Positions 1 to 64,000 of a stretch of 64,000 nt of DNA are shown in pieces. The notes beneath the pieces are model-generated. The model was not told where the DNA came from. It saw only the letters and a program-made list of their open reading frames with translations, and ran no database searches. Numbering within the stretch: the stretch's first letter is position 1; the number at the start of each line of letters is the position of its first letter. Position numbers and translations under genes: made by a program. The stretch is from Prochlorococcus marinus str. MIT 9107 (GTDB lineage: Bacteria > Cyanobacteriota > Cyanobacteriia > PCC-6307 > Cyanobiaceae). Where the stretch lies: contig NZ_JNAI01000006.1 in assembly GCF_000759855.1 (NCBI RefSeq), positions 1 to 64,000 of the forward strand, written 5' to 3'.

Positions 1-329
1 GCTCTTCTAAGCTTTGCTGCTTCATCCAAACCTTCCATAATTGTAAACGTAGAATTTTCAGTGGCTACTTTTCTTAGCTTTGAAAACTCTTTATATTTTT
101 CAGATTCATAAGCTTCAACGGCTGCCCTCATTGATGGAAATTCACAAATAACTGCTAAATTGGCATCCTCGGTCCTCTCCTTTCCTTGAGGCTCTGTATC
201 TTTTGCAAAGACTTGACCTCCAACCTCTTTCAGCCATGGTCCAACTTTATTTACATATTCATCAAATAAATCTTGATTAATTATTTTGGCAGTTGATATC
301 CAATAACCTTTAGCTTCTCTTTTATCCAT
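1..329 (-). CDS. DUF1330 family protein, 3' end cut by window edge
   Basis: This minus-strand gene starts at an ATG whose complement is at 327-329 and reads open to base 1, about 109 codons. It begins MDKREAKGYWISTAKI and continues with a pattern (YWIS, then a stretch ending in LAVICEFPS, then EAYESEKY) that I recognise as the small ferredoxin-like DUF1330 domain. Members of that family are about 95-110 residues, so only a few C-terminal residues should lie outside the window. The biochemical role of the family is not established. No operon partner is visible on its upstream side. Confidence 0.75.
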   Translation of the reverse strand, partial: MDKREAKGYWISTAKIINQDLFDEYVNKVGPWLKEVGGQVFAKDTEPQGKERTEDANLAVICEFPSMRAAVEAYESEKYKEFSKLRKVATENSTFTIMEGLDEAAKLRR

Positions 330-384
330 TTAAAGTCCTAAATCTGCCCATTAAATCTATTAATATTGTTGTAACTTTGTAAAC

Positions 385-531
385 CTACTTTGAACGGTTA
401 AACATAGCCTTTTGATTAGTTAACCAAAATATTAAATAGAAAAAAAAAGCTGGTACTCCTACCCCAATTAATGAACTAAAAAAAAATTTAGTATCAATAT
501 TAGTTTCTGTAAACGCAAAGAATAAATGCAT
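385..531 (-). CDS. Small single-span membrane protein (48 aa), hypothetical
   Basis: An ATG (complement at 529-531) opens a 48-codon frame ending in TAG. The product begins MHLFFAFTETN and has one strongly hydrophobic segment at about residues 16-38, then a short basic tail (NRSK). The length and layout are typical of the many tiny membrane proteins of Prochlorococcus, but I recognise no family. The neighbouring DUF1330 gene starts 56 bp away on the same strand. The call rests only on the open frame and its clean hydrophobic profile. Confidence 0.4.
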   Translation of the reverse strand: MHLFFAFTETNIDTKFFFSSLIGVGVPAFFFYLIFWLTNQKAMFNRSK

Positions 532-711
532 GGCTATCAAATAAAAAGAAATCTACACCTTTATAATTTTAATTTCTTTCTTTTTTATACCAATGTAATA
601 TCGTTTTTTACTAAAACATAGATAAAAGATAAAAAGTATTTTTAAAATGAGCCAATATAAGAACATAAAAAACTATAAAAATATAATTTAAAATAAACCT
701 TTTTTAACTTT

Positions 712-846
712 TTATTTTTCTTCCAAACCAGCTAATTTCATAAGAACTTTTGCATTACTTACAACTGTATAATATTGTTTTTCTTGCATTGTTCTATCCA
801 TAACAGTTTTTAAAATACAGTTTAATTTTGATGTCATTGCAGGCAT
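712..846 (-). CDS. Small hypothetical protein (44 aa)
   Basis: The frame runs from ATG at 846 (a second in-frame ATG is at 837) to TAA at 712-714. The product has a central segment, VMDRTMQEKQYYTVV, followed by SNAKVLMKLAGLEEK. The sequence is amphipathic and of balanced composition, unlike random AT-rich translation, so I think it is a real small gene. I recall similar short cyanobacterial proteins but cannot name a family. Its start codon overlaps the stop codon of a short upstream frame (TAATG), which would allow translational coupling. Confidence 0.45.
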   Translation of the reverse strand: MPAMTSKLNCILKTVMDRTMQEKQYYTVVSNAKVLMKLAGLEEK

Positions 847-935
847 TAACAAATTCTAGATATAAAGAATGTTTGCTCCAAATAATTAAGAAGAGTTCTT
901 AATTGTTCGATAGTATTTCCTTCTAATTCATTCAT
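846..935 (-). CDS. Possible tiny ORF overlapping the next gene (29 aa)
   Basis: This frame starts at ATG 935 and reads MNELEGNTIEQLRTLLNYL before ending at a TAA that shares one base with the ATG of the following 44-residue frame. It could be an upstream coupled ORF, or the N-terminal piece of one gene broken by a frameshift at the overlap. A TTG 15 bp upstream is in frame. There is no other support. Confidence 0.2.
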   Translation of the reverse strand: MNELEGNTIEQLRTLLNYLEQTFFISRIC

Positions 936-950
936 ATGAGTATGATGCAA

Positions 951-967
951 GTTGTAAGAGTTTCATT
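951..967 (+). repeat. 17-bp direct repeat, copy 1
   Basis: GTTGTAAGAGTTTCATT occurs here and again, exactly, at 1349-1365 in the same orientation. The two copies flank the small gene at 1063-1299 on both sides. The function is unknown. Confidence 0.6.
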
Positions 968-1062
968 AATTTCACGAAAAAGTAATTGGCTATGAAATGG
1001 TATAAATTTTGCTTGATTAGAAATTAGATTTATTTTAATGTCCTAAAAGTTAATAATTAAAT

Positions 1063-1299
1063 ATGTTTGCAACAAATCAAGCTAAACAACCAGATTTAGA
1101 ACTGAAAAATAATACAAAAATTATTGACCCCTTAACTATATGGCTTATTAGGATTGCATGTTTATTGATCATTATTGTTTTTTGTGGTCTTTTATTAAGT
1201 GTTCCTTTGGCAATATCAATTGGTCAGTCTTTATTTAATGACACACTTTTAAACGCTAAAGAAGTATTGAGAAATCTTATTGAAACATCACTTGCCTGA
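1063..1299 (+). CDS. Small membrane protein (78 aa), hypothetical
   Basis: The protein starts MFATNQAKQPDLELKNN and has a polar N-terminus of about 25 residues. A long hydrophobic stretch follows at about 27-55 (one long or two short membrane spans), then a C-terminal amphipathic helix ending ETSLA. No known family is recognised. The gene stands alone on the plus strand between two copies of a 17-bp direct repeat. The ATG directly follows an AT-rich leader without a clear ribosome binding site, which is normal for this group. Confidence 0.55.
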   Translation: MFATNQAKQPDLELKNNTKIIDPLTIWLIRIACLLIIIVFCGLLLSVPLAISIGQSLFNDTLLNAKEVLRNLIETSLA

Positions 1300-1348
1300 T
1301 TAACTGCATAGGTTAGAAGTAGACAAAGCAAGATTTTTTAGTAGTGGA

Positions 1349-1365
1349 GTTGTAAGAGTTTCATT
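1349..1365 (+). repeat. 17-bp direct repeat, copy 2
   Basis: This is an exact second copy of the 17-mer at 951-967, just downstream of the stop codon of the 78-residue membrane protein gene. It may be a remnant of a duplication or a short recurring element of this genome. Confidence 0.6.
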
Positions 1366-1369
1366 GTTC

Positions 1370-1657
1370 TTATTTTATCCCTAAATATCTCTCGCAGTAA
1401 TAGTTAGCTAACTTGCGACTATTATAATTTTTTATTTCCTTGAGATTAAGCTTCTTCATCGCTTCATCACCTGTAATTTGAAAGCTTGAATTTAATTTTG
1501 CGCAGGTATCCTCTACTTTCGCTTCCTTATAAAAAGGGGTTCCTAAATAAAAAGCAAAAATCGATAGGAACAAACCAAAAGTTACGCCCTTTCTATGATT
1601 TCTCCAACATTCATAAGAATTTAAGTTAAAAACTTTTTTAAAGTCTTTTTTAGCCAT
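1370..1657 (-). CDS. Hypothetical membrane-anchored protein (95 aa)
   Basis: The product has a basic cytoplasmic start (MAKKDFKKVF), one membrane span at about residues 25-42, and an outward-facing domain of about 50 residues. That domain carries two cysteines (about positions 52 and 88) that could form a disulphide. I recognise no family. It is the last gene of a minus-strand series behind the CsgG-like genes at 2599-3396 and 1754-2596. A long inverted repeat lies in the 96-bp gap directly before its start codon, so it may be expressed separately from them. Confidence 0.55.
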   Translation of the reverse strand: MAKKDFKKVFNLNSYECWRNHRKGVTFGLFLSIFAFYLGTPFYKEAKVEDTCAKLNSSFQITGDEAMKKLNLKEIKNYNSRKLANYYCERYLGIK

Positions 1658-1739
1658 AAAAAAAAGAGGTTTTTATCCCTCCAATTTTAGATCGACTGTC
1701 AATCGTATATTTTATCTTGATCTAAAATTTCTCTTTTTT
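1658..1739 (-). promoter_or_regulatory. Long inverted repeat in the leader of the 95-aa gene
   Basis: AATTTTAGATC at 1683-1693 and GATCTAAAATT at 1719-1729 form a perfect 11-bp inverted repeat around a 25-nt loop. Outside them, A-rich AAAAAAGAG (from about 1660) faces CTCTTTTTT (1731-1739), so a second outer stem is possible. On the minus strand the structure ends in a T-tract that touches the ATG at 1657. It could be a terminator for the upstream gene or a leader structure controlling the downstream one. Confidence 0.45.
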
Positions 1740-1753
1740 ATTTCTCACTAATT

Positions 1754-2596
1754 TTAACAAGATTTATCTTTTTTCTTCTTTCGCTTTTTTTCTACAGTAG
1801 GGAATTGATATTCTCTATTCTGATAATATTTAATACATTCTCCATTATTAGTTAAAGCGCAATATAAACCCTCAGCAGAGTCTGCAATAGAATTATAAAC
1901 TACCTCTTTTAATGGTTTTTCAGGTGCTTTAAATTTCCCTCCACCTTTACCGACTAAAAGGAGATTGGCGTTTAGACTTGATCCACTTTTCTTTTTAACT
2001 AAAAGTTGTTTAGATTCGATATCTTCAATATCAATATTTGAATCGAATACGTATCTTGTAGATAAGAATGTTTCATTGATGCAAGTCTTCCTATTAATAG
2101 AAATCACTACGAGTCCAATTCCTCTTTTTTTGGGAGTTAGGACTTGAAACTTAAAATCTTCCACAAAGGGAGTAATAATTACTCTATTTTTATTGATATC
2201 AGATTCTTTTTTATTAATTAGTAAGTTTTCTGTCTCAAGAATTCTTTCCTCCCAAGTTTTTTCTAAAGAGGCATTTATACCAGGATAATTATTTAAAGCC
2301 TTCACTAATAAAAATGACATATCATACGCTTGTTTCTCAGACCACCAATCTGGAGATTGCTCCGCAGATAATTTATAAGGTCTTATAACTACATCTATTT
2401 CTTCTGAGGTTAAATCCTTATCGAAGGAATATTCTCTAGAAGATAAAACATTATTTCTTGATTTTTCTAAATCTTCCTCAATCGATCTAATTTTTGATTT
2501 ACTTTGATTTAACTCTGATGCAGGTAAATCAAAATTTAATGGGAACGAAACTAAAGCAATAGTGAATAAAATAGCTAGATTTAATTTTTTCTTCAT
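1754..2596 (-). CDS. Exported CsgG-like paralogue, divergent (280 aa)
   Basis: A signal peptide (MKKKLNLAILFTIALVSFPL) precedes an exported domain. I see no strong motif in the middle, but the layout resembles the CsgG-like neighbour encoded at 2599-3396: a start strand, a long helix, then a VVISINRKT strand region. Near the C-terminus it has C-x6-E-C-I (CALTNNGECI), with the same spacing as in the two clearer CsgG-like proteins (CHLYLKDECI and CVLYLKNECI). The tail is lysine-rich and ends in cysteine. The gene begins 2 bp after the stop of that neighbour, so they form one operon. That it is a third, fast-evolving paralogue is my inference. Confidence 0.55.
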   Translation of the reverse strand: MKKKLNLAILFTIALVSFPLNFDLPASELNQSKSKIRSIEEDLEKSRNNVLSSREYSFDKDLTSEEIDVVIRPYKLSAEQSPDWWSEKQAYDMSFLLVKALNNYPGINASLEKTWEERILETENLLINKKESDINKNRVIITPFVEDFKFQVLTPKKRGIGLVVISINRKTCINETFLSTRYVFDSNIDIEDIESKQLLVKKKSGSSLNANLLLVGKGGGKFKAPEKPLKEVVYNSIADSAEGLYCALTNNGECIKYYQNREYQFPTVEKKRKKKKDKSC

Positions 2597-2598
2597 GA

Positions 2599-3396
2599 TT
2601 AGAATAGATTTAATGATCCTTCAGTTGAATTTTTTCTTCTTTCATCTTCAGCTTCAAATTCTGCAATACATTCATCTTTAAGATACAAATGACAATCCAA
2701 ATAATCCACAACTTTAATTAATGCAGCTCTCAAAGCTCTTGTTGCAGATGTCGTTTCATAAGATTTCTTTTCTTTAGTTGTATCTATAACACCTAAAGCC
2801 AATCCAGACCTATCGGCTTTTGATACAGATGATGTGGTTCCTTCAATAGTTCTACTAAATGCAATAGCCCCTGTAGATGTATTTATTACTCTTACATCAA
2901 CAGCAACATAAGTATCTACTTTTGTTCTATCCTTACCTTCTCTCCATATTAAAATACGTCCATCAGAGTTAGATCTTGAACCTGCTGTATTAGGTATGTA
3001 GTCACTCAAAGAAGCAATAACAATATATTTTGCTTTTGTGAGATTTTTTTTAGTACCTGATATTGCTTGTTCTTCAAAAATATCATATAAATTATTCCTT
3101 TCAACAACAGTAAAATGCCCAGTATTAGCTAGTTCATTAGTTAAGACTTCTGCAAGCTTAATTTCAAAAGATGGTTTCCAAAATCCAACTCTAATTTTTT
3201 CGCCATTAACACCCTCTACAACACCATTCTCAGCAAAATCACCTGCAAAATTCTTAAATTTTCGAACAGCTATCGTCACTGGTTCAGTTATGTTGAAATT
3301 TGTGACTTCAGAATAAGAAGGATTTGAAGGAATAAAAAATATTAAATTTATAATTCCAAATAATCCCTTATTTATTATTTTTGTAGTAATTCTCAT
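2599..3396 (-). CDS. CsgG/HfaB-like exported protein (265 aa)
   Basis: After an N-terminal signal segment (about residues 1-29) the protein follows the CsgG pattern: EPVTIAVRKFKN, then LAEVLTNELANTGHFTVVER, AKYIVIASLSDY, and VAVDVRVINTSTGAIAFSRTIEG. CsgG proteins form outer-membrane lipoprotein pores for curli export, and the wider family includes many periplasmic proteins of unknown role. I see no lipobox, so an export pore is not assured. The C-terminal part YLDCHLYLKDECIAEFEAED has a cysteine pair also found in the paralogue at 5317-6024. It is the first gene of a minus-strand operon with the gene at 1754-2596. Confidence 0.7.
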   Translation of the reverse strand: MRITTKIINKGLFGIINLIFFIPSNPSYSEVTNFNITEPVTIAVRKFKNFAGDFAENGVVEGVNGEKIRVGFWKPSFEIKLAEVLTNELANTGHFTVVERNNLYDIFEEQAISGTKKNLTKAKYIVIASLSDYIPNTAGSRSNSDGRILIWREGKDRTKVDTYVAVDVRVINTSTGAIAFSRTIEGTTSSVSKADRSGLALGVIDTTKEKKSYETTSATRALRAALIKVVDYLDCHLYLKDECIAEFEAEDERRKNSTEGSLNLF

Positions 3397-3592
3397 TTAA
3401 GAAATTTCAAAATTTAATTACAAAGTTAGTTCATAGAAATAAAAATACTCAATTTCAAATATCCTTTCTTAAGAAGTTTTAATAAATAAATTCTATAATA
3501 TAAATCTGCTTAAAAATCTACTCATAGTAATATATACTCTATGCATTATTAAAAATTACAAAACATTTTTAATTTAAATTAAAAAATTGTAT

Positions 3593-4462
3593 ATGAAGAA
3601 AAATTTTTTATTGCTCAATATTCTTCTAACTCTCTTATTACCTTCAAATATAGTTTTTGCTAGAAGTCAAATATATCAAGGTAAATGTGGCTTCTTGCTA
3701 TCAAATATTTTTGTGGATAAATGTAGCGCACTTTTTAATAAAGGCATTCTTACGATAATGCCAAAAGGGGCGCCGCAAGAAAGAATTTACCCTACTCAAA
3801 TAGAAAGTTTTTCACTTTCTAGTAAAGAAACAATTAAGGTAAATCAGGATTTGGATAAATGGCAAAGACTATATCCTGAGCAATCCAGAGGATTCTTATT
3901 CTTTAAAAAGAAAGAAGGAATACCGAGATGGGTAGTTGATGCTACTTCAAAAAAAGTAACAGAACACAAATTCGTAATAAATTATGTGGATAGTTATATT
4001 TTCCCGAGGAAGGTATTATTTGTTCTCGAAGATAAGAGTCAAGCGGCAGCAATGCAATTATCTTTGAGAAAAACTACAGGTCTATATTTAGGAGAAAAAA
4101 GAAAACCTGGCGGTAGTTTAAGTCCAAGTTTTTCTAGGAAAATCACTAAAGAAGTTGAAAGAAAAGCCCAAAGAATTATGGGTTTATGTGCTGCTGGAAT
4201 GTATGAGGATTCTTCACCTGTAATATCTGAATTAAATGCTTATGTCGAAAATACTATTAATGAAATTTCAATTTTTGAGAAATATGAACTTATAGCCAAC
4301 AAAATTGATGCCGATGCAATTAAGACAATTGCATTTTGTGAAAATAAGAAAGTTGAAGAATTAACTCAGGCTAAAGAAGCGGAGAGACTTGCTAAAGTCA
4401 AAGAAATTGAGGAAGAGAAAGCTAAAAGACTTGATGCATTTGAAATGTTAAGTTCCTACTAA
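3593..4462 (+). CDS. Exported hypothetical protein (289 aa)
   Basis: I place the start at ATG 3593, because the longer frame would begin at a TTG two codons upstream and the ATG gives a normal signal peptide (MKKNFLLLNILLTLLLPSN, cleavage near FAR). The mature part has a cysteine pair (KCGFLLSNIFVDKC) close to its start, a mixed central domain, and a charged coiled-coil-like C-terminus rich in K and E (about residues 250-285). No family is recognised. It is divergent from the CsgG-like operon across a 196-bp gap and is followed 58 bp later by a lipoprotein gene, which fits a shared envelope function. Confidence 0.55.
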   Translation: MKKNFLLLNILLTLLLPSNIVFARSQIYQGKCGFLLSNIFVDKCSALFNKGILTIMPKGAPQERIYPTQIESFSLSSKETIKVNQDLDKWQRLYPEQSRGFLFFKKKEGIPRWVVDATSKKVTEHKFVINYVDSYIFPRKVLFVLEDKSQAAAMQLSLRKTTGLYLGEKRKPGGSLSPSFSRKITKEVERKAQRIMGLCAAGMYEDSSPVISELNAYVENTINEISIFEKYELIANKIDADAIKTIAFCENKKVEELTQAKEAERLAKVKEIEEEKAKRLDAFEMLSSY

Positions 4463-4520
4463 AGAAATAATAATCTTTTTTTTATAATTACCTTTGAACC
4501 TCTTGAATTCTTAAATCTAA

Positions 4521-5315
4521 ATGAAAAAAACATTATTGCCTTTTTTTTTATTTTTATTAATTCCAATTTATGCATGCCGGAATTCAAATACTAAAACCGG
4601 TACAACTGACATACAACTTTCTCAAGAAGGTATGGTTGATCAGAGTACGAGAGACATTATCAGTAAGGAATATGATGGAAAAGGGAATTTATTAAATTGC
4701 ACAATTGGAAATTCCTCTTGGAAAAGAGGACTCCCCTCATGTAATGAAATAATAGATAAAAGAACAAAGGATTTTGAAAGACTTGCTTTAGCTGAACAAA
4801 AGAGATTGGAAAAAGAAAAAAGTGAAGAAATCAAACAATATAAAAAAACTTTAAAAGATCAAAAGCAAAAACTGGAAAAAGAAAAAAGAGAAGAAACTAA
4901 AATTAATAAGCTACTTAAAAGAAAAAAATCCAATACAAAATCTTTTACTTTTCCTAATGGACTTAAAATTAAAACGATATCTCAAATAAGACTAGATCCT
5001 AGGTCAAATCAAATTATTGTTAATTGTGAAATTCTTAAACAAAAAGGGGGATTAGATCAATTTACAAAAATTTTTATAGAAGGTAATTCAAGAATTGAAA
5101 TAGCCTTTTTTGATGAGCAAAAATTAGAATTAGCTAATCCGATTATTTTTCCCTTAAATATTTATGAAGGGCAGAAAGCTGGTTTTAAATACAAAAAAAA
5201 TGTAGGGCAAGATATGTCAGATTTAAAAGGTATAAAAATAATTGGAGAAAAATCAAATATTAGAACTTCAGAATTTTTGCAGATTGACTCTATTGATGTT
5301 TCAATAAAGATTTAA
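4521..5315 (+). CDS. Probable lipoprotein, hypothetical (264 aa)
   Basis: The signal sequence MKKTLLPFFLFLLIPIYAC ends in an acceptable lipobox (IYAC), so Cys19 is the likely lipidated residue. A short conserved-looking piece with YDGKGNLLNCTIGNSSW follows, then a highly charged K/E coiled coil (about residues 90-135), then a beta-rich C-terminal domain of about 125 residues. No family is recognised. It lies in the same direction as the exported protein at 3593-4462 and runs tail to tail with the second clear CsgG-like gene, with one base between the stops. Confidence 0.55.
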   Translation: MKKTLLPFFLFLLIPIYACRNSNTKTGTTDIQLSQEGMVDQSTRDIISKEYDGKGNLLNCTIGNSSWKRGLPSCNEIIDKRTKDFERLALAEQKRLEKEKSEEIKQYKKTLKDQKQKLEKEKREETKINKLLKRKKSNTKSFTFPNGLKIKTISQIRLDPRSNQIIVNCEILKQKGGLDQFTKIFIEGNSRIEIAFFDEQKLELANPIIFPLNIYEGQKAGFKYKKNVGQDMSDLKGIKIIGEKSNIRTSEFLQIDSIDVSIKI

Positions 5316-5316
5316 T

Positions 5317-6024
5317 TTAAAAAAAGTCAAGTGCATCATTACTTCTTTTCCTTCTCTCTTCCTTTGCTTCATATTCAGCTATACACTCATTCTTTAGATA
5401 AAGTACGCAATCCAAATATCCAGCTATTTCGTTAATAGCGGCTCTGATAGCTCTTGAGGGCACAGTTTTTTTAACAATCTCTACCTCTTCTTTATAGGTA
5501 AAGTTATTTTTATTGATTTTTATAATCTGATTTTGTGATCCATTTGAGACTTTACCTTCAATAGATCGGCTATAAGCAATTGCAGCAGTTTTAACATTTA
5601 TAACTTTCAGGTCAAACGAAACATAATTATTTTCATAGTCGCTTAAAACTGCCCTAATAATATATTTAGGTTTAACCAATTCAATCTCTTTAAAATCATC
5701 TTGTCCTGAGAATAAACTCGATTCTTCTCTTAACTCTTTTAGTGCTTCTGGATCTCTTTCTATAACAATAAAATGACCAGCACTAGCGAGTTCAGTAGAA
5801 AGAATCGTTTTAAATTTATCTTCGAAACTTTTTCTAAACCATGGCGCATTTGATCTATCAAGTACTTTTGTGACTGCAACTGTAATAGGTTCAGGAATTG
5901 CGTACAAAGGACGGTTTAAAACATGCAAAGTTGTTAATCCTGAAGTAACAGAAAATACAAACAAATTTTTAATAATATTTAATTTGTTCAAGTATTTTTT
6001 TAAAACTTTAAGCAAGGATATCAT
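5317..6024 (-). CDS. CsgG-like exported protein, second paralogue (235 aa)
   Basis: The pattern matches the protein encoded at 2599-3396: PEPITVAVTKV, LSTELASAGHFIVIERD, PKYIIRAVLSDY, SFDLKVINVKTAAIAYSRSIEGKV, and the C-terminal YLDCVLYLKNECIAEYEA followed by EERRKRS. The N-terminus has a basic stretch and one hydrophobic segment (about residues 18-40), consistent with export or anchoring. The two proteins are clearly paralogous, most strongly over the last 40 residues. The shared C-x6-E-C-I suggests a conserved disulphide or metal site. A role in envelope assembly or export is inferred from the family only. Confidence 0.65.
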   Translation of the reverse strand: MISLLKVLKKYLNKLNIIKNLFVFSVTSGLTTLHVLNRPLYAIPEPITVAVTKVLDRSNAPWFRKSFEDKFKTILSTELASAGHFIVIERDPEALKELREESSLFSGQDDFKEIELVKPKYIIRAVLSDYENNYVSFDLKVINVKTAAIAYSRSIEGKVSNGSQNQIIKINKNNFTYKEEVEIVKKTVPSRAIRAAINEIAGYLDCVLYLKNECIAEYEAKEERRKRSNDALDFF

Positions 6025-6279
6025 GTCTTAATGGTTTTACAAAAATAATTTACTCATAAAATTTTTGTTTCTAAAAATTAAAATTTTTTTACTATCAATA
6101 ATGATGGATTTAGAAGAAATCACTAAAAACTATTTCCGAATTTTCTTATTGAAATGTCTAGAAATGTAAAGAAATTCATAGTAGAAATTAAATTTTTAAA
6201 CTCTTATGCCAATCTGGAGAAATTTCAAAAACGCTCACAATCATTTGATATACTTAAAAAGTTAAAATTAAATTAACCG

Positions 6280-6325
6280 CCTGGAGGGGTGGTCGAGTGG
6301 TTTAAGGCTCTAGTCTTGAAAACTA
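6280..6325 (+). repeat. Truncated tRNA-Ser(UGA) 5' part, putative attachment site
   Basis: These 46 bases are identical to 17931-17976. They comprise 3 bases upstream of the tRNA plus its first 43 nt, from the acceptor 5' strand through the D arm and anticodon to part of the anticodon 3' stem. After base 6325 the sequence departs and no 3' half exists here. It cannot be a functional tRNA. The structure is what remains on one side when an element recombines inside a tRNA and supplies a replacement 5' part at its other end. Confidence 0.85.
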
Positions 6326-6744
6326 ACAGATTTAAGAAAAAGAAAGTTTATATAATCTCTCAAACTTATTGATATAAAACTAATCTTACTAAGACAAAAA
6401 TAATAAAATAATTTAACCCGAGACAGTTGTGACCAGTTTGTGACCACTATAAAATATGCGAATAAACTACTAATTAATTCAAATTTATCAAATTGAATCA
6501 TCGTAAATCATCTTGAAAATATATTTAAGAATTTATTAATATAAATAGAATCACAGATTTATTGCACTAAAAAAAAGACTTTGAGAATTAGATAGTATTT
6601 TTAGCCAGATATCAGGCCAATCCTATTAAATCAGAATCTAATTAATTTACCAGCGAGGGGAATAATCTTGATGTCTCAAGAATTTTGCTGAAAGATCTTA
6701 CAGCAGAGCCTATTTTTTAAAAAGGTATCTTTAGTCGCAAATGA
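6326..6744. other. Non-coding stretch at the left island end
   Basis: I see no convincing gene here. The minus-strand frame across 6310-6501 overlaps the tRNA fragment and lacks a protein-like composition. The stretch contains the arm-like repeat at 6429-6448 and is otherwise AT-rich, as expected for a decayed island boundary. Confidence 0.5.
6429..6448 (+). repeat. Arm-like tandem repeat, left copy
   Basis: GTGACCAGTTTGTGACCACT contains GTGACCA twice with an 11-bp period, one helical turn. It recurs with one mismatch at 17766-17785. It starts 103 bp after the end of the truncated tRNA. Spaced short direct repeats beside a core site are typical of arm-type sites of tyrosine recombinases. Confidence 0.55.
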
Positions 6745-6996
6745 TTAATTGTAAAACAGCTAAAAGTTAATCAACAATTTGAAAGGTTTAATGACAAAAG
6801 AACAGAGGGTTTTATTTCGGATAGCAGTTACACTAAATTTACTTATGTTTCTGATAATAATATTTCTGGTATTAAATTAATTGCTATTTTTAATTATCAA
6901 ATTAAGCAAAAGCTAATCATTTTTGTTCTTTTTCTAGATAGATTACGTATTAATAGTTATGGTTATGAAATTAGAAATTATTTGATGAACCAATAA
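6745..6996 (+). pseudogene. Open frame without a start, likely gene remnant
   Basis: Eighty-three codons are open after a TGA at 6742-6744, but there is no ATG or GTG near the beginning. The translation (for example RTEGFISDSSYTKFTYVSD and later LDRLRINSYGYEIRNYLMNQ) looks protein-like rather than random. It could be the C-terminal part of a decayed gene. A very short alternative frame on the same strand (ATG 6791, 29 codons, hydrophobic, with GAAAGG upstream) overlaps it. I do not recognise the family. It lies within the left boundary zone of the candidate island. Confidence 0.35.
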
Positions 6997-7147
6997 TTAA
7001 ATTCTTGGATGAGATTTTATAGAATTTTTCATGAACTGATTCAGTAAATTCATTCTCATTTGTATAATTTACCAAATCTAGTGGATCTATATTTTCATCA
7101 AACCATTCATCGTAATCTATATTATTTGGCTCTGCATAAAAAGTCAT
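6971..7147 (-). CDS. Small acidic hypothetical protein (58 aa)
   Basis: ATG at 7147 opens a 58-codon frame ending in TAA at 6971-6973. The product begins MTFYAEPNNIDYDEWFDEN and is rich in D, E and N in its first 40 residues, then turns basic and hydrophobic. The non-random acidic composition argues for a true gene. It sits 125 bp downstream of the urtE stop, on the same strand, so it could be transcribed with the urt genes. Its last 26 bp overlap the startless frame on the other strand. No family is recognised. Confidence 0.5.
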   Translation of the reverse strand: MTFYAEPNNIDYDEWFDENIDPLDLVNYTNENEFTESVHEKFYKISSKNLIIGSSNNF

Positions 7148-7272
7148 TACTAATCTATAGCAAAAGAATTTCTATGAAACAGTACAAATACTACAAAAGT
7201 GAATATTTAGAAAGTTAACAGGTGGGCATTTGGAGTATTGAATTTACTTATTCCCTTAATGCTAAATATTTT

Positions 7273-7980
7273 TTAAACACTTAAGAATTTATCAATAACT
7301 GCTTGACTCAACTCACTAGTATTTCCGCTGGCAACAATACCTCCGCGTTGCATCGCATAATATCTATTGGCTTGCCTTACAAAATGCAAGTGTTGTTCAA
7401 CTAATAAAACCCCAATTCCTGTATCTCTAATTATCTTATTGATTGCATTTTCAATGTCTAAAACTATATTCGGCTGAATACCTTCCGTTGGTTCGTCAAG
7501 TAATAAAAGTTGAGGTTTGCCCAGCAATGCTCTTGCAATAGCTAGTTGCTGTTGTTGTCCCCCACTAAGATCTCCACCTTTCCTATCTAGAAAATCTTTT
7601 AGGATTGGGAAGAGATCATAAATAAATGGATCTATTTTCTTGTTCTTAGATAATCCACCTGGCAGAGATTCCATTCCTAACATAAGATTCTCTTCAACTG
7701 ATAGATATGGAATAATTTCTCTCCCTTGAGGAACATAAGCCATTCCTTTCCTAGCCCTCTGATGTGGTGCTTTTCTATTGATATTTTCGCCAATCAAATA
7801 AATATCGCCTTTTTTTTGTTTTAAAAGACCAATAAGTGATTTCAATAAAGTTGTTTTGCCAACTCCATTTCTACCAATTAAACAAACCATTTCTCCTGAT
7901 TTAACATTTAAATCTACATCTCTTAGAATATGGCTTTCACCATAGTAGGTATTTAGGGATTTAACTTCTAGCAGTGTCAT
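7273..7980 (-). CDS. urtE: Urea ABC transporter ATP-binding protein UrtE
   Basis: This is one of the two ATPases that power high-affinity urea uptake across the inner membrane (branched-chain amino acid/urea transporter family). Walker A GRNGVGKTT lies near residue 36, the ABC signature LSGGQQQQ near 138, and Walker B LLLLDEPTEG follows. The closing VEQHLHFV segment is typical of LivF-type proteins. The length, 235 residues, is normal. The start overlaps the urtD stop by 4 bp, which indicates translational coupling. It is the last gene of urtABCDE, and its position directly after urtD fixes the name. Confidence 0.95.
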   Translation of the reverse strand: MTLLEVKSLNTYYGESHILRDVDLNVKSGEMVCLIGRNGVGKTTLLKSLIGLLKQKKGDIYLIGENINRKAPHQRARKGMAYVPQGREIIPYLSVEENLMLGMESLPGGLSKNKKIDPFIYDLFPILKDFLDRKGGDLSGGQQQQLAIARALLGKPQLLLLDEPTEGIQPNIVLDIENAINKIIRDTGIGVLLVEQHLHFVRQANRYYAMQRGGIVASGNTSELSQAVIDKFLSV

Positions 7981-8735
7981 TTCCTTATATCCTCCTGTTT
8001 ACCTAAATAAACTTCTATAACTTTTGGATCATTTTGGATTTTCTCCATTTTACCTTCGCATAATACTTTACCTTGATTTAACACAGTTACATCACTTTCT
8101 AGTCTCCTTATGAATTCCATGTCATGGTCGATAACTACAACTGTATTTGTACCTGCTAAGGATTTCAGTAAGTCTGCTGTTAACTCAGTCTCTTCGTCTG
8201 TCAAACCTGCTACTGGTTCATCTACCAACATGAGGGAAGGTTTTTGTCCTAGAAGCATAGCAATTTCAAGCCATTGCTTTTGGCCGTGAGACAGTGAACC
8301 AGCTTTTGTTTTTGATGAATTTGTTAAGTTTATTACATTAAGCAATTTTTCAATTTCTTGTTTCTTTTCCTTAGTTGCTTGGTTTGTAATTATTTTTAAA
8401 ATCGATACACTTTGGCTTACAGAAATTTCTAAATTCTCTTCAACTGTCAAATTTTCAAAAATTCTAGGACTTTGAAACTTTCTTCCAACTCCAACGCGTG
8501 CTATCTTATGTTCTTTTTTACCTATTAATGAATTACCATTAAATAAAACCTCTCCAAAATTTGGCTTTACTTTGCCTGTTATTACATCTAGAAAAGTAGT
8601 TTTACCGGCCCCATTAGGTCCAATAATAGCTCTTAATTCTCCTTTTTTAAGAGATATATTTAATTTGTTTAGAGCTAAAAAACCTTCAAAACTTACACTA
8701 ACATTTTTAAGCTCTAATAAATTCTTTTTTATCAT
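7977..8735 (-). CDS. urtD: Urea ABC transporter ATP-binding protein UrtD
   Basis: This is the second cytoplasmic ATPase of the urea transporter, LivG-type. Walker A GPNGAGKTT is near residue 39, the signature is LSHGQKQW near 147, and Walker B is LMLVDEPVAG. The H-loop region reads VVVIDHDMEFI. Use of LSHGQ instead of LSGGQ is usual in LivG/UrtD proteins. It overlaps urtC upstream and urtE downstream by 4 bp each, so the three genes are coupled. The length, 252 residues, is normal. Confidence 0.95.
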   Translation of the reverse strand: MIKKNLLELKNVSVSFEGFLALNKLNISLKKGELRAIIGPNGAGKTTFLDVITGKVKPNFGEVLFNGNSLIGKKEHKIARVGVGRKFQSPRIFENLTVEENLEISVSQSVSILKIITNQATKEKKQEIEKLLNVINLTNSSKTKAGSLSHGQKQWLEIAMLLGQKPSLMLVDEPVAGLTDEETELTADLLKSLAGTNTVVVIDHDMEFIRRLESDVTVLNQGKVLCEGKMEKIQNDPKVIEVYLGKQEDIRK

Positions 8736-9928
8736 AATTCAACCTCCTCTTTCCCAGCATGATCTAATTTTGGGTAGGTTATAGATTTTTTTGAAAAAGT
8801 AAGACTTTTTTTAACTAAAAACTTTATGAGATTTTTAAGAGGTAAAGGGAGTAATTTGAAATTCTTTTCAAAATTATCTAGTTTTAAGCTTATATCTATC
8901 AATAATGTTTTTGGACCATTCTCGTTCATCCAACCAACAATACCTTGTGGTAAAACTGTAACTACCAAAATAAATAAGCCACCTTGAATAAATAACCATG
9001 CCCCAGGAACAGCGCTTGAAACTAAACTTGCAAAAAGTCTTACAAAAAAAGCTCCAAAAACTGCCCCAATAAGAGTGCCCCTACCACCCACTGCAACCCA
9101 AATAACCATTTCTATTGAAAAAGGTGGGAGTAAATATTGAGGAGAAATTAAATCAGCTTGAACAGTAAATAAGGCGCCAGATATTCCTGCAAGTATTCCA
9201 GCAACAGTAAAAATAATAGTTTTATAAACTACAGGATTGTAACCACTAAATCTAACTCTTGCTTCGTCATCTCTTATAGCTATAAGAATCCTTCCGAATC
9301 TCTTACTTACAAGCCATTTACAAAATAAATAACTTAATAATAATAATATGGCTGTAATATAAAAAAAGAATTTTTGTGTTGTAGGGTCTCCAACTAAATA
9401 ACCGAAAAGTTTTGTATTTGGTGTTGGAAGACCATTAGTTCCATTGATTAATTTCTGTTGGCTATTTATCCCGTTATAGAAAACTAAAAGAGCAGCTTGA
9501 GTAAGGATTGAAAAATATACTCCTTTTATCCTATTTCTAAAAACTAAATATCCTAATAAGAATGCTAATAATCCTGGAATAAGCCAAATTGCAAAAAAAG
9601 TAAAATAAGTAGATCTAAAAGGTTCCCAAAAAAATGGAAGACTTTTAACATCATACAAACTAAAGAAATTAGGCAACCCAATTGAACTATTTAATTGAAG
9701 ATACATAGCGATGGCGTAACCACCTAATGTAAAAAATATTCCTTGTCCCAAACTAAGTAAACCTGTATAACCCCAGCTTAGATCTACTCCTAATGCCACT
9801 ATTCCTAAGGCTAGAGATTTACCTAGGATTTTTAATCTGGAAACAGATACAATAAATGGCATAATTATTATCAAAAAAGAAATAATTGCCCATATATAGT
9901 TTTTGGCTTTAAGATTTTTGAGATTCAT
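8732..9928 (-). CDS. urtC: Urea ABC transporter permease UrtC
   Basis: This LivM-type inner-membrane permease has about ten hydrophobic segments spread from residue 10 to 335, then a polar cytoplasmic C-terminus. Family features include GVDLSWGYTGLLSLGQG near the N-terminus, FSGYNPVVYKT in the cytoplasmic EAA-like loop, and WVAVGGRGTLIGAVFGAFFV near residue 280. With UrtB it should form the membrane channel. Its first base overlaps the last base of urtB. The length, 398 residues, fits cyanobacterial UrtC. Confidence 0.94.
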   Translation of the reverse strand: MNLKNLKAKNYIWAIISFLIIIMPFIVSVSRLKILGKSLALGIVALGVDLSWGYTGLLSLGQGIFFTLGGYAIAMYLQLNSSIGLPNFFSLYDVKSLPFFWEPFRSTYFTFFAIWLIPGLLAFLLGYLVFRNRIKGVYFSILTQAALLVFYNGINSQQKLINGTNGLPTPNTKLFGYLVGDPTTQKFFFYITAILLLLSYLFCKWLVSKRFGRILIAIRDDEARVRFSGYNPVVYKTIIFTVAGILAGISGALFTVQADLISPQYLLPPFSIEMVIWVAVGGRGTLIGAVFGAFFVRLFASLVSSAVPGAWLFIQGGLFILVVTVLPQGIVGWMNENGPKTLLIDISLKLDNFEKNFKLLPLPLKNLIKFLVKKSLTFSKKSITYPKLDHAGKEEVEL

Positions 9929-11079
9929 TATTCTACCGTCCTCCCTTTTTGAGGAAATAATCCTTGTGGCTTAAATTGAAGGAAAATAACTATTAATGAA
10001 AAAATTAAAACAACTGCCATACTTGATGTACTAAAAAAGTTTAGTGTATTAAATACAAAAGAAGGGGCGTTAGGAAATAGTGTTAGTAATCTTCCCGAAG
10101 CAAATATATCGGTTAATATTCCTATTCCAAATGATGCTAATACTGTTCCTAATATATTCCCAACACCTCCAAGAACTACAACCATGAAACAAGGGACTAT
10201 ATACAATTGTCCAACATCTGGACCTACTGATCCAAGAAGTGAAACTGCAACACCTGCAACACCTGCGAGGCCAGAACCAATTCCAAACGTTATTGTATCA
10301 ACTTTTTTTGTAGATATACCTAAACATTCAGACATTGATCTGTTTTGAGTGACAGCTCTTATTCTTATCCCCCATTCGGTTAGATTTAGGAAAATTAATA
10401 CTGCGATTACCGAAATTACTGTTATGGCTATTATTACAAGTCTAGTTTTTGGGAAGCTTTCTCCATAAATTTCAAATGGTCCTCTCATCCATTTTGGGGA
10501 TGTTACGTCCACGAGTCTAGAATCAGGTCTTCTTATCCTTGGTATATTTGTTGCAAGAAAGTTATTTGATAATATTCCAATAAAAATTGGAATAATCCAA
10601 TTGGATAATCTTATATATTTTTCATTAAATCTTTCTTTAATACTTTTTGGAAAAATGTTTTTTAATGATACGCCGGAAATAATTGAAATAATAACGCTAG
10701 TCCCAAATGAAAGAGAGAAGCTCCTTACAAATTGTTGAAGGAATAAGCTAACTCCCCATGTCCCAAGTAATGTCTCGAGAGGATTACCATATAGTCTTTT
10801 TATAATTAATCTCTCTAATAAAATTCCAACAGTTGCACTAAAGATAAAAGCTACAAAAATAGAAACAATTATATAGCTACCAAAAAATGGTTTTAAAAAA
10901 GGTTCTTTAAATAATAATTGGGTCACAAAAGTTGAATACGCACCTACCATTATTAGTTCTCCATGAGCGAGATTTATAACTCCCATTAGTCCAAAAACAA
11001 TAGCTAGGCCTAGAGCTGCTATAAGATAAACTGATCCAAATGAAATACCATTAAAGAGTATGTCTACAAAAAGTTCCAC
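9928..11079 (-). CDS. urtB: Urea ABC transporter permease UrtB
   Basis: This LivH-type permease begins with the family pattern NGISFGSVYLIAALGLAIVFG then GVINLAHGELIMVGAY. A TQNRSMSECLGI cytoplasmic loop (contact with the ATPases) lies near residue 240, and VVVLGGVGNILGT near 300. It is separated from urtA by a 62-bp gap containing a strong hairpin with a T-tract. Full transcription of urtBCDE therefore probably depends on read-through from the urtA promoter. The length, 383 residues, is normal. Confidence 0.94.
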   Translation of the reverse strand: MELFVDILFNGISFGSVYLIAALGLAIVFGLMGVINLAHGELIMVGAYSTFVTQLLFKEPFLKPFFGSYIIVSIFVAFIFSATVGILLERLIIKRLYGNPLETLLGTWGVSLFLQQFVRSFSLSFGTSVIISIISGVSLKNIFPKSIKERFNEKYIRLSNWIIPIFIGILSNNFLATNIPRIRRPDSRLVDVTSPKWMRGPFEIYGESFPKTRLVIIAITVISVIAVLIFLNLTEWGIRIRAVTQNRSMSECLGISTKKVDTITFGIGSGLAGVAGVAVSLLGSVGPDVGQLYIVPCFMVVVLGGVGNILGTVLASFGIGILTDIFASGRLLTLFPNAPSFVFNTLNFFSTSSMAVVLIFSLIVIFLQFKPQGLFPQKGRTVE

Positions 11080-11098
11080 TAAAGTAAATTAAAGAGAT

Positions 11099-11129
11099 TA
11101 AAAAAAAAGGGATCTTTGAAAGACCCCTT
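11099..11129 (-). terminator. Terminator/attenuator between urtA and urtB
   Basis: On the minus strand AAGGGGTCTTTCAAAGATCCCTT (positions 11129 to 11107) folds into a long stem with one mismatch, followed by eight or nine T residues. It lies 13 bp after the urtA stop, between urtA and the rest of the operon. Such partial terminators commonly let the binding protein be made in excess over the membrane components. Confidence 0.75.
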
Positions 11130-11141
11130 AAAACATTATTT

Positions 11142-12425
11142 TTAGAGCTTATATTTCTGTCCTTTATTAACAGGATCAGTCCAGTCACAAGCGAAACCTT
11201 TATCCTCTTTTATGAATTGGTTCCAAGTTTGAGGTTTGATAATATCATCTGAGGTCTCAAGGATAGTAAATTGTCCTTCTGAGTTAACTTGACCAATTCT
11301 TACTTTTTGTGAGATATGGTGGTTTGGCATAACTTCGATAGGACCTTGAGGTGCGTCGAAAGTAGTACCCACTAAAGCCTTTCTAACTTCTGCATTTTCA
11401 AATGTACCAGCTTTCTCTACAGCAGCTTTCCAAAGGTAAACCATGTTATATGCAGATTCTTGAGGGTCTGCTACAACAGCATCTGGATCCTTAGTAAATT
11501 TTTTGTAGTTTTTAGCGAATGTTTTAGAAGCAGGAGTATCAATTGCCATCATGTAATTCCAAGCGGCATAATGTCCTTCAAGAAATTCAGGCCCGATTGT
11601 TTTGATCTCTTCTTCGGCTATTGAATAGCTCATTACGTAATATCCATTCTCAGGAGTAATTCCTTCATCCTGGATCTGTTTGAAGAAAGCAACGTTTTGG
11701 GCACCATTGAGAGTATTTATAATGACTCCCCCACGAGGTAGGGCTTTTTTGATTTTTGCAATGATTGGACCTACTTCATTACTTGAAAGGTCTAAATACT
11801 CCTCTCCAACCCATTCTCCACCAATAGCTTTTAGTTGAGCTTTAGTAATGCTATTTGAAGTTCTTGGGAATACATAATCAGAACCCACCAAGAAAAATGG
11901 CTTACCTGCAGCTTCAGATCTATTAAGCATAAAATCAGTAGCAGGCTCTGATTGTTGGTTAGGTGTAGCACCTGTATACATTATGTTGTTAGAGCATTCC
12001 CTACCTTCATATTGAATTGGGTAATAAAGGAATCCTTTCTTTGATTCAAAAACTGGCTCCATTGCATCTCTACTAGCAGATGTCCAGCCTCCAAATATGA
12101 CAGGATATCCTGCATCTATCATTTGGCCTGCCTTTTCAGCGAATAAAGGCCAGTTTGATGCTCCATCTTCTACAAAGTAATTAATCTTATAGCTCTCGCC
12201 ATTAATATTTATTCCACCAGCCGCGTTGATTTCAGCTATGGCCATTTTTTCAGTTTCCACAAGTGTTTTTTCTGAAATTGACATAACTCCACTTAAGGAA
12301 TGCAGAATGCCGACCGTTATTTCGTTATCAAATGAAGCGGAACCAGAACCGCCTCCACAAGATGTCGCTGTTATAGCAAGTGAGGCAGTAGCTAATCCTG
12401 CCAAAATTCGCCTTGAAATTCTCAT
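11142..12425 (-). CDS. urtA: Urea ABC transporter substrate-binding protein UrtA
   Basis: This is the periplasmic urea receptor, probably lipid-anchored. The N-terminus MRISRRILAGLATASLAI ends in a TATSC lipobox. The mature protein has the type I binding fold of the branched-chain family: ITVGILHSLSGVMSISE near residue 36, VIFGGWTSASRDAMEPVFE, then YPIQYEGRECSNNIMYTGA, all characteristic of UrtA. The length, 427 residues, is normal. It is the first gene of the urt operon. Its upstream region has tandem NtcA-like sites with a well-placed -10 element, so nitrogen-stress control is likely. Confidence 0.96.
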   Translation of the reverse strand: MRISRRILAGLATASLAITATSCGGGSGSASFDNEITVGILHSLSGVMSISEKTLVETEKMAIAEINAAGGININGESYKINYFVEDGASNWPLFAEKAGQMIDAGYPVIFGGWTSASRDAMEPVFESKKGFLYYPIQYEGRECSNNIMYTGATPNQQSEPATDFMLNRSEAAGKPFFLVGSDYVFPRTSNSITKAQLKAIGGEWVGEEYLDLSSNEVGPIIAKIKKALPRGGVIINTLNGAQNVAFFKQIQDEGITPENGYYVMSYSIAEEEIKTIGPEFLEGHYAAWNYMMAIDTPASKTFAKNYKKFTKDPDAVVADPQESAYNMVYLWKAAVEKAGTFENAEVRKALVGTTFDAPQGPIEVMPNHHISQKVRIGQVNSEGQFTILETSDDIIKPQTWNQFIKEDKGFACDWTDPVNKGQKYKL

Positions 12426-12466
12426 GAATTCTTTTAAATTAGGTAATTGACCCTGATTAAGGGGAT

Positions 12467-12575
12467 AAAATAAAAGTTATTAATGAGCAAGGATTAGTTT
12501 TGTATCTGTAGTAACTTTTTGTTTAATTATTAATGAGTGAAGATTCGTTCTGTATCTGTAGTAACTTTTTGTTTA
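12467..12575 (-). promoter_or_regulatory. urtA promoter with tandem duplicated NtcA-type sites
   Basis: The palindrome-like GTTACTACAGATAC (minus strand; GTN10AC form of the NtcA site) occurs at 12502-12515 and again at 12552-12565. Each lies in a unit of about 48 bp repeated with an exact 50-bp period (about 12478-12525 and 12528-12575). For the urtA-proximal copy a TAACTT -10 box (12474-12479) starts 22 nt downstream, which puts a predicted start site near 12467, with the NtcA centre at -41.5. That is the class II NtcA-activated layout. The equivalent box of the distal copy is TAATTA, one base off. The site is predicted from sequence only. Confidence 0.75.
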
Positions 12576-12608
12576 CTCCATCCATAACAAATAATTATTT
12601 TTTTAGTT

Positions 12609-13214
12609 TCAATTGTTGGGTATATGTGATTCTAAAAATCGAGTTATTTCTTCAACTCCTTTTCCGATACTTAGGTTGGTAAAAAACCAAGGTTTCCCTT
12701 TTCTCATAAATTCGGTATCACTTTTCATGATATTTAAATCTGCACCAACCATATCTGCTAAGTCAATTTTATTTATTAATAATAAATCTGACCTTGTTAT
12801 CCCTGGTCCCCCTTTTCTTGGAATCTTGTCTCCGGCAGATACATCAATCACATAAATTGATAAATCTACAAGTTCTGGACTAAAACTAGATGCTAAATTA
12901 TCACCTCCACTTTCTACAAAAACAAAATCTAAAGCATTATATTTATTTTCTAAATCTAAAACTGCATTTTTATTTAAAGAACAATCCTCTCTTATCGCAG
13001 TATGAGGACAACCTCCTGTTTCTACGCCAATAATCCTTCCTTCCTCTAAAATTTTTTTATTTATAAGAAAGTTAGCATCTTCTTTGGTGTAGATATCATT
13101 AGTGACAACTGCTATCTCATAATTTTTTTTAAGGCTTAAACATAGAGTCTCGACTAATGCAGTTTTTCCTGAACCTACAGGCCCAGCAACTCCTACTCTC
13201 AATTTACTGCTCAT
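12609..13214 (-). CDS. ureG: Urease accessory GTPase UreG
   Basis: UreG is a SIMIBI-class GTPase that supplies nickel to apo-urease with UreE, UreF and UreD. It begins with [16 protein letters not shown] (P-loop), has [14 protein letters not shown] (conserved CPH nickel site) near residue 67, [11 protein letters not shown], and the base-recognition motif NKIDLA. The length, 201 residues, is normal. It follows ureF by 3 bp. The next gene downstream on this strand is urtA, which has its own promoter. Confidence 0.96.
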
Positions 13215-13217
13215 AAA

Positions 13218-13904
13218 TTAATTTCTAAAAAGTTTTGTATAAAGGTCATTATGATTTTGTTGTGCCATAGCTAAACCTATATTGCCAAAATAGATGTCAT
13301 CAATTTTTTTGTCCATAATTTCTTCAGAAACTTTTGAAATTATTGCTAATAAGTCTCTCTGAATTAACTGTGTTTTTGTTGAACCAATAGGGAGAATTCT
13401 TAATGCTGCACTTAGTTGGTTTGCACTCCAAGTGTAGAAAAAATTCTCAACCATTTCTAACTTCGCAATTTCAAAACAATAACAAGCCCAACTCCAAGCC
13501 AATGGCCAAGAAATTTTTTTATTCTTTGCATATGGATATTCAAATCCAAATTCTTTGATTAAATCAAAGAGAGATTTTGCCATTTGAGTTTGTTGTTCTC
13601 TCATCTCGACAGAGTCCTTTGATGAGAGAATCCACTTATCCAAACTCAATAGCTTTTGCAAATTACTTTTTAAATTTTTGCCATCGTTTATCTCATTGAA
13701 AATATCAAAAAAATCTAGTAAGAGTTTTGCATCTAGTCTAATCTGGCCAATTGTTAGTTCACTTATGATTAATTCTTTTACCGAATTTGAGTCTTTTAAA
13801 TTTTTATTATGAAGATAACTCTCCATTCCCTCGGAATAACAAAATCCTCCAACTGGTAAATTAGGGCTTATTAATAAATATTTTATTAAGTGACTTTTAT
13901 TCAT
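13218..13904 (-). CDS. ureF: Urease accessory protein UreF
   Basis: UreF is an all-helical chaperone of the urease activation complex that bridges UreD and UreG. The N-terminus has the family pattern LLISPNLPVGGFCYSEGMES, and the C-terminal part has the helix AALRILPIGSTKTQ followed by MAQQNHNDLYTKLFRN. The length, 228 residues, is normal. It overlaps ureE by 8 bp and lies 3 bp before ureG, so ureEFG is one operon divergent from ureDABC. Confidence 0.93.
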   Translation of the reverse strand: MNKSHLIKYLLISPNLPVGGFCYSEGMESYLHNKNLKDSNSVKELIISELTIGQIRLDAKLLLDFFDIFNEINDGKNLKSNLQKLLSLDKWILSSKDSVEMREQQTQMAKSLFDLIKEFGFEYPYAKNKKISWPLAWSWACYCFEIAKLEMVENFFYTWSANQLSAALRILPIGSTKTQLIQRDLLAIISKVSEEIMDKKIDDIYFGNIGLAMAQQNHNDLYTKLFRN

Positions 13905-14352
13905 GACTATGCGCTCCTCCTTCAGGAGAAAATTTTTTCTGCGTATTTACGAAATCAACATTAAAATTTTTAATCATATTTTCAATAACGTAATCACTTT
14001 TTGTTAGAAGAATGTCGTCTACAATTTCTACTTCTACGTGTCTATTACCTAGATGATAAGCAGTTTTAATAAGTTCAATTTTAGATTTTGAACTTATTTC
14101 AATTAAACTTTCTATTTTGGCAATTATCTCTACATAAAAATTGGACTCATTAGTTGAAAGAATATCTCCATCATTTAATTTCCCCTTTCTTGGTAATTGT
14201 AAAATTATTTCTTGACCACAATCAGTTAATCTTTTACCTCTTAAGATTCTTCTTTCATCTGAACTTAAGGTTAGTTTAAAAAAAGAACCTAATTGAGGTT
14301 TTTCCTTAATCCAATCAGTTACAACAATTTGTTTATTTATTCTCATAATCAA
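13897..14352 (-). CDS. ureE: Urease accessory nickel chaperone UreE
   Basis: UreE binds nickel and delivers it for urease assembly. The two-domain pattern is visible: an N-terminal peptide-binding domain (SDERRILRGKRLTDCGQEI) and a C-terminal metal-binding domain with YHLGNRHVEVEI (conserved GNRH). The protein ends GGAHSHE, a very short His tail compared with the long His-rich tails of some bacteria. The length, 151 residues, is usual for this lineage. I use the ATG at 14352; a second ATG two codons later (14346) would also serve. Confidence 0.93.
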   Translation of the reverse strand: MIMRINKQIVVTDWIKEKPQLGSFFKLTLSSDERRILRGKRLTDCGQEIILQLPRKGKLNDGDILSTNESNFYVEIIAKIESLIEISSKSKIELIKTAYHLGNRHVEVEIVDDILLTKSDYVIENMIKNFNVDFVNTQKKFSPEGGAHSHE

Positions 14353-14361
14353 AATTTTTGG

Positions 14362-14378
14362 TTACTTTAATTTAGTAA
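14362..14378. promoter_or_regulatory. Dyad in the ureE-ureD divergent gap
   Basis: TTACT at 14362-14366 and AGTAA at 14374-14378 form a small inverted repeat in a gap of only 42 bp between divergent start codons. It does not match the GTAN8TAC NtcA form. With so little room, promoters for both operons must overlap or extend into the genes. Confidence 0.3.
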
Positions 14379-14394
14379 TTAAAGAAAACAATTT

Positions 14395-15297
14395 ATGATT
14401 AAAACTTCATGGGAAGGTAATTGTTTCTTAAATTTTTTCAATAATAAATCAAGTTTAGGAAATGTTGATAAAACAATCTTTAAATCTAAATCAACTTCTC
14501 CTTATAAGTTATTAAAGTCTACTCATGATCAGGAGGGCAGATGTATTTTACCTGTTCTTCATACTGCAGGGGGATTAGTTGGAGGAGATTTACTTGAGTT
14601 TGAAGTAAATCTTGAAAAAAACTCTAAGGTTTTGTTGACTACTTCTTCAGCTCAGAAAGTATATGGATCAGTTGGAAGATCTAAAATTAATCCAAAAGGA
14701 AGTTTTTCAAAGCAAAATAATCTCATAAAAATCCTTGATAATTCTCATTTAGAATATCTCCCCCAAGAAACAATTATCTTTGCAAATGGTTTATATGATC
14801 AAAAGTTTAAAGTATCTATTTCAGAAACTTCAAGTTTTTTATTTACTGATTTAATAAGACTTGGAAGATCTTCTTCAGGAGAGTCTATTGAAAGTGGAGT
14901 TTTTAGGTCCAAATTAGAAATTATGAGAAATAATGATTTATATGATGATTGGGAATATGTTGATCAAATTGAATTATCTAAAGCAAGTTATGTAGCCAAG
15001 TCAGGCATGGATTACAGGCCCGTTTTTGGATCCTTAATTTGGATTTGCGAAAAAGATTTTTCCAAATCAAAAATAAATAATTTAGTGGCAAATATAAAAA
15101 ATATTTTCAATGAAAGTGATAATTATTTATCTATTGGGATTCTTCAAAATGGAATATCTGTAAGATTCCTAGGGAGTTCTTCTCAAGATGCTAGAAAATG
15201 TTTTTTTTATATTTGGAAACAAATCAGGTCTGTTTGTGGATTTTGTGAGCCAAAATATCAAGGGTTATGGCCTTTACAAGATTCTATGAATTATTAA
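14395..15297 (+). CDS. ureD: Urease accessory protein UreD
   Basis: UreD (UreH) binds apo-urease directly and recruits UreF and UreG for nickel insertion. Family patterns are [21 protein letters not shown] near residue 45, [11 protein letters not shown] near 82, [14 protein letters not shown] near 118, and [13 protein letters not shown]. The length, 300 residues, is normal. It leads the plus-strand ureDABC set and is followed 50 bp later by ureA. The gap to divergent ureE is 42 bp. Confidence 0.95.
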
Positions 15298-15347
15298 TTA
15301 TGTTCATGGAGAACTTTTTTTGTAAATTTTTAGATTAATTTTTTATT

Positions 15348-15650
15348 ATGCATCTCTCACCCCAAGAAAAGGATAAGTTACTTATTTTTTCAGCTGCGCT
15401 TCTTGCTGAAAGAAGATTAACTAGAGGTCTTAAACTAAATTATCCAGAGACAATTGCTTTCCTTAGCTTCCAAGTTCTTGAGGGAGCAAGAGATGGTAAA
15501 AGTGTTAGTGAATTAATGTCTGAAGGGACATCATGGCTTTCAAAATCACAAGTAATGGATGGAATTCCTGAAATGGTTGATGAAGTGCAAATAGAGGCCA
15601 TCTTCCCTGACGGGACCAAATTAGTAACTATTCACAATCCAATTAATTAA
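15348..15650 (+). CDS. ureA: Urease gamma subunit
   Basis: This is the smallest structural subunit of the nickel enzyme that splits urea to ammonia and carbamate in the cytoplasm. The start [20 protein letters not shown] and the motifs [13 protein letters not shown] and [21 protein letters not shown] are diagnostic. The length, exactly 100 residues, is standard. Two bases separate it from ureB. Confidence 0.97.
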
Positions 15651-15652
15651 TT

Positions 15653-15973
15653 ATGGCTTACTTAATTCCTGGGGAAATAATATCAGAACAAGGAGAAATT
15701 GAATTAAATCTTGGAAAGGATGTAAAAACAATAACTGTCTCTAACTCTGGAGATAGACCTGTACAAGTTGGTTCTCATTATCATTTCTTCGAAACAAATC
15801 AAGCATTGATTTTTGATAGAGAAATTGCTCTTGGTATGCGTCTAAATATCCCTGCAGGAACAGCTATTAGATTTGAACCTGGGGATACAACAGAAGTAAA
15901 ACTTGTTTCTTATTCTGGTTTAAGAAAAGCATTTGGTTTTAATTCATTAATTAATGGTTCTCTAGATATTTAA
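15653..15973 (+). CDS. ureB: Urease beta subunit
   Basis: This structural subunit is recognised by [15 protein letters not shown] at the start, then [17 protein letters not shown] and [21 protein letters not shown]. The length, 106 residues, is standard. It sits between ureA and ureC with gaps of 2 and 4 bp, so the three chains are coordinately made. Confidence 0.97.
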
Positions 15974-15977
15974 AATT

Positions 15978-17687
15978 ATGTCTTATAAAATCAATAGAAA
16001 AACATATGCGCAAACATACGGTCCTACTAAAGGGGATAGAGTAAGGCTTGCTGATACCGAATTATTAATAGAAGTCGAGAAGGATTTAACTACTTACGGA
16101 GATGAAGTTAAATTTGGAGGCGGTAAAGTAATCCGAGATGGAATGGGACAGTCTCAAGTAACAAGAGAGGAAGGAGCTGTTGATACTGTAATCACAAATG
16201 CTTTAATAGTAGATTGGTGGGGGATAATTAAAGCAGATGTAGGATTAAAAGACGGAAAAATTTTTGAAATTGGAAAAGCCGGCAACCCTGACATTCAAGA
16301 TAATGTAAATATTATTATAGGAGCTTCAACGGAAGTGATTGCAGGAGAGGGGCATATCCTCACAGCAGGATGTATAGATACTCATATTCACTTTATTTGT
16401 CCTCAACAAATAGAAACAGCATTATCTTCAGGAATAACAACTATGTTGGGTGGAGGAACAGGTCCTGCTACTGGAACTAATGCAACTACCTGTACTCCAG
16501 GTTCTTTTCATCTTTCTCGTATGATTCAATCCGCAGAGGCCTTCCCCATGAATTTGGGATTTTTTGGCAAAGGGAACTCATCCAATGAGAGGAATCTTAT
16601 AGAACAAGTTGAGGCTGGCGCATGTGGTTTGAAATTGCATGAAGATTGGGGGACTACTCCTTCAACTATAAATTCTTGCCTTAATGTGGCAGATGATCTT
16701 GATGTTCAAGTATGTATTCATACTGATACTTTGAATGAGGCAGGCTTTGTTGAAGATACTATAGCTGCTATTGCTGGTAGAACTATACATACTTTTCATA
16801 CTGAGGGTGCAGGAGGTGGACATGCCCCAGACATTATAAAAATTTGTGGAGAGAATAATGTTCTTCCAAGTAGTACTAATCCAACAAGACCTTATACGAG
16901 AAACACCTTAGAGGAACATCTTGACATGCTAATGGTTTGTCATCATTTAGATTCTAAGATTCCAGAAGATATCGCATTCGCTGAATCAAGAATTAGAAGA
17001 GAGACTATTGCAGCAGAAGACATTTTACATGATATTGGCGCCTTTTCCATTATCGCTAGTGACTCTCAAGCAATGGGTAGAGTTGGGGAGGTAATAACAA
17101 GAACTTTTCAAACTGCTCATAAGATGAAAGTACAAAGAGGTCCACTTTCTGAGGATTCTGATAGGAATGATAATTTCAGGGTAAAGCGATATATTTCTAA
17201 AGTTACAATCAATCCAGCAATAGCTCATGGAATCAATAAATATGTTGGCTCAATAGAGAAGGGTAAAATTGCAGATTTGGCTTTGTGGAAACCTTCATTT
17301 TTCGGAGTAAAGCCTGAATTAGTTGTAAAAGGAGGATCTATAGTTTGGTCCCAAATGGGAGATGCCAATGCTTCAATTCCAACTCCCGGACCTGTGCATG
17401 GAAGACCTATGTTTGCAAATTTTGGTCAATCACTTTTTAAAAGCTCTTTCACCTTTTTAAGTAAAAATTCAATAGAACAAAATATTCCTAAAAAGTTAGG
17501 ATTACAAAAAAATTGTTTAGCTGTAGAAAATACCAGAAATATTAATAAATTGAATTTAAAGCTCAATAACAAACTGCCAAATATTTCTGTTGATCCTCAA
17601 ACTTACGAAGTTTTCTCTGATGGAGAACTTCTTACTTGTGAGCCTCTTAATGAAGTTCCAATGGCGCAAAGATATTTTTTGCTCTAG
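15978..17687 (+). CDS. ureC: Urease alpha subunit, catalytic
   Basis: This is the catalytic chain of urease, an amidohydrolase with a dinuclear nickel site. The features seen are the nickel-ligand pair in [12 protein letters not shown] near residue 134, the carbamylated lysine in GLKLHEDWG near 217, [29 protein letters not shown] near 272, and the mobile flap LMVCHHLD near 320. The chain is complete at 569 residues and ends [10 protein letters not shown]. No active-site residue seems lost, so the enzyme should work. It is the last gene of ureDABC and lies about 245 bp upstream of tRNA-Ser. Confidence 0.98.
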
Positions 17688-17765
17688 AAGTTTTAATTTT
17701 TTTGAAAGTTTCAGATAATAGATGAAAATAAATTTTATAAAAAACCAAATTTTTTCAAAATTATG

Positions 17766-17785
17766 GTGACCATTTTGTGACCACT
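17766..17785 (+). repeat. Arm-like tandem repeat, right copy
   Basis: GTGACCATTTTGTGACCACT differs by one base from 6429-6448 and has the same orientation and 11-bp internal period. It lies between ureC and the intact tRNA-Ser, ending 145 bp before the 46-bp core repeat. The pair therefore lies just inside the two ends of the candidate urea island. Confidence 0.55.
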
Positions 17786-17933
17786 TTTAGCCAAGAAAAG
17801 TACGAGAATTATCAGAACTCATAAAAACCTTAAAATAATTTATTTAAAGTTACTTTTTTTTCTGATGAAACCCTTCAGCTTTGATAAGCCCTCTGCTAAT
17901 ATTATTAAACTAGCTTAATATTTGCTTTCACCT

Positions 17934-18020
17934 GGAGGGGTGGTCGAGTGGTTTAAGGCTCTAGTCTTGAAAACTAGCGTATCTGCAAGGGTACCGTGGG
18001 TTCGAATCCCACCCCCTCCG
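17934..18020 (+). tRNA. tRNA-Ser(UGA)
   Basis: This is a complete 87-nt class II tRNA. The acceptor GGAGGGG pairs with CCCCTCC and the discriminator is G at 18020. The D arm includes GAGTGGTTTAAGGC. The anticodon stem CTAGT/ACTAG encloses loop CTTGAAA, giving anticodon TGA. A long serine-type variable arm precedes the T arm, GTGGGTTCGAATCCCAC. No CCA is encoded. Its first 43 nt are duplicated at 6283-6325, and its last bases are repeated at 25545-25556, so it looks like an integration target from both sides. Confidence 0.97.
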
Positions 18021-18122
18021 TCAGAAATTGGACCCAGAGAGTCACATATATACCCATAAAGTCCTTTAAAAAGGGGATATCTATATTTTATTGAATATAC
18101 GAATGTATTCAATAATCAAATT

Positions 18123-18167
18123 AGTGTTGGGTGAAATGTTGGGTGAATAACTAAAGTGTTGGGTGAA
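18123..18167 (+). repeat. GTGTTGGGTGAA repeats, left copy
   Basis: Three near-identical units GTGTTGGGTGAA lie at 18124-18135, 18136-18147 (first base A) and 18156-18167. The first two, with one leading base, form a 25-bp block repeated exactly at 25450-25474. They begin about 100 bp after the tRNA, which suggests arm-type recombinase sites. Confidence 0.65.
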
Positions 18168-18225
18168 TGAGATTGATTAGAGAAATAAATTTGAGGATAA
18201 ACTTTAAATAATCTCTATTGCATAG

Positions 18226-18510
18226 TCAATCTGGTTCTCTTTCCAAACAATCAGGTGGGTAATAAATCCTATAGTCACATTTCAAGCATGCCCATTTTGC
18301 TGAAGGTATTTCTAAAGAGCAACCCATAATTGCGTATTCTCCAGAGGTTCCATCTTCTGCACTTGGCATACCCCAAATACAAGGTTTTATTGATTTCTTT
18401 GCTTTGCATTTAGGACAGTTTTGAATTTTATGCCATCTATATTCTCCATCAAATAAGGGATAGCAATTCTCCATTAACTTTCCTCGAAAGTACCAAGTAT
18501 CGTCAATCAT
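18226..18510 (-). CDS. Zinc-ribbon-like hypothetical protein (94 aa)
   Basis: The product has two CxxC pairs (NCPKCK near residue 32 and ACLKCD near 75) separated by about 40 residues, which suggests one zinc-binding domain. The rest is rich in aromatic residues (WYFRG, YRWHK, YRIYYPP). No family is recognised. It lies in the restriction island, on the opposite strand to the hsd genes, and 15 bp downstream of the other small gene. It may be island-specific cargo. Confidence 0.5.
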   Translation of the reverse strand: MIDDTWYFRGKLMENCYPLFDGEYRWHKIQNCPKCKAKKSIKPCIWGMPSAEDGTSGEYAIMGCSLEIPSAKWACLKCDYRIYYPPDCLEREPD

Positions 18511-18525
18511 TGGAGGTTCTTTTTT

Positions 18526-18720
18526 TTAGAAATCTTCTTCAAAGGGAATTTCCATTATTGGATTCTTTATTCCATGTTTTTTAGCGGTTTCAAGCATTAC
18601 TTTATAGTCATGCTTGCATTCTTCGTAGAATTTCTTTTCTTCATCTGTAGCGTCTTTATTTAAAGGTTTGCCTGTAGTCGCAAGCATTAATAACCTTTGG
18701 TATCTCTTATTAGTAATCAT
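18526..18720 (-). CDS. Small hypothetical protein (64 aa)
   Basis: This is a soluble, highly charged product starting MITNKRYQRLLMLATTGKP and continuing with KDATDEEKKFYEECKHDYK. It is predicted mostly helical and has no recognised family. It is divergent from hsdM across 110 bp and is followed 15 bp later by the zinc-ribbon gene, so the two probably form an operon. Confidence 0.5.
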   Translation of the reverse strand: MITNKRYQRLLMLATTGKPLNKDATDEEKKFYEECKHDYKVMLETAKKHGIKNPIMEIPFEEDF

Positions 18721-18830
18721 GATTTAATTTTTGCCCTTCACCAAGAAAAATAACAACTTTAACTTTAATTGTAAGCATTAGAAAAGACATCTAAAAAAAG
18801 AAGGATAAAATAATAAAAAATGAGTTTTAA

Positions 18831-20573
18831 GTGAGCGTTTCTTCCCTTCAAATAAATGAAAAACTTACTCTTTCTCAACTTGAGTCATTTCTTTGGGAGA
18901 GTGCAGATATCTTGAGAGGTAGTTTAGATGCTTCTGAATTTAAAGATTATATTTTTGGAATGTTATTTCTTAAGCATTTATCTGATGCTTTTGATGAGGA
19001 GAGAGAAAATGTAATTCAACATTACCTAGATACTGGTAAAACTCAGCAGCAAGCAGAACAATTTGCTTCAGAACAAGATGAATACGACAAAACATTCTTT
19101 GTACCTGAAATTGCAAGATGGAAAAATCTAAAAGATCTCAAACATGACGTTGGGTCAGAACTTAATAAGGCAACTGAAGCAATTGAAGAACAGAATCCAA
19201 CACTTGAAGGCGTATTAGTATCAATTGATTTTAATATCAAAGATAAACTTGATGATGGGAAACTAAGAGATCTTCTGTCTCATTACTCGAAATATAGATT
19301 AAGAACTTTTGATTTTGATAGACCTGATTTACTTGGTGCTGCATATGAATATCTGATCAAGATGTTTGCTGACTCTGCCGGAAAGAAAGGGGGAGAATTT
19401 TATACACCAAGTGAAGTAGTCAAATTATTGGTTGAACTTATTAAACCTAAAGCGGGAATGAAAGTTTATGACCCAACTTGTGGTTCTGGTGGAATGCTTG
19501 TCCAAACAAGAAATTATTTAACAAGAAATGGAGAGAATCCATCTAATCTGATGCTTTCTGGTCAAGAGAGGAATTTGAGTACTTGGGCAATATGCAAATT
19601 GAATATGTTTTTGCATGGAGTAAGAGGAGCAGATATTAGGAAAGGAGACACTCTTGGTGATCCTCAACATGTAGAAAATGGTGAATTGATGAGATTTGAT
19701 AGAGTTATTGCTAATCCTCCATTTTCTTTGAAGAAATGGGGTAGGGACCTCGCTGAGGATGATGGGTATGGAAGATATCGCTTTGGGTTACCTCCTACAG
19801 ATGCTGGTGATTTAGCATTTGTTCAGCATATGATTGCCTCTTTAAATAATGAGGGGGTAATGGGAGTTGTTGTTCCTCATGGTGTTCTTTTTAGAGGTGC
19901 ATCAGAAGGAGAAATTAGAAAAGGAATACTGGAAAATGACCTTTTAGAAGCAGTAATTGGTCTTCCTTCATCACTTTTTTATGGAACTGGAATACCTGCA
20001 GCACTTTTGATTATTAATAAGCAGAAAGATGATGAAAAGAAAGGTAAAGTTCTCTTTATAAATGCTGAACTTGAATATCAGGAAGGTAAAAATCAGAATA
20101 TCTTAAGGGATTTAGACATAGAAAAGATTGTGAGTTGTTTTGATTCTTATGAAGAAATTAAACGCTTCTCAAGAGTTATCTCAATTGAAGAAATTAGAGA
20201 AAATGATCATAACCTTAATATCAGAAGATATGCAGATACGTCTCCTCCTCCTGAAAAGTTTGATGTAAAAGGGATATTAAATGGAGGAATTCCAATTAAA
20301 GAAATTCATGATGAATATATACAGGAGGTTTTAAACGGATTTGATGTGGGTTTAATTTTAGAAAATAAAGATGATAAATATATGATTTTCAAAGATGAGA
20401 TAAAAGATAAATCTCAAATTAGACATATTCTTGGAGAGGTATCTGATTCAGTTATTGAACAGTTTGAGAAATGGTGGGATAAATATGGAGTTTCTCTCTC
20501 TCAAATTGATTCTGAGGTTAAGGAATCTGAATCATTAATGCATGAATTCTTGAAGGATTTGGGATATGAATGA
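18831..20573 (+). CDS. hsdM: Type I restriction-modification methyltransferase HsdM
   Basis: This is the N6-adenine methyltransferase subunit of a type I system. The HsdM N-terminal helical domain ([36 protein letters not shown]) is followed by the catalytic domain. That domain has SAM motif DPTCGSGGM near residue 213 and catalytic NPPF near 295, followed by [14 protein letters not shown] take the GTG at 18831; a 4-codon frame (ATG 18820, MSFK) ends in a TGA overlapping that GTG and might couple translation. The length, 580 residues, is normal. Its end overlaps hsdS by 8 bp. Confidence 0.93.
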
Positions 20574-21747
20574 ATTTAAAAAAATCAAATCTTTTGCAAA
20601 TTCGTTAACCAGAAAGAATATTGATAACAGATCTTCTGCCGATGTTTATTCAGTAACCAAATATGATGGATTTGTGAGATCTCTTGATTATTTCAAAAAG
20701 CAGGTATTCAGTAGAGATTTAAGTACATATAAAATTGTGAAAAAAGGAGAATTTGCATACTCGACTATTCATTTAGATGAAGGAGCAATAGGTCTACTTC
20801 GAGAGGATGAAGCATTAATAAGTCCTATGTATACTGTTTTTGAAGTAGATAAATCTGTTGATATTTTTTACCTAAATCATCTTCTTTCTTGTGATTTGCT
20901 TTTGAATAAATATGCACTTATTGGACAAGGGAGTGTCAATCGTCGAAAATCAGTACCATTTTCAACCTTCTCAGATTTAGAAGTAAGAATACCTTCATTG
21001 AAAGAACAGAAGAAGATTGCCGAAATACTTTCTGAAATTGATAAATTAATTGAAAGTAAGAAAGTTCAAATTGAGAAACTAATGATTTTAAAAAGAGCAC
21101 TTTTGAATTCATTTATTTCTTCTATCGATCTTAAATATAAAAAATTTCCCTTATCTGATTTTGTAGTTAATTATGTTGGTGGAGCGTCACTAAAACCTAG
21201 TGATTTTAATAATAGCGGATTTCAAATTATTCCTAAAAAGGCAGTCCAACTTGGCGGTAAAATAAATCTTGGTGATGAACTTTTGTACTGTAGTTATAAG
21301 TTTGCTGAAGAAAATTCTAATCATATAATTGACTATCGATATGTTATTTCAACTCTAAGGGATCTCGTCCCTTCTGGTCCTTCTATAGGTTTAGTAGGAG
21401 TTTTAGAAGAAAAAGGAAAATTTATTCTTGCTCAAGGTGTTTATGGATTTTTATTAAATGAAGATTTAGATAATCAATTTTTTGTACAGATATCTAATAC
21501 AGATTGGTATAGAAGATTAATGCGAAAGATAATGGTTGGAAGTACACAAGTTCACATTCGATCAAGTGAGTTCTTAAAGATTAATCTTCCTATTCCACCC
21601 ATTAAAGAACAAAAGAAACTAGTAAAAATTCTTGCAAGTTTAGATAAGAGAATAAGTATGGGAAAAGAAAATTTAATTCAACTAAAAAATCTTAAAAGGG
21701 GATTATTAAATGATCTTTTATCTGGTCTGCAAAAGGTAAAGGTTTAA
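20566..21747 (+). CDS. hsdS: Type I specificity subunit HsdS
   Basis: HsdS selects the DNA sequence recognised by the complex. Two target-recognition domains (about residues 1-140 and 190-335) are each followed by a conserved coiled-coil: [20 protein letters not shown] near 145 and [20 protein letters not shown] near 345. Both half-repeats are intact, so a bipartite recognition site is expected. The length, 393 residues, is normal. It overlaps hsdM by 8 bp and has a 1-bp gap to hsdR. Its sequence should vary strongly between strains. Confidence 0.9.
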
Positions 21748-21748
21748 T

Positions 21749-24718
21749 ATGTCTCAACCTGAATTTATTTATGTAGAACAACCAGCAATAAATCAACTCC
21801 AAAGGATTGGATGGTCTTACAAGGATGGCAGAGAATTCGCTCCTGACACTTCAGATATTCGTTCATCTTTAAAAGAAGTAGTTCTAATTCCAAACCTTGA
21901 GCAAGCAATTAAACGCATCAATCCTTGGATCAGCGAAGAAAATCTTAGGAAGATTATTCGTGAAATTACTTTGATTCCATCCTCAACTTTGATTGAGGCA
22001 AATCAATGGTTTTGGGAACGATTAACTCAATATTTTTCAGTTGAACAAGATCTTGGAAAGGGACGAAGAGGACAAACAGTTAAATTGATCGACTTTGACA
22101 AAATTGAAAATAATGAATTCCTTTGTATTAATCAGTTCAAGGTTAAAGGACCTATCCAAAATATTATTCCTGACATTATTCTTTTTGTAAACGGTTTACC
22201 TTTAGGCGTTATTGAATGTAAATCTCCATATATTACTGATCCAATGGAGGCAGGAATTAATCAATTATTGCGTTATGCAAATTTGAGAAATTCAGAGAAT
22301 AATGAAGGATGTCAGAAACTATTTCATTACAACCAAGTAATGATTTCAACTCATAGAGATGAGGCAAGAGTTGGAACAATTTCATCGCCCTATGAATATT
22401 ACTTAGAGTGGAAAGATCCATTCCCTACAGAAAAAAGTGAACTAGGAGAGAATCCAAATTCACAACAAATTCTTATTGAAGGATTATTAAAACCTAAACA
22501 GTTTTTAGATATTATTCAGAACTTCACGATCTTTGAAGTAGAAGATGGTAGAACAATTAAAAAGATTACACGATATCAACAATTTAGAGCAGTTCAAAAG
22601 ACAATTTCAAGATTAAAAACAACTGGTAATCGTAAACAAAAAGGAGGAGTTATTTGGCATACGCAAGGTTCAGGTAAGTCATTAACGATGGTTTTTCTTA
22701 CTCAAAAAATAAGAAGAGATCCCTTATTAAGTGATTATAAATTAGTGTTTCTTACCGATAGAACACAACTTGATAAGCAACTCACAAATACATTTAGAGG
22801 AGCACAAGGAGAAACTGTTTTAAATGCAAAATCAGTTTCTGAATTAAAAGAATTACTTTGCAAAGATTCATCAGATTTAGTTACATCAACTATTCAGAAA
22901 CTAGAAGAGGATGATTTAGATTTCTCTTGTTTAAATGATTCAGATCGAATAATTGTTTTAACTGATGAGGCACATAGGACTCAATATGGAACTTTAGGTG
23001 CTGCTATTAATACTGCATTGCCTAATGCACCGAAGATTGCATTTACTGGAACACCTTTAATTGCTGATCAGAAAACAGTTAATGAGTTTGGAGCATATAT
23101 TGATCAATACACTATTGAACAAGCAGTCGCTGATGGAGCAACTTTGCAAATACTTTATGAAGGTAGAGAGGCAATTACCAAAGTTACTGGGGATTCTTTA
23201 GATGCACTATTTGAAAGATATTTTAAAGATAAAACTCCAGAAGAAAAGAATGCAATAAAGAAAAAATATGGAACTCAACGAGCAGTATTAGAAGCACCCA
23301 AAAGAATCGAATGGGTTGCTCTAGATCTTGTAGAACACTATCGAGAAAAGATAATGCCTAACGGATTTAAAGTAATGATTGTGACTTCTAGTAGAGAAGC
23401 AGCAGTTACCTATAAAAAGAAATTAGATGAGATTCCGGATGCACCAGATTCTGCTGTAATTATTTCTGGTGATCATAATGATCCACCTGAGATGATGCAA
23501 TGGACTAACAAAACTGAGCATCAAAAAATAATTGAAAATTTCAAGAAACCATTAAGTGAAAGTTCTTTATCAATCTTGATCGTAAAAGACATGTTACTTA
23601 CGGGATTTGATGCTCCTATTTGTCAGGTAATGTACCTAGATCGAAAATTAACTGATCACTCTCTACTCCAAGCAATTGCCAGAGTTAATCGAACAAAAGC
23701 AAAGAAATTCATTGGTTATATAGTTGATTACTATGGATTAACAGATTATTTAAAAGAAGCATTGGAAGTTTTCTCTGCAACTGATGTTAAAGGTGCATTG
23801 AGGAATTTAACTGATGAGATTCCGAAACTAGAAGCAACACATACAAGAGTGATAAATCATTTTAAAGATGTTGATATTTCAGATTTAGAAAAATGCATCT
23901 CACTTTTGAAAGATGAATTAAAGCGTCAAAAGTTTGAAATTGACTTTAGAAGTTTCTCAAAACAAATGGAAGTTGTTCTTCCAGATAAGGCAGCATCTCC
24001 TTTCATTAAAGATTTAAAATTACTTGGGAAAATTGCCATCGGGGCAAGGAACAGATACCGCGATGAGGAATTAAATATTCTAGGTGCTGGTGAGAAAGTA
24101 AAAAAATTAATTAACGATCATGTTTTCGCATCAGGAATCGATCCTCGTGTTCCCCCTACAAAATTATTTGATGAATCCTTTATTAAAACTCTTGGAGAAA
24201 TAGAAGGTGATGAAGTTAAGGCATCAGAAATCGAACATGCAATAAAGGCACATATCAAACTAAAAATTGAAGAAGATCCAGAATATTATCAATCTCTATC
24301 TTTACGTTTAAATGAAATAATTGAAAATTACGAGGATAAGTGGGATGAATTAGTTCACCAACTTTTAATTTTTAGAGATGGTATAGAAAAAGAAAAGGGA
24401 GAGAAAGCAAATGATCTTGGGTTAAATGAAACTGAATTTGCTTTTTACAATATTTTGAATGCTGAAGTAGTTAAATCTTTTGGAGAAGAAACTTTCTCTG
24501 ATGAAGTTCACGAAAGAATACTATCTCTAGTTAAAAAACTAGTAAATCAATTTGAAGAATCTTCAAAGATTGTTGGTTTCTTCTTAAAGCAAGATGAAAT
24601 TAAAACTATGCAGAGAAATATAAAAAGAGCAATGATTGAGGATGAATTTGATGATCCTGATCTTAGAAAAATAGTTATTGAGAGATTTATGGAACTTGCA
24701 AGGGTGAAATTCAAATGA
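21749..24718 (+). CDS. hsdR: Type I restriction endonuclease HsdR
   Basis: This is the motor and nuclease subunit. The N-terminal nuclease domain carries the PD-ExK-type GVIECKSP near residue 155. The SF2 translocase follows, with TQGSGKSL (motif I) near 305, the DEAH-type LTDEAHRTQYG near 405, FTGTPL, and the distal motif LTGFDAP then QAIARVNRTK. A helical C-terminal region binds HsdM. The length, 989 residues, is normal and no frameshift is seen. The stop overlaps the metalloprotease start by 4 bp. Confidence 0.93.
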   Translation: MSQPEFIYVEQPAINQLQRIGWSYKDGREFAPDTSDIRSSLKEVVLIPNLEQAIKRINPWISEENLRKIIREITLIPSSTLIEANQWFWERLTQYFSVEQDLGKGRRGQTVKLIDFDKIENNEFLCINQFKVKGPIQNIIPDIILFVNGLPLGVIECKSPYITDPMEAGINQLLRYANLRNSENNEGCQKLFHYNQVMISTHRDEARVGTISSPYEYYLEWKDPFPTEKSELGENPNSQQILIEGLLKPKQFLDIIQNFTIFEVEDGRTIKKITRYQQFRAVQKTISRLKTTGNRKQKGGVIWHTQGSGKSLTMVFLTQKIRRDPLLSDYKLVFLTDRTQLDKQLTNTFRGAQGETVLNAKSVSELKELLCKDSSDLVTSTIQKLEEDDLDFSCLNDSDRIIVLTDEAHRTQYGTLGAAINTALPNAPKIAFTGTPLIADQKTVNEFGAYIDQYTIEQAVADGATLQILYEGREAITKVTGDSLDALFERYFKDKTPEEKNAIKKKYGTQRAVLEAPKRIEWVALDLVEHYREKIMPNGFKVMIVTSSREAAVTYKKKLDEIPDAPDSAVIISGDHNDPPEMMQWTNKTEHQKIIENFKKPLSESSLSILIVKDMLLTGFDAPICQVMYLDRKLTDHSLLQAIARVNRTKAKKFIGYIVDYYGLTDYLKEALEVFSATDVKGALRNLTDEIPKLEATHTRVINHFKDVDISDLEKCISLLKDELKRQKFEIDFRSFSKQMEVVLPDKAASPFIKDLKLLGKIAIGARNRYRDEELNILGAGEKVKKLINDHVFASGIDPRVPPTKLFDESFIKTLGEIEGDEVKASEIEHAIKAHIKLKIEEDPEYYQSLSLRLNEIIENYEDKWDELVHQLLIFRDGIEKEKGEKANDLGLNETEFAFYNILNAEVVKSFGEETFSDEVHERILSLVKKLVNQFEESSKIVGFFLKQDEIKTMQRNIKRAMIEDEFDDPDLRKIVIERFMELARVKFK

Positions 24719-25425
24719 GTGCAATTCCAAAAGAGTTATTTGGATTAAAAGTTGCGGTTTTTCGATCCAAAAGAAAAACTTCAGCACTATATATTATTGG
24801 AGATGAACTTCAAATAAGAGTCCCAACTAGAGTAAGAGATAGAAAAATAGTTGAAATCTTAGAAACTAAAAAAAGATGGATCAGAAATAAAGTCGTTCAA
24901 ATACAAAGCAGACCAGTGAGTAAAGAAAGAGAGTTTGTCAGTGGCGAATCTTTTTCTCTTTTTGGTAAGAATTTAAAGTTAAAAGTTGTAGAAGGAGGAA
25001 GAGTTGGAACTAAATTAGATGGTGATTATCTTTCTACAAATGTAAGAGCATCAGAAATAGGAGATTTAAGAAAATTTAGAATTAAAACATATATCGAAAA
25101 ATGGTATATCCAAGAAGCATCCAAAAGATTGGAAGATAAAGTCATTAAGTATTCAGAAATTATTAGGGTTTCTCCAAGAGAAATAAAAGTCAAAAACTAT
25201 AAATCTAGATGGGGTTCTTGCGATAAGAAAGGAAGATTGACTTTTAATTGGCATCTCATAAAAGCACCACATTCAATCGTTGATTATGTTGTTATTCATG
25301 AACTTTGTCATATGGTCCAACCCAACCATTCTCCGAAGTTTTGGCATGAAGTTGAAAAGTATGATCCTTCTTATAAAGACCACAAGAAATGGTTAAAAGA
25401 AAATGGGAACCTCTTAATTAGATAA
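24715..25425 (+). CDS. YgjP-like (DUF45) metallopeptidase domain protein
   Basis: The N-terminal half is a beta-rich region of unclear role. The C-terminal half has the zinc-peptidase motif HELCHMVQPNHSPKFW near residues 195-210, preceded by KSRWGSCDKKGRLTFNW, both typical of the YgjP/WLM-like DUF45 family. Genes of this family often sit at the ends of type I restriction operons, as here, where it overlaps hsdR by 4 bp. A role in processing or control of the restriction complex is plausible but unproven. The length, 236 residues, is normal. Confidence 0.85.
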   Translation: MSAIPKELFGLKVAVFRSKRKTSALYIIGDELQIRVPTRVRDRKIVEILETKKRWIRNKVVQIQSRPVSKEREFVSGESFSLFGKNLKLKVVEGGRVGTKLDGDYLSTNVRASEIGDLRKFRIKTYIEKWYIQEASKRLEDKVIKYSEIIRVSPREIKVKNYKSRWGSCDKKGRLTFNWHLIKAPHSIVDYVVIHELCHMVQPNHSPKFWHEVEKYDPSYKDHKKWLKENGNLLIR

Positions 25426-25449
25426 AAAACAACAAATTTTTGCTTAAAA

Positions 25450-25474
25450 AGTGTTGGGTGAAATGTTGGGTGAA
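25450..25474 (+). repeat. GTGTTGGGTGAA repeats, right copy
   Basis: This exact 25-bp copy of 18123-18147 lies 24 bp after the metallopeptidase stop. It consists of two 12-bp units and marks the right side of the restriction island. It is also the apparent start of a 97-codon frame (25451-25744) that I do not accept as a gene. Confidence 0.7.
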
Positions 25475-26084
25475 GATTTATCTTTTCGTGAGAAAGTTGT
25501 TGCTATCAGTACTATGTTGTCCCTTATGGACTTAAATGTCATAACACCCCCTCCGTATTTAGAGAACCTGCATAAGGTGTCATATTCCACCATAGTCAGG
25601 CAAAATTATTTTAATCGTAGAGATAAAGCCATATCTGCAAGATTTAAGAAACTTAGCCTTTTCATAGTCCTCCATAAACATTCAGATAGGGGTAATTATT
25701 TACTTGGGGATTTACTGGGGGATTTAGTTTTTCCAGTTCAATAAATATCGCCATAGACAGTCATAGATCATCATTCGGGCTGAATGAAAATCATACCCCT
25801 CCGTCCATAAAACGAATCAGATGTGTTCATTAATATTTAAATTGAACATAAACAGCCAAATAAGAGGCTTTTTACTGAAGAAGATTTTTACAGAACATGA
25901 TATCCATCTCGGTTCAAATTTAATTACATTTTTTTTAAATGTGTTTTGGATATCTCAATAATGTATTTAAAAAAATAATTTTTTTACTGAATTCTATTTT
26001 AAGTTAAATTAGAAAGGCGTATTATTTTATATTCAAATTTTTACTTGTCTTTATCACTAATTAAGTTATTCGAGGATTTTTGAA
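25475..26084. other. Boundary zone with tRNA-end copies, no convincing gene
   Basis: The stretch holds the 12-bp tRNA 3'-end copy at 25545-25556 and a shorter related copy, ACCCCTCCGTC, at 25795-25805. It also has a tandem repeat with period about 12 (ACTTGGGGATTT then ACTGGGGGATTT, about 25703-25726) and a weak AGCC/GGCT hairpin with T5 at 25853-25873. The 97-codon frame starting in the direct repeat has no protein-like character. It looks like scar tissue from more than one integration. Confidence 0.5.
25545..25556 (+). repeat. 12-bp copy of tRNA-Ser 3' end, putative attR
   Basis: CACCCCCTCCGT matches 18010-18021 exactly: the last 11 nt of tRNA-Ser, including the discriminator base, plus the next T. 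It lies 71 bp after the right-hand 25-bp repeat. C-rich runs are rare in this AT-rich sequence, which raises its weight. Confidence 0.5.
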
Positions 26085-26480
26085 ATGGTTTTTCAATACT
26101 TAAAATTCTTATCAAAAGGTAGAAAAAGATTATTTTTATTTTATGGTATTACAAATTTTTTAATAACGAATTCAGTTCTTCATTTATTACTCTTAGTAAT
26201 ACCAATATTTGTAGCCACTATAGTTAGTCAAATAACTAATTTAATAATAGGTTTTTACTTATATGGTAAAAAAGTATTCAGGATGAGCAATCTGACTTAT
26301 AAAGAACTTCGCAAGTATATTTTATTAGCAACATTTAATTGGATTCTAAATTATTTATCAATTAGGTTTATGTATGAAAATGGAATCCACAAAAATTTAG
26401 CTGCAATATTTACTATTCCTTTTCTTGTATTTATTTCTTATTTTTTTCAAAAAAAATATATATTCATTAAATCTGTTTAG
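26085..26480 (+). CDS. GtrA-like membrane protein (131 aa)
   Basis: Four hydrophobic segments are seen (about residues 18-38, 40-62, 80-98 and 105-125). The spacing and the ending SYFFQKKYIFIKS are typical of the GtrA/DPMS family, whose members are thought to flip lipid-linked sugars for surface glycan modification. The length, 131 residues, is normal. The gene stands alone downstream of the island scar. Surface-sugar genes are common in Prochlorococcus islands. Substrate unknown. Confidence 0.7.
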   Translation: MVFQYLKFLSKGRKRLFLFYGITNFLITNSVLHLLLLVIPIFVATIVSQITNLIIGFYLYGKKVFRMSNLTYKELRKYILLATFNWILNYLSIRFMYENGIHKNLAAIFTIPFLVFISYFFQKKYIFIKSV

Positions 26481-26964
26481 AAAAATTATTTTTCAAAATT
26501 TAAATTAAAATTTTTAAAAGAGTGTTTAGGATTAGTTCAGGAAAATATTACTTTTCTGCTGAATTACTTATTCAAATCAGTTCAGTTCTATTAATTTTAT
26601 ATGAACTCTTGGGGCCCTTACTTTCTAATAATATAGCAAGTTAAAGTCAACAGCATATTACATAACACCTTTTTATTCAGTTCTTGTTAAATTTAGTTTT
26701 ATTTTTGAATATGAGTAAAGGATTCGCGACAAATAGCTAATTTTCACAAAAATCAAAAAAAAAGGTTTTCTCCAATGAACCTAAAGGTAGATTAATATCT
26801 TGGTCTCCTTGGTCTCCTGCTAATTTCCAGACAAGATATCCTGCTTTCCCTTTCGTTCTTACAGTATTAATTATAATTATTGGGCAATGGTATATTTCTT
26901 TCCTCAAATAACTTGAAACTTTTTTTACATGCAATTTAAGATCAATTTAGTTTGAGAATTTATT
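26481..26964. other. 484-bp gap with gene remnants only
   Basis: A short open frame from GTG 26522 (39 codons, hydrophobic) and a minus-strand frame at 26737-26934 (65 codons) are present, but neither is convincing. The minus frame contains a perfect 9-bp tandem repeat, GAGACCAAG twice (about 26798-26815), resembling the tandem repeats at the island ends. The area may be decayed island DNA. Confidence 0.4.
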
Positions 26965-27549
26965 TTGTTTTTTTCAATTTTATTATTAGCCCATTTTCAA
27001 GCAGCGGTCATACCAATAATACTAGGAATTAAATCATTTAATAAATTCAAACATATAAGTAAGAAAAGATTGATACCTTTCGGTTTTATTTTTTTAGGAA
27101 TAGCGTCAATTTCTGAAATGTTAGATCATGTCCAAACATCTTGGATTTACGTAGATCACTCTTCTGCATTTAATTGGCTATTTTATTCTTTCCTATCTTT
27201 AGGTTTAACATGCTTATCAATATCAGTTATTAAAAACAAATTTATTCAATCAACAAACCTTTGCATTACATTTTGTTCAATCATCTCATATTTTTTGTTT
27301 GATAAATCTGTTGCTCTTCTTTTTCAAGTAATAATAAGTATCTTCCTAATAATAAATTGGCAAAGAGTTTTTAAAGATTGGCTTTTTATCTTTTACCCTA
27401 TATTTGGTATTTTTTTTACAACATTCTTTGGAAGAAATCTCTCAACCAGTGGTGATCAATTTTGGCATATTTTAATAGGCCCATCTGGAACGATAAGCGT
27501 CCTTACCTTTTATTTAGTACTAAAGAGATCGGAAGAAAAAATTACTTAA
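26965..27549 (+). CDS. Multi-span membrane protein, hypothetical (194 aa)
   Basis: The frame starts at TTG 26965; no in-frame ATG exists before residue 50, so the TTG is the best start. About six hydrophobic segments cover most of the chain, with a short DHVQTSWIYVDH loop near residue 52 that has acidic and histidine residues. I recognise no family. It is followed 7 bp later by an exported small protein gene on the same strand, so both are likely co-transcribed. Confidence 0.55.
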   Translation: MFFSILLLAHFQAAVIPIILGIKSFNKFKHISKKRLIPFGFIFLGIASISEMLDHVQTSWIYVDHSSAFNWLFYSFLSLGLTCLSISVIKNKFIQSTNLCITFCSIISYFLFDKSVALLFQVIISIFLIINWQRVFKDWLFIFYPIFGIFFTTFFGRNLSTSGDQFWHILIGPSGTISVLTFYLVLKRSEEKIT

Positions 27550-27556
27550 GATTCTT

Positions 27557-27886
27557 ATGAAAACATTTATATTTACAAGTTTTATAATTTACTTAATTAC
27601 AATAGCTTATCCAATTCAAACTTTTGCTGATAGCGCACTTGATGTTTATATGAATGATTTTTATTCTAAATCTAATGAAGCTAGCCAGATTCTTAAAGAA
27701 ATTGAAAATTCTCTAAAAAATGGTTCAAGAAAAAAAGTATGCTCTAGGCAAAGAGAAGCGGCAAGGCTGGGTTTACTAGCTAATAAATCATTAATTAAAG
27801 CCTTTGAAATAGAGGGGTTTAACCCCCCAATGCAAGCGATAAAAGCAAGTCAACAAAGATGGGAATCTATTCTGAATGAGTGCTGA
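27557..27886 (+). CDS. Exported small hypothetical protein (109 aa)
   Basis: A signal peptide (residues 1-25, ending TFADS) is followed by a mainly helical mature part with two cysteines (SRKKVCSRQRE and the C-terminal residue). The regular spacing of charged residues suggests a helical bundle. No family is recognised, though similar small periplasmic proteins are common in this genus. It forms an apparent operon with the membrane protein gene 7 bp upstream. Confidence 0.55.
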   Translation: MKTFIFTSFIIYLITIAYPIQTFADSALDVYMNDFYSKSNEASQILKEIENSLKNGSRKKVCSRQREAARLGLLANKSLIKAFEIEGFNPPMQAIKASQQRWESILNEC

Positions 27887-27913
27887 GGAAACTGAGTAAA
27901 TCTATAAATCTTT

Positions 27914-28396
27914 TTAAATTTGCATTCTTACAGATTTACTAATAAAAGGTATTTCAGGTTCAACTCCATAAATACATTGAAAGACTGAAAAAATAAATAT
28001 AGAAAAATATGCAATAAATATAAATGATATTAATGCGGGAATAGGTAAGGAAAATATTGAGAAGAAATAAGTGATTATTATAAGAGAAATATTAAGTAGC
28101 AATGCTTGGCAAGCGTTGAACCTTACAAAATAAGGGACCTTTGGATTTCTAACAACTCCTGCAAAAAGAGCAAAAAATATCACTAGACCGCTAAAACCTC
28201 CCAGACCTCCATATTTAAGGGTTCCTTCTATTAAATTTATTGGTAGTGTTAAATAAAATATTATTACTTTTAGAAAGTAATATTTTTCAAACAAATAATC
28301 TCCAAAGGAAATTGAAGACTTAAGCATGTAAGTGTATAAACAAACTGAAGTAGCTCTTAGAAATATTTGATTCAATATATTATTGAAATTTCGCAT
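27914..28396 (-). CDS. Tic20-family membrane protein (160 aa)
   Basis: Four membrane spans are seen, with the Tic20/Ycf60 pattern: PLINLIEGTLKYGGLGGFS-like loop, then a span ending VVRNPKVPYFVRFNACQALLL, and a last span followed by YGVEPEIPFISKSVRMQI. In plastids Tic20 is a core part of the inner-envelope protein import channel. The role of the cyanobacterial homologues is not settled. The length matches cyanobacterial members. It converges with the preceding plus-strand gene. Confidence 0.85.
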   Translation of the reverse strand: MRNFNNILNQIFLRATSVCLYTYMLKSSISFGDYLFEKYYFLKVIIFYLTLPINLIEGTLKYGGLGGFSGLVIFFALFAGVVRNPKVPYFVRFNACQALLLNISLIIITYFFSIFSLPIPALISFIFIAYFSIFIFSVFQCIYGVEPEIPFISKSVRMQI

Positions 28397-28508
28397 TTAT
28401 ATTTTAACCTAATTTTTCTGAACTTAATAAAAAACTTAGCCTCGAAAAAATCAACTTTGGCAGATAGTTATTAAATATTAGATAATTGATTAAGGTTCAT
28501 AATTCAAA

Positions 28509-28901
28509 ATGCTTATCCTACATACAATGTTGAGGGTTGGAGATTTAGATAAATCCATTGATTTCTACGTCAATAGATTAGGAATGAATTTATTAAGAAA
28601 AAAGGATTACCCTCATGGGAAATTCACTTTGGCATTTGTTGGTTATGGCTCAGAAAAAGAAAATAGAGTAATTGAATTAACTTATAACTGGGACAAAAAG
28701 TCTGAAGACTATGAGCTTGGAGATGAATATTATTGTCATATAGCTATTGGAGTAAAAGATATTCATCTAATTTGCCAAGGATGAGAAAATAATGGTTGTA
28801 AAATAACAACCAAACCCAAAACAATGAAAAACAGTAATACTGTCTTGGCTTTTGTTGAGGATCCAGATGGTTATAAAATTGAACTTATTAAAAGAGATTA
28901 A
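28509..28901 (+). pseudogene. gloA: Lactoylglutathione lyase interrupted by in-frame TGA
   Basis: The frame starts as glyoxalase I (MLILHTMLRVGDLDKSIDFY), with the metal and glutathione region FTLAFVGYGSE and DEYYCHIAIGV. It hits TGA at 28782-28784 after 91 residues. Reading on in the same frame gives ENNGCKITTKPKTMKNSNT and LAFVEDPDGYKIELIKRD to a TAA at 28899-28901, which completes a normal 130-residue GloA with its last metal ligand (the E of KIEL). One substitution, probably TTA to TGA, explains it. Without the C-terminal part the enzyme, which detoxifies methylglyoxal, should be inactive. A sequencing error is possible. Confidence 0.85.
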
Positions 28902-29091
28902 AAGCTCAGAAGTCTTTAATTAAATAAACAAATAAGTAAAATTTAAAAAAGATTAAATTATCTATTATATCGTTTTCAATTAACGAAAAAACATCTCTAA
29001 GTTCATTCTGGATAGATTCTGAAGTTTCAATTGTTGTAAAAGATTATTTCTAATATAAGGAATTATTAAAAATTAAATTCAAACAAAATAC

Positions 29092-29139
29092 AATCTATGT
29101 TAAATCTATTTAGATTATATAGACAATCTATATAGATTG
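29092..29139 (+). promoter_or_regulatory. Palindromic operator cluster before the RHH-like gene
   Basis: CAATCTATATAGATTG at 29124-29139 is a perfect 16-bp palindrome. AATCTATTTAGATT at 29103-29116 is the same palindrome with one central mismatch, and a lone AATCTAT half-site lies at 29092-29098. The palindrome centres are 22 bp apart, two helical turns. The cluster ends 29 bp before the start codon of a predicted ribbon-helix-helix protein, which suggests autorepression. Confidence 0.6.
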
Positions 29140-29168
29140 ATTTAAGCTGTAGATATCGCATAAAGCTT

Positions 29169-29666
29169 ATGCCTAGTAATTGGTCAAAAATAAGAGATGA
29201 ATGGCTTGATAAAACCGCCATTGCGAAAGATGATGCTAAATGGGCATTAGAAGCTTTAATTAATTCTGAAGAGGAGTTATTTGAAATAGAACAGAAAATC
29301 AAAAATAAAGAAGACGCTATAAGCCAAGTAAAAATTTTAAAGAAAAAAGTTAAGGAAACTATTTCCTCTAAAGAAATTAGTCTCGATGATATTGCATTAA
29401 ATACTTCAAATTCAAACAAAGTACAGATCTCAGTACCATCAAATCTTACTTATCTATTAAAAGTTTGGGCTGCAGCAGAAGGTAGAGATCTATCGAGTGT
29501 TGCTTTTCAGTGTTTAGAAACTGGTATAAGGGAAATGAAAAGCAAAGGTTCAATACCCTCAGTAGCAGTAAATAGATATGACTTGGCTTGTCAAAAGAGG
29601 ATTGCACTAGCAGAAGTAAACAATCTATTGGAGAAATACGAAATCGCTCAGTATGAAATCAAATAA
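29169..29666 (+). CDS. Coiled-coil protein with ribbon-helix-helix-like domain
   Basis: The N-terminal part (about residues 15-75) is highly charged and helical, likely coiled coil. A segment KVQISVPSNLTYLLKVWAAA then EGRDLSSVAFQCLETGI, about residues 83-120, has the strand-helix-helix pattern of CopG/Arc-type DNA-binding proteins. The C-terminus is helical again. No named family is recognised. The gene follows palindromic sites and has a 2-bp gap to the next gene, so it may be the repressor of a two-gene unit. The RHH call is by pattern only. Confidence 0.5.
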   Translation: MPSNWSKIRDEWLDKTAIAKDDAKWALEALINSEEELFEIEQKIKNKEDAISQVKILKKKVKETISSKEISLDDIALNTSNSNKVQISVPSNLTYLLKVWAAAEGRDLSSVAFQCLETGIREMKSKGSIPSVAVNRYDLACQKRIALAEVNNLLEKYEIAQYEIK

Positions 29667-29668
29667 TT

Positions 29669-30061
29669 ATGAGTAGCAGAAAAATCATAAAAGGATACAA
29701 AACATTAATATCATCAAGGATTAATGTAGATACTTCCACAGATAAATTCAAAGATGGAATAATTTATACTCTTTTTTCTGATGAATTTAATTCACTTAAA
29801 TTTGGTTTTGCTGAAAATAATAAAGCTCTAGAAAAAAAATTATCAAGTCATTCATTAATATTATTGGATATGAAAAAAGGCAACAAGAAAGAGCTATTTT
29901 TATTAATAATCACTTTAAAAGAACTTGGGATCAAATATTCAGACAATCTTTATTTCAAATATTCAGGTTCTTTAATGAGACACTTATCTACTTTAGGTTG
30001 GCCTATTGGAAGATCACTTTATAAACAAAGAAAAATTAAAAAAGAACTTGTATGTGCATAA
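29669..30061 (+). CDS. Hypothetical protein, weakly GIY-YIG/T5orf172-like (130 aa)
   Basis: The product has a strand-strand start (IIYTLFSDEFNSLKFGFAEN) followed by helices (KKELFLLIITLKELGIKY) and ends with a basic tail. The order and the FxxEN/KELG features faintly recall divergent GIY-YIG or T5orf172 domains, but the catalytic residues cannot be assigned. It is translationally linked to the RHH-like gene (2-bp gap). A DNA-acting partner of that regulator is possible; this is conjecture. Confidence 0.45.
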   Translation: MSSRKIIKGYKTLISSRINVDTSTDKFKDGIIYTLFSDEFNSLKFGFAENNKALEKKLSSHSLILLDMKKGNKKELFLLIITLKELGIKYSDNLYFKYSGSLMRHLSTLGWPIGRSLYKQRKIKKELVCA

Positions 30062-30063
30062 AT

Positions 30064-30537
30064 TCAAATGTAATCGCACTCTAAAGTTTCTCTGGTATCT
30101 CTATTTGTGATTGGATTAGTGCCAGAGGCACTTTCACAAAATTTCCTAACAATATCTTTTGGCAAAAAAACATTTGTGAAGTCTGCACCTTGGATTTTTA
30201 CATTATCGAACTGTGTACTATAAGCAAAAGAATTCTCCAAGTTAGTATTTGTTAAATCTGTTCCATCTAAAACAGCTGAGTCTAAAGTTACTTCTCTTAA
30301 ATTGGAGTTACTTAAATTAGTATCTTTCAATTTTGCTCCATAAAGAGTCGCATTTTGGAGCTCACAGCCTGATAAATTTGCGTCTTGTAAATCAGTCAAA
30401 TAGAAAGTTGCTCCTTTTAAATCAGATCCAGAAAAATCAGCTCCTACTAGGGATTGTTTACCATAATCCAATGCAGCGAAGCTTCTAAAAGGAAGGGTTA
30501 AAATAGTTATTAAAAAAGTTAAAATTATAAATCTCAT
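30064..30537 (-). CDS. Exported pentapeptide-repeat protein (157 aa)
   Basis: A signal peptide (residues 1-21, ending SFAAL) precedes about 14 pentapeptide repeats of the A(D/N)Lxx type, such as GADFSGSDLKGATF, TNLSNSNLREVTL and GTDLTNTNLENSF. These fold into a right-handed square beta-helix. A C-terminal extension has two cysteines (KFCES and ECDYI). Such lumenal or periplasmic proteins are common in cyanobacteria and their roles are mostly unknown. The stop lies 2 bp from the convergent gene. Confidence 0.8.
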   Translation of the reverse strand: MRFIILTFLITILTLPFRSFAALDYGKQSLVGADFSGSDLKGATFYLTDLQDANLSGCELQNATLYGAKLKDTNLSNSNLREVTLDSAVLDGTDLTNTNLENSFAYSTQFDNVKIQGADFTNVFLPKDIVRKFCESASGTNPITNRDTRETLECDYI

Positions 30538-30644
30538 TTTATTGAGTAGTAATTCAATAAATTCTAACTTCTTAAGCTGAAATCTAAAAATTAATTATTT
30601 ACTGAATGCTATATTTACTGAAATGACAAATCACTAAATAGATT

Positions 30645-32285
30645 TTGAATATAAGACCCTATGATGCAATCGTTGTTGGTTCTGGAGCCACAGGAGGAAT
30701 AGCAGCACTTACATTGGCAGAACAGGGGATAAAAGTTTTAGTAATAGAAGCAGGGCCTCAAATCAAAAGGCATGAAGCAAGTAATCATGAGCCAAAAAGT
30801 ACATTTAAAAGATTATCAGGAGTTTTAACAAAAAAGCATGCCAATCAATGCCAACATCCTGGTTATTGGAAAAATAATCCTGATTTATATTCAAATGAAT
30901 TGAAACATCCTTATGACTTCCCAAAAAAAAAGCCCTTCATTTGGACTCAAGGCAAACAATATGGGGGGAGATCATTAACTTGGGGAGGCATAACATTAAG
31001 ACTTTCCTCAGAAGATTTTCATCCAGCCAAAAAAGACGGGTTCGGGCCAAACTGGCCTATTTCTTACAATGAACTATCCCCTCACTATGATTTCATTGAA
31101 AATTTCTGCGGAATTTATGGACGAAAAGATAATATTAAGGAAGTCCCAAACGGTAAATATATTAGTGAACTCCCTCTTACAGAAAACGAAAATATTTTTG
31201 GCAGAAAAGTTAAATCAAAATTAAACTATCCATTTATCCAATCAAGAGGGTTTGACCGTAATTCATCAGTGAAAGATAAAAAATGGCCAAAGTCCTCAAG
31301 TTTAGGAAGCACTCTAAAAAAAGCTTTAGATACTGGGAATGTTCAAATAATCTCAAATCACCTAGTAGAGTCTTTTGAGATTAACAAGATAACAGAGCTT
31401 GCTTCAAAACTAACGATCGTAAACTTAGAAAATGGATGCAAAGAAGAATTAAATTGTGATTTAATTCTTCTTTGCTCATCAACAATTTCAACTCTCAGAA
31501 TACTACTGAACTCAGAATATAAATCAAATTCCTCAGGCTTTAAAGATAATTCTGGGAAACTAGGTAAATATCTTATGGATCACATATCTATCTGTAGATT
31601 TTTTTCAGTCCCAAAAACAAAGAACTCAGGCAAACCATTAGAGAATCCTCCCGACCTTTCTGGAGCAGGCAGCTTCTTTATTCCATTTGGTTCAAATTTG
31701 CCAAAGATTGACAACATAAATTTCAATAGAGGTTATGGAATATGGGGAGCAATTGATAGATTAGGGATACCTAAATTTTTGCAAAAAAACATCAACACAT
31801 CCATTGGCTTTCTTATCGCACATGGTGAAGTCCTTCCTAGAGAGAAAAACGCAGTTTCTCTCTCAAGAAAAACAGATGAATGGGGTATCCCAATTCCCTA
31901 CATTGAATTCGAATGGAGTGAAAATGAGTTAAATATGGCAAAACATATGAAAAAGACAATACGAAAATCAATAGAAGCTGCAAATGGAGAAATAAAAAAT
32001 ATTGATGAACTAATTAATATCCCATTAGGAAGTTTACTTACAAAAAACTTGATCGCACTCTCAGATAGTCCCCCTCCCCCAGGATATTACATACATGAAG
32101 TAGGAGGCGCGCCAATGGGAACTAATGAAGAAAATAGCGTAGTTGATAAATTCAATAGAATATGGAGATGCAAGAATGTACTTGTGCTAGATGGAGCGTG
32201 CTGGCCAACCTCATCTTGGCAAAGCCCCACACTTACAATGATGGCCTTGTGTAGAAGAGCCTGCCTAAATATTAAAAAGATTTAG
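30645..32285 (+). CDS. GMC-family FAD oxidoreductase (546 aa)
   Basis: The N-terminus has the Rossmann dinucleotide motif VVGSGATGGIAALTLAEQG, then LVIEAGP. The GMC pattern GGRSLTWGGITLRLS lies near residue 107. The C-terminal substrate domain has HEVGGAPMGTNEENSVVD and LDGACWPTSSWQSPTLTMMAL, with the expected histidine. Such enzymes oxidise alcohols or sugars; the substrate is unknown. The start is a TTG, since an upstream stop (TAG in CTAAATAG) excludes an earlier start. The last 14 bases overlap the convergent DUF2811 gene. Confidence 0.85.
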   Translation: MNIRPYDAIVVGSGATGGIAALTLAEQGIKVLVIEAGPQIKRHEASNHEPKSTFKRLSGVLTKKHANQCQHPGYWKNNPDLYSNELKHPYDFPKKKPFIWTQGKQYGGRSLTWGGITLRLSSEDFHPAKKDGFGPNWPISYNELSPHYDFIENFCGIYGRKDNIKEVPNGKYISELPLTENENIFGRKVKSKLNYPFIQSRGFDRNSSVKDKKWPKSSSLGSTLKKALDTGNVQIISNHLVESFEINKITELASKLTIVNLENGCKEELNCDLILLCSSTISTLRILLNSEYKSNSSGFKDNSGKLGKYLMDHISICRFFSVPKTKNSGKPLENPPDLSGAGSFFIPFGSNLPKIDNINFNRGYGIWGAIDRLGIPKFLQKNINTSIGFLIAHGEVLPREKNAVSLSRKTDEWGIPIPYIEFEWSENELNMAKHMKKTIRKSIEAANGEIKNIDELINIPLGSLLTKNLIALSDSPPPPGYYIHEVGGAPMGTNEENSVVDKFNRIWRCKNVLVLDGACWPTSSWQSPTLTMMALCRRACLNIKKI

Positions 32286-32529
32286 AAGGAGTAAATAGTT
32301 GGTTTAAATAAATCTCTGAAACAGAATTATCAGTACATCCGTTTTGAACTAGAAAAGTAGCTAATGCTGAATTTATAAGCTTATATTGATCCCAAGTTGG
32401 GTTACTTAATACGAAATCTTTCATAGTGTTATAAAGAGTTTCTGAAAGCTCTGTTTCTAAAGAGACTTTATTTGAAGAGCATTCCTTGTTATTCACGTCG
32501 GATAAATTTGCTTGGCTGATTTGATCCAT
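32272..32529 (-). CDS. DUF2811 family protein (85 aa)
   Basis: The region VSLETELSETLYNTMKDFV then PTWDQYKLINSALATFLVQNG is the DUF2811 pattern found across cyanobacteria; its function is unknown. I choose the internal ATG at 32529 (MDQISQANLSDV) because the 17 residues before it in the longer frame are basic and AT-run derived. It overlaps the GMC gene by 14 bp tail to tail. Confidence 0.75.
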   Translation of the reverse strand: MDQISQANLSDVNNKECSSNKVSLETELSETLYNTMKDFVLSNPTWDQYKLINSALATFLVQNGCTDNSVSEIYLNQLFTPSKSF

Positions 32530-32580
32530 AAATTTATTTTTTCTAAAACCTATAATTATATTTTTTTTTCTAAATGTCAA

Positions 32581-32879
32581 AAAAAAATTACCAGATAACT
32601 TTTAAAATTATCATATGAGACTCATGTTATGAATTAAATTTTAAAAAATATCCTTTTTAATTAAGAAAATTGATAAGGGTTAAAAAAAAAGTCAACAATA
32701 ATGTTGAAGTCCTGTTTTTTGTGAAAAATACTGGCATTTCTAATTCAGTGTGGATTTGGACGTGGAAAACGACCTGTAAATTGTGGAAAATCCAGTTCAA
32801 AATACTTTCAAGATTTTATATTAAGAATGCTTATATATACTGAGTCTATTAAGACTTAGTCGAGAAAGAGACAGATGAT
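32581..32879. other. Non-coding gap with DnaA-box-like trio
   Basis: Three sequences related to the cyanobacterial DnaA box TTTTCCACA occur within 42 bp on the minus strand: AAATCCACA (32749-32757), TTTTCCACG (32761-32769) and an exact TTTTCCACA (32782-32790). No dnaN or dnaA gene is present here. The rest of the gap shows no gene. Confidence 0.4.
32839..32860 (-). terminator. Hairpin after cbiX-type gene
   Basis: ACTGAGTCT and AGACTTAGT form a 9-bp stem (one G-U or A-C pair, depending on the strand) around loop ATTA, 20 bp after the stop of the CbiX gene on the minus strand. No T-tract follows, so it may be only a 3'-end stabilising structure. Confidence 0.4.
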
Positions 32880-34022
32880 TCAGTTGTTTTCAATGGATTT
32901 TCTTAAGATTTGATCTTCATCAAGCAAGCGAAGCGTGACAGGTCCTAAAGGATGTTTTGAATTTGGATAAATACTATGGTGGTGGTGTTCATGTTGATGA
33001 GCCTCCACATGTTCATGTTCCAAGTATCCACCTTCTTGTAAATTTGATTTTTCATGATTATGAGTTGGGATTTGATTTTGTATTTCACAAGCGCCATTAC
33101 ATTCAGGATCACATAAATCACAGCTGATACCCAAACCCTCTACATGGTCATGATGACTTTCTTGCACCATTCCAACTTCTTTTTCAAAACCAAATAAATT
33201 TGATCTATATTTACAAGTGGAGCAATTCATGAAATTCTTACCCTCGTTATTAAGAATTTCTTCAATCCTTTCTACAAAAGTGTCGACCACATAAGACTGT
33301 GACGAAAGATATTTTGCATGTATAAATGAAATATTTGGATTATTAATCGCAACTAAATCACTTTGCCTTTTTATTCTTGTGACAAGTACACCTGAGAAAA
33401 GGAAATAAGGGAAAATAATTATATTTTTATAACCAAGTCTCACAGCATTTTTCAAGCCAGGTTCAACAAGAGGGAAAGTTACTCCAGAAAAAACTGTTTC
33501 CCCCCAACCTAAACCAATACCCTCTACAATCATTCTCGTAATTTTTGAAACATTGGAATTCGCATCTGGGTCAGAAGAGCCTCTACCAACAACAACTAAT
33601 AATGATTCTTCAGGTTTGAGAGTTTTATTTTGTTTAAATACATCTTTTACTCTTTCACAAGCTGCACTAATCATTAAATTATTAATACCTAATTCTCTTC
33701 CATAAATTATTTCAATACCTGTTTTACTTGAATAATTCATAAGCAAGCTAGGTATATCATTTTTCACATGGCCAGCAGCGAAAAGCATTGCGGGTATAGC
33801 AATTACTTTTTTTATAGAATGATTTTTTAACTTGTCTAAAGTATCAACAAGTGAGGGTTTAGCAAATTCCAAGAAACCATATTCAACTAAAATGTTTGGA
33901 TATCTTTTTTGAATAAGTTTAGTTAACTCTTGAAATTCAGTAATGGCTAGTTTATTTCTACTCCCGTGTCCACAGATAAGAATCGCGACTTGATTATTTA
34001 ACTTCGAATCTAAATTATCCAA
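32880..34022 (-). CDS. CbiX-family sirohydrochlorin chelatase, His-rich tail
   Basis: CbiX enzymes insert cobalt (or iron, nickel) into sirohydrochlorin on the path to cobalamin or sirohaem. Two tandem CbiX-like domains are seen: ILICGHGSRNKLAITEF with AIPAMLFAAGHVKNDIP, then VVVGRGSSDPDAN with FPYFLFSGVLVTRIKRQ. After residue 265 a C-terminal region has clustered cysteines (CDLCDPECNGACE) and a histidine-rich stretch (EHEHVEAHQHEHHHH), probably for metal storage or delivery. It ends with HPLGPVTLRLLDEDQI. The length is 380 residues. It is divergent from the FAD oxidase with 47 bp between starts. Confidence 0.85.
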   Translation of the reverse strand: MDNLDSKLNNQVAILICGHGSRNKLAITEFQELTKLIQKRYPNILVEYGFLEFAKPSLVDTLDKLKNHSIKKVIAIPAMLFAAGHVKNDIPSLLMNYSSKTGIEIIYGRELGINNLMISAACERVKDVFKQNKTLKPEESLLVVVGRGSSDPDANSNVSKITRMIVEGIGLGWGETVFSGVTFPLVEPGLKNAVRLGYKNIIIFPYFLFSGVLVTRIKRQSDLVAINNPNISFIHAKYLSSQSYVVDTFVERIEEILNNEGKNFMNCSTCKYRSNLFGFEKEVGMVQESHHDHVEGLGISCDLCDPECNGACEIQNQIPTHNHEKSNLQEGGYLEHEHVEAHQHEHHHHSIYPNSKHPLGPVTLRLLDEDQILRKSIENN

Positions 34023-34069
34023 AATTAAGTTATTACTTATAACATAATAGTAAAGAACAATATTATGTA

Positions 34070-35350
34070 GTGAAAAAAAATAATAACTTGCTTAAAATTC
34101 CAAATATTAACTCAAATGACGCAAAGTTAAAGAAATTAATTTATGACGTGGATGATTCCTTATTTAATGGAGATAATTATTCTAAGGAAAAATTCGAGCA
34201 CATTTGCGTATGTAGTGGAGGTACAACCTCTAGCTGTGCAAAAAATGGTTTTACAACTCTTGATCTAAGAAAAAATTACAGCAAAATTCACCTAGATAGA
34301 GAAAGCAATTTAGTAACAATTGGAGGTGGAGTAATAATGGGCGATCTATTAAATCACTTACAAAAATATAATAGAAGTTTTCCAATCGGACTTTCTAAAC
34401 TTCCTGGAGCAGGATATATACTAACTGGTGGAGTAAGCCCACTTAGTAGAGCCTACGGATTAGCCATTGATAATATTGAGTCAATAAAAGGTTTCTTGGG
34501 TAATGGCACATTTATCTCTTTAAAAAAAAATCAACTAAATCCAGAAAAACAATTGATTTGGGAAGCAATTAAAGGCGCAGCACCCTTCTTCTCAATAATT
34601 ACTGAAATAGAACTTAAGACTATCCAATCTAATCCAATTATTGTTATTGAAGGATTTGTAAAAATAAATGAACTTTCAGAAATAATTAAACTATCAGAGA
34701 AATTTCCAGAAAATATTAGTCTTCAATGGATTTATGCCAAAAAAATTTATATTTATGTTTTTGCTGAACTCAAAAATAATTTAGAGAATCAAGGAATAGA
34801 AAAGTACTTAATGCTTCTAGAAAAATTTCCTGGTCTAGAAAAAAAAATTTATGAGAATTTTAACAAAATAAATTTCTTCCCAAAACAATTGAATTTATAT
34901 GAGTTGAATGCAAATAACCATTCTGAGGTAATTAGTCTTCTTGGAGAAGATTTAAAAAATGATATCCCAAATTTTATAAAATGTTTGGATGAAATAATGG
35001 AGAATAAACCTAATAATTCCTGCTATGTTGCCTCTCAACAACTAGGTTGCAAAACTAAAAAGTTGAATCATGGCTCAAGCTTTTTTGTTCATAGAAAAAG
35101 TACTTGGAAACCATGGATTTATGCATCATGGAAAAAAAATGATCTTCAAGAAAAAGAAGTCGCTTTGGACTGGATTTATAAATCGTGGCGTAGCCTAAAA
35201 AGTTTTTTTCCAAATATTCACTTAGCCCAATTACATAATCATTTGAATTCTCATAAGGAAGAACTTACATTAGCTTTTGGAAATAGAATTAATGAATTAA
35301 AAACTTTAAAGAATATTTTTGACCCACAAGGTATTTTGCCTCCTTTATGA
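34070..35350 (+). CDS. FAD-binding (BBE/PCMH-type) oxidase-like protein
   Basis: The start is GTG 34070. The N-terminal PCMH-type FAD domain shows CVCSGGTTSSCAKNGFTTLDL, VTIGGGVIMGDLLNHL and GLSKLPGAGYILTGGVSPLSR, and the C-terminus has the BBE-like HLAQLHNHLN and FDPQGILPPL. The enzymes oxidise sugars, alkaloids or other alcohols; the substrate here is unknown. The length, 426 residues, is usual. It lies 30 bp before the SulP gene. Confidence 0.75.
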   Translation: MKKNNNLLKIPNINSNDAKLKKLIYDVDDSLFNGDNYSKEKFEHICVCSGGTTSSCAKNGFTTLDLRKNYSKIHLDRESNLVTIGGGVIMGDLLNHLQKYNRSFPIGLSKLPGAGYILTGGVSPLSRAYGLAIDNIESIKGFLGNGTFISLKKNQLNPEKQLIWEAIKGAAPFFSIITEIELKTIQSNPIIVIEGFVKINELSEIIKLSEKFPENISLQWIYAKKIYIYVFAELKNNLENQGIEKYLMLLEKFPGLEKKIYENFNKINFFPKQLNLYELNANNHSEVISLLGEDLKNDIPNFIKCLDEIMENKPNNSCYVASQQLGCKTKKLNHGSSFFVHRKSTWKPWIYASWKKNDLQEKEVALDWIYKSWRSLKSFFPNIHLAQLHNHLNSHKEELTLAFGNRINELKTLKNIFDPQGILPPL

Positions 35351-35380
35351 GGTAACTTCTTAATTATAAAGAAACTTACA

Positions 35381-36946
35381 ATGTCAAATTTCTCAAGATA
35401 TTTATCTAAAAATTGGTTAGATGACCCAAAGTCAAATATTCTCTCTGGCTTAGTAGTTGCTTTTGCCATGATCCCAGAAGCAATTGCTTTTTCAGGTATA
35501 GCAGGTGTAGATCCTAAAGTTGGCCTTTTTGGTGCATTTTGCTTATCTATATCAATTGCGATTGTTGGAGGAAGAAGGGGGATGATCACTTCAGCCACAG
35601 GTTCAACTGCTCTTTTGATGACTGGACTTGTTGCTTATGGAGAATCACAAGCTCCTGGATTAGGAGTCCCATATCTTATTGCAGCTGGAATATTAACTGG
35701 AATTTTCCAAATTCTTTGGGGATATTTAAGACTTGCCTACCAAATGCGATTCGTCCCAACAGGAGTATTAAGTGGATTTGTAAACGCACTGGCACTTTTA
35801 ATATTTCAGGCACAACTACCTCAGTTAGGAATAGGTATTAAAGAATCAAAAGGATTAGTTGACCAAACTTTAAGTCAATATCCAGTTAACTCTCAGATTC
35901 CAGTAGTTTGGATCCTTGTAATCCTAGGATTAGTAATTATCTATGGGCTTCCAAAACTCACAAAAGTAGTCCCATCTCAACTTATCGCAATAGTAGTAAT
36001 TACTCTTATAAGCATATTCTTTAATCTAGATGTCCCAACAGTTAGCGATTTAGGTAAATTACCTGATGGATTGCCAAGTATTTCTCTACCTTTTGGATCA
36101 ATAGAAAATGGGAAAGTGCCTTTTAGTCTTGAAACATTAGGGATAATTTTACCGACATCACTTGCAATATCTCTTGTGGGTTTAATGGAAACCTTTTTAA
36201 CTCAAGACATTTTAGACGATGTAACTGATACAAGTTCTAATAAAAACAAAGAAGCAAGAGGACAGGGAATCTCAAATATTGTGGCATCTCTATTTGGTGG
36301 GATGGCAGGATGTGCCTTAGTTGGGCAATCTGTAATGAATACTGAAAATGGCGGCAAATCTAGATTATCAACCCTCTCCTCAGGTATATCTCTCCTAATT
36401 ATGATCATCCTCTTGAAGTCTTGGATTGGAGCAATACCAATGGCGGCTTTAGTAGCAATCATGATAACGATCGCAATAAGTACGGCAGATATAAATGGAT
36501 TAAAAAATATTAGAAAGATACCTAAAAGCGATACTTCAGTCATGCTTATGACTTTTGCAGTTACTATGCTTACAAAACCTCATAATCTTGCACTTGGAGT
36601 TATTGCAGGAGTTGCATTAGCTGCAATTCTTTTCAGCAGAAAAGTCGCAAAAGTTATAACTGTATCAAGAGCAAAAGAAAATAATTTGACTACATACAAA
36701 GTAAAGGGACAATTATTTTTTGTAAGTAAAATTTATTTTTTACAAGGATTTGATGTTCATGAACATCCAGAAAATATTGAAATTGATATGTCTTTAGCTC
36801 ATATTTGGGATCAAAGTGGTGTTGTTGCTCTTGAGCAAATTATTAGAAAATTCCAGAATGGCGGTTCTAAAGTGGAAATTGTAGGATTAAATAAAGAAAG
36901 TCTTAACTTATTTGAAAGACTAGGTGGGATAGAAAGCGCTCATTAA
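35381..36946 (+). CDS. SulP-family anion permease with STAS domain (521 aa)
   Basis: About 11-12 membrane segments lie in residues 20-410, beginning with the SulP signature region NILSGLVVAFAMIPEAIAFS near residue 20. A C-terminal cytoplasmic STAS domain follows (about 415-515, with HIWDQSGVVALEQII). The family moves sulphate, bicarbonate or other anions; BicA is a member, so a role in inorganic carbon uptake is possible but not shown. It converges with metA across 6 bp. Sulphate supply would fit the neighbouring methionine genes. Confidence 0.85.
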   Translation: MSNFSRYLSKNWLDDPKSNILSGLVVAFAMIPEAIAFSGIAGVDPKVGLFGAFCLSISIAIVGGRRGMITSATGSTALLMTGLVAYGESQAPGLGVPYLIAAGILTGIFQILWGYLRLAYQMRFVPTGVLSGFVNALALLIFQAQLPQLGIGIKESKGLVDQTLSQYPVNSQIPVVWILVILGLVIIYGLPKLTKVVPSQLIAIVVITLISIFFNLDVPTVSDLGKLPDGLPSISLPFGSIENGKVPFSLETLGIILPTSLAISLVGLMETFLTQDILDDVTDTSSNKNKEARGQGISNIVASLFGGMAGCALVGQSVMNTENGGKSRLSTLSSGISLLIMIILLKSWIGAIPMAALVAIMITIAISTADINGLKNIRKIPKSDTSVMLMTFAVTMLTKPHNLALGVIAGVALAAILFSRKVAKVITVSRAKENNLTTYKVKGQLFFVSKIYFLQGFDVHEHPENIEIDMSLAHIWDQSGVVALEQIIRKFQNGGSKVEIVGLNKESLNLFERLGGIESAH

Positions 36947-36952
36947 AACAAG

Positions 36953-37843
36953 TTAATTAAGACTAACTTGTTGATAACAAAACCAAAGCCATTGCTGAAA
37001 AAGCAAATTCCTATGAGATCTCCAAGCGGTTTTTGAACTATTTAGATCAAAATTTTCAGGAGGAGGAACATCTCCCTTTTCTTTGTCTCTTTCGATTTCA
37101 CTAATAATTCTATGGACCGTATATTCAGGATGACCTAGATGCATAAATTGTTTTTGATCTTTAGATTCAAATATTGTATATCCGACGTTTTCTCCATAAG
37201 CCAACAAATTCAATTTCCCTTCTTTTTGGGCCTTCTCCATCTCCGAATCTGGTAATCCTGCAAATCTACTTTGAGGACAAATAAATTCATCATCTTGTGT
37301 ACCCATCAAAGGATGTCCAGGAACAAGACTTTTTAAAGGGAATACCCCAAATAATTTCCTATCAAAAACTTTCTTATCAACCCCTGCCAAATAAGCCAGC
37401 GCAAAGCCAGCCCAACACAACCCGAGAGTACTCGCACAAGAATTTCTGGCTTCTTTTACAATTTTCACAAATTCATCCCAATATTTAACATCCTCAAAGG
37501 CTAGGTGCTCAATAGGTGCTCCAGTAATAATGATTCCATCTAACGGTTCTGGATTATTTGCTTCTTCCCAGGTTATGTAAAGATTATTTAGATGATTAAG
37601 ATCCCATGTTTTATAAGAGTGAGTTTTAAGCTTTATCCAAACTGGCTCAATTTGAAGAGGAGATAAACCAAGTGGATGGAGTAAGTTAAATTCATACTGT
37701 TTGCCAAGAGGCATGATATTCAAAATACCAATCCGAAGAGGACGTATATCCTGTCTTTTTGCCAATTCTGGTTCGATCCAAGATATATGATTTTTCTCAA
37801 CATCACTAATCTTGTGATAGTTACCAGGAATTATTAAAGCCAA
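36953..37843 (-). CDS. metA: Homoserine O-acyltransferase MetA
   Basis: MetA transfers an acyl group (acetyl or succinyl) to homoserine, the first step to methionine. The class I glutamine-amidotransferase-like fold is seen: LRIGILNIMPLGKQ near residue 36, the nucleophile in TLGLCWAGFALAY near 143, and the catalytic His/Glu region MHLGHPEYTVHR near 236. The length, 296 residues, is normal. It follows metY by 13 bp in the same operon. The pairing with an O-acetylhomoserine sulfhydrylase suggests an acetyl donor. Confidence 0.92.
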   Translation of the reverse strand: MALIIPGNYHKISDVEKNHISWIEPELAKRQDIRPLRIGILNIMPLGKQYEFNLLHPLGLSPLQIEPVWIKLKTHSYKTWDLNHLNNLYITWEEANNPEPLDGIIITGAPIEHLAFEDVKYWDEFVKIVKEARNSCASTLGLCWAGFALAYLAGVDKKVFDRKLFGVFPLKSLVPGHPLMGTQDDEFICPQSRFAGLPDSEMEKAQKEGKLNLLAYGENVGYTIFESKDQKQFMHLGHPEYTVHRIISEIERDKEKGDVPPPENFDLNSSKTAWRSHRNLLFQQWLWFCYQQVSLN

Positions 37844-37856
37844 TAAATCTCCTTTC

Positions 37857-39200
<1,344 letters not shown>

Positions 39201-39256
39201 CTATTATCTATTTAACTTAAAAAAGTCCAAAAAAAAAACAAAAAAAAGATAAATAT

Positions 39257-39916
39257 TTATAAATCCTTTTTTAATGAAGGGTAATTATCATTCATATATA
39301 AACTCAAATCCTCTTTTATAGCAGATCTGAGTTTATCAATATTTGTAGAATCAATTATTGGAAAAGTTTTATTAGCCTCAGGATCTTTTTCAGTAATTGA
39401 TTTCCAATTCTTTCGAACATCTTTTTCAGAGTTTTTTAGAACCTCATCAAAATTGAAACTCTTATCGTTGTTTTTAGCGTCAAATTCGATAAAAGCTTTA
39501 TTTATAAGTTCTTTTCTATTTGCGAATAGATTCTTGGCTTTTAAAGTATCTGGAAGACCCATAACTGGTTGTAATTCCTTAAGAAGTTTCATTTCCTCTT
39601 CAATTAATAGTGTCCAAACACCATGTTTATTTTTTGGAAGATTAGAATTACTAAAAATATTAATTTCACCGAGGTAAAAATTTAACCATAAATAATATGA
39701 TTTTTCTTCGATAGTTTTTTTAACGGATATCTTTTTATTTTGGATCTTTGGTAACAACTTTTCTGCTTTCTTCAAAAACTGTCTATCTTCTCTTTCTAAA
39801 TTTATTAATCCCCATCTTTGACTGTAGTCCCATAAATCTTCGTATCTTGTTAAGTCTTCTTGATTCCAACCAAGAGCTTTCAGTTCATGAGAACGATGTG
39901 ATAATTCCTTTTTCAA
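39257..39916 (-). CDS. Hypothetical protein (219 aa)
   Basis: This is a soluble, mainly helical and very charged product starting MKKELSHRSHELKALGWN, without a signal peptide or membrane span. There is a conserved-looking segment LWDYSQRWGLINLEREDRQ near residue 28. No family is recognised. It precedes metY on the same strand with a 71-bp gap, and the 502-residue protein gene lies upstream. Confidence 0.6.
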   Translation of the reverse strand: MKKELSHRSHELKALGWNQEDLTRYEDLWDYSQRWGLINLEREDRQFLKKAEKLLPKIQNKKISVKKTIEEKSYYLWLNFYLGEINIFSNSNLPKNKHGVWTLLIEEEMKLLKELQPVMGLPDTLKAKNLFANRKELINKAFIEFDAKNNDKSFNFDEVLKNSEKDVRKNWKSITEKDPEANKTFPIIDSTNIDKLRSAIKEDLSLYMNDNYPSLKKDL

Positions 39917-40009
39917 AAAAAACCTTTTAAAACCATAATAATTCTAACCCCGTAATCAAGATTAGTAAATAAATGAAGCACTTAGCTTTTTAGCAAATCA
40001 AACAAAAAA

Positions 40010-41518
40010 TCAATTATTAAAATAATTATTAATAATTTTCAATACATTGATATAACTTGGATTTTTTTTTGAAATTTTATTATTATATTCTTTTTTTTTA
40101 AGATCGTTTTCCTCTTTGTCAGTAAACAATTTCTTGTAAAGATTTTTGATATCATTAAAAATATAATCTCCTTTTAATTTTTCATTTAGTTCTAAAGCTA
40201 ATTCAGATTTAACAGATTCTTGGCAAAAATTAGTGATTTCTTCTGAACTAATTAAAACTTTATAAATTTCTTTTTTTTCTTCTGAATTAGCATTAAAGCA
40301 TAAATAAATCAGATTAATCATTGAACAATTATTATTTTTAATTTTGAATTCTTTATAAATATCTGGCCAAAATTTTAAGGATTTTAGACCTTCTAAATCT
40401 CCTTGACTGAGAGAGTATTTATTACACCAATTTACAAATTCTGAGACATCTTTTGGACACCTGCTGAGTTGCAAAAGCATATCTGATAAAACTTGTCCTG
40501 CTTGAAAATTTCGTGTTGGTTTTCCTTCAGTTGGTAGAGTCATGCTACCTAAAACATCAGCCTTTACAGCATTTAATTGAGAAAAAGTATAATCTCCTTT
40601 TTCATGGAATTTATCATTAATTATTTCCTTTGCACTAATTATTTCTTCACCATAACCAAGTTCTTTTAATGAAAGATATTTATTCTCGAATTTATTTTCT
40701 TTTCTAACTTGTAATGATACTGATGCGGCCTGATCTAAACATTGAGTTAACAAAATCGTATTAATGGTAGGTAGCATTCCTGGCTTATCGGAATGAAAGT
40801 TATTTACAAAACCTGCAAATATGGATGAAATATTTTTTATTGATTTTATATATTGACATTCAATATTATGAACTCCAGGGGAAACTTGAATTTTCGGTGA
40901 CAATTGATTCAAAATTCGAGCTCCTATTAGAGCAGTAAAAGCATCAGGATGGCAGAAATTTGCAGTAAAACTATCATTAGGATTTCGTAAAGCTCCATGA
41001 CGATGAAATCCTGTAAAAAAAGCTAAATTTGGATATTTATTACAGATAATAAAAGGTTTTTTATTTTTATTATCAATGCAAAAAGAACCTACTAGACAGC
41101 CAAGAACCACATTTTCTCTTTTTAAATTTTTTCTGAGTTCTAAAGCATGTTTAACATCATCTTGTATATGATTACTGTTTGAAGCAAGAATAACTATCTC
41201 ACATTCTAGAAGAAGATCTTTTAGATCAAAAGACTTTTTCGTTCCCTCTGAAGAATAATGTCCCATTCTCTTAATCTTTTCAATAATCTCATTATCCATA
41301 TCAGAAAGAACATCATTTGAGAAAGCACCTAACAAATCTCTATCTTCCCTAGGAGCTAAGAGAATATTATTTGATTTTCCATGCATAGCGCAGTTGTATG
41401 CTAACGATGCAGGATATAAACCAACACTGTAGAATCCAACTTTGCTGTTCTCTATGTCTTCACTCAATGAATAAAAATATTTTTCATCATTTATGTTTTC
41501 TATAAAATTATTCTTCAT
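40010..41518 (-). CDS. Hypothetical protein, possibly NAD(P)-binding (502 aa)
   Basis: The N-terminal 250 residues look like a dehydrogenase fold: VGFYSVGLYPASLAYNCAMHG near residue 27 resembles a degenerate dinucleotide-binding start, and ECEIVILASNSNHIQDD near 110 resembles the loop after strand four. A later segment, SPGVHNIECQYIKS, also looks conserved. The C-terminal part is helical. I cannot name the family or substrate. It is divergent from the StpA-like phosphatase gene with a 164-bp shared upstream region, so joint regulation is plausible. Confidence 0.55.
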   Translation of the reverse strand: MKNNFIENINDEKYFYSLSEDIENSKVGFYSVGLYPASLAYNCAMHGKSNNILLAPREDRDLLGAFSNDVLSDMDNEIIEKIKRMGHYSSEGTKKSFDLKDLLLECEIVILASNSNHIQDDVKHALELRKNLKRENVVLGCLVGSFCIDNKNKKPFIICNKYPNLAFFTGFHRHGALRNPNDSFTANFCHPDAFTALIGARILNQLSPKIQVSPGVHNIECQYIKSIKNISSIFAGFVNNFHSDKPGMLPTINTILLTQCLDQAASVSLQVRKENKFENKYLSLKELGYGEEIISAKEIINDKFHEKGDYTFSQLNAVKADVLGSMTLPTEGKPTRNFQAGQVLSDMLLQLSRCPKDVSEFVNWCNKYSLSQGDLEGLKSLKFWPDIYKEFKIKNNNCSMINLIYLCFNANSEEKKEIYKVLISSEEITNFCQESVKSELALELNEKLKGDYIFNDIKNLYKKLFTDKEENDLKKKEYNNKISKKNPSYINVLKIINNYFNN

Positions 41519-41682
41519 TTTTGGAAATTCTTGATAATTTTTTTAATTTCTTACCCATACCAGCATTTTTCTACATTAAAGCAATTTTTGATCATAGCAA
41601 ATTTTTTATTGTAAATCTTGAATTTTTTAATTTATAATTTTTAGGACAAGTATTAATTTCCAGAAGGGGAATAATTATAAAT

Positions 41683-42900
41683 ATGGAAAATTTAAGAAAT
41701 AATTTGAACATCCAAAAACAATTAATTTCTTCAAAAAATATCTTATTTATTCAAGACATTGATGGGGTTTGCATACCCTTAGTTAAAGATCCAATGACTA
41801 GAGAGTTGGAATCAAAATATATATATGCAGTAAAAGAGTTAGCAGAAGAATTCTTTGTATTAACTTGCGGTGAACATGAAGGGCCGAGAGGGGTTAATAG
41901 AATAATAGAAAGAAGCTTGAGAAGTACTAATGTGCCTAAAAATGAAGAATTATATTTAAGAGGCTTGGCAGCCTGTGGAGTAGAGTATCAAGATAGCAAA
42001 GGTGAAATAAGTTTTGAAGGTGTATCAGAAAAAGAACTGAATTTTTTATCTAAAGTTCCTAGTTTAATAAGGCCAAAGTTTAATTTAATAGTTAAGAATA
42101 TTTTCCCAAAACTTAGCCAAGAAGATATCAATTTTCATGCCGCGAAATCGATATGTGAAACACGCTTCTCCCCAACCATTAATTTTAATAGTCTTTTTGA
42201 TTTAGTAAGTAAAGATTCGGATAAAAGGAAGCTTATTCAAATTAATTTTGAAAAAATGATGGATGATATCATATTCCAAGCCGAATCAGAAGGGCTTAAA
42301 AATTCATTTTTTCTTCATATTTCCCCAAATTTAGGAAATAAGAATAGTAAAGAAATAATCAAACTGTCTACTAAAAATGATATTGGATCAACAGATATAC
42401 AATTACTTATTTCAGGCGCAGTTAAAGATTCTGGTGTTTTATTTCTTTTAAATAAATTTATTGAGATTAAGACTGGCAAATCTCCTTTTGGGCGTAATTT
42501 TAATTTTAGAAATTCGCCTAAATCTGTTAGAGAGAAAATTGATTTATGCAAAAAAACTATTCACAAATGCGATATGCCATTGATTGTAGGAGTGGGGGAT
42601 ACAGTAACATCAAAAAAAAATAATGCTGATAAAATTTATTTAAGAGGTGGGAGTGACAGGTCTTTTCTAGAATTTATACAAATACTCGGTAATGAATTTG
42701 GTACTAATAATAAGATAATTTTCGTAGATAGTAGCTCTGGTGAAGTTGAAAGACCATCTACAAAAAAAACTGGTTTAATAGGGATCAGTGATGTTGATGA
42801 CAAATTAAAGTTTGATATGGTTTTTAAAAATGGGCCCAAAGAATATATAAGTTGGTTTATTGAACTTGCTAAAAAGAGATCAAACTTTAAAAAAAAATAG
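41683..42900 (+). CDS. stpA: Glucosylglycerol 3-phosphate phosphatase-like (StpA)
   Basis: The N-terminal HAD-type phosphatase motif FIQDIDGVCIPLVKDP near residue 23, then FFVLTCGEHEGPRGVNRI, match the cyanobacterial salt-tolerance phosphatase that removes phosphate from glucosylglycerol phosphate. The HAD end motif is VGVGDTVTSKKNN near 302. The length, 405 residues, fits. A strong ribosome site, AGAAGGGG, lies 14 bp before the ATG. I see no ggpS partner in this window, so the substrate may differ from that in Synechocystis. Confidence 0.8.
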   Translation: MENLRNNLNIQKQLISSKNILFIQDIDGVCIPLVKDPMTRELESKYIYAVKELAEEFFVLTCGEHEGPRGVNRIIERSLRSTNVPKNEELYLRGLAACGVEYQDSKGEISFEGVSEKELNFLSKVPSLIRPKFNLIVKNIFPKLSQEDINFHAAKSICETRFSPTINFNSLFDLVSKDSDKRKLIQINFEKMMDDIIFQAESEGLKNSFFLHISPNLGNKNSKEIIKLSTKNDIGSTDIQLLISGAVKDSGVLFLLNKFIEIKTGKSPFGRNFNFRNSPKSVREKIDLCKKTIHKCDMPLIVGVGDTVTSKKNNADKIYLRGGSDRSFLEFIQILGNEFGTNNKIIFVDSSSGEVERPSTKKTGLIGISDVDDKLKFDMVFKNGPKEYISWFIELAKKRSNFKKK

Positions 42901-42943
42901 TTGACTTTTTAAGTTTCGAATGACAATTTATAAATAATAGTTT

Positions 42944-43876
42944 ATGAAAGAAAATTTCCCGTCAATAAATAAAGAACCTATAGAAACATTGCAAATCAAC
43001 ATAGGTTATAGATGCAATCAAGCTTGTAAGCATTGTCATGTAAATTCAAGTCCCCTACGGACGGAAAAGATGTCCAATGAAATAATTTCTCTAATTCCAA
43101 AAATAATTGATAAATACAAAATCAAGACTTTAGATATTACAGGAGGTGCACCAGAACTTCATCCAGAGTTTAAAAACCTAATTACTATATTAAGCACCAA
43201 ACAAATTGATATTATTGATAGATGCAATTTGACAATTTTCTTTGAAAAGGGATATGAAGATCTTCCTCAATTTCTTGCGAATAATAAAGTAATAGTAACA
43301 GCTTCGCTTCCATGTTATGAAAAAAATAATGTTGAGTTTCAAAGAGGATATGGAGTCTTTGAAAAAAGTATTAATGCAATAAAAATTCTTAATGATTTAG
43401 GCTACGGCAAGAAAGAAAGTGGTTTACAATTGAATCTTGTTTATAATCCCGTAAACCCAATTCTTCCTCCATCGCAGGAAAAATTAGAAAAGGATTATAA
43501 AAAAATACTATTTGACAAATATAATATTGTTTTTAACAGTCTTTACACAATAACTAATATGCCAATAAATAGATATGAAGAATCTCTAAAAAGACAAGGG
43601 AAGCTTAACAAATACTATAAATTACTAAAAGACAATTTTAATGAAAATAATTTAAAAAATCTAATGTGTAAGAATACTATTAGTGTTAATTGGCTAGGTG
43701 AAATTTATGATTGTGACTTTAATCAACAAATAAATTTCCGATCAAATAAAGGGCCAAGAACAGTTTTTGATCTAATTGATGAATCTTTTACTTTTGACTA
43801 TGGGGTAGCTGTAAAAAAACATTGTTTTGCTTGCTCTGCAGGTGCAGGATCAAGCTGCGGAGGAACTTTAACTTGA
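42944..43876 (+). CDS. arsS: Radical SAM protein, ArsS-like (arsenosugar biosynthesis)
   Basis: The iron-sulphur motif CNQACKHC (CxxxCxxC) is near residue 28, followed by the SAM-domain GGAPELHPEF. The C-terminal DUF3641-type part has VNWLGEIYDCDFNQQ and a cysteine cluster, CFACSAGAGSSCGG. This combination is that of ArsS, which acts on a methylated arsenical to make arsenosugars. The length, 310 residues, is normal. It lies 43 bp after the phosphatase and converges with fur. The link to arsenic is by family. Confidence 0.8.
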   Translation: MKENFPSINKEPIETLQINIGYRCNQACKHCHVNSSPLRTEKMSNEIISLIPKIIDKYKIKTLDITGGAPELHPEFKNLITILSTKQIDIIDRCNLTIFFEKGYEDLPQFLANNKVIVTASLPCYEKNNVEFQRGYGVFEKSINAIKILNDLGYGKKESGLQLNLVYNPVNPILPPSQEKLEKDYKKILFDKYNIVFNSLYTITNMPINRYEESLKRQGKLNKYYKLLKDNFNENNLKNLMCKNTISVNWLGEIYDCDFNQQINFRSNKGPRTVFDLIDESFTFDYGVAVKKHCFACSAGAGSSCGGTLT

Positions 43877-43891
43877 AAAATAAAAAACTTA

Positions 43892-44347
43892 TTAAATACA
43901 ATTAGGACATATAGCTCTTACGTTTAAAGAGGATTCAATTAGTTTAAATCCATTAACTTTTGCTGCAACTTTACCTGCTTCTAAAACCTGTTCATTTTCA
44001 AATTCTTCTGTTCTTCCACACCTAATACAAATCAAGTGATGATGATCAGGAGTTTCGTTACTAAGTAATTCGTATCTATGGCCACCCTCACTAAGTTCTA
44101 ATTCATGAAGAAAACCCATTTGTACTAAAAGTCTTAAAGTTCTATAAATAGTTGCAAGTGAAACTTTGGAACTTGATTTAACTAACTTTTCATGAACTTC
44201 TTCAGCGCTTAAATGGTTTCCAGAACCAATATTTTCAAATAAATTAAGAACCTTTAGCCTCTGGGGTGTTAACCTCTTCCCATCTTTATGTAAATCATCG
44301 CCTAGAGGAGATGGAATGACTTTGTATTGAGAGGATAATGTCAACAA
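43892..44347 (-). CDS. Fur-family metal-responsive repressor
   Basis: The winged-helix N-terminal domain (RLTPQRLKVLNLFEN, SLATIYRTLRLLVQMGF near residues 65-80) is followed by the dimer/metal domain HHHLICIRCGRTEEF near 103 and a final RAICPNCI. The two CxxC pairs (CIRC and CPNC) give a structural zinc site. Length is 151 residues. The subgroup (Fur, Zur or PerR) cannot be decided from sequence reading. It is divergent from the isochorismatase-like gene across 127 bp. Confidence 0.9.
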   Translation of the reverse strand: MLTLSSQYKVIPSPLGDDLHKDGKRLTPQRLKVLNLFENIGSGNHLSAEEVHEKLVKSSSKVSLATIYRTLRLLVQMGFLHELELSEGGHRYELLSNETPDHHHLICIRCGRTEEFENEQVLEAGKVAAKVNGFKLIESSLNVRAICPNCI

Positions 44348-44474
44348 TTAACTCCGGGCTATTCTCAATAATAACCCTAGATGAGAGTAAAACAACTTTT
44401 TGATTTAAAATATTTACGAAAGTTCTTCTAAATATTATTTTGAATATATCTTCATGTAGAAATGAATAAGGATT

Positions 44475-45032
44475 ATGAAAAACTCTACTAATCAAATATT
44501 ACCGAAAGTAAATGCCTTGGTGATTATAGATATTCAGGAAAAAATTATAAAGCCAATATTTAATAAGGGTTCAATAATCAAAAACGTCAAAAAGCTAATA
44601 AATGCATATCAAATTTTAGAAGAAAACATTATTGTTTCTGAACAGAACCCACTCAAGTTGGGGACAACAATACCTGAATTATTACCCAAAGCCAGATTTA
44701 AAAAAATTGAAAAGATGGAATTTAGCTTAGCTAATAGAAAAGAATTTTTGACAGAACTTGAAAACAAACAAATTACCAATTTGTTAGTTTGTGGCATCGA
44801 AACACATATTTGCATTCAGCAAACAGTCATCGATTGTTTACAAAAAGGATTTGAAGTAATCATTATTTCTGATGCAATGAGCAGTCGCAACAGGGTGGAT
44901 CATGACATAGCCTTAAAGAGAATGATTCAGAGGGGAGCGATCTTAACAACTACTGAGTCAATAATTTTTGAATTATGCAAAACTGCTGATAGGGAAGAAT
45001 TTAAAGAAATTAAAAATATAATAATTAGTTAA
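44475..45032 (+). CDS. Isochorismatase-family hydrolase (185 aa)
   Basis: The cysteine-hydrolase fold is seen: ALVIIDIQEKIIKPI near residue 15 (catalytic Asp), then KMEFSLANRKEF (lysine region), and the nucleophile cysteine region LLVCGIETHICIQQTVIDCL near 112. The family includes nicotinamidases and isochorismatases, and the substrate is unknown. The length, 185 residues, is usual. The gene is 79 bp upstream of mscS on the same strand. Confidence 0.8.
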   Translation: MKNSTNQILPKVNALVIIDIQEKIIKPIFNKGSIIKNVKKLINAYQILEENIIVSEQNPLKLGTTIPELLPKARFKKIEKMEFSLANRKEFLTELENKQITNLLVCGIETHICIQQTVIDCLQKGFEVIIISDAMSSRNRVDHDIALKRMIQRGAILTTTESIIFELCKTADREEFKEIKNIIIS

Positions 45033-45111
45033 AAAGAAATCAAGACTGGTTTGTTGTTTAGAGATAATTTAAAATTAAATTAAGAGCTAAATTTTTAGGT
45101 TTTAATTGAAT

Positions 45112-46143
45112 ATGAGATTGTTTACTGAAAATTTCCTTTTAGCAATATCTATTTTTTTTATTGGGATTTTATTGTCGATAATAATTTCCAGGCTTTCAAA
45201 AAATTTTCTAAAAAAGATCTCTAAAAGGACAAAAACAAATTTCGACGATTTTATTTTTGAAGTGATCGCTGGAATTATAAAACCAATAGGTTTCCTCCTC
45301 TCATTTTATTTTTCAATCGACTATTTTTTCGCAGATGAAATAACTTTTATATCTGTCTTATTAAATATTCAGAAATTATTCATATTGATAATAATCATAA
45401 AAGCACTCAACAAAGTGATAATAAGATCCTTGACAGAATCGACATCAAAAATTGATGATTCCTCTATCAGTTCAATGATATCTTCACTAACTCCGCTAAT
45501 AAAAGCATTAACATGGACAATTGGTTCAATATTTTTCTTACAAAATATAGGAGTACAAATGACTGCTATTTGGGCCTTACTAAGTGCAGGAGGGATTGGA
45601 GCAGGTTTGGCTTTGAAAGATCCAGTTCAGGAGTTTTTTGAATATATAACTATTTTACTTGATAAACCTTTTCAAAAAGGTGAGTTTATAAAGTCTGAAG
45701 GAGTCTTGGGAATGGTTGAAAGAGTAGGAGTAAGATCCTCAAGGATAAGAAGTATTAATGGAGAAGTAATAGTAATGAGCAACAGCTCCTTAACAAATGG
45801 AATAATTTCAAATTATGCGCAAATGAAAAAAAGGAGGTTAGTGCATAAATTAGGAGTTGTTTATGAAACTTCTCCAAAACTAATGAAATTAATCCCAACT
45901 ATAATTCAAAAAATTGTTGAAGAGACAAAAGATGCCTATTTTGATAGATGTCATTTCACAGATTTTGGGGACTTCAGTCTTAATTTCGAACTTGTTTATT
46001 ACATTCCAACCAATAATTATCTTGCTGCGATGGAGGCTCAACAATCTATAAATTTAAAAATAATTGAGGAATTCGCTGCAAATAAGATAGAGTTTGCATT
46101 CCCTACACAAACCTTAAATATTGAAAGTAACAAAGCCAAATGA
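45112..46143 (+). CDS. Small-conductance mechanosensitive channel (MscS family)
   Basis: I choose ATG 45112 over the TTG two codons upstream. The first 150 residues hold about four membrane segments. The pore helix and gate region has IWALLSAGGIGAGLALKDPVQ near residue 150, and the beta domain starts LLDKPFQKGEFI. The family releases osmolytes on membrane tension. The last 30 bases overlap the convergent SDR gene. The length, 343 residues, is within range. Confidence 0.85.
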   Translation: MRLFTENFLLAISIFFIGILLSIIISRLSKNFLKKISKRTKTNFDDFIFEVIAGIIKPIGFLLSFYFSIDYFFADEITFISVLLNIQKLFILIIIIKALNKVIIRSLTESTSKIDDSSISSMISSLTPLIKALTWTIGSIFFLQNIGVQMTAIWALLSAGGIGAGLALKDPVQEFFEYITILLDKPFQKGEFIKSEGVLGMVERVGVRSSRIRSINGEVIVMSNSSLTNGIISNYAQMKKRRLVHKLGVVYETSPKLMKLIPTIIQKIVEETKDAYFDRCHFTDFGDFSLNFELVYYIPTNNYLAAMEAQQSINLKIIEEFAANKIEFAFPTQTLNIESNKAK

Positions 46144-47115
46144 TCCACAAATCTCTTCACTTAAAATCCAAAGTTTAGATGCCAACTCAGAGCTATTTGC
46201 TTCATTACTAACCTGACTTTCAACTAATTTATGTTTTTTAAAAGATATAAGTTTATTACTTAAATGTACGTAATCAATATTATTAAATTTTGGGTCAAAT
46301 ACAATCTTAGAAACTATCTCGCCAGCATTTTCTACATTTTCAGAAATTCCTAAAATATTATTTGCAACTTTAGAAAAAATCATATAACCAAAGAGATTGA
46401 ATTTTTTACTATATCTAAAAAAACCCGAATCATCATCTGGTATTACTAAACCAGGAGCCCAAGTAATTACAGAAATCTTACTACAGGATTTTTTTAATTT
46501 TTTTGAAAGTTCTTTCGCAAACAAAATATTACATAACTTGCTATTTTTATAAGATTCATCAGCATTAAAGTTTAAAAATCTTCCAGTAACCTTTTCTCGG
46601 AAATCAACTAAATTATTAAGTCCTGCTTTCTTTCCTATATTTCCACCTGAGCTTTTTGGGTCGTGTACATCCGATGAAGTAATAATAATTCTGGATTCTT
46701 CTTTATTATTAATAAAATCTTTTAAGAGATTTACTATGTAAAAATGTGCAAGATGATTAACTGCAAAAGTTAGTTCTATGCCTTGTTTTGATACTTTAGG
46801 ATAAAATGAACCTGTATATTGTAATCCTGCATTTAAGATAATTACATCTAAAAAAATCTTTTTAGTAAAAATATAATCTTTAATTTTTTTAATATTCTCT
46901 AAATCGGAAAGATCACAATTTTCAATAATATTTAAATATTTACTGAGGTAATTTTTATCAAAATGTTTCTCTATTCTTCTTAAAAATTCATTCTTTCTTA
47001 ATTCAGATTTTATTACAAGGTATATATTATTTTTAGTCTTTAGTAAATTAATCATGGCAAAAAAACCTATTCCTGAATTACCTCCAGTAATTAAAATATT
47101 TTTATTTTTAACCAT
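46114..47115 (-). CDS. Short-chain dehydrogenase, POR/retinol-dehydrogenase-like
   Basis: The NAD(P) site ILITGGNSGIGFFAMINLL is near residue 6, the NAG motif in ILNAGLQYTG near 93, and the active-site YKNSK follows near 188. The C-terminus (ELASKLWILSEEICG) resembles that of light-dependent protochlorophyllide reductase, and the middle has a similar GLNNLVDF-type loop. The protein seems a divergent paralogue and not the main POR. Length is 333 residues. It overlaps mscS tail to tail by 30 bp and is divergent from the lycopene cyclase gene. Confidence 0.75.
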   Translation of the reverse strand: MVKNKNILITGGNSGIGFFAMINLLKTKNNIYLVIKSELRKNEFLRRIEKHFDKNYLSKYLNIIENCDLSDLENIKKIKDYIFTKKIFLDVIILNAGLQYTGSFYPKVSKQGIELTFAVNHLAHFYIVNLLKDFINNKEESRIIITSSDVHDPKSSGGNIGKKAGLNNLVDFREKVTGRFLNFNADESYKNSKLCNILFAKELSKKLKKSCSKISVITWAPGLVIPDDDSGFFRYSKKFNLFGYMIFSKVANNILGISENVENAGEIVSKIVFDPKFNNIDYVHLSNKLISFKKHKLVESQVSNEANSSELASKLWILSEEICGSFGFVTFNI

Positions 47116-47340
47116 TTAAAAAATTATATTTTTTTTATCATAAAAAAATATGTAAGTTTTTTTTTATTTTGTAATCTTATAAATTATTGTTAAAACACTG
47201 AAAACATAGTCACTAGTAATTAAGTAATTTGATTATTATTAATCTACTCTTATTATAAAGTATTGGATGAAATATAAAAAACTTAGCGCAGAAATAATAA
47301 TTTATTACATTAATTTCTTTAATCATAAGATTTATATTTA

Positions 47341-48624
47341 ATGTCAAAAGAAAGCATGCCAGATGTTCTTGTTTTGGGTGCAGGGCCTGCCGGCATGGCA
47401 ATTGCATCAGCTTTAGGTAAGGAAAAGTTAGAAGTAGAAGTGCTTTCTCCAAATGGACCAGATGAACCTTGGCCAAACACTTATGGTATTTGGGGAAAAG
47501 AGGTTGATCAACTTGGGCTTCAGGATTTACTTGAATATAGATGGAAGAATACTGTAAGTTTTTTTGGTCATGGCGCTTTAGAAGAACAGGACGAAGAGAA
47601 TAAAGCCACCGAACATTCACTAGATTATGGACTATTTGATAAGAAGAAACTCCACAATTTTTGGTTAAATGAATGTAATAAGTCTTTTATTAGATGGCAT
47701 CAAGGCTTTGCAAACAAAATACATTTTGAAAAATACAAAAGTACAGTAACTACAAAAGATGGCGAGACCTACTCTGCAAGATTAGTAGTAGATGCAACAG
47801 GATATGACCCTATTTTTCTTAAATTAAAATCGTGTGGTCCTTTAGCAGTCCAAACTTGTTACGGAATTGTGGGTAACTTTAGTAAACCTCCGCTTAAAAA
47901 AGGGCAGTTTGTCTTAATGGACTATAGAAATGACCATCTTAATGATGAGCAAAAAAAAGAACCGCCCACTTTTCTTTATGCCATGGATATGGGGGATGGG
48001 AAATATTTTCTTGAAGAGACGTCTCTTGGTTTAGTAAATCCTCTAACAATGGAAAATTTAAAAGAGAGACTAGAGAAAAGACTGTCTTATCGAAATATAT
48101 CTATCACAAGCATGCAACATGAAGAGCTTGGTTTATTTCTGCCAATGAATATGCCAATACCAGATTTTAAACAACAAATACTTGGATATGGAGGTGCTGC
48201 TTCAATGGTACATCCTGCATCTGGATATTTAATTGGTAATGTTTTAAGAAGAGCTCCACTTGTCGCAAAAGCAGTATCAGAAGCAATTAAAAACAAAAAT
48301 CTTACTACTTATCATATTGCTAGAAAAGGTTGGGAAACTTTATGGTCAAAAGAATTAATCAGAAAGAAATCACTTTACCAATTTGGATTAGAAAAACTCA
48401 TGAGGTTTGACGAAAAACTATTGAGAGAATTTTTTGGCAGTTTTTTCCAACTACCTAAAAATCAATGGTATGGCTTTCTCACTGATACTTTATCTTTAAG
48501 AGAGATAGTATATGCAATGTGCATAATGTTTATAAAGGCTCCATGGAGTGTAAAAAAAGGTCTGATGATTATGCATGGTAGAGAATTTAAAATGTTACTT
48601 AGGATAATTTTTCCAAATATATAG
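47341..48624 (+). CDS. crtL: Lycopene cyclase, CrtL type (likely epsilon)
   Basis: CrtL enzymes cyclise lycopene to alpha- or beta-carotene precursors in the membrane. The FAD site DVLVLGAGPAGMAIASALG is near residue 8, and the family motifs WPNTYGIWGKEV near 41 and MQHEELGLFLPMN, then GYGGAASMVHPASGY near 281, are present. Length is 427 residues. The gene order from here to pcb matches my memory of the MED4 crtL-e (PMM0633) region, so I favour the epsilon-type enzyme, which is reported to make both rings. The next SDR gene starts 8 bp later. Confidence 0.88.
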   Translation: MSKESMPDVLVLGAGPAGMAIASALGKEKLEVEVLSPNGPDEPWPNTYGIWGKEVDQLGLQDLLEYRWKNTVSFFGHGALEEQDEENKATEHSLDYGLFDKKKLHNFWLNECNKSFIRWHQGFANKIHFEKYKSTVTTKDGETYSARLVVDATGYDPIFLKLKSCGPLAVQTCYGIVGNFSKPPLKKGQFVLMDYRNDHLNDEQKKEPPTFLYAMDMGDGKYFLEETSLGLVNPLTMENLKERLEKRLSYRNISITSMQHEELGLFLPMNMPIPDFKQQILGYGGAASMVHPASGYLIGNVLRRAPLVAKAVSEAIKNKNLTTYHIARKGWETLWSKELIRKKSLYQFGLEKLMRFDEKLLREFFGSFFQLPKNQWYGFLTDTLSLREIVYAMCIMFIKAPWSVKKGLMIMHGREFKMLLRIIFPNI

Positions 48625-48632
48625 TTTTAAAA

Positions 48633-49340
48633 ATGAGAACTATACTAATAAGTGGAGCCAATAGAGGTATTGGACTAAGCATTGCACATAAAGAATTAAA
48701 AGAAGGCAATAGAATTAGTGTTGGCATAAGAGATTTAGAATCATTAAAAGGAAGCGTTATTGATCCCAAAAAATGGCCAGAAGGGAAAATTATAATCAAC
48801 CAATATGATGCATTAAAAAAAATCACAGCCGAAAATTGGATAAAAAATACCATAGATAAATTTGGGGAATTTGATTCAGTAATAAATTGTTCAGGAGTAT
48901 TATCGAAAGTTCCTTTCTTATTTCAAGATGGCGATGAAGAAGATATTATAAATACACTAAATATCAATTTTTTAGCAATTTGGAATTTATGTAGGCTTTC
49001 TTGGGATCATTTATGCGATTCAGGCAGAGGTAGAATAATTGTTTTAGTTTCAATGAGTGGTAAAAGATCTAAAGGAGATTTAGCCGCTTATTCTTCTTCA
49101 AAGTTTGCCTTGATGGGATTATGCCAAACAATGAGAAATAAAGGTTGGGATGAAAATATAAGAATTTCAGCAATTTGCCCAAGTTGGGTTAATACAGAAA
49201 TGGCCCAAAACATCTCCTCCCTAGACAAATCAAAAATGACACAACCTGAGGATATTGCTGAGATATGCTCAACTATTTTGAAGCTCCCAAAACAATCAGT
49301 TCCATTTGAAATCGCATTAAATTGTAATTATGAAATTTAG
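48633..49340 (+). CDS. Short-chain dehydrogenase/reductase (235 aa)
   Basis: The NAD(P) motif ILISGANRGIGLSIAHKEL is near residue 4, the NCSG motif near 86 (in place of NNAG), and the catalytic YSSSK with preceding serine (VLVSMSG) near 148. The C-terminal CPSWVNTEMA is typical. The substrate is unknown. The 8-bp gap to the lycopene cyclase suggests co-transcription, but a carotenoid role is only inferred from position. Its end overlaps the next gene on the other strand by 4 bp. Confidence 0.8.
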   Translation: MRTILISGANRGIGLSIAHKELKEGNRISVGIRDLESLKGSVIDPKKWPEGKIIINQYDALKKITAENWIKNTIDKFGEFDSVINCSGVLSKVPFLFQDGDEEDIINTLNINFLAIWNLCRLSWDHLCDSGRGRIIVLVSMSGKRSKGDLAAYSSSKFALMGLCQTMRNKGWDENIRISAICPSWVNTEMAQNISSLDKSKMTQPEDIAEICSTILKLPKQSVPFEIALNCNYEI

Positions 49341-49879
49341 CCTAAATTGAAAAGCAAGTAAGCCATTGATAGCATTGCAATTGCTATAAAAAGGCCTTTT
49401 ATTCTATTAGTTAACAATGAAAAAAGAGATAAATCTTCAGAAAAATACCCCCCAAAACTACCTGTAATAAATAACACAACCATTGGAAAAGAAGCCACTC
49501 CAAACGAATAAGATATAGATTTTAAAAATCCAAAATTTAAATAATTTAAAATTAAGTAACTTAATGCAAACAATAAAAAAGATGCGAATAGACTAATTGA
49601 AACTTCAGCATCTAAAGTATGAGGTAAGCCTCCCTTTAATTCAAACTGCTTTTTACATTCTCTAATCTGTCTTTTAGAAAGCTTTAAATAACCAGTTTCA
49701 GGAATTCTTTGCGACTTATATTTTCTTAGTAACCTTGCTTCAAGAGTTTCAGGCTCCTTTGTCATAATTGATGTTAATAATTCATCTGGTTTTAATTTTT
49801 TAATTTTCTTATCGAGATTATCCGCTTTACCAATTCTATAAAGATCTCCGACTCTTATAAGGTAAACATATCCCGCCAT
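49337..49879 (-). CDS. GIY-YIG/T5orf172-like domain with membrane segments
   Basis: I start at ATG 49879 (MAGYVYLIRVGDLYRIGKAD) because the longer frame needs a TTG and adds 17 residues of no clear character. The GYVYLIR and YRIGKA strands are the GIY-YIG/T5orf172 start, and ETLEARLLRKYKSQRIPETGYLKLS completes the domain by about residue 85. After that, three hydrophobic segments (about 95-175) anchor it to a membrane. Such domain pairing is odd for a nuclease fold. Function unknown. Confidence 0.65.
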   Translation of the reverse strand: MAGYVYLIRVGDLYRIGKADNLDKKIKKLKPDELLTSIMTKEPETLEARLLRKYKSQRIPETGYLKLSKRQIRECKKQFELKGGLPHTLDAEVSISLFASFLLFALSYLILNYLNFGFLKSISYSFGVASFPMVVLFITGSFGGYFSEDLSLFSLLTNRIKGLFIAIAMLSMAYLLFNLG

Positions 49880-49953
49880 TTGCGTTGTAAAATTAATTTG
49901 ATTCCTATATAAATAATACTCAAATAACAAAGGAAATTAAAAGTTTTTACAAA

Positions 49954-50613
49954 ATGACAACAGATATTTTATATTCATTTCGAAGATGTCCATACGCAAT
50001 GCGTGTCAGATGGGCCTTATTGATTTGCGAAATAAGCGTTGAAATAAGAGAAATTGATTTAAAAAATAAACCTCTTGATTTTCTGAATAAATCAAAGACA
50101 AAAACGGTTCCAATATTAATAAAAAAAAATAGCGAAGTTATTGAAGAAAGCCTTGAAATAATCCTATGGGCAATCTCAGAGAAAAAAAAAGAAAACACTG
50201 AAGTTATCTATTTCCCTGATAATAAGAAGGAAGATATTTTTAAAATAATTAATGAAAATGACAACGAATTCAAATATCATTTGGATCGCTTTAAATATGC
50301 CACAAGATATCAGAATATTAATAAAGAATTTCATTTCACAAAAGCGATTAAATTTATTGAGAAATGGAACAAAATTCTTACAGAAAACAAATATTTTTTT
50401 GGAGATAACCCCACAATCGCTGATTGGTCTATTTGGCCTTTCGTAAGACAATTTAAAATCGCCTGTGAAAATCAAAAAAAAACAAATTATTTGGAGACCC
50501 CAATAAAAAAATGGTTAGATTCCTTTGAAAATAATAAAAAATTTAAATCCTTAATGTACAAGTACGAATTATGGGCAGCAAATTCTAGAAAGAACTATTT
50601 TCCTTGTAATTAG
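49954..50613 (+). CDS. Glutathione S-transferase-like protein (219 aa)
   Basis: The thioredoxin-like N-terminal domain starts ILYSFRRCPYAMRVRWALL (CPYA motif), followed by KTVPILIKKNSEVIEESLEI, the glutathione-contact region. The helical C-terminal domain has the FFGDNPTIADWSIWPFVRQF signature. The family conjugates or reduces with glutathione; the substrate is unknown. The stop overlaps the convergent gene by 4 bp. Confidence 0.85.
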   Translation: MTTDILYSFRRCPYAMRVRWALLICEISVEIREIDLKNKPLDFLNKSKTKTVPILIKKNSEVIEESLEIILWAISEKKKENTEVIYFPDNKKEDIFKIINENDNEFKYHLDRFKYATRYQNINKEFHFTKAIKFIEKWNKILTENKYFFGDNPTIADWSIWPFVRQFKIACENQKKTNYLETPIKKWLDSFENNKKFKSLMYKYELWAANSRKNYFPCN

Positions 50614-50867
50614 CTTTCTAGCAACTTCCTTTTCTCAATGATCCGTGCCAACTCCAAAAAATATCCTGCAGTCCTAAATTTTCCAATATTCTTTTCCTTA
50701 AAATCAAGATCACTTCTAATTTCTGCAGTCTCCGCCATAAGCAAATCCAAATCGTTTGACCCTAGGCTATACAATTCACCAAGTTCAATTTCCCTACCAA
50801 GTAAATGACTTCTAAACCACTTCCCTTTGTTTTCTTGAGGTGGAATATCGTAGTGGTGAAAAGACAT
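50610..50867 (-). CDS. Conserved small hypothetical protein (85 aa)
   Basis: This soluble protein, starting MSFHHYDIPPQENKGKWFRS, has a helical C-terminal half (DLDLLMAETAEIRSDLDFK). The careful composition and the presence of a homologue at the same place in my memory of MED4 gene order suggest a conserved cyanobacterial protein of unknown role. It overlaps the GST gene by 4 bp tail to tail and lies upstream of the GltS-like gene on the same strand (41 bp). Confidence 0.65.
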   Translation of the reverse strand: MSFHHYDIPPQENKGKWFRSHLLGREIELGELYSLGSNDLDLLMAETAEIRSDLDFKEKNIGKFRTAGYFLELARIIEKRKLLES

Positions 50868-50908
50868 TAAATTAAAATAAAAACAAATCTAAAACAATTT
50901 TAGAGATA

Positions 50909-52297
50909 TTATTGATTTTTTTTCAATTCTCCTTTATTAAAAATAAATGCAATAAGCAAGATTGCGAATGTAATAACAGCACAAATTTCTGTCCAATAAT
51001 CTATTCCAATTTTTGAAATCATTAATGGTGCCAAAACTGTAAATAATCCCCCTGATAGAATTAATTGTGCGAATAACTGTTTAGATGTAAAAATTGGTAG
51101 AGTCCTGGAAATATTTTGGGGATCTGCAAGCCTCAAAAGGAGTAATCCAGAAGCTACTACACCTGTAGAGTTACCAAACTCTATCAAACTTTTTTCGAAC
51201 CAGTAATCTTTAAATATAAAGTATGCAAAATAAGCAATACAAATTAAATTCCAAAATAAACCGAAAAGAGTAAACACTAAAATTAGTATCCAATTTTCAA
51301 AAACAACAGCGATGTCTAAGCTTGCCATAGCTGTAAAAATCAATAAATCTGTAGATAGAATTCCAATCTCTCTCTGCAAAATATTTGAAATAAATTCTGT
51401 ATTTTTTGTTTTTTCTAAAATATATCTAATAAGTAGCGAGCCTATAAGAATAAAAGGGAATACTGGGAGTGAAAAAATAATTTCTTTAGAAAATTCACCA
51501 AAAAAACTTGAGATATATCTTAAAATTTTAAGTAACAATACACCAAAAGAGATTGCCATACCGGAGAATCCAAGATTTATTATCAAAATTCTTAAATCTG
51601 CAGAAATTCCTATTTTAGTGTTTTCCTTTAGATCAACCTTTTTTTCAGAAATTGTCTCAGTATCTGAAAGACCTAAAGTTCTGCCAAGAAAAATAAATAT
51701 GCTGCCCAACAATGAAGAGGATAAAAGACCCATTGTTGCCATAGCCAGACCAAGATCTAAACCATTTGGAAAACCTAGTCTATTAAAACTTGCACCGATT
51801 ATAGTTGCAGCTCCATGGCCTCCCTCAAAACCGACCTCGATCAAACATCCCATTAGAGGATTTGTATCCATCGATGGAGGTAAAAAATATTTAACCACTA
51901 GCCCACCAACGAAGAATTGCCCGAAACCTAGTGAAAGAGCAAGCAAAAACTGATTAAATATTGGTTTAACTAAACCATTTATATTTGGGATGGGTCTGCC
52001 CATCATTAAAGTTGCGAAGACCAATGATAAAAGTGGAGTAGGGAAATTACTCCAAACATTAATAGTTTCTTTTGGCAAGAGGTGTATCGTTCCAAAGGGA
52101 CCTATAGATATACCTAAAATTCCGGATATAACTGCTATTGGAAGTCCAAACCTCTCCAGCTGAACAGCCAGCTTAAATCTCCTTCCAAATATCAAGAAGA
52201 AAAATATAATCAAAAATCCAAGAAAACTTATTAATAGAGAATTTGAAAAAATATCTTTGTTCTGTAGAGAAAAAATATTCAATGATTTCAATAACAT
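50909..52297 (-). CDS. GltS-family sodium/glutamate symporter-like protein
   Basis: About 12 membrane segments in 462 residues. The family motif GFEGGHGAATIIGASF is near residue 150, with a second inverted-repeat loop FGNSTGVVASGLLLLRLADP near 365. Both match the GltS (ESS) fold. The true substrate in Prochlorococcus is unknown; glutamate or another anion with sodium is most likely. It follows the pcb terminator on the same strand, so it probably has its own promoter. Confidence 0.8.
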   Translation of the reverse strand: MLLKSLNIFSLQNKDIFSNSLLISFLGFLIIFFFLIFGRRFKLAVQLERFGLPIAVISGILGISIGPFGTIHLLPKETINVWSNFPTPLLSLVFATLMMGRPIPNINGLVKPIFNQFLLALSLGFGQFFVGGLVVKYFLPPSMDTNPLMGCLIEVGFEGGHGAATIIGASFNRLGFPNGLDLGLAMATMGLLSSSLLGSIFIFLGRTLGLSDTETISEKKVDLKENTKIGISADLRILIINLGFSGMAISFGVLLLKILRYISSFFGEFSKEIIFSLPVFPFILIGSLLIRYILEKTKNTEFISNILQREIGILSTDLLIFTAMASLDIAVVFENWILILVFTLFGLFWNLICIAYFAYFIFKDYWFEKSLIEFGNSTGVVASGLLLLRLADPQNISRTLPIFTSKQLFAQLILSGGLFTVLAPLMISKIGIDYWTEICAVITFAILLIAFIFNKGELKKNQ

Positions 52298-52340
52298 ATA
52301 ACTACAAATCTAAATTAACAAACAAAATTTTTCAAATAAA

Positions 52341-52367
52341 AAAAGGCTCCTGTAATAGGAGCCTTTT
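52341..52367 (-). terminator. Terminator of pcb
   Basis: AAAAGGCTCC and GGAGCCTTTT form a perfect 10-bp stem around loop TGTAATA. On the minus strand it follows the pcb stop by 24 bp and is trailed by T residues. It should separate the strongly expressed pcb mRNA from the GltS-like gene. Confidence 0.9.
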
Positions 52368-52391
52368 AATATAAGTGATGAAATTTGAGAA

Positions 52392-53450
52392 TTAATCTTT
52401 AAGAGTAACTGTTGCACTATCAATATTACTGATAGCATTTGTAACTCTCTTGAAATCAAAGCCTAGTGCTCTTAAAGCGTGCCATAAATGACCTTGAATA
52501 AAGAAGAATCCAAAATAGTAATGAACATTAGCTAACCATGCCCTTGATGTGTACTCACCGTCAGGGAGATCAACAGTATCCACCCAATATGGTGAAATAC
52601 TAAATTTCAATTGAAGAGGTTCACCAAAGAATTCAGTAGGATAAACTGTAGTGTTAGATGCACTCCAGAAGGCTGCAACAATAGCCATCCAGCCTATTCC
52701 AGCTAGAGACCAAGATAGAACCGCCTCCGCTGAAAGAAGTCCTTTTCCTTTGAACTTGGTATATTCACCAACTTGCTTAGTAGCTATATGCCAAGCACCA
52801 CCAGTAATCTCAACAAAAGCTAGGAAAGCATGGCCACCCATTACTTCTTCTAGACTGTCGATAGTCAAAAAGTCTGTTTGATGATTCCAAATTTTTGCCA
52901 AGTTTAATTCGTACTCAACCTGTCTTACAGAACCAAGAGCTGGATCATAAATACCGTGAACTCTTGCCCATTCAACAAAAGCAATAACTGCGAAACCAAG
53001 AATGATTAAGTGGTGGCCAAGAATAAATGTCAATTTGTCTGGATTATCCCATTCAATATTGAATTTTCTAGCTTTTGCGACATCAGAATCTTCTAAATTT
53101 CCAGGTAGAAGTAAAGAATGTAAAAGTCCTCCAGCAGCTAAAACCATAGAAGAAACTAAGTGAACTATTGCTATAGCAAGAACAGGTTTAGTGTCTCCCA
53201 TCGCAACGCCATTAGCATCAAACCCTATTCCAAGAGTTGCCAAATGAGGAAGAACGATTAGAGGTTGATGCCCCATAGGGACGCTGGGGTCAAATCGTGA
53301 AAGTTCAAAAAGGGTGAAAGCACCGGCCCAGAAAACAATTAATCCTGCATGAGCTACATGAGCAGCAATGAATTTTCCTGAGCGATTTGCTACACCTGAA
53401 TTACCAGCCCACCATCCGTAGGTAGTGTCTGGATTTCCATATGTTTGCAT
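52392..53450 (-). CDS. pcbA: Divinyl chlorophyll a/b-binding antenna protein Pcb
   Basis: This is the main light-harvesting protein of Prochlorococcus, a six-span CP43-like thylakoid protein. It starts [19 protein letters not shown], has histidines in the spans ([57 protein letters not shown]) and ends with [21 protein letters not shown]. The 352-residue length with a single copy in this window fits high-light strains. Upstream is a 332-bp gap expected to hold its promoter and leader; downstream is a clear terminator. Confidence 0.97.
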
Positions 53451-53782
53451 ATTAGGAAATGATTAGCTTAAACGTTTTGAGAATACTTTATATTTCACCA
53501 AAGAGTTGAATTCACAACAAAATTGTAAAGGTTAGTAATCCTAGCCATAATTAATCAAAAAAATCATCTCAAGTAAAATCGCATGGCAAAGAAGTTAGAT
53601 TTAATAAGAAAAGTTATTCTCAGAGATAAAAATTAAATAAAAAAAATCAAGATTTTTTCAACTCAGATATTTTTAATAAATTTCTTTTTGCTGACATTAA
53701 ATAAAATTTTGTTTCATAAAAACATACTAATTATTGACCATTCTCAAACAATTATTAAAAAGGTGATAAGACACCTAATAAA
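53451..53782. other. pcb upstream region
   Basis: This 332-bp gap between pcb and the small plus-strand ORF is very AT-rich. A TATAAAGT-like -10 candidate occurs on the minus strand about 35-45 bp before pcb, but no -35 is clear. A small hairpin, AGGTG/CACCT, lies at 53761-53776, just before the small ORF. Confidence 0.4.
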
Positions 53783-53959
53783 ATGGAAACCTTCCAAGAA
53801 TCTCCTAGCAAAATTTCACAAAAAATGAAATCTGAGGTTGATTACAAAAAAGCTGCAAAATCCTACAGAGAATCAGAACAATATATAAAAATGATCAACT
53901 TATATCCAACTTTGCATAACACAATAATTGACTGTAAGGATGAAAATCTAGTTGAATAG
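53783..53959 (+). CDS. Small hypothetical protein (58 aa)
   Basis: ATG 53783 opens a 58-codon frame ending TAG. It begins METFQESPSKISQKMK and is charged and helical (KKAAKSYRESEQYIKMINL). AAGGTG about 20 bp upstream is part of a small hairpin and could serve as a ribosome site. No family is recognised. The composition looks protein-like and the frame fills the gap neatly, so I accept it with reserve. Confidence 0.45.
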   Translation: METFQESPSKISQKMKSEVDYKKAAKSYRESEQYIKMINLYPTLHNTIIDCKDENLVE

Positions 53960-54003
53960 CAATCAAATATATCTTTCTAAATTAATCTTCAAATAATATT
54001 TTT

Positions 54004-54237
54004 TTAAGCTGCATTACTAAAATTTTCTTCAACGTAAAATTTATTAATAATATTTCTACAAGTTTTTATATTGTAGAGGGCTTTAGGCCTCCAAGGTTTT
54101 TTTTGACCAAGAGGAGAGCTTTTCCAATGAATTCCAGGCTTAAGTATTCCATTATCACGTAAAAAAGAAAGTTTAATTTCAGTTATTCCTAAATTTTCAG
54201 CAGTTAGCTCGGAAGAGCTCCATATATCCCCTAACAT
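54004..54237 (-). CDS. Excisionase/MerR-like small DNA-binding protein (77 aa)
   Basis: The segment SSSELTAENLGITEIKLSFL, then GILKPGIHWKSSPLG, follows the pattern of excisionase-type winged helices, in which a helix-turn-helix is followed by a G-x-HW loop. The C-terminal helix is basic. No partner integrase is nearby. It could be a phage- or island-derived regulator or a domesticated one. It lies in the low-coding gap between pcb and hisS. Confidence 0.5.
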   Translation of the reverse strand: MLGDIWSSSELTAENLGITEIKLSFLRDNGILKPGIHWKSSPLGQKKPWRPKALYNIKTCRNIINKFYVEENFSNAA

Positions 54238-54374
54238 TGAATTAAGTAAATATTATTAATCCTTAATAACGTTAATTTTAATTTTTTGAAAGGGGTAAAA
54301 CTTTTAAATAATTGTTAATTGGCAAAAAGCCTAGTATCTATAGTAAAAAGCTGAAAAATATTTTTTATCTCAAA

Positions 54375-54674
54375 TTAAGAAATATTAAACAAAGAATCCT
54401 CGTTAAGAAAAATTTTTTTAATTTCCTCTTTCTTTTTTAAAGATTTGAATCGAACATATTCTTGAGTAATCGATTCAGTTTTAAGGAGATTGAGCCATCC
54501 CTTTTCCCAATTACAACAGCTTGTTAATTCTTTTTCTGTAATTTTCAAATAAATTTCGCAATCAACAACCGAAACCATTAAAAAATATTTTTGTCCATTT
54601 TCTTTCGTCTTATTTACTAAGACAAAATGTCTTAAACCTTTTATAGGTTTTTTCGAAGTCCAGAAATTTTCCAT
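54375..54674 (-). CDS. Small Trp-containing conserved protein (99 aa)
   Basis: The product starts MENFWTSKKPIKGLRHFVLVN and contains CNWEKGWLNLL near residue 54. This W...HF...W..GW layout resembles the TIGR02450 family of small tryptophan-rich proteins known from cyanobacteria and marine bacteria. Their role is unknown. It is 2 bp from the next gene, so it belongs to a hisS-led minus-strand series. Confidence 0.6.
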   Translation of the reverse strand: MENFWTSKKPIKGLRHFVLVNKTKENGQKYFLMVSVVDCEIYLKITEKELTSCCNWEKGWLNLLKTESITQEYVRFKSLKKKEEIKKIFLNEDSLFNIS

Positions 54675-54676
54675 TA

Positions 54677-54967
54677 TTATTTTTTCTTTATATTTTTTTG
54701 AGAATCAACTCTAGATATTTCTTTATATTCTTTTCTAATTTCATCTAATAAAAGTTTTCTTTTATCCAGATAGAAAATAGATTCTTGTTTTGACAAGTTA
54801 TATCTTTCTTTTTTAGTTAAATGCATCCAATTATTTAGATTCTTCTTATTGAAGGCTATTAATTTTTTAGATTTTAAAAATCTTTTTTTTCTATTTAATT
54901 TAAGCCAATTCCTCAAACAAAGGGAAATTAGTACAAAAAGAAGAATTATCATTAATTTGAGGAGCAT
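54677..54967 (-). CDS. Small membrane-anchored hypothetical protein (96 aa)
   Basis: One N-terminal membrane span (residues 2-18, LLKLMIILLFVLISLCL) is followed by a very basic, helical cytoplasmic tail (KRFLKSKKLIAFNKKNL and on). No family is recognised. Its first base overlaps the last base of hisS, and the next gene follows after 2 bp, so all three are co-transcribed. Confidence 0.55.
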   Translation of the reverse strand: MLLKLMIILLFVLISLCLRNWLKLNRKKRFLKSKKLIAFNKKNLNNWMHLTKKERYNLSKQESIFYLDKRKLLLDEIRKEYKEISRVDSQKNIKKK

Positions 54968-56247
54968 TACTTTACAAGCAAGTTATTAATTAGCCACTTT
55001 TCCAAAGTAATATCATCTTCAAAAGATATTGCCAATTCTTTATTTTCAGTACTTGCTTTATCAAAAAGTCTTATAATGAATTCTTTATTAGCTGCTTCAT
55101 CATCACCAATAACAATAATACTTTTAGCTTTTAGTTTATTTGCCTTTTTAAATTGTTTAGAGAAAGAGGCTCCACTCAAATCCAATTCAACTAATAAATC
55201 ATAATTTCTTAATTTTCTTGATAAATCCATGGCTAATGTTTCAGAAATTAAGCCTTGATTAATAATATAAATATCAGTATTTCTTGGAGCTTCTAGCTCT
55301 TTTCCCGCGAGTAAGATTAATCTTTCTAAACCAATAGCGAAACCAATTGCAGGGGTGCTTGGGCCTCCCATTTGTTTTATTAAATCGTCATATCTACCTC
55401 CTCCGCAAACTGTAGCTTGAGAGCCTAGAGAACCACTAGTAATTTCAAAGGCAGTATGGGTGTAATAATCCAAGCCTCTCACTAGATTAAGATTTTCCAA
55501 GTAAGGTATTTTTAAAATCTCTAATTGTTTTTTTAAGTATGAATATCTTTTACGACTTTTTTCAGACAAAAAGTCAATTAATCTTGGAGCATTTTCAAGG
55601 ATTTTTTTTGTTTGAATATTCTTACTATCGAAAATCCTCAAGGGATTTTTATCAATCCTATTCTGAGAATCTAGGTCTAGAGCCTTTTTGTTTGTTTTTA
55701 GCCACTTTAAAAAATTTTCCTGAAAATTTAATCTATCACTCAGATCACCCAACGTATTTATTTCAAGATTAAGTTCTTTTATTCCTAATTTTTTTAAGAT
55801 GTCCCAAGCCAAAGCAATAATTTCAACATCACTTCTCACTGATTCATATCCTATAAATTCAACACCTAATTGATGAAACTGTCTTTGCCTTCCTGCTTGT
55901 GGCCTCTCATATCTAAACATAGGTCCCATATACCAAAGTTTTTGAAGGGGATTAGAAGATATTCCATTTTGTATTAATGCTCGTGCGACTGAGGCCGTCC
56001 CTTCAGGCCTAAGAGTGCAGGATCTCTCTCCTCTATCTAAAAATGTGTACATTTCCTTACTTACAACATCTGTTCCTTCACCAATTCCTCTTATAAATAA
56101 TTCAGTCATTTCCAATATTGGTGTTCTTATTTCTTTGATAGATGATCTTTTAAGTTGCTCCAATACAATTTTCTCAACATTTTGCCACTTTATTAATTGA
56201 TCAGGTAATAGGTCTACCGTTCCTCTAAGATTTTTTAAGTTATTCAA
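54967..56247 (-). CDS. hisS: Histidyl-tRNA synthetase
   Basis: This class II aminoacyl-tRNA synthetase charges tRNA-His. It starts with the typical NNLRGTVDLLPDQLIKW. Motif 2 is TLRPEGTASVARAL, then FRYERPQAGRQRQFHQLGVE. The histidine-A motif LVRGLDYYTHTAFE and GGGRYDDLI are present, and motif 3 is PAIGFAIGLERL. The C-terminal anticodon domain is complete. The length, 426 residues, is normal. It is the first gene of a minus-strand series with two small genes. Confidence 0.97.
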   Translation of the reverse strand: MNNLKNLRGTVDLLPDQLIKWQNVEKIVLEQLKRSSIKEIRTPILEMTELFIRGIGEGTDVVSKEMYTFLDRGERSCTLRPEGTASVARALIQNGISSNPLQKLWYMGPMFRYERPQAGRQRQFHQLGVEFIGYESVRSDVEIIALAWDILKKLGIKELNLEINTLGDLSDRLNFQENFLKWLKTNKKALDLDSQNRIDKNPLRIFDSKNIQTKKILENAPRLIDFLSEKSRKRYSYLKKQLEILKIPYLENLNLVRGLDYYTHTAFEITSGSLGSQATVCGGGRYDDLIKQMGGPSTPAIGFAIGLERLILLAGKELEAPRNTDIYIINQGLISETLAMDLSRKLRNYDLLVELDLSGASFSKQFKKANKLKAKSIIVIGDDEAANKEFIIRLFDKASTENKELAISFEDDITLEKWLINNLLVK

Positions 56248-56345
56248 AGTTCTAGAAAATAATTCAAAAAATTTAATTTACTACAGAAATTAAATTTTAT
56301 TGGCTGTTCTGTGAGACAATTTTAATTTAACATTTAGTAAACCTA

Positions 56346-56768
56346 TTGGAAATCAATAAAAATAAAGAGAGTCAGCATTGTGGTACTAAACCAAAAAAAA
56401 TTGCTTTTGGAATAGCACCGCTTGGTATTGTTTCAATAGGAATAGTACCAATGGGAGTAATAAGTATTGGAGTAGTTCCCATGGGTGTTTTTTCTTTTGG
56501 TGCCGTAGCAATGGGAATTATCAATTTGTCAGTGGTGGGGATGGGAATTATCTCTGGTGGCATTACAACTATGGGGGTATGGGAGTATTCACCTAATTCT
56601 CAAAACCACAATCATAATCAATCTAAACAAATTTCAAATTCAAACAAGAAAAATATAATGTCAGATCTTTTTAACACCAAAGAAGAAGCTGAAAAGGCTG
56701 CTTCAAGATACGGATGTATTGGAGCTCATGAAATGGGTAAAAAATGGATGCCCTGTAAAATGCACTAA
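56346..56768 (+). CDS. Glycine-repeat protein with C-terminal DUF3721 (140 aa)
   Basis: The frame opens at TTG 56346; no ATG occurs before the repeats. Residues about 18-78 are a periodic hydrophobic array of the type GIVSIG-IVPMG-VISIG-VVPMG, with Gly every 5-6 residues. A polar N/H/Q linker follows. The last 36 residues (TKEEAEKAASRYGCIGAHEM, GKKWMPCKMH) are a DUF3721 domain with its conserved C and H residues, possibly metal-binding. Function is unknown. It converges with the exonuclease gene. Confidence 0.75.
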   Translation: MEINKNKESQHCGTKPKKIAFGIAPLGIVSIGIVPMGVISIGVVPMGVFSFGAVAMGIINLSVVGMGIISGGITTMGVWEYSPNSQNHNHNQSKQISNSNKKNIMSDLFNTKEEAEKAASRYGCIGAHEMGKKWMPCKMH

Positions 56769-56798
56769 ATATTTACTTAATCAAAAATTAATTAAATA

Positions 56799-57578
56799 TT
56801 AATTTAAAATCTCTACTCTAAAATCAAGACTTTTTGCCTCATCAATAGTTAATTTTTTTGACCAGGCTCCTTGCACAGGACTATTCCATCTAAAACCAGC
56901 ATTTTTAGCTAATAGCCTATCATCATAACTAACCAATGCCTTGTATAAAAACCTAGGTTCAATAGCTTTTAGTAAAAGTTCCTCTAAATTATCACATTTT
57001 TTGAAGACCTCAGATAGATAAAAGCAATCAGACAAAGCTCTATGCAAATTCCAAACTGGTATTGAAAAAGATAAAGCTAAATGAGTTACAGAAGGTCTAG
57101 TTTTTAGTGATTTTTTAAAAGACCAATTAATATCCTCTAAACTGCAAATCCATTTTTTATTAAGTTTAGGCAATCTTCCCTTCCCAAACCATTTCTTATC
57201 AAACTCTACATTATGCGCAACAATGAAATCCGAACAATCAACAAGTTTTAAAAAGAAATTCAATCCATCTACCCATGGTTGAGGAATATTAGTTACTTCT
57301 GCAGATATACCATTTACATGTTCAGCATCATTGTTTTTTACCGGGAATAAAAATGAGACCTGTGAAAGTACACATTTAAAAGATACGTCAAACAAAATAC
57401 AACCTATTTCTATCACTTCATCTTTGTTTTCATCTAACCCCGTTGTCTCGGTATCAAGAATTAAAATTTTTTCAATTTTTTTAATTTGATTATTAACATT
57501 TTTTTCAGAGGGGTTACTTTTAATTTGATCAGGAAGAAAATCCAATTGATTTAATTCTTTTTTGTTAGATAGTTCCAA
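56799..57578 (-). CDS. DnaQ-like 3'-5' exonuclease (259 aa)
   Basis: The DEDD motifs are seen: ILILDTETTGLDENKDEVIEIG near residue 34, VAHNVEFDKKWF near 120, and the last HRALSDCFYLSEVF with H and D near 180. A C-terminal domain of about 60 residues (FLYKALVSYDDRLLAKNAGF, RWNSPVQGAWSKKL) is common in cyanobacterial members. It probably acts in DNA or RNA proofreading or turnover, not necessarily as the replicase epsilon subunit. Confidence 0.85.
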   Translation of the reverse strand: MELSNKKELNQLDFLPDQIKSNPSEKNVNNQIKKIEKILILDTETTGLDENKDEVIEIGCILFDVSFKCVLSQVSFLFPVKNNDAEHVNGISAEVTNIPQPWVDGLNFFLKLVDCSDFIVAHNVEFDKKWFGKGRLPKLNKKWICSLEDINWSFKKSLKTRPSVTHLALSFSIPVWNLHRALSDCFYLSEVFKKCDNLEELLLKAIEPRFLYKALVSYDDRLLAKNAGFRWNSPVQGAWSKKLTIDEAKSLDFRVEILN

Positions 57579-57705
57579 TTAGAAGAAAACACTTTAATTT
57601 ATATTGACGCATTTATTAAAAATTTCTTTTAAATTTATATTTATTAAACAAATTTGATTAGAGAATAATTTTTAAAAATTTCTTAGATAAAAAAAATCAT
57701 AAAAA

Positions 57706-58428
57706 ATGACTTTTACAAAATATCAATTTAACAATTTTTGTTATTGGCCATCAAAACCTAAGAAAATTATAGAATTCATTGGTGGAAGTTACTTAGCATC
57801 TAAACCAGATTTAACCTATAGAAGATTTATAGAGAGCTTAATAAATAAAAATTACGCAGTACATGCATACAAGTACACTCCTCAATTTGATCACCAACAA
57901 CTTTCTATTAAAGCATGGAAGGATTTTAAGAATTGCCGAATATCCATATCTAAAAGAATAGGAGTATCAATTCCATCAATAAGAATTGGTCATAGTCTTG
58001 GATGTAAACTTCATTTAATTTCTCCTGATGGTGGAAGAAATTGCGAAAGATTCATATCAATTAGTTTCAATAACTTTAGTGCTAACAAATCAATTCCATT
58101 TTTAAAACAGATTGCTCAAAGATTAGAATTCAACAGTGAATTCAGCCCAAGTCCAGAAAGAACTTTAAGAATAATTGAAAAAACTTATAATCAAAAAAAT
58201 AATTTCCTTATAAAATTCAATTCAGACGAATTAGATCAAACAGATAAATTATTTTCTTGCCTTAAATCAAGAAAAGAAGATAATTCAAAGGGGATAATGT
58301 TAAATGGAACACACACTATTATTGCGAGTGCTGGACTAAGAGGAAATTTTTTAGGAGATTGGGCTGATGATAGTTTCAAAAGAAACACTATTAAAAAAAT
58401 TTCTAGTTTAATTGATGAATTAGATTAG
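57706..58428 (+). CDS. DUF1350 family alpha/beta-hydrolase-like protein
   Basis: The family pattern starts [20 protein letters not shown], followed by [19 protein letters not shown]. The [10 protein letters not shown] motif near residue 96 is the nucleophile elbow of an alpha/beta hydrolase. DUF1350 is found in cyanobacteria and plastids; its substrate is not known. Its end overlaps the acs stop by 4 bp tail to tail. Confidence 0.8.
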
Positions 58429-60407
58429 GATGTTTCTTTCAACTTTTCTAAAACAGAACTATCTTCAAGAGTACTTATATCCCCACTTATTTTTTCTCCA
58501 GCCGCCAATGATCTCAAAATTCTCCTCATAATTTTTCCACTTCGTGTTTTGGGAAGAGAGTCAGAAATTATTATTTTTTCAGGCTTAGCAATAATTCCAA
58601 TTTCATTAACTACATGCTTCTTTAATTCCTCTAATAATTCTGCAGAACTATTCACATTCTTCTCTAAAGATACGAAAGCGACTATAACCTCACCTTTTAG
58701 ATCATCTCTTCTACCAACAACAGCAGCTTCTGCAACTAATTTATGGCTTACCAAAGCAGATTCTATTTCCATCGTTCCTAGCCGATGACCTGAAACACTT
58801 ATAACATCATCAACTCTCCCCATAATCCATATATATCCATCTTCATCAATACGTGCTCCATCCCCAGCGAAATAAACATTCTTTTCTCCTTTAAAAGAAA
58901 TATATTCCCAATAACTCTCTAAGTATCTCTTTGAGTTTCCATGAATAGTTCTCATCATTCCTGGCCAAGGCTTCTTAATAATCAAATAGCCGCCCTCGTT
59001 TTCCTTTACCTTTTCTCCATTCTTATCGACAACTTCAACTTCAATTCCAGGTAAGGGATAAGTAGCTGAACCTGGCTTTGTCGCAACGACTCCAGGCAAA
59101 GGGCTTATCATCACACCCCCAGTTTCAGTTTGCCACCAGGTATCTACTATGGGGCATTTATTTTTACCAATAACATCTTTGTACCAAATCCATGCTTCAG
59201 GATTAATAGGTTCTCCAACTGTGCCTAAAAGTCTAAGACTTTCAAGATTATATTTATCAGGGATTTCACGTCCAGCTTTCATAAATGTTCTTATTGCTGT
59301 TGGAGCAGTATAAAAAATTGAAACCTTGTATTTCTGAACAATTTCCCAAAAAGCTCCTAAATTAGATGGCCTTGGAACACCCTCAAACATTAAGGTTGTA
59401 GCGCCATTTGATAATGGCCCATAAACGATATAACTATGGCCTGTAATCCAACCAACATCCGCTGTACACCAATAAATATCATCATCTTTTAAATCAAAAA
59501 TCCATTTAAATGTCAAATGAGTCCAAAGATTATAACCTCCTGTAGTGTGTACAACTCCTTTAGGTTTTCCAGTTGATCCTGAGGTATAAAGAATAAAAAG
59601 TCTATCTTCGCTATTCATAATTTCGGGTTCACACCAACTTTTTTGATCTTTCAATAACTCATGCCACCAAAAATCCCTCTTATTTACCATTGAAATATTT
59701 TTTTTAGTCCTTTGAACAACTACTACTTTTTCAACAATTTTATCTGCTCCACTTTGAATTGCCGCGTCAACTGCCTTCTTAAGCTCAATAACCTTATCTT
59801 TTCTAAATCCACCATCTGCGGTAATAATATATTTAGCATTTCCATCAATTAATCTATCCTTTAAAGCTTCCGAAGAAAATCCCCCAAAGACAACTGAATG
59901 GGGCGCGCCAATTCTTGCACAAGCTAACATCGCAAACATCGCCTCAGGAATCATTGGCATATAAATACATACCAAATCCCCTTTTTTTACTCCAATTTCT
60001 TTAAGTGCATTAGCAGCTTTACATACCTCTTTTAGGAGTTCCTCATAAGTATATTTTTTGCTATCGCCAGGTTCTCCTTCCCATATAAGTGCAGTTTTTT
60101 CTCCACGTCCTTTCTTTATGTGTCTATCTAAGCAGTTATATGTAATATTGAGTTTTCCTTCTTTAAACCACTTAAAAAAGGGAGCATTATCACTATCTAA
60201 TACACTTTGAAATGGTTCAAACCAATCTATTTCGGAATTTGCGAAAGATTCCCAAAATTTAATTGGATTATCTGAGGCTTGTTTTTTTAAACTAAGTAAT
60301 TCTTTTTGAGATCTAATATTTGAGCTTTCTGCGAATTCTTTTGAAGGAGGAAAAATTCGCCTTTCGTCTAGAATATTATTTATTGAATTTTTTTTATCTA
60401 ATGCCAT
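58425..60407 (-). CDS. acs: Acetyl-CoA synthetase
   Basis: This enzyme activates acetate to acetyl-CoA through acetyl-AMP. The N-terminal ACAS region ([20 protein letters not shown]) is present, as are the P-loop [20 protein letters not shown] near residue 273, [16 protein letters not shown] near 420, [20 protein letters not shown] near 530, and the catalytic, acetylatable lysine in [14 protein letters not shown] near 625. The length, 660 residues, is normal. Confidence 0.97.
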
Positions 60408-60500
60408 TAAATGAATCTATTTTTAATAAACCTAAACGAAAAATTTATTGTTTTCAAAAATTTTAATAATAATTTAGCTGATAAATTTATTATTAAAAAT

Positions 60501-61472
60501 CTAATAAAGGCGGCCAAGAACAAATTCAGGGAGGGCCATTAACGCCCTTTTGTACTCTGAATCAGGAAGCCAGACTATTGCTTCTTTAGAAAGCATGGCA
60601 AATTCCTCTGCTAGTTTTCTGGAATTTTCAATGGCTTTAGAATTCATTATGATACTTAGAGCATTATCTAAATCATCTTTTTCAGCAAGTTCTCGATTAA
60701 TGAGAACAGACAATTTCTTATTCTCTTCTAATGCATATAAAACTGGTGCAGTAAGATATCCACTCGCAAGATCACTTACGGCGGGTTTTCCAAGTTGTTT
60801 ATCATTTCCTGTAAAATCAAGGATGTCATCTACGACTTGAAAAGCTAGACCAACATTTTTACCAAACTCATAAAGTAAGTTTAATTTTTCGTCGTTGAGA
60901 TTACTTAAAACTCCAGCTGCTTTACAACTATTAGCTATTAAAGATGCAGTTTTACAGTAACTTTTATTTATGTATTTGGAAAAAGATTGAGCTGAATCGA
61001 ATCTATTTAAATTTTGTTTAATTTCTCCTTCAGCTAAATCCATTATCACTCTACTAAGTAATTTAACTACATTTACATTTTCAAGATTTGCCAGGTGCCA
61101 ACTTGCTTGAGCAAATAGAAAGTCTCCTGCCAATACAGCGACTCTAGTATTAAATCTGCTATGTACAGTATCAACCCCTCTTCTTGTAGAAGCCTCATCA
61201 ACAACATCATCGTGGACTAATGATGCTGTATGAATCATTTCAGTTATTTCAGCAAGCTTTTTATGTTTATCTATTAGAGTAAAATTATGGGATATAGCTT
61301 TTGAAATTAACAACACGATACCTGGTCTAAGTCTTTTCCCTCCTGCACTAAATAAGTGCTCAGCTGCTGCTTGAAGAATTGGATGACCAGCTCCTATTAA
61401 ATTTTTCAGTTCAAGAATAAGATCATCAAGATCATTTTCAACTGGTTGTAGTAGTTCTGTTACTGTGTTCAT
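60501..61472 (-). CDS. sds: Solanesyl (all-trans polyprenyl) diphosphate synthase
   Basis: This enzyme makes the C45 side chain of plastoquinone. First Asp-rich motif HDDVVDEASTRRGVDTVHSR is near residue 93, and the second, LAFQVVDDILDFTGND, near 212. GGKRLRPGIVLLI is near 49. The start is ambiguous: ATG 61484 adds MRSI before the ATG at 61472; I prefer the latter (MNTVTELLQPVENDLDDLI). The length, 323 residues, is normal. It lies 15-27 bp after murI on the same strand. Confidence 0.92.
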   Translation of the reverse strand: MNTVTELLQPVENDLDDLILELKNLIGAGHPILQAAAEHLFSAGGKRLRPGIVLLISKAISHNFTLIDKHKKLAEITEMIHTASLVHDDVVDEASTRRGVDTVHSRFNTRVAVLAGDFLFAQASWHLANLENVNVVKLLSRVIMDLAEGEIKQNLNRFDSAQSFSKYINKSYCKTASLIANSCKAAGVLSNLNDEKLNLLYEFGKNVGLAFQVVDDILDFTGNDKQLGKPAVSDLASGYLTAPVLYALEENKKLSVLINRELAEKDDLDNALSIIMNSKAIENSRKLAEEFAMLSKEAIVWLPDSEYKRALMALPEFVLGRLY

Positions 61473-61499
61473 GATTGACCTCATACATATATTAAAGAA

Positions 61500-62294
61500 T
61501 CAAACATTGCTTCGGAGGTTAACCAATCTAATTTCTTTATTAATTTCAAGCCAAATTTTTACTTTTTTGAAAAATTCATCTTTTTTTGAAGTAACAAAAA
61601 ATTGCACATTTTCGTAAGAAAGACTTTCATAGCGGTCAGTCTTTGTAATAAAAAAAGATTCATTAAATTTTTTTATTAACGCTTCTGATGGATCAATAAT
61701 TTTTATATTGGTGTCTAATTTTTTTCTTAAAAAGTCATAAATCAAAGGATAATGACTACATCCAAGTATTAATTCTTCAATATTATTATCCAATAGTGGT
61801 CTTAAATACAAATCCGAAAGGTAATTTAACTTTTTAATATTTAGTTTTTCTTTTTCAATTTCTGATACAAATTCTGGACATTCTTGTTGAAATATCTTTA
61901 AATTCTCATTTTTATAACTTAAAGCGTTTTTATAATATGATGACCTGACAGTTGTTTGTGTTGCTAAGACACCAATTATTTGTTTACTAACTATTTCTGA
62001 TACTGAGTTTATAAGTTCAAAACAAGGGATCCCTAGATTAGTTTCTATAATATCAAGAGCACATGCATTTGTGGTATTACATGCTATTAAAAGTGCATCC
62101 AAATTCTTGCCTTCAAAAAAAGTACAAATCTCTTTTGCAATGAATCTTATTTCCTTAAAATTTTTATTTCCAAAAGGGATTCTTTTTGTGTCCGCCAAGT
62201 AAAAAACCTCAACATCGTTTCGAGTTTTTAGTAAAGAATTAAGGATAGTAAAACCACCTATCCCACTATCAAATATACCTACTTTAATTTTCAC
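61500..62294 (-). CDS. murI: Glutamate racemase
   Basis: MurI makes D-glutamate for peptidoglycan. FDSGIGGFTIL near residue 8 and both catalytic cysteine regions are present: LLIACNTTNACALDII near 73 and LILGCSHYPLIYDFL near 180. The length, 264 residues, is normal. It overlaps the amidase gene by 4 bp, so two cell-wall genes are coupled, followed by the polyprenyl synthase. Confidence 0.95.
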   Translation of the reverse strand: MKIKVGIFDSGIGGFTILNSLLKTRNDVEVFYLADTKRIPFGNKNFKEIRFIAKEICTFFEGKNLDALLIACNTTNACALDIIETNLGIPCFELINSVSEIVSKQIIGVLATQTTVRSSYYKNALSYKNENLKIFQQECPEFVSEIEKEKLNIKKLNYLSDLYLRPLLDNNIEELILGCSHYPLIYDFLRKKLDTNIKIIDPSEALIKKFNESFFITKTDRYESLSYENVQFFVTSKKDEFFKKVKIWLEINKEIRLVNLRSNV

Positions 62295-63376
62295 CCTACT
62301 TTAGACAGATATTCGAGGATTCCTTTTGTAATTGCATAAGCTATCCTTTTACGATGTGCAGTTTTTTCTAATCTTCTTGCATCTAATCTTCCTGTTAAAA
62401 AGCCAATTTCCACAAGAACTGCAGGCATCCTAGTATTTTTAATTACGTAAAATCTACCTTGTTTAACCCCTCGATCAGGACTACCAGGGGAAACTCTTAG
62501 AATTTGTTTCTGAATTCTTTTAGCGAGTAATCTACCCCTCCAGCCTCTAAAGTAAAAGGTTTCTAAGCCATTAATATCTCTTCTTTTCCCTCTTGAGGCA
62601 TTTGCATGAATACTTACAAAGATATCAGCATCAGTTTTGTTAGCGTAGGAAACTCTTGGAGGTAAATCCAAATCTACCTCATTTTTTCTTGTTAACCTTA
62701 CTTTTACACCTTTGTCAGACAGTAAATTTTCAACTAGCTTGGAAACCTCAAGTACTACATCAGTTTCCCTTATCCCACCAATACCTATTGCCCCTGGATC
62801 GGGTCCTCCATGACCTGGATCAATAACTACCGTGAATTTATTTTGTTTTACGTTTGGCAATCGCAAGTAATCATTAGCACTTTTATTCATATAACTTGAG
62901 TCTTGGTTTGTTTTAATATTGCCTTTTCTCTTTTCAACTGAACCTTCACCAATCTCTTTAAATGAATATTTTGGTGTAAATAATTTAATTCTCCATATAT
63001 TTTTGTTTAAGCCAACCATCTTCCAAGTCAAAGGAGTTAAATAAGGTTCTCCCTTAAATTCAATTACTAGTCTTGTTTTGCCCTTATTTGGTTTGCCTAA
63101 CCTAATTTCTTTTATTGGACCATTACCTTTTATGATCCTCGGATTTTTTAATTCTCCATGGAAATCCACCCAGAATCTATCACCATATATTTGATTAGCC
63201 TTCTGAAAGTATGCTTTTAAATTTGAATTTGTTTTAGTTCTTAATTCTAAAATACCATTACTTTTTAAAACCCATGCCGCTAAAGAACTTGATGATCTTA
63301 AAGGCGGGATAAAAAAATTTAAAAATAAAAAAATGGCAATATAACGAGAAAGTTTATTACAAAAAAACTTTGACAT
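62291..63376 (-). CDS. N-acetylmuramoyl-L-alanine amidase (AmiC type)
   Basis: After a signal sequence (residues 1-about 33) there is an AMIN domain (about 45-130; RFWVDFHGELKNPRI, KTRLVIEFKGEPYLT). The zinc amidase_3 domain follows: VVIDPGHGGPDPGAIG near 183, ETDVVLEVSKLVE, DIFVSIHANAS near 250, and the catalytic glutamate in AVLVEIGFLTG near 325. It cleaves peptide stems from glycan at division. The length, 361 residues, is normal. It overlaps its neighbours by 1 and 4 bp. Confidence 0.92.
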   Translation of the reverse strand: MSKFFCNKLSRYIAIFLFLNFFIPPLRSSSSLAAWVLKSNGILELRTKTNSNLKAYFQKANQIYGDRFWVDFHGELKNPRIIKGNGPIKEIRLGKPNKGKTRLVIEFKGEPYLTPLTWKMVGLNKNIWRIKLFTPKYSFKEIGEGSVEKRKGNIKTNQDSSYMNKSANDYLRLPNVKQNKFTVVIDPGHGGPDPGAIGIGGIRETDVVLEVSKLVENLLSDKGVKVRLTRKNEVDLDLPPRVSYANKTDADIFVSIHANASRGKRRDINGLETFYFRGWRGRLLAKRIQKQILRVSPGSPDRGVKQGRFYVIKNTRMPAVLVEIGFLTGRLDARRLEKTAHRKRIAYAITKGILEYLSKVG

Positions 63377-64000
63377 TAGTTTGAGAACAATTTGTTTTTT
63401 CTATGTTTTAGGCTCGGCATCTGCTCCCTAATTTTCTTTACTCTTTCTTTATCAGCCGGTGCTATTGCAGCACCCTGTGTTTTTCCAGCATCAGATAAAA
63501 CAGTTCCCCATGGATCAATTACCATTGCATGGCCATGGCTTTGTCTTCTTCCATAATGAATTCCAGTTTGAGCTGGAGCTACAACATATGCTGTATTCTC
63601 AATCGCTCTTGCTTGTAATAGGATTTGCCAGTGATCTTTTCCAGTAAAAGCTGTAAAAGCTGCGGGAATCATAATTAGCTCAGCACCATTCGAAGACAAA
63701 TATCTATAAAGTTCAGGGAACCTCACATCATAACAAATAGATAATCCTACCCTACACAAACCTGGTACATCTACGATAGGAGGATATTCCTCGCCCGATA
63801 AAATAGTAGATGATTCCTTATATAAGTTACCATCCGGCAAATCAACATCAAATAAGTGAATTTTGTCGTATTTTGCCAAAATCTGTCCATCTTTTCCAAA
63901 TAGTGCTGACCTATTAAAAGTGTGACTGTCTCCACCAGCAGGAACAGGATAGCCTCCCCCCAAAAGAAATACTTGATATCTTTGTGACATTGTTTTGAGG
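63376..64000 (-). CDS. Nitrilase-family amidohydrolase, 5' part outside window
   Basis: The frame is open to the window edge. The ATG at 63990 is internal, because the nitrilase fold needs about 65 more N-terminal residues, including the catalytic glutamate. Present here are the catalytic lysine in LAKYDKIHLFDVDLP, the nucleophile in VGLSICYDVRFPELYR, and the typical HWQILLQARAIENTAYVVAPAQ. It resembles the Nit1/Nit2-type amidases (deaminated glutathione or omega-amidase). The substrate is unsettled. It overlaps the amidase by 1 bp. Confidence 0.9.
   Translation of the reverse strand, partial: LKTMSQRYQVFLLGGGYPVPAGGDSHTFNRSALFGKDGQILAKYDKIHLFDVDLPDGNLYKESSTILSGEEYPPIVDVPGLCRVGLSICYDVRFPELYRYLSSNGAELIMIPAAFTAFTGKDHWQILLQARAIENTAYVVAPAQTGIHYGRRQSHGHAMVIDPWGTVLSDAGKTQGAAIAPADKERVKKIREQMPSLKHRKNKLFSN

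Follow-up and report, generated by a model that had tools for sequence, protein, structure and literature searches.

An integrase-less restriction element at tRNA-Ser(UGA) in Prochlorococcus marinus MIT 9107 and a proposed class of tRNA elements defined by their ends

In Prochlorococcus, flexible genes are located in islands at tRNA genes, and for the many islands without an integrase the means of movement is not obvious. The question is raised by a type I restriction system lying at the 3′ end of a tRNA-Ser(UGA) gene in Prochlorococcus marinus str. MIT 9107 (contig NZ_JNAI01000006.1, positions 1 to 64,000; this whole stretch of 64,000 nucleotides is referred to as the window, and coordinates are those of the window). 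The available part of one account describes tycheposons as Prochlorococcus tRNA elements of 4-200 kb with a tyrosine recombinase (PMC10872708), while a cis-mobilizable element (CIME), as defined in the accessible portion of another, keeps attL and attR without integration and transfer genes (PMC5704250). We conclude that 18021-25556 is probably a non-autonomous, CIME-like element related to the tycheposons, for which we infer a helper integrase acting in trans.

Boundaries and contents of the restriction element

The target gene is placed at 17933-18022 by ARAGORN, and its cloverleaf was read as 17934-18020. The features of the element are as follows.

17934..18020, + strand: tRNA-Ser(UGA), integration target (ARAGORN; region matched in 260/266 genus genomes)
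18010..18021, + strand: left core (attL side), tRNA 3′ end CACCCCCTCCGT
18125-18135, 18137-18147, 18157-18167 (span 18125..18167), + strand: left putative arm-type sites, TGTTGGGTGAA; layout common to integrase elements
18226..18510, - strand: small Cys-rich ORF, 94 aa; no Pfam match
18526..18720, - strand: small ORF, 64 aa, at the left edge of the cassette common to several chassis; no Pfam match
18831..20573, + strand: hsdM, type I DNA methyltransferase subunit (PF02384, PF12161; PADLOC MTase_I)
20566..21747, + strand: hsdS, specificity subunit (PF01420)
21749..24718, + strand: hsdR, restriction/translocase subunit (PF04313, PF18766)
24715..25425, + strand: YgjP-like metallopeptidase (PF01863)
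25452-25462, 25464-25474 (span 25452..25474), + strand: right putative arm-type sites, TGTTGGGTGAA
25545..25556, + strand: right-hand core of the element (attR); junction without the element seen in other genomes

Counting both strands of the 1,699,937-bp assembly of this strain, the sequence CACCCCCTCCGT occurs just twice, at 18010-18021 and 25545-25556, which confirms the recurrence of the tRNA 3′ end; shuffles of the window gave a mean of 0.03 matches at one mismatch or fewer. The two copies delimit an element of 7.5 kb, and the tRNA is intact. An exact 25-mer, AGTGTTGGGTGAAATGTTGGGTGAA, is found at 18123-18147 and 25450-25474 (0.00 matches in shuffles at up to three mismatches). As the original prediction had it, this direct repeat is exact at both places and encloses the genes listed, but it does not form the ends of the element; as a boundary it was rejected, since junctions break at the core. 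A third unit of the left repeat at 18157-18167 brings TGTTGGGTGAA to five copies, and the resulting set of 11-12-bp repeats (three left, two right) lies inward of the cores, by approximately 104 bp on the left and 94 bp on the right. In the window and in a second carrier genome, G014, the two cores and the five units are all undamaged. As for the suggested hub with cargo on both sides, the 5′ part of the tRNA has a copy at 6283-6325.

The cargo is as predicted: ORFs, Pfam and PADLOC identify two small ORFs, hsdM-hsdS-hsdR and the YgjP-like protease. HsdM, HsdS and HsdR are all present and open, and neither hsdM nor hsdR contains an internal stop. The hsdR gene is 90-94% identical in seven other genomes (nucleotide divergence between carriers of 7-14%), and the hsdS counterparts are 24-32% identical over their aligned parts. 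The joint presence of the three genes, with variable hsdS and conserved hsdR, is shared with type I restriction-modification systems, whereas here they are found in several integrative chassis, alongside YgjP. The 94-aa ORF is present in all three versions at tRNA-Ser(UGA) whose left end could be read (those of the window, G014 and G259) and absent from G071, G217 and G044.

Insertion sites across the genus and the layers beyond

If the block had been inserted at the tRNA 3′ end, other genomes were expected to join 18021 to the sequence after 25556. From the 260 genomes with a match to the tRNA region, 120 tRNA-Ser(UGA) loci were read, chosen mostly from the best-scoring matches with G001, G122 and G175 added; this total retains L018, L040 and L148, whose best hit ends in ACCCTCTCCG and may be another tRNA-Ser. 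The test was positive. The site is empty down to the backbone in 46/120 loci, and in eight of the 120 a homologue of the window from 25557 onward follows immediately on the tRNA 3′ end (seven of them over approximately 170 bp at 82-90% identity). In most of these eight, what follows is the left end of another member of the 25557 element family, in some cases one with cargo. In the cleanest case, genome G196 (L156), a cargo-free copy of the 25557 element stands between the tRNA and the backbone with no restriction block, which is the predicted pre-insertion order. Breakpoints in element-free loci fall at CACCCCCTCCGT. The locus thus has the direct repeat of the tRNA 3′ end at its far boundary, and the break of element-free sites at that repeat, by which tRNA-integrated genomic islands are recognized; junctions and empty sites together support the core of the predicted insertion.

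A variable region stopping at 25556 was rejected, since two older layers lie between that position and the backbone.

25557..25804, + strand: second layer, a solo end-pair of 239 bp, and a one-mismatch core at 25794-25804
25805..26623, + strand: third layer, a decayed element that belongs to the TGTGTTTGGGA arm family and contains a GtrA-like gene (the G042 integrase element aligns with it at both ends)

In the 239-bp solo, a left end is fused to a right end at an arm doublet, 25700-25723. The third layer holds the GtrA-like gene at 26085-26480 (PF04138), decayed arms at 25940-25951 and 26522-26532, and a decayed core at approximately 26613-26623.

The right-hand neighbor differs in the four carriers with a readable right end of the restriction element: the inner 120 bp are 77.5-97.5% identical and the next 200 bp 48-65%, and in G014 the element lies directly on the backbone. 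This variety of neighbors past the right core is suggestive of repeated site-specific movement. Those of the window and of G230 bear a distant resemblance to each other (65%; local score 123, highest shuffle score 44), so that the contexts are not fully independent.

The end repeats and the search for an integrase

In phage lambda attP, the arm sites P1, P2 and P′1-P′3 lie around the core. The five direct repeats of the restriction element have the position and number expected of arm-type sites, which an integrase would presumably bind. They are read in this way because their layout is common to integrase elements and because a modeled integrase possesses a P4-like arm-binding domain.

Of the 27 type-A elements at tRNA-Ser(UGA) that measure 330 bp or more, 18 had matching doublets at both ends, one of the 18 (L127, TTTGTGTTTT) being doubtful, and nine failed; dinucleotide shuffles gave 0/540. 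When the left end of one element was compared with the right end of another, 60/702 pairs were positive. Forty of these fall within one arm family and 20 join elements put in different families or in none, and hence the arm families grade into each other. None of the 20 type-B elements, in which the tRNA 3′ half is carried at the far end, passed the doublet test. By eye, type-B elements show another, looser repeat (e.g., GGCACA-type in L041).

Among integrase-bearing elements, 21 loci were examined and five with no tRNA in the stretch were left out. The remaining 16, at tRNA-Ser(UGA), (CGA) and (GCU) and tRNA-Asn, have an exact right doublet in 14 cases, two failing, and exact left doublets in nine; because L313/L314 and L312/L315 are near-duplicates, 12/14 is the fairer figure for the right doublet. 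Controls gave 0/3200 for shuffles (60-bp windows, the test itself using 65-bp windows) and 71/20000 for random 65-bp windows. The windows and rules of the doublet test were set after the sequences had been read.

The integrase element of G042 is 6.1 kb long, and its TGTGTTTGGG arms are also those of two integrase-less elements (L019 and L047). The N-terminal domain of the modeled G042 integrase superimposes on the arm-type binding domain 3ju0 (Z 12.2, rmsd 1.9 over 87); Z is 11.2 for 3jtz and 16.4 for lambda Int (1z19). By fold, this integrase is thus predicted to have a P4-like arm-binding domain. It fell just under the Pfam cut-offs, with no Arm-DNA-bind_3 match; that family was detected in 3/17 integrases and the PHROG integrase in 17/17. 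Just one of the 50 bounded elements at tRNA-Ser(UGA) encodes such an integrase, one core mismatch being allowed and more decayed cores, such as that of G196, falling outside the 50; integrase-less elements are therefore the rule at this gene. As in lambda attP and the P4-like integrases (3jtz, 3ju0, 3rmp), five arm units flank the core (2+3) and the modeled integrase has an N-terminal arm-binding domain, whereas the units here are 11-12 bp, vary in sequence between element families and are kept by elements lacking an integrase.

The claim that no recombinase is left in the island holds for its six ORFs, among which Pfam detected no integrase, and against a panel of 17 integrases, which gave no match. 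The genome of the strain has a single PF00589 match, outside the island, in a 389-aa ORF of a length common in many of the listed genomes. No homologue of the G042 integrase was found in that genome, and the restriction element may consequently be stranded. The exact GTTGGGTGAA doublet occurs in 3/266 genus genomes, every time in the restriction island and never in an integrase element, and in no IMG/VR contig. A looser arm pattern gave at least 117 stretches in genome contigs and 22 in IMG/VR; among the matches listed, none of these 139 loci has a homologue of the 17-integrase panel, most loci being 8 kb or less, so that a distant integrase gene could be missed. In those from Prochlorococcus, again among the matches listed, arms of the TGTTGGGGGA type lie 156-159 bp past tRNA-Ser(CGA) or (UGA), a reading drawn from loci with G+C below 0.40 or a tRNA within 250 bp. 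No parent ICE or IME with the same arms was found in the 266 genus genomes or IMG/VR (for the looser pattern, among the matches listed), and phage records gave no match to the restriction island. Relatives with an integrase inside the same repeats had been proposed as a check; integrase-bearing relatives do share the terminal layout, but none was found with GTTGGGTGAA arms.

Proposed movement and relation to known systems

We propose that the element entered when its own copy of the tRNA-Ser(UGA) 3′ end underwent site-specific recombination with the chromosomal one, a reaction that keeps the tRNA intact and places a 12-bp core at the far boundary, as junctions and empty sites display. On entering the cell, a tyrosine integrase like that of G042, with its P4-like arm-binding domain, would carry out integration and excision in trans. 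Newcomers would insert beside the tRNA, displacing older elements outward, and recombination between two arm doublets would remove cargo, which the structure of the 239-bp solos suggests.

Alternatively, the island might be a dead relic, that is, an old integrase-bearing tRNA island (tycheposon or IME) from which a deletion has removed the integrase and which has become fixed, its patchiness resulting from descent, deletion and homologous flank exchange. The lack of a recombinase in the island and of a helper homologue in the genome would fit, as would the visibly reduced or decayed state of the two deeper layers and the divergence of hsdR, which indicates an old lineage. We nevertheless consider this unlikely: flank exchange alone does not easily give four differing right neighbors, the cores and arm units are intact in two carriers, and an element with no integrase is nothing unusual at tRNA-Ser(UGA).

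The restriction cassette is found in other chassis. In G071 its site is tRNA-Ser(CGA), where the core is CACCCTCTCCGT and the arms are GTCTCNAGGTT, and in G217 it lies between AGGTTTCCCTC doublets, the arms being read by eye in both. The hsdR tree groups the CGA-borne copy of G071 with G255 (0.98) and then G259 (0.96), and G044 with G230 (0.99); a clade for the tRNA-Ser(UGA) chassis was sought among the eight sequences and not found. The hsdR, hsdM and ygjP trees disagree. Cassette and chassis are perhaps not tightly linked, a point made weakly because there are eight sequences and the hsdM and ygjP trees conflict, and the cassette may have passed between chassis at different tRNA genes. These chassis and conflicting trees, like the fusion of left and right ends at a doublet in the solos, would also be expected if the cassette owed its spread chiefly to homologous recombination involving island ends and cargo genes, and the integrase had a minor role. 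That account is rather doubtful, given that insertion is exact at the tRNA core with the tRNA intact, as site-specific recombination gives, and that integrase elements of the same layout exist at four tRNAs.

Short direct repeats with an 11-12-bp period fit iterons too, and the doublets might then be replication-origin iterons, or transcription signals, rather than arm-type sites. This is improbable, since they occur at both ends at a near-fixed distance from the core, with and without an integrase, and the modeled integrase has an arm-binding domain. AT-rich DNA often contains short repeats, but chance repeats with no element boundary were rejected as practically untenable in the face of the shuffle controls and the core junctions in other genomes.

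Beyond movement of this one island in trans, we tentatively suggest that there might be a large class of integrase-less Prochlorococcus tRNA elements defined by their ends alone, each having a tRNA core and 11-12-bp arm sites in a 3+2 set, in which the arm sequence is an address for a matching integrase, few carriers serve many elements in trans, cargo swaps addresses and 239-bp solos remain as scars. If arm sets are such addresses, integrase-less islands could be recognized from sequence alone and each assigned to the kind of integrase able to move it; stacking order would be a relative clock at each tRNA, and phage defense, here a restriction system, would have a concrete route between lineages. 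Arm-site sets in Prochlorococcus islands may perhaps be new: no report of them was seen in the available portions of PMC10872708, PMC5704250, PMC3146451, PMC2951348 and PMC11389934, a comparison that excludes the original tycheposon description.

Similar to a CIME, the restriction element appears to keep attL and attR (two identical 12-bp cores and five arm-like units), lacks integration and transfer genes as judged from ORFs, families and the integrase panel (the two small ORFs having no Pfam match), and forms part of a tandem stack built up by accretion at a single tRNA; by contrast, help in trans is proposed for it, and in G014 it stands alone on the backbone. Many genomic islands are likewise stacked at one RNA gene, ssrA, in Dehalococcoides, some thought to lack integration and transfer genes; where an island does have a module, its recombinase is of the serine type, and the accessible text does not mention arm-site sets (PMC3146451). 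Compared with tycheposons on target, size and recombinase, the restriction island has neither a site-specific tyrosine recombinase nor a helper found with the same arms. It shares with them, as far as the available part of their description extends, the host genus, tRNA insertion, a size (7.5 kb) within 4-200 kb and the carriage of cargo (PMC10872708), and its terminal layout is that of the integrase-bearing tRNA elements found here.

Boundaries of the restriction island and its insertion site

The 3′ end of tRNA-Ser(UGA) (CACCCCCTCCGT, 18010-18021) recurs, as the original prediction held, at 25545-25556, and no third copy of this 12-mer core exists in the 1,699,937-bp assembly of the strain. 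The predicted 25-bp direct repeat was likewise confirmed; identical copies start at 18123 and 25450 and enclose two small minus-strand ORFs, hsdM, hsdS, hsdR and a YgjP-like gene. The claim that no recombinase is left also stood, in that neither Pfam analysis of the island ORFs nor a panel of 17 integrases revealed an integrase in the island. The genome as a whole contains a single PF00589 match, in a 389-aa ORF, and no homologue of the integrase carried by the related element of genome G042. The match is a weak phage-integrase domain (G000:C6:155353-155775). Many of the listed genus genomes also have an ORF of this length containing the domain, so a core gene seems likelier here than a component of an island.

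A match to the tRNA region was obtained for 260 of the 266 genus genomes, and 120 of these 260 loci were read. Sites were scored as empty when the conserved gene downstream had its start motif no more than 160 bp away, which holds for 46 of the 120. At a further eight the tRNA directly adjoins sequence homologous to the window from 25557 onward (about 170 bp at 82-90% identity in seven; 75% over 110 bp in L106), which is the predicted join of 18021 to the sequence after 25556. Most of the eight are left ends of other members of the 25557 element family, several with their own cargo; what they show is therefore that this family lies directly against the tRNA. The clearest example, G196 (L156), runs from the tRNA through a cargo-free member of the family with its arm doublet and a decayed core into the backbone, without the restriction block; this is the predicted pre-insertion order minus the third layer. 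Breakpoints were expected at the repeats, and they fall at the 12-bp core and not at the 25-bp repeat, which is rejected as the break point. Elements insert at the core, leave the tRNA intact and accrete in layers.

Stacked layers and cargo-free elements

The backbone is regained only at about 26623, not at 25556. Judged by its alignments, 25557-25795 is a 239-bp element without cargo: its first 173 bp match the left end of the G012 element (85.5%), its positions 119-237 match the right end (82.8%), and the two alignments overlap around the doublet TTACTTGGGGATTTACTGGGGGAT. Beyond it, the stretch from 25805 to about 26623 matches the G042 element, which bears an integrase, at both ends; this stretch encloses a GtrA-like gene, and its arms and core have decayed. 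Decay of the core grows outward, from an exact copy at 25545 through one mismatch at 25794 to a barely recognisable one at about 26613.

Such 239-bp solo elements occur in G008, G208, G175 and the window, and represent three arm families. Each consists of the family's left end (to about 167-188) and right end (from about 119-145) with the doublet common to both, the product that recombination between two arm sets would leave. At tRNA-Ser(UGA) the cargo-free solos are L035, L147, L155 and window 25557-25795; by eye, similar short cargo-free elements stand at tRNA-Ser(CGA) (L207, L260).

Terminal repeats and integrase-bearing relatives

Among the 120 loci and the window, 50 elements could be delimited, with the tRNA on one side and a second core (at most one mismatch) on the other. 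In thirty the far end is the short core (type A); three of these are 239-bp solos. Under rules fixed only after the ends had been read, matching tandem doublets were present at both ends of 18 of the 27 longer type A elements, including that of the window; the best-scoring unit is 90-97 bp away from the core on the right and 102-155 bp away on the left. Shuffled ends gave 0/540 positives, and pairing the left end of one element with the right end of another gave 60/702 (40 within one arm family, the other 20 across families or involving an element assigned to none). The repeat sequence varies by arm family: TGTTGGGTGA, TGTGTTTGGG, GGTAGGGG, TTACTGGGGGAT, TTGTTGGCAG. The restriction element is integrase-less, with complete ends.

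A second set of short repeats was seen by eye between core and doublets (e.g., L035, L039, L015, L214); these are of GTCATA, CTCATA and GTCTGA types, vary by family and are candidates for excisionase or further integrase sites. The other 20 delimited elements (type B; e.g., L024, L026, L037, L041) have about 55 bp of the tRNA, its 3′ half, at the far end, together with looser repeats (GGCACA/TTCGGCACA among them), and perhaps reflect another integrase specificity with a core near the anticodon. Their mirror image is found in the window, where a 43-nt copy of the tRNA 5′ part (17934-17976, reaching the anticodon loop) lies at 6283-6325 and the block following it, with urease and transporter-like genes, ends at the tRNA.

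The G042 element (L034; 6.1 kb, at tRNA-Ser(UGA)) has separate genes for a tyrosine recombinase of 429 aa and a serine resolvase of 205 aa. Homologues of its integrase are present in 23/266 genomes, with three in total in G042 itself. Of 21 integrase loci examined, 16 have a tRNA and a core copy, the targets being tRNA-Ser(UGA), (CGA), (GCU) and tRNA-Asn. An exact doublet lies 81-104 bp inside the right core in 14 of the 16 and inside the left core in nine (controls: shuffles 0/3200; random 65-bp windows 71/20000); inspection by eye shows that the left doublet of several is followed by a lone third unit, as in the restriction island. At tRNA-Ser(UGA) such an integrase occurs in one of the 50 elements, and at one of the 120 loci within 14 kb. 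The search for relatives with an integrase inside the same repeats recovered the same layout at four tRNAs and, in the sequences searched, no helper integrase element with the restriction island's own arms. Four integrase-less elements at tRNA-Ser(UGA) (L017, L019, L047, L139) share the TGTGTTTGGG arms of the integrase element there.

PHROG integrase families match all 17 integrases, Pfam Phage_integrase 12 and Arm-DNA-bind_3 three; the G042 protein falls slightly below the Pfam cut-offs. AlphaFold2 applied to the 17 (mean pLDDT 85.4, pTM 0.54) yields an N-terminal sheet-and-helix domain, a core-binding domain and a catalytic domain. The N-terminal part resembles arm-type binding domains of known structure (3ju0, Z 12.2, rmsd 1.9 over 87; 3jtz, Z 11.2; 3rmp, Z 10.7), and the remainder lambda Int (1z19, Z 16.4, rmsd 3.4 over 249). 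On this basis the doublets are read as putative arm-type sites, to which the integrase would bind.

The restriction cassette in other genomes

Counting this one, 8/266 genomes contain a full-length hsdR with an identity of about 90% or above. In five carriers (window, G014, G230, G255, G259) an end could be read and shows the tRNA-Ser(UGA) core; neither tRNA nor core was found at the G044 block. G247 retains ygjP and only the last codons of hsdR.

Settings of the cassette
G071: at tRNA-Ser(CGA), core CACCCTCTCCGT, arms differ
G217: flanked by AGGTTTCCCTC doublets; the contig stretch has no tRNA
Window: right neighbour a solo
G014 (probably P. marinus MIT 9201): right neighbour bare backbone
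G230: right neighbour a solo-like remnant of another arm family
G255: right neighbour unrelated sequence

Where the tRNA-Ser(UGA) right end could be read (four carriers), identity is 77.5-97.5% over the inner 120 bp and 48-65% over the next 200 bp. The right neighbours of window and G230 are distantly alike (65%; local score 123 versus a shuffle maximum of 44), and the remaining pairs are not (21-29). Neighbours thus vary among carriers, and the same cassette, common from 18526 to about 25428, sits in different chassis, between which it would pass.

The best explanation, which we consider probable, is a non-autonomous integrative element moved by a helper integrase, whose help would come in trans. 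Two points keep the rating from being higher: the contexts in window and G230 are not entirely independent of each other, and at most of the eight junction loci the element is another member of the family to which the second layer belongs. The element behaves like a CIME, as defined in PMC5704250. It resembles tycheposons (PMC10872708), but is not filed among them because it lacks their marker recombinase. The nearest parallel to the layering among the systems compared is the stacked ssrA islands of Dehalococcoides (PMC3146451). In the literature searched, which did not include the original tycheposon description, arm sets specific to a family are not reported for Prochlorococcus islands that lack an integrase.

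Between carriers the aligned parts of HsdS are 24-32% identical, versus 90-94% for HsdR. This divergence, seen for hsdS in L013, L014 and L058-L062, and the presence of two hsdS-like stretches in MIT 9201 point to fast change of restriction specificity. In L014 (G259) ygjP is not followed by right arms or a core, and about 1 kb beyond it stands an hsdR-tail fragment (81% over 124 bp); this arrangement suggests a rearranged island end.
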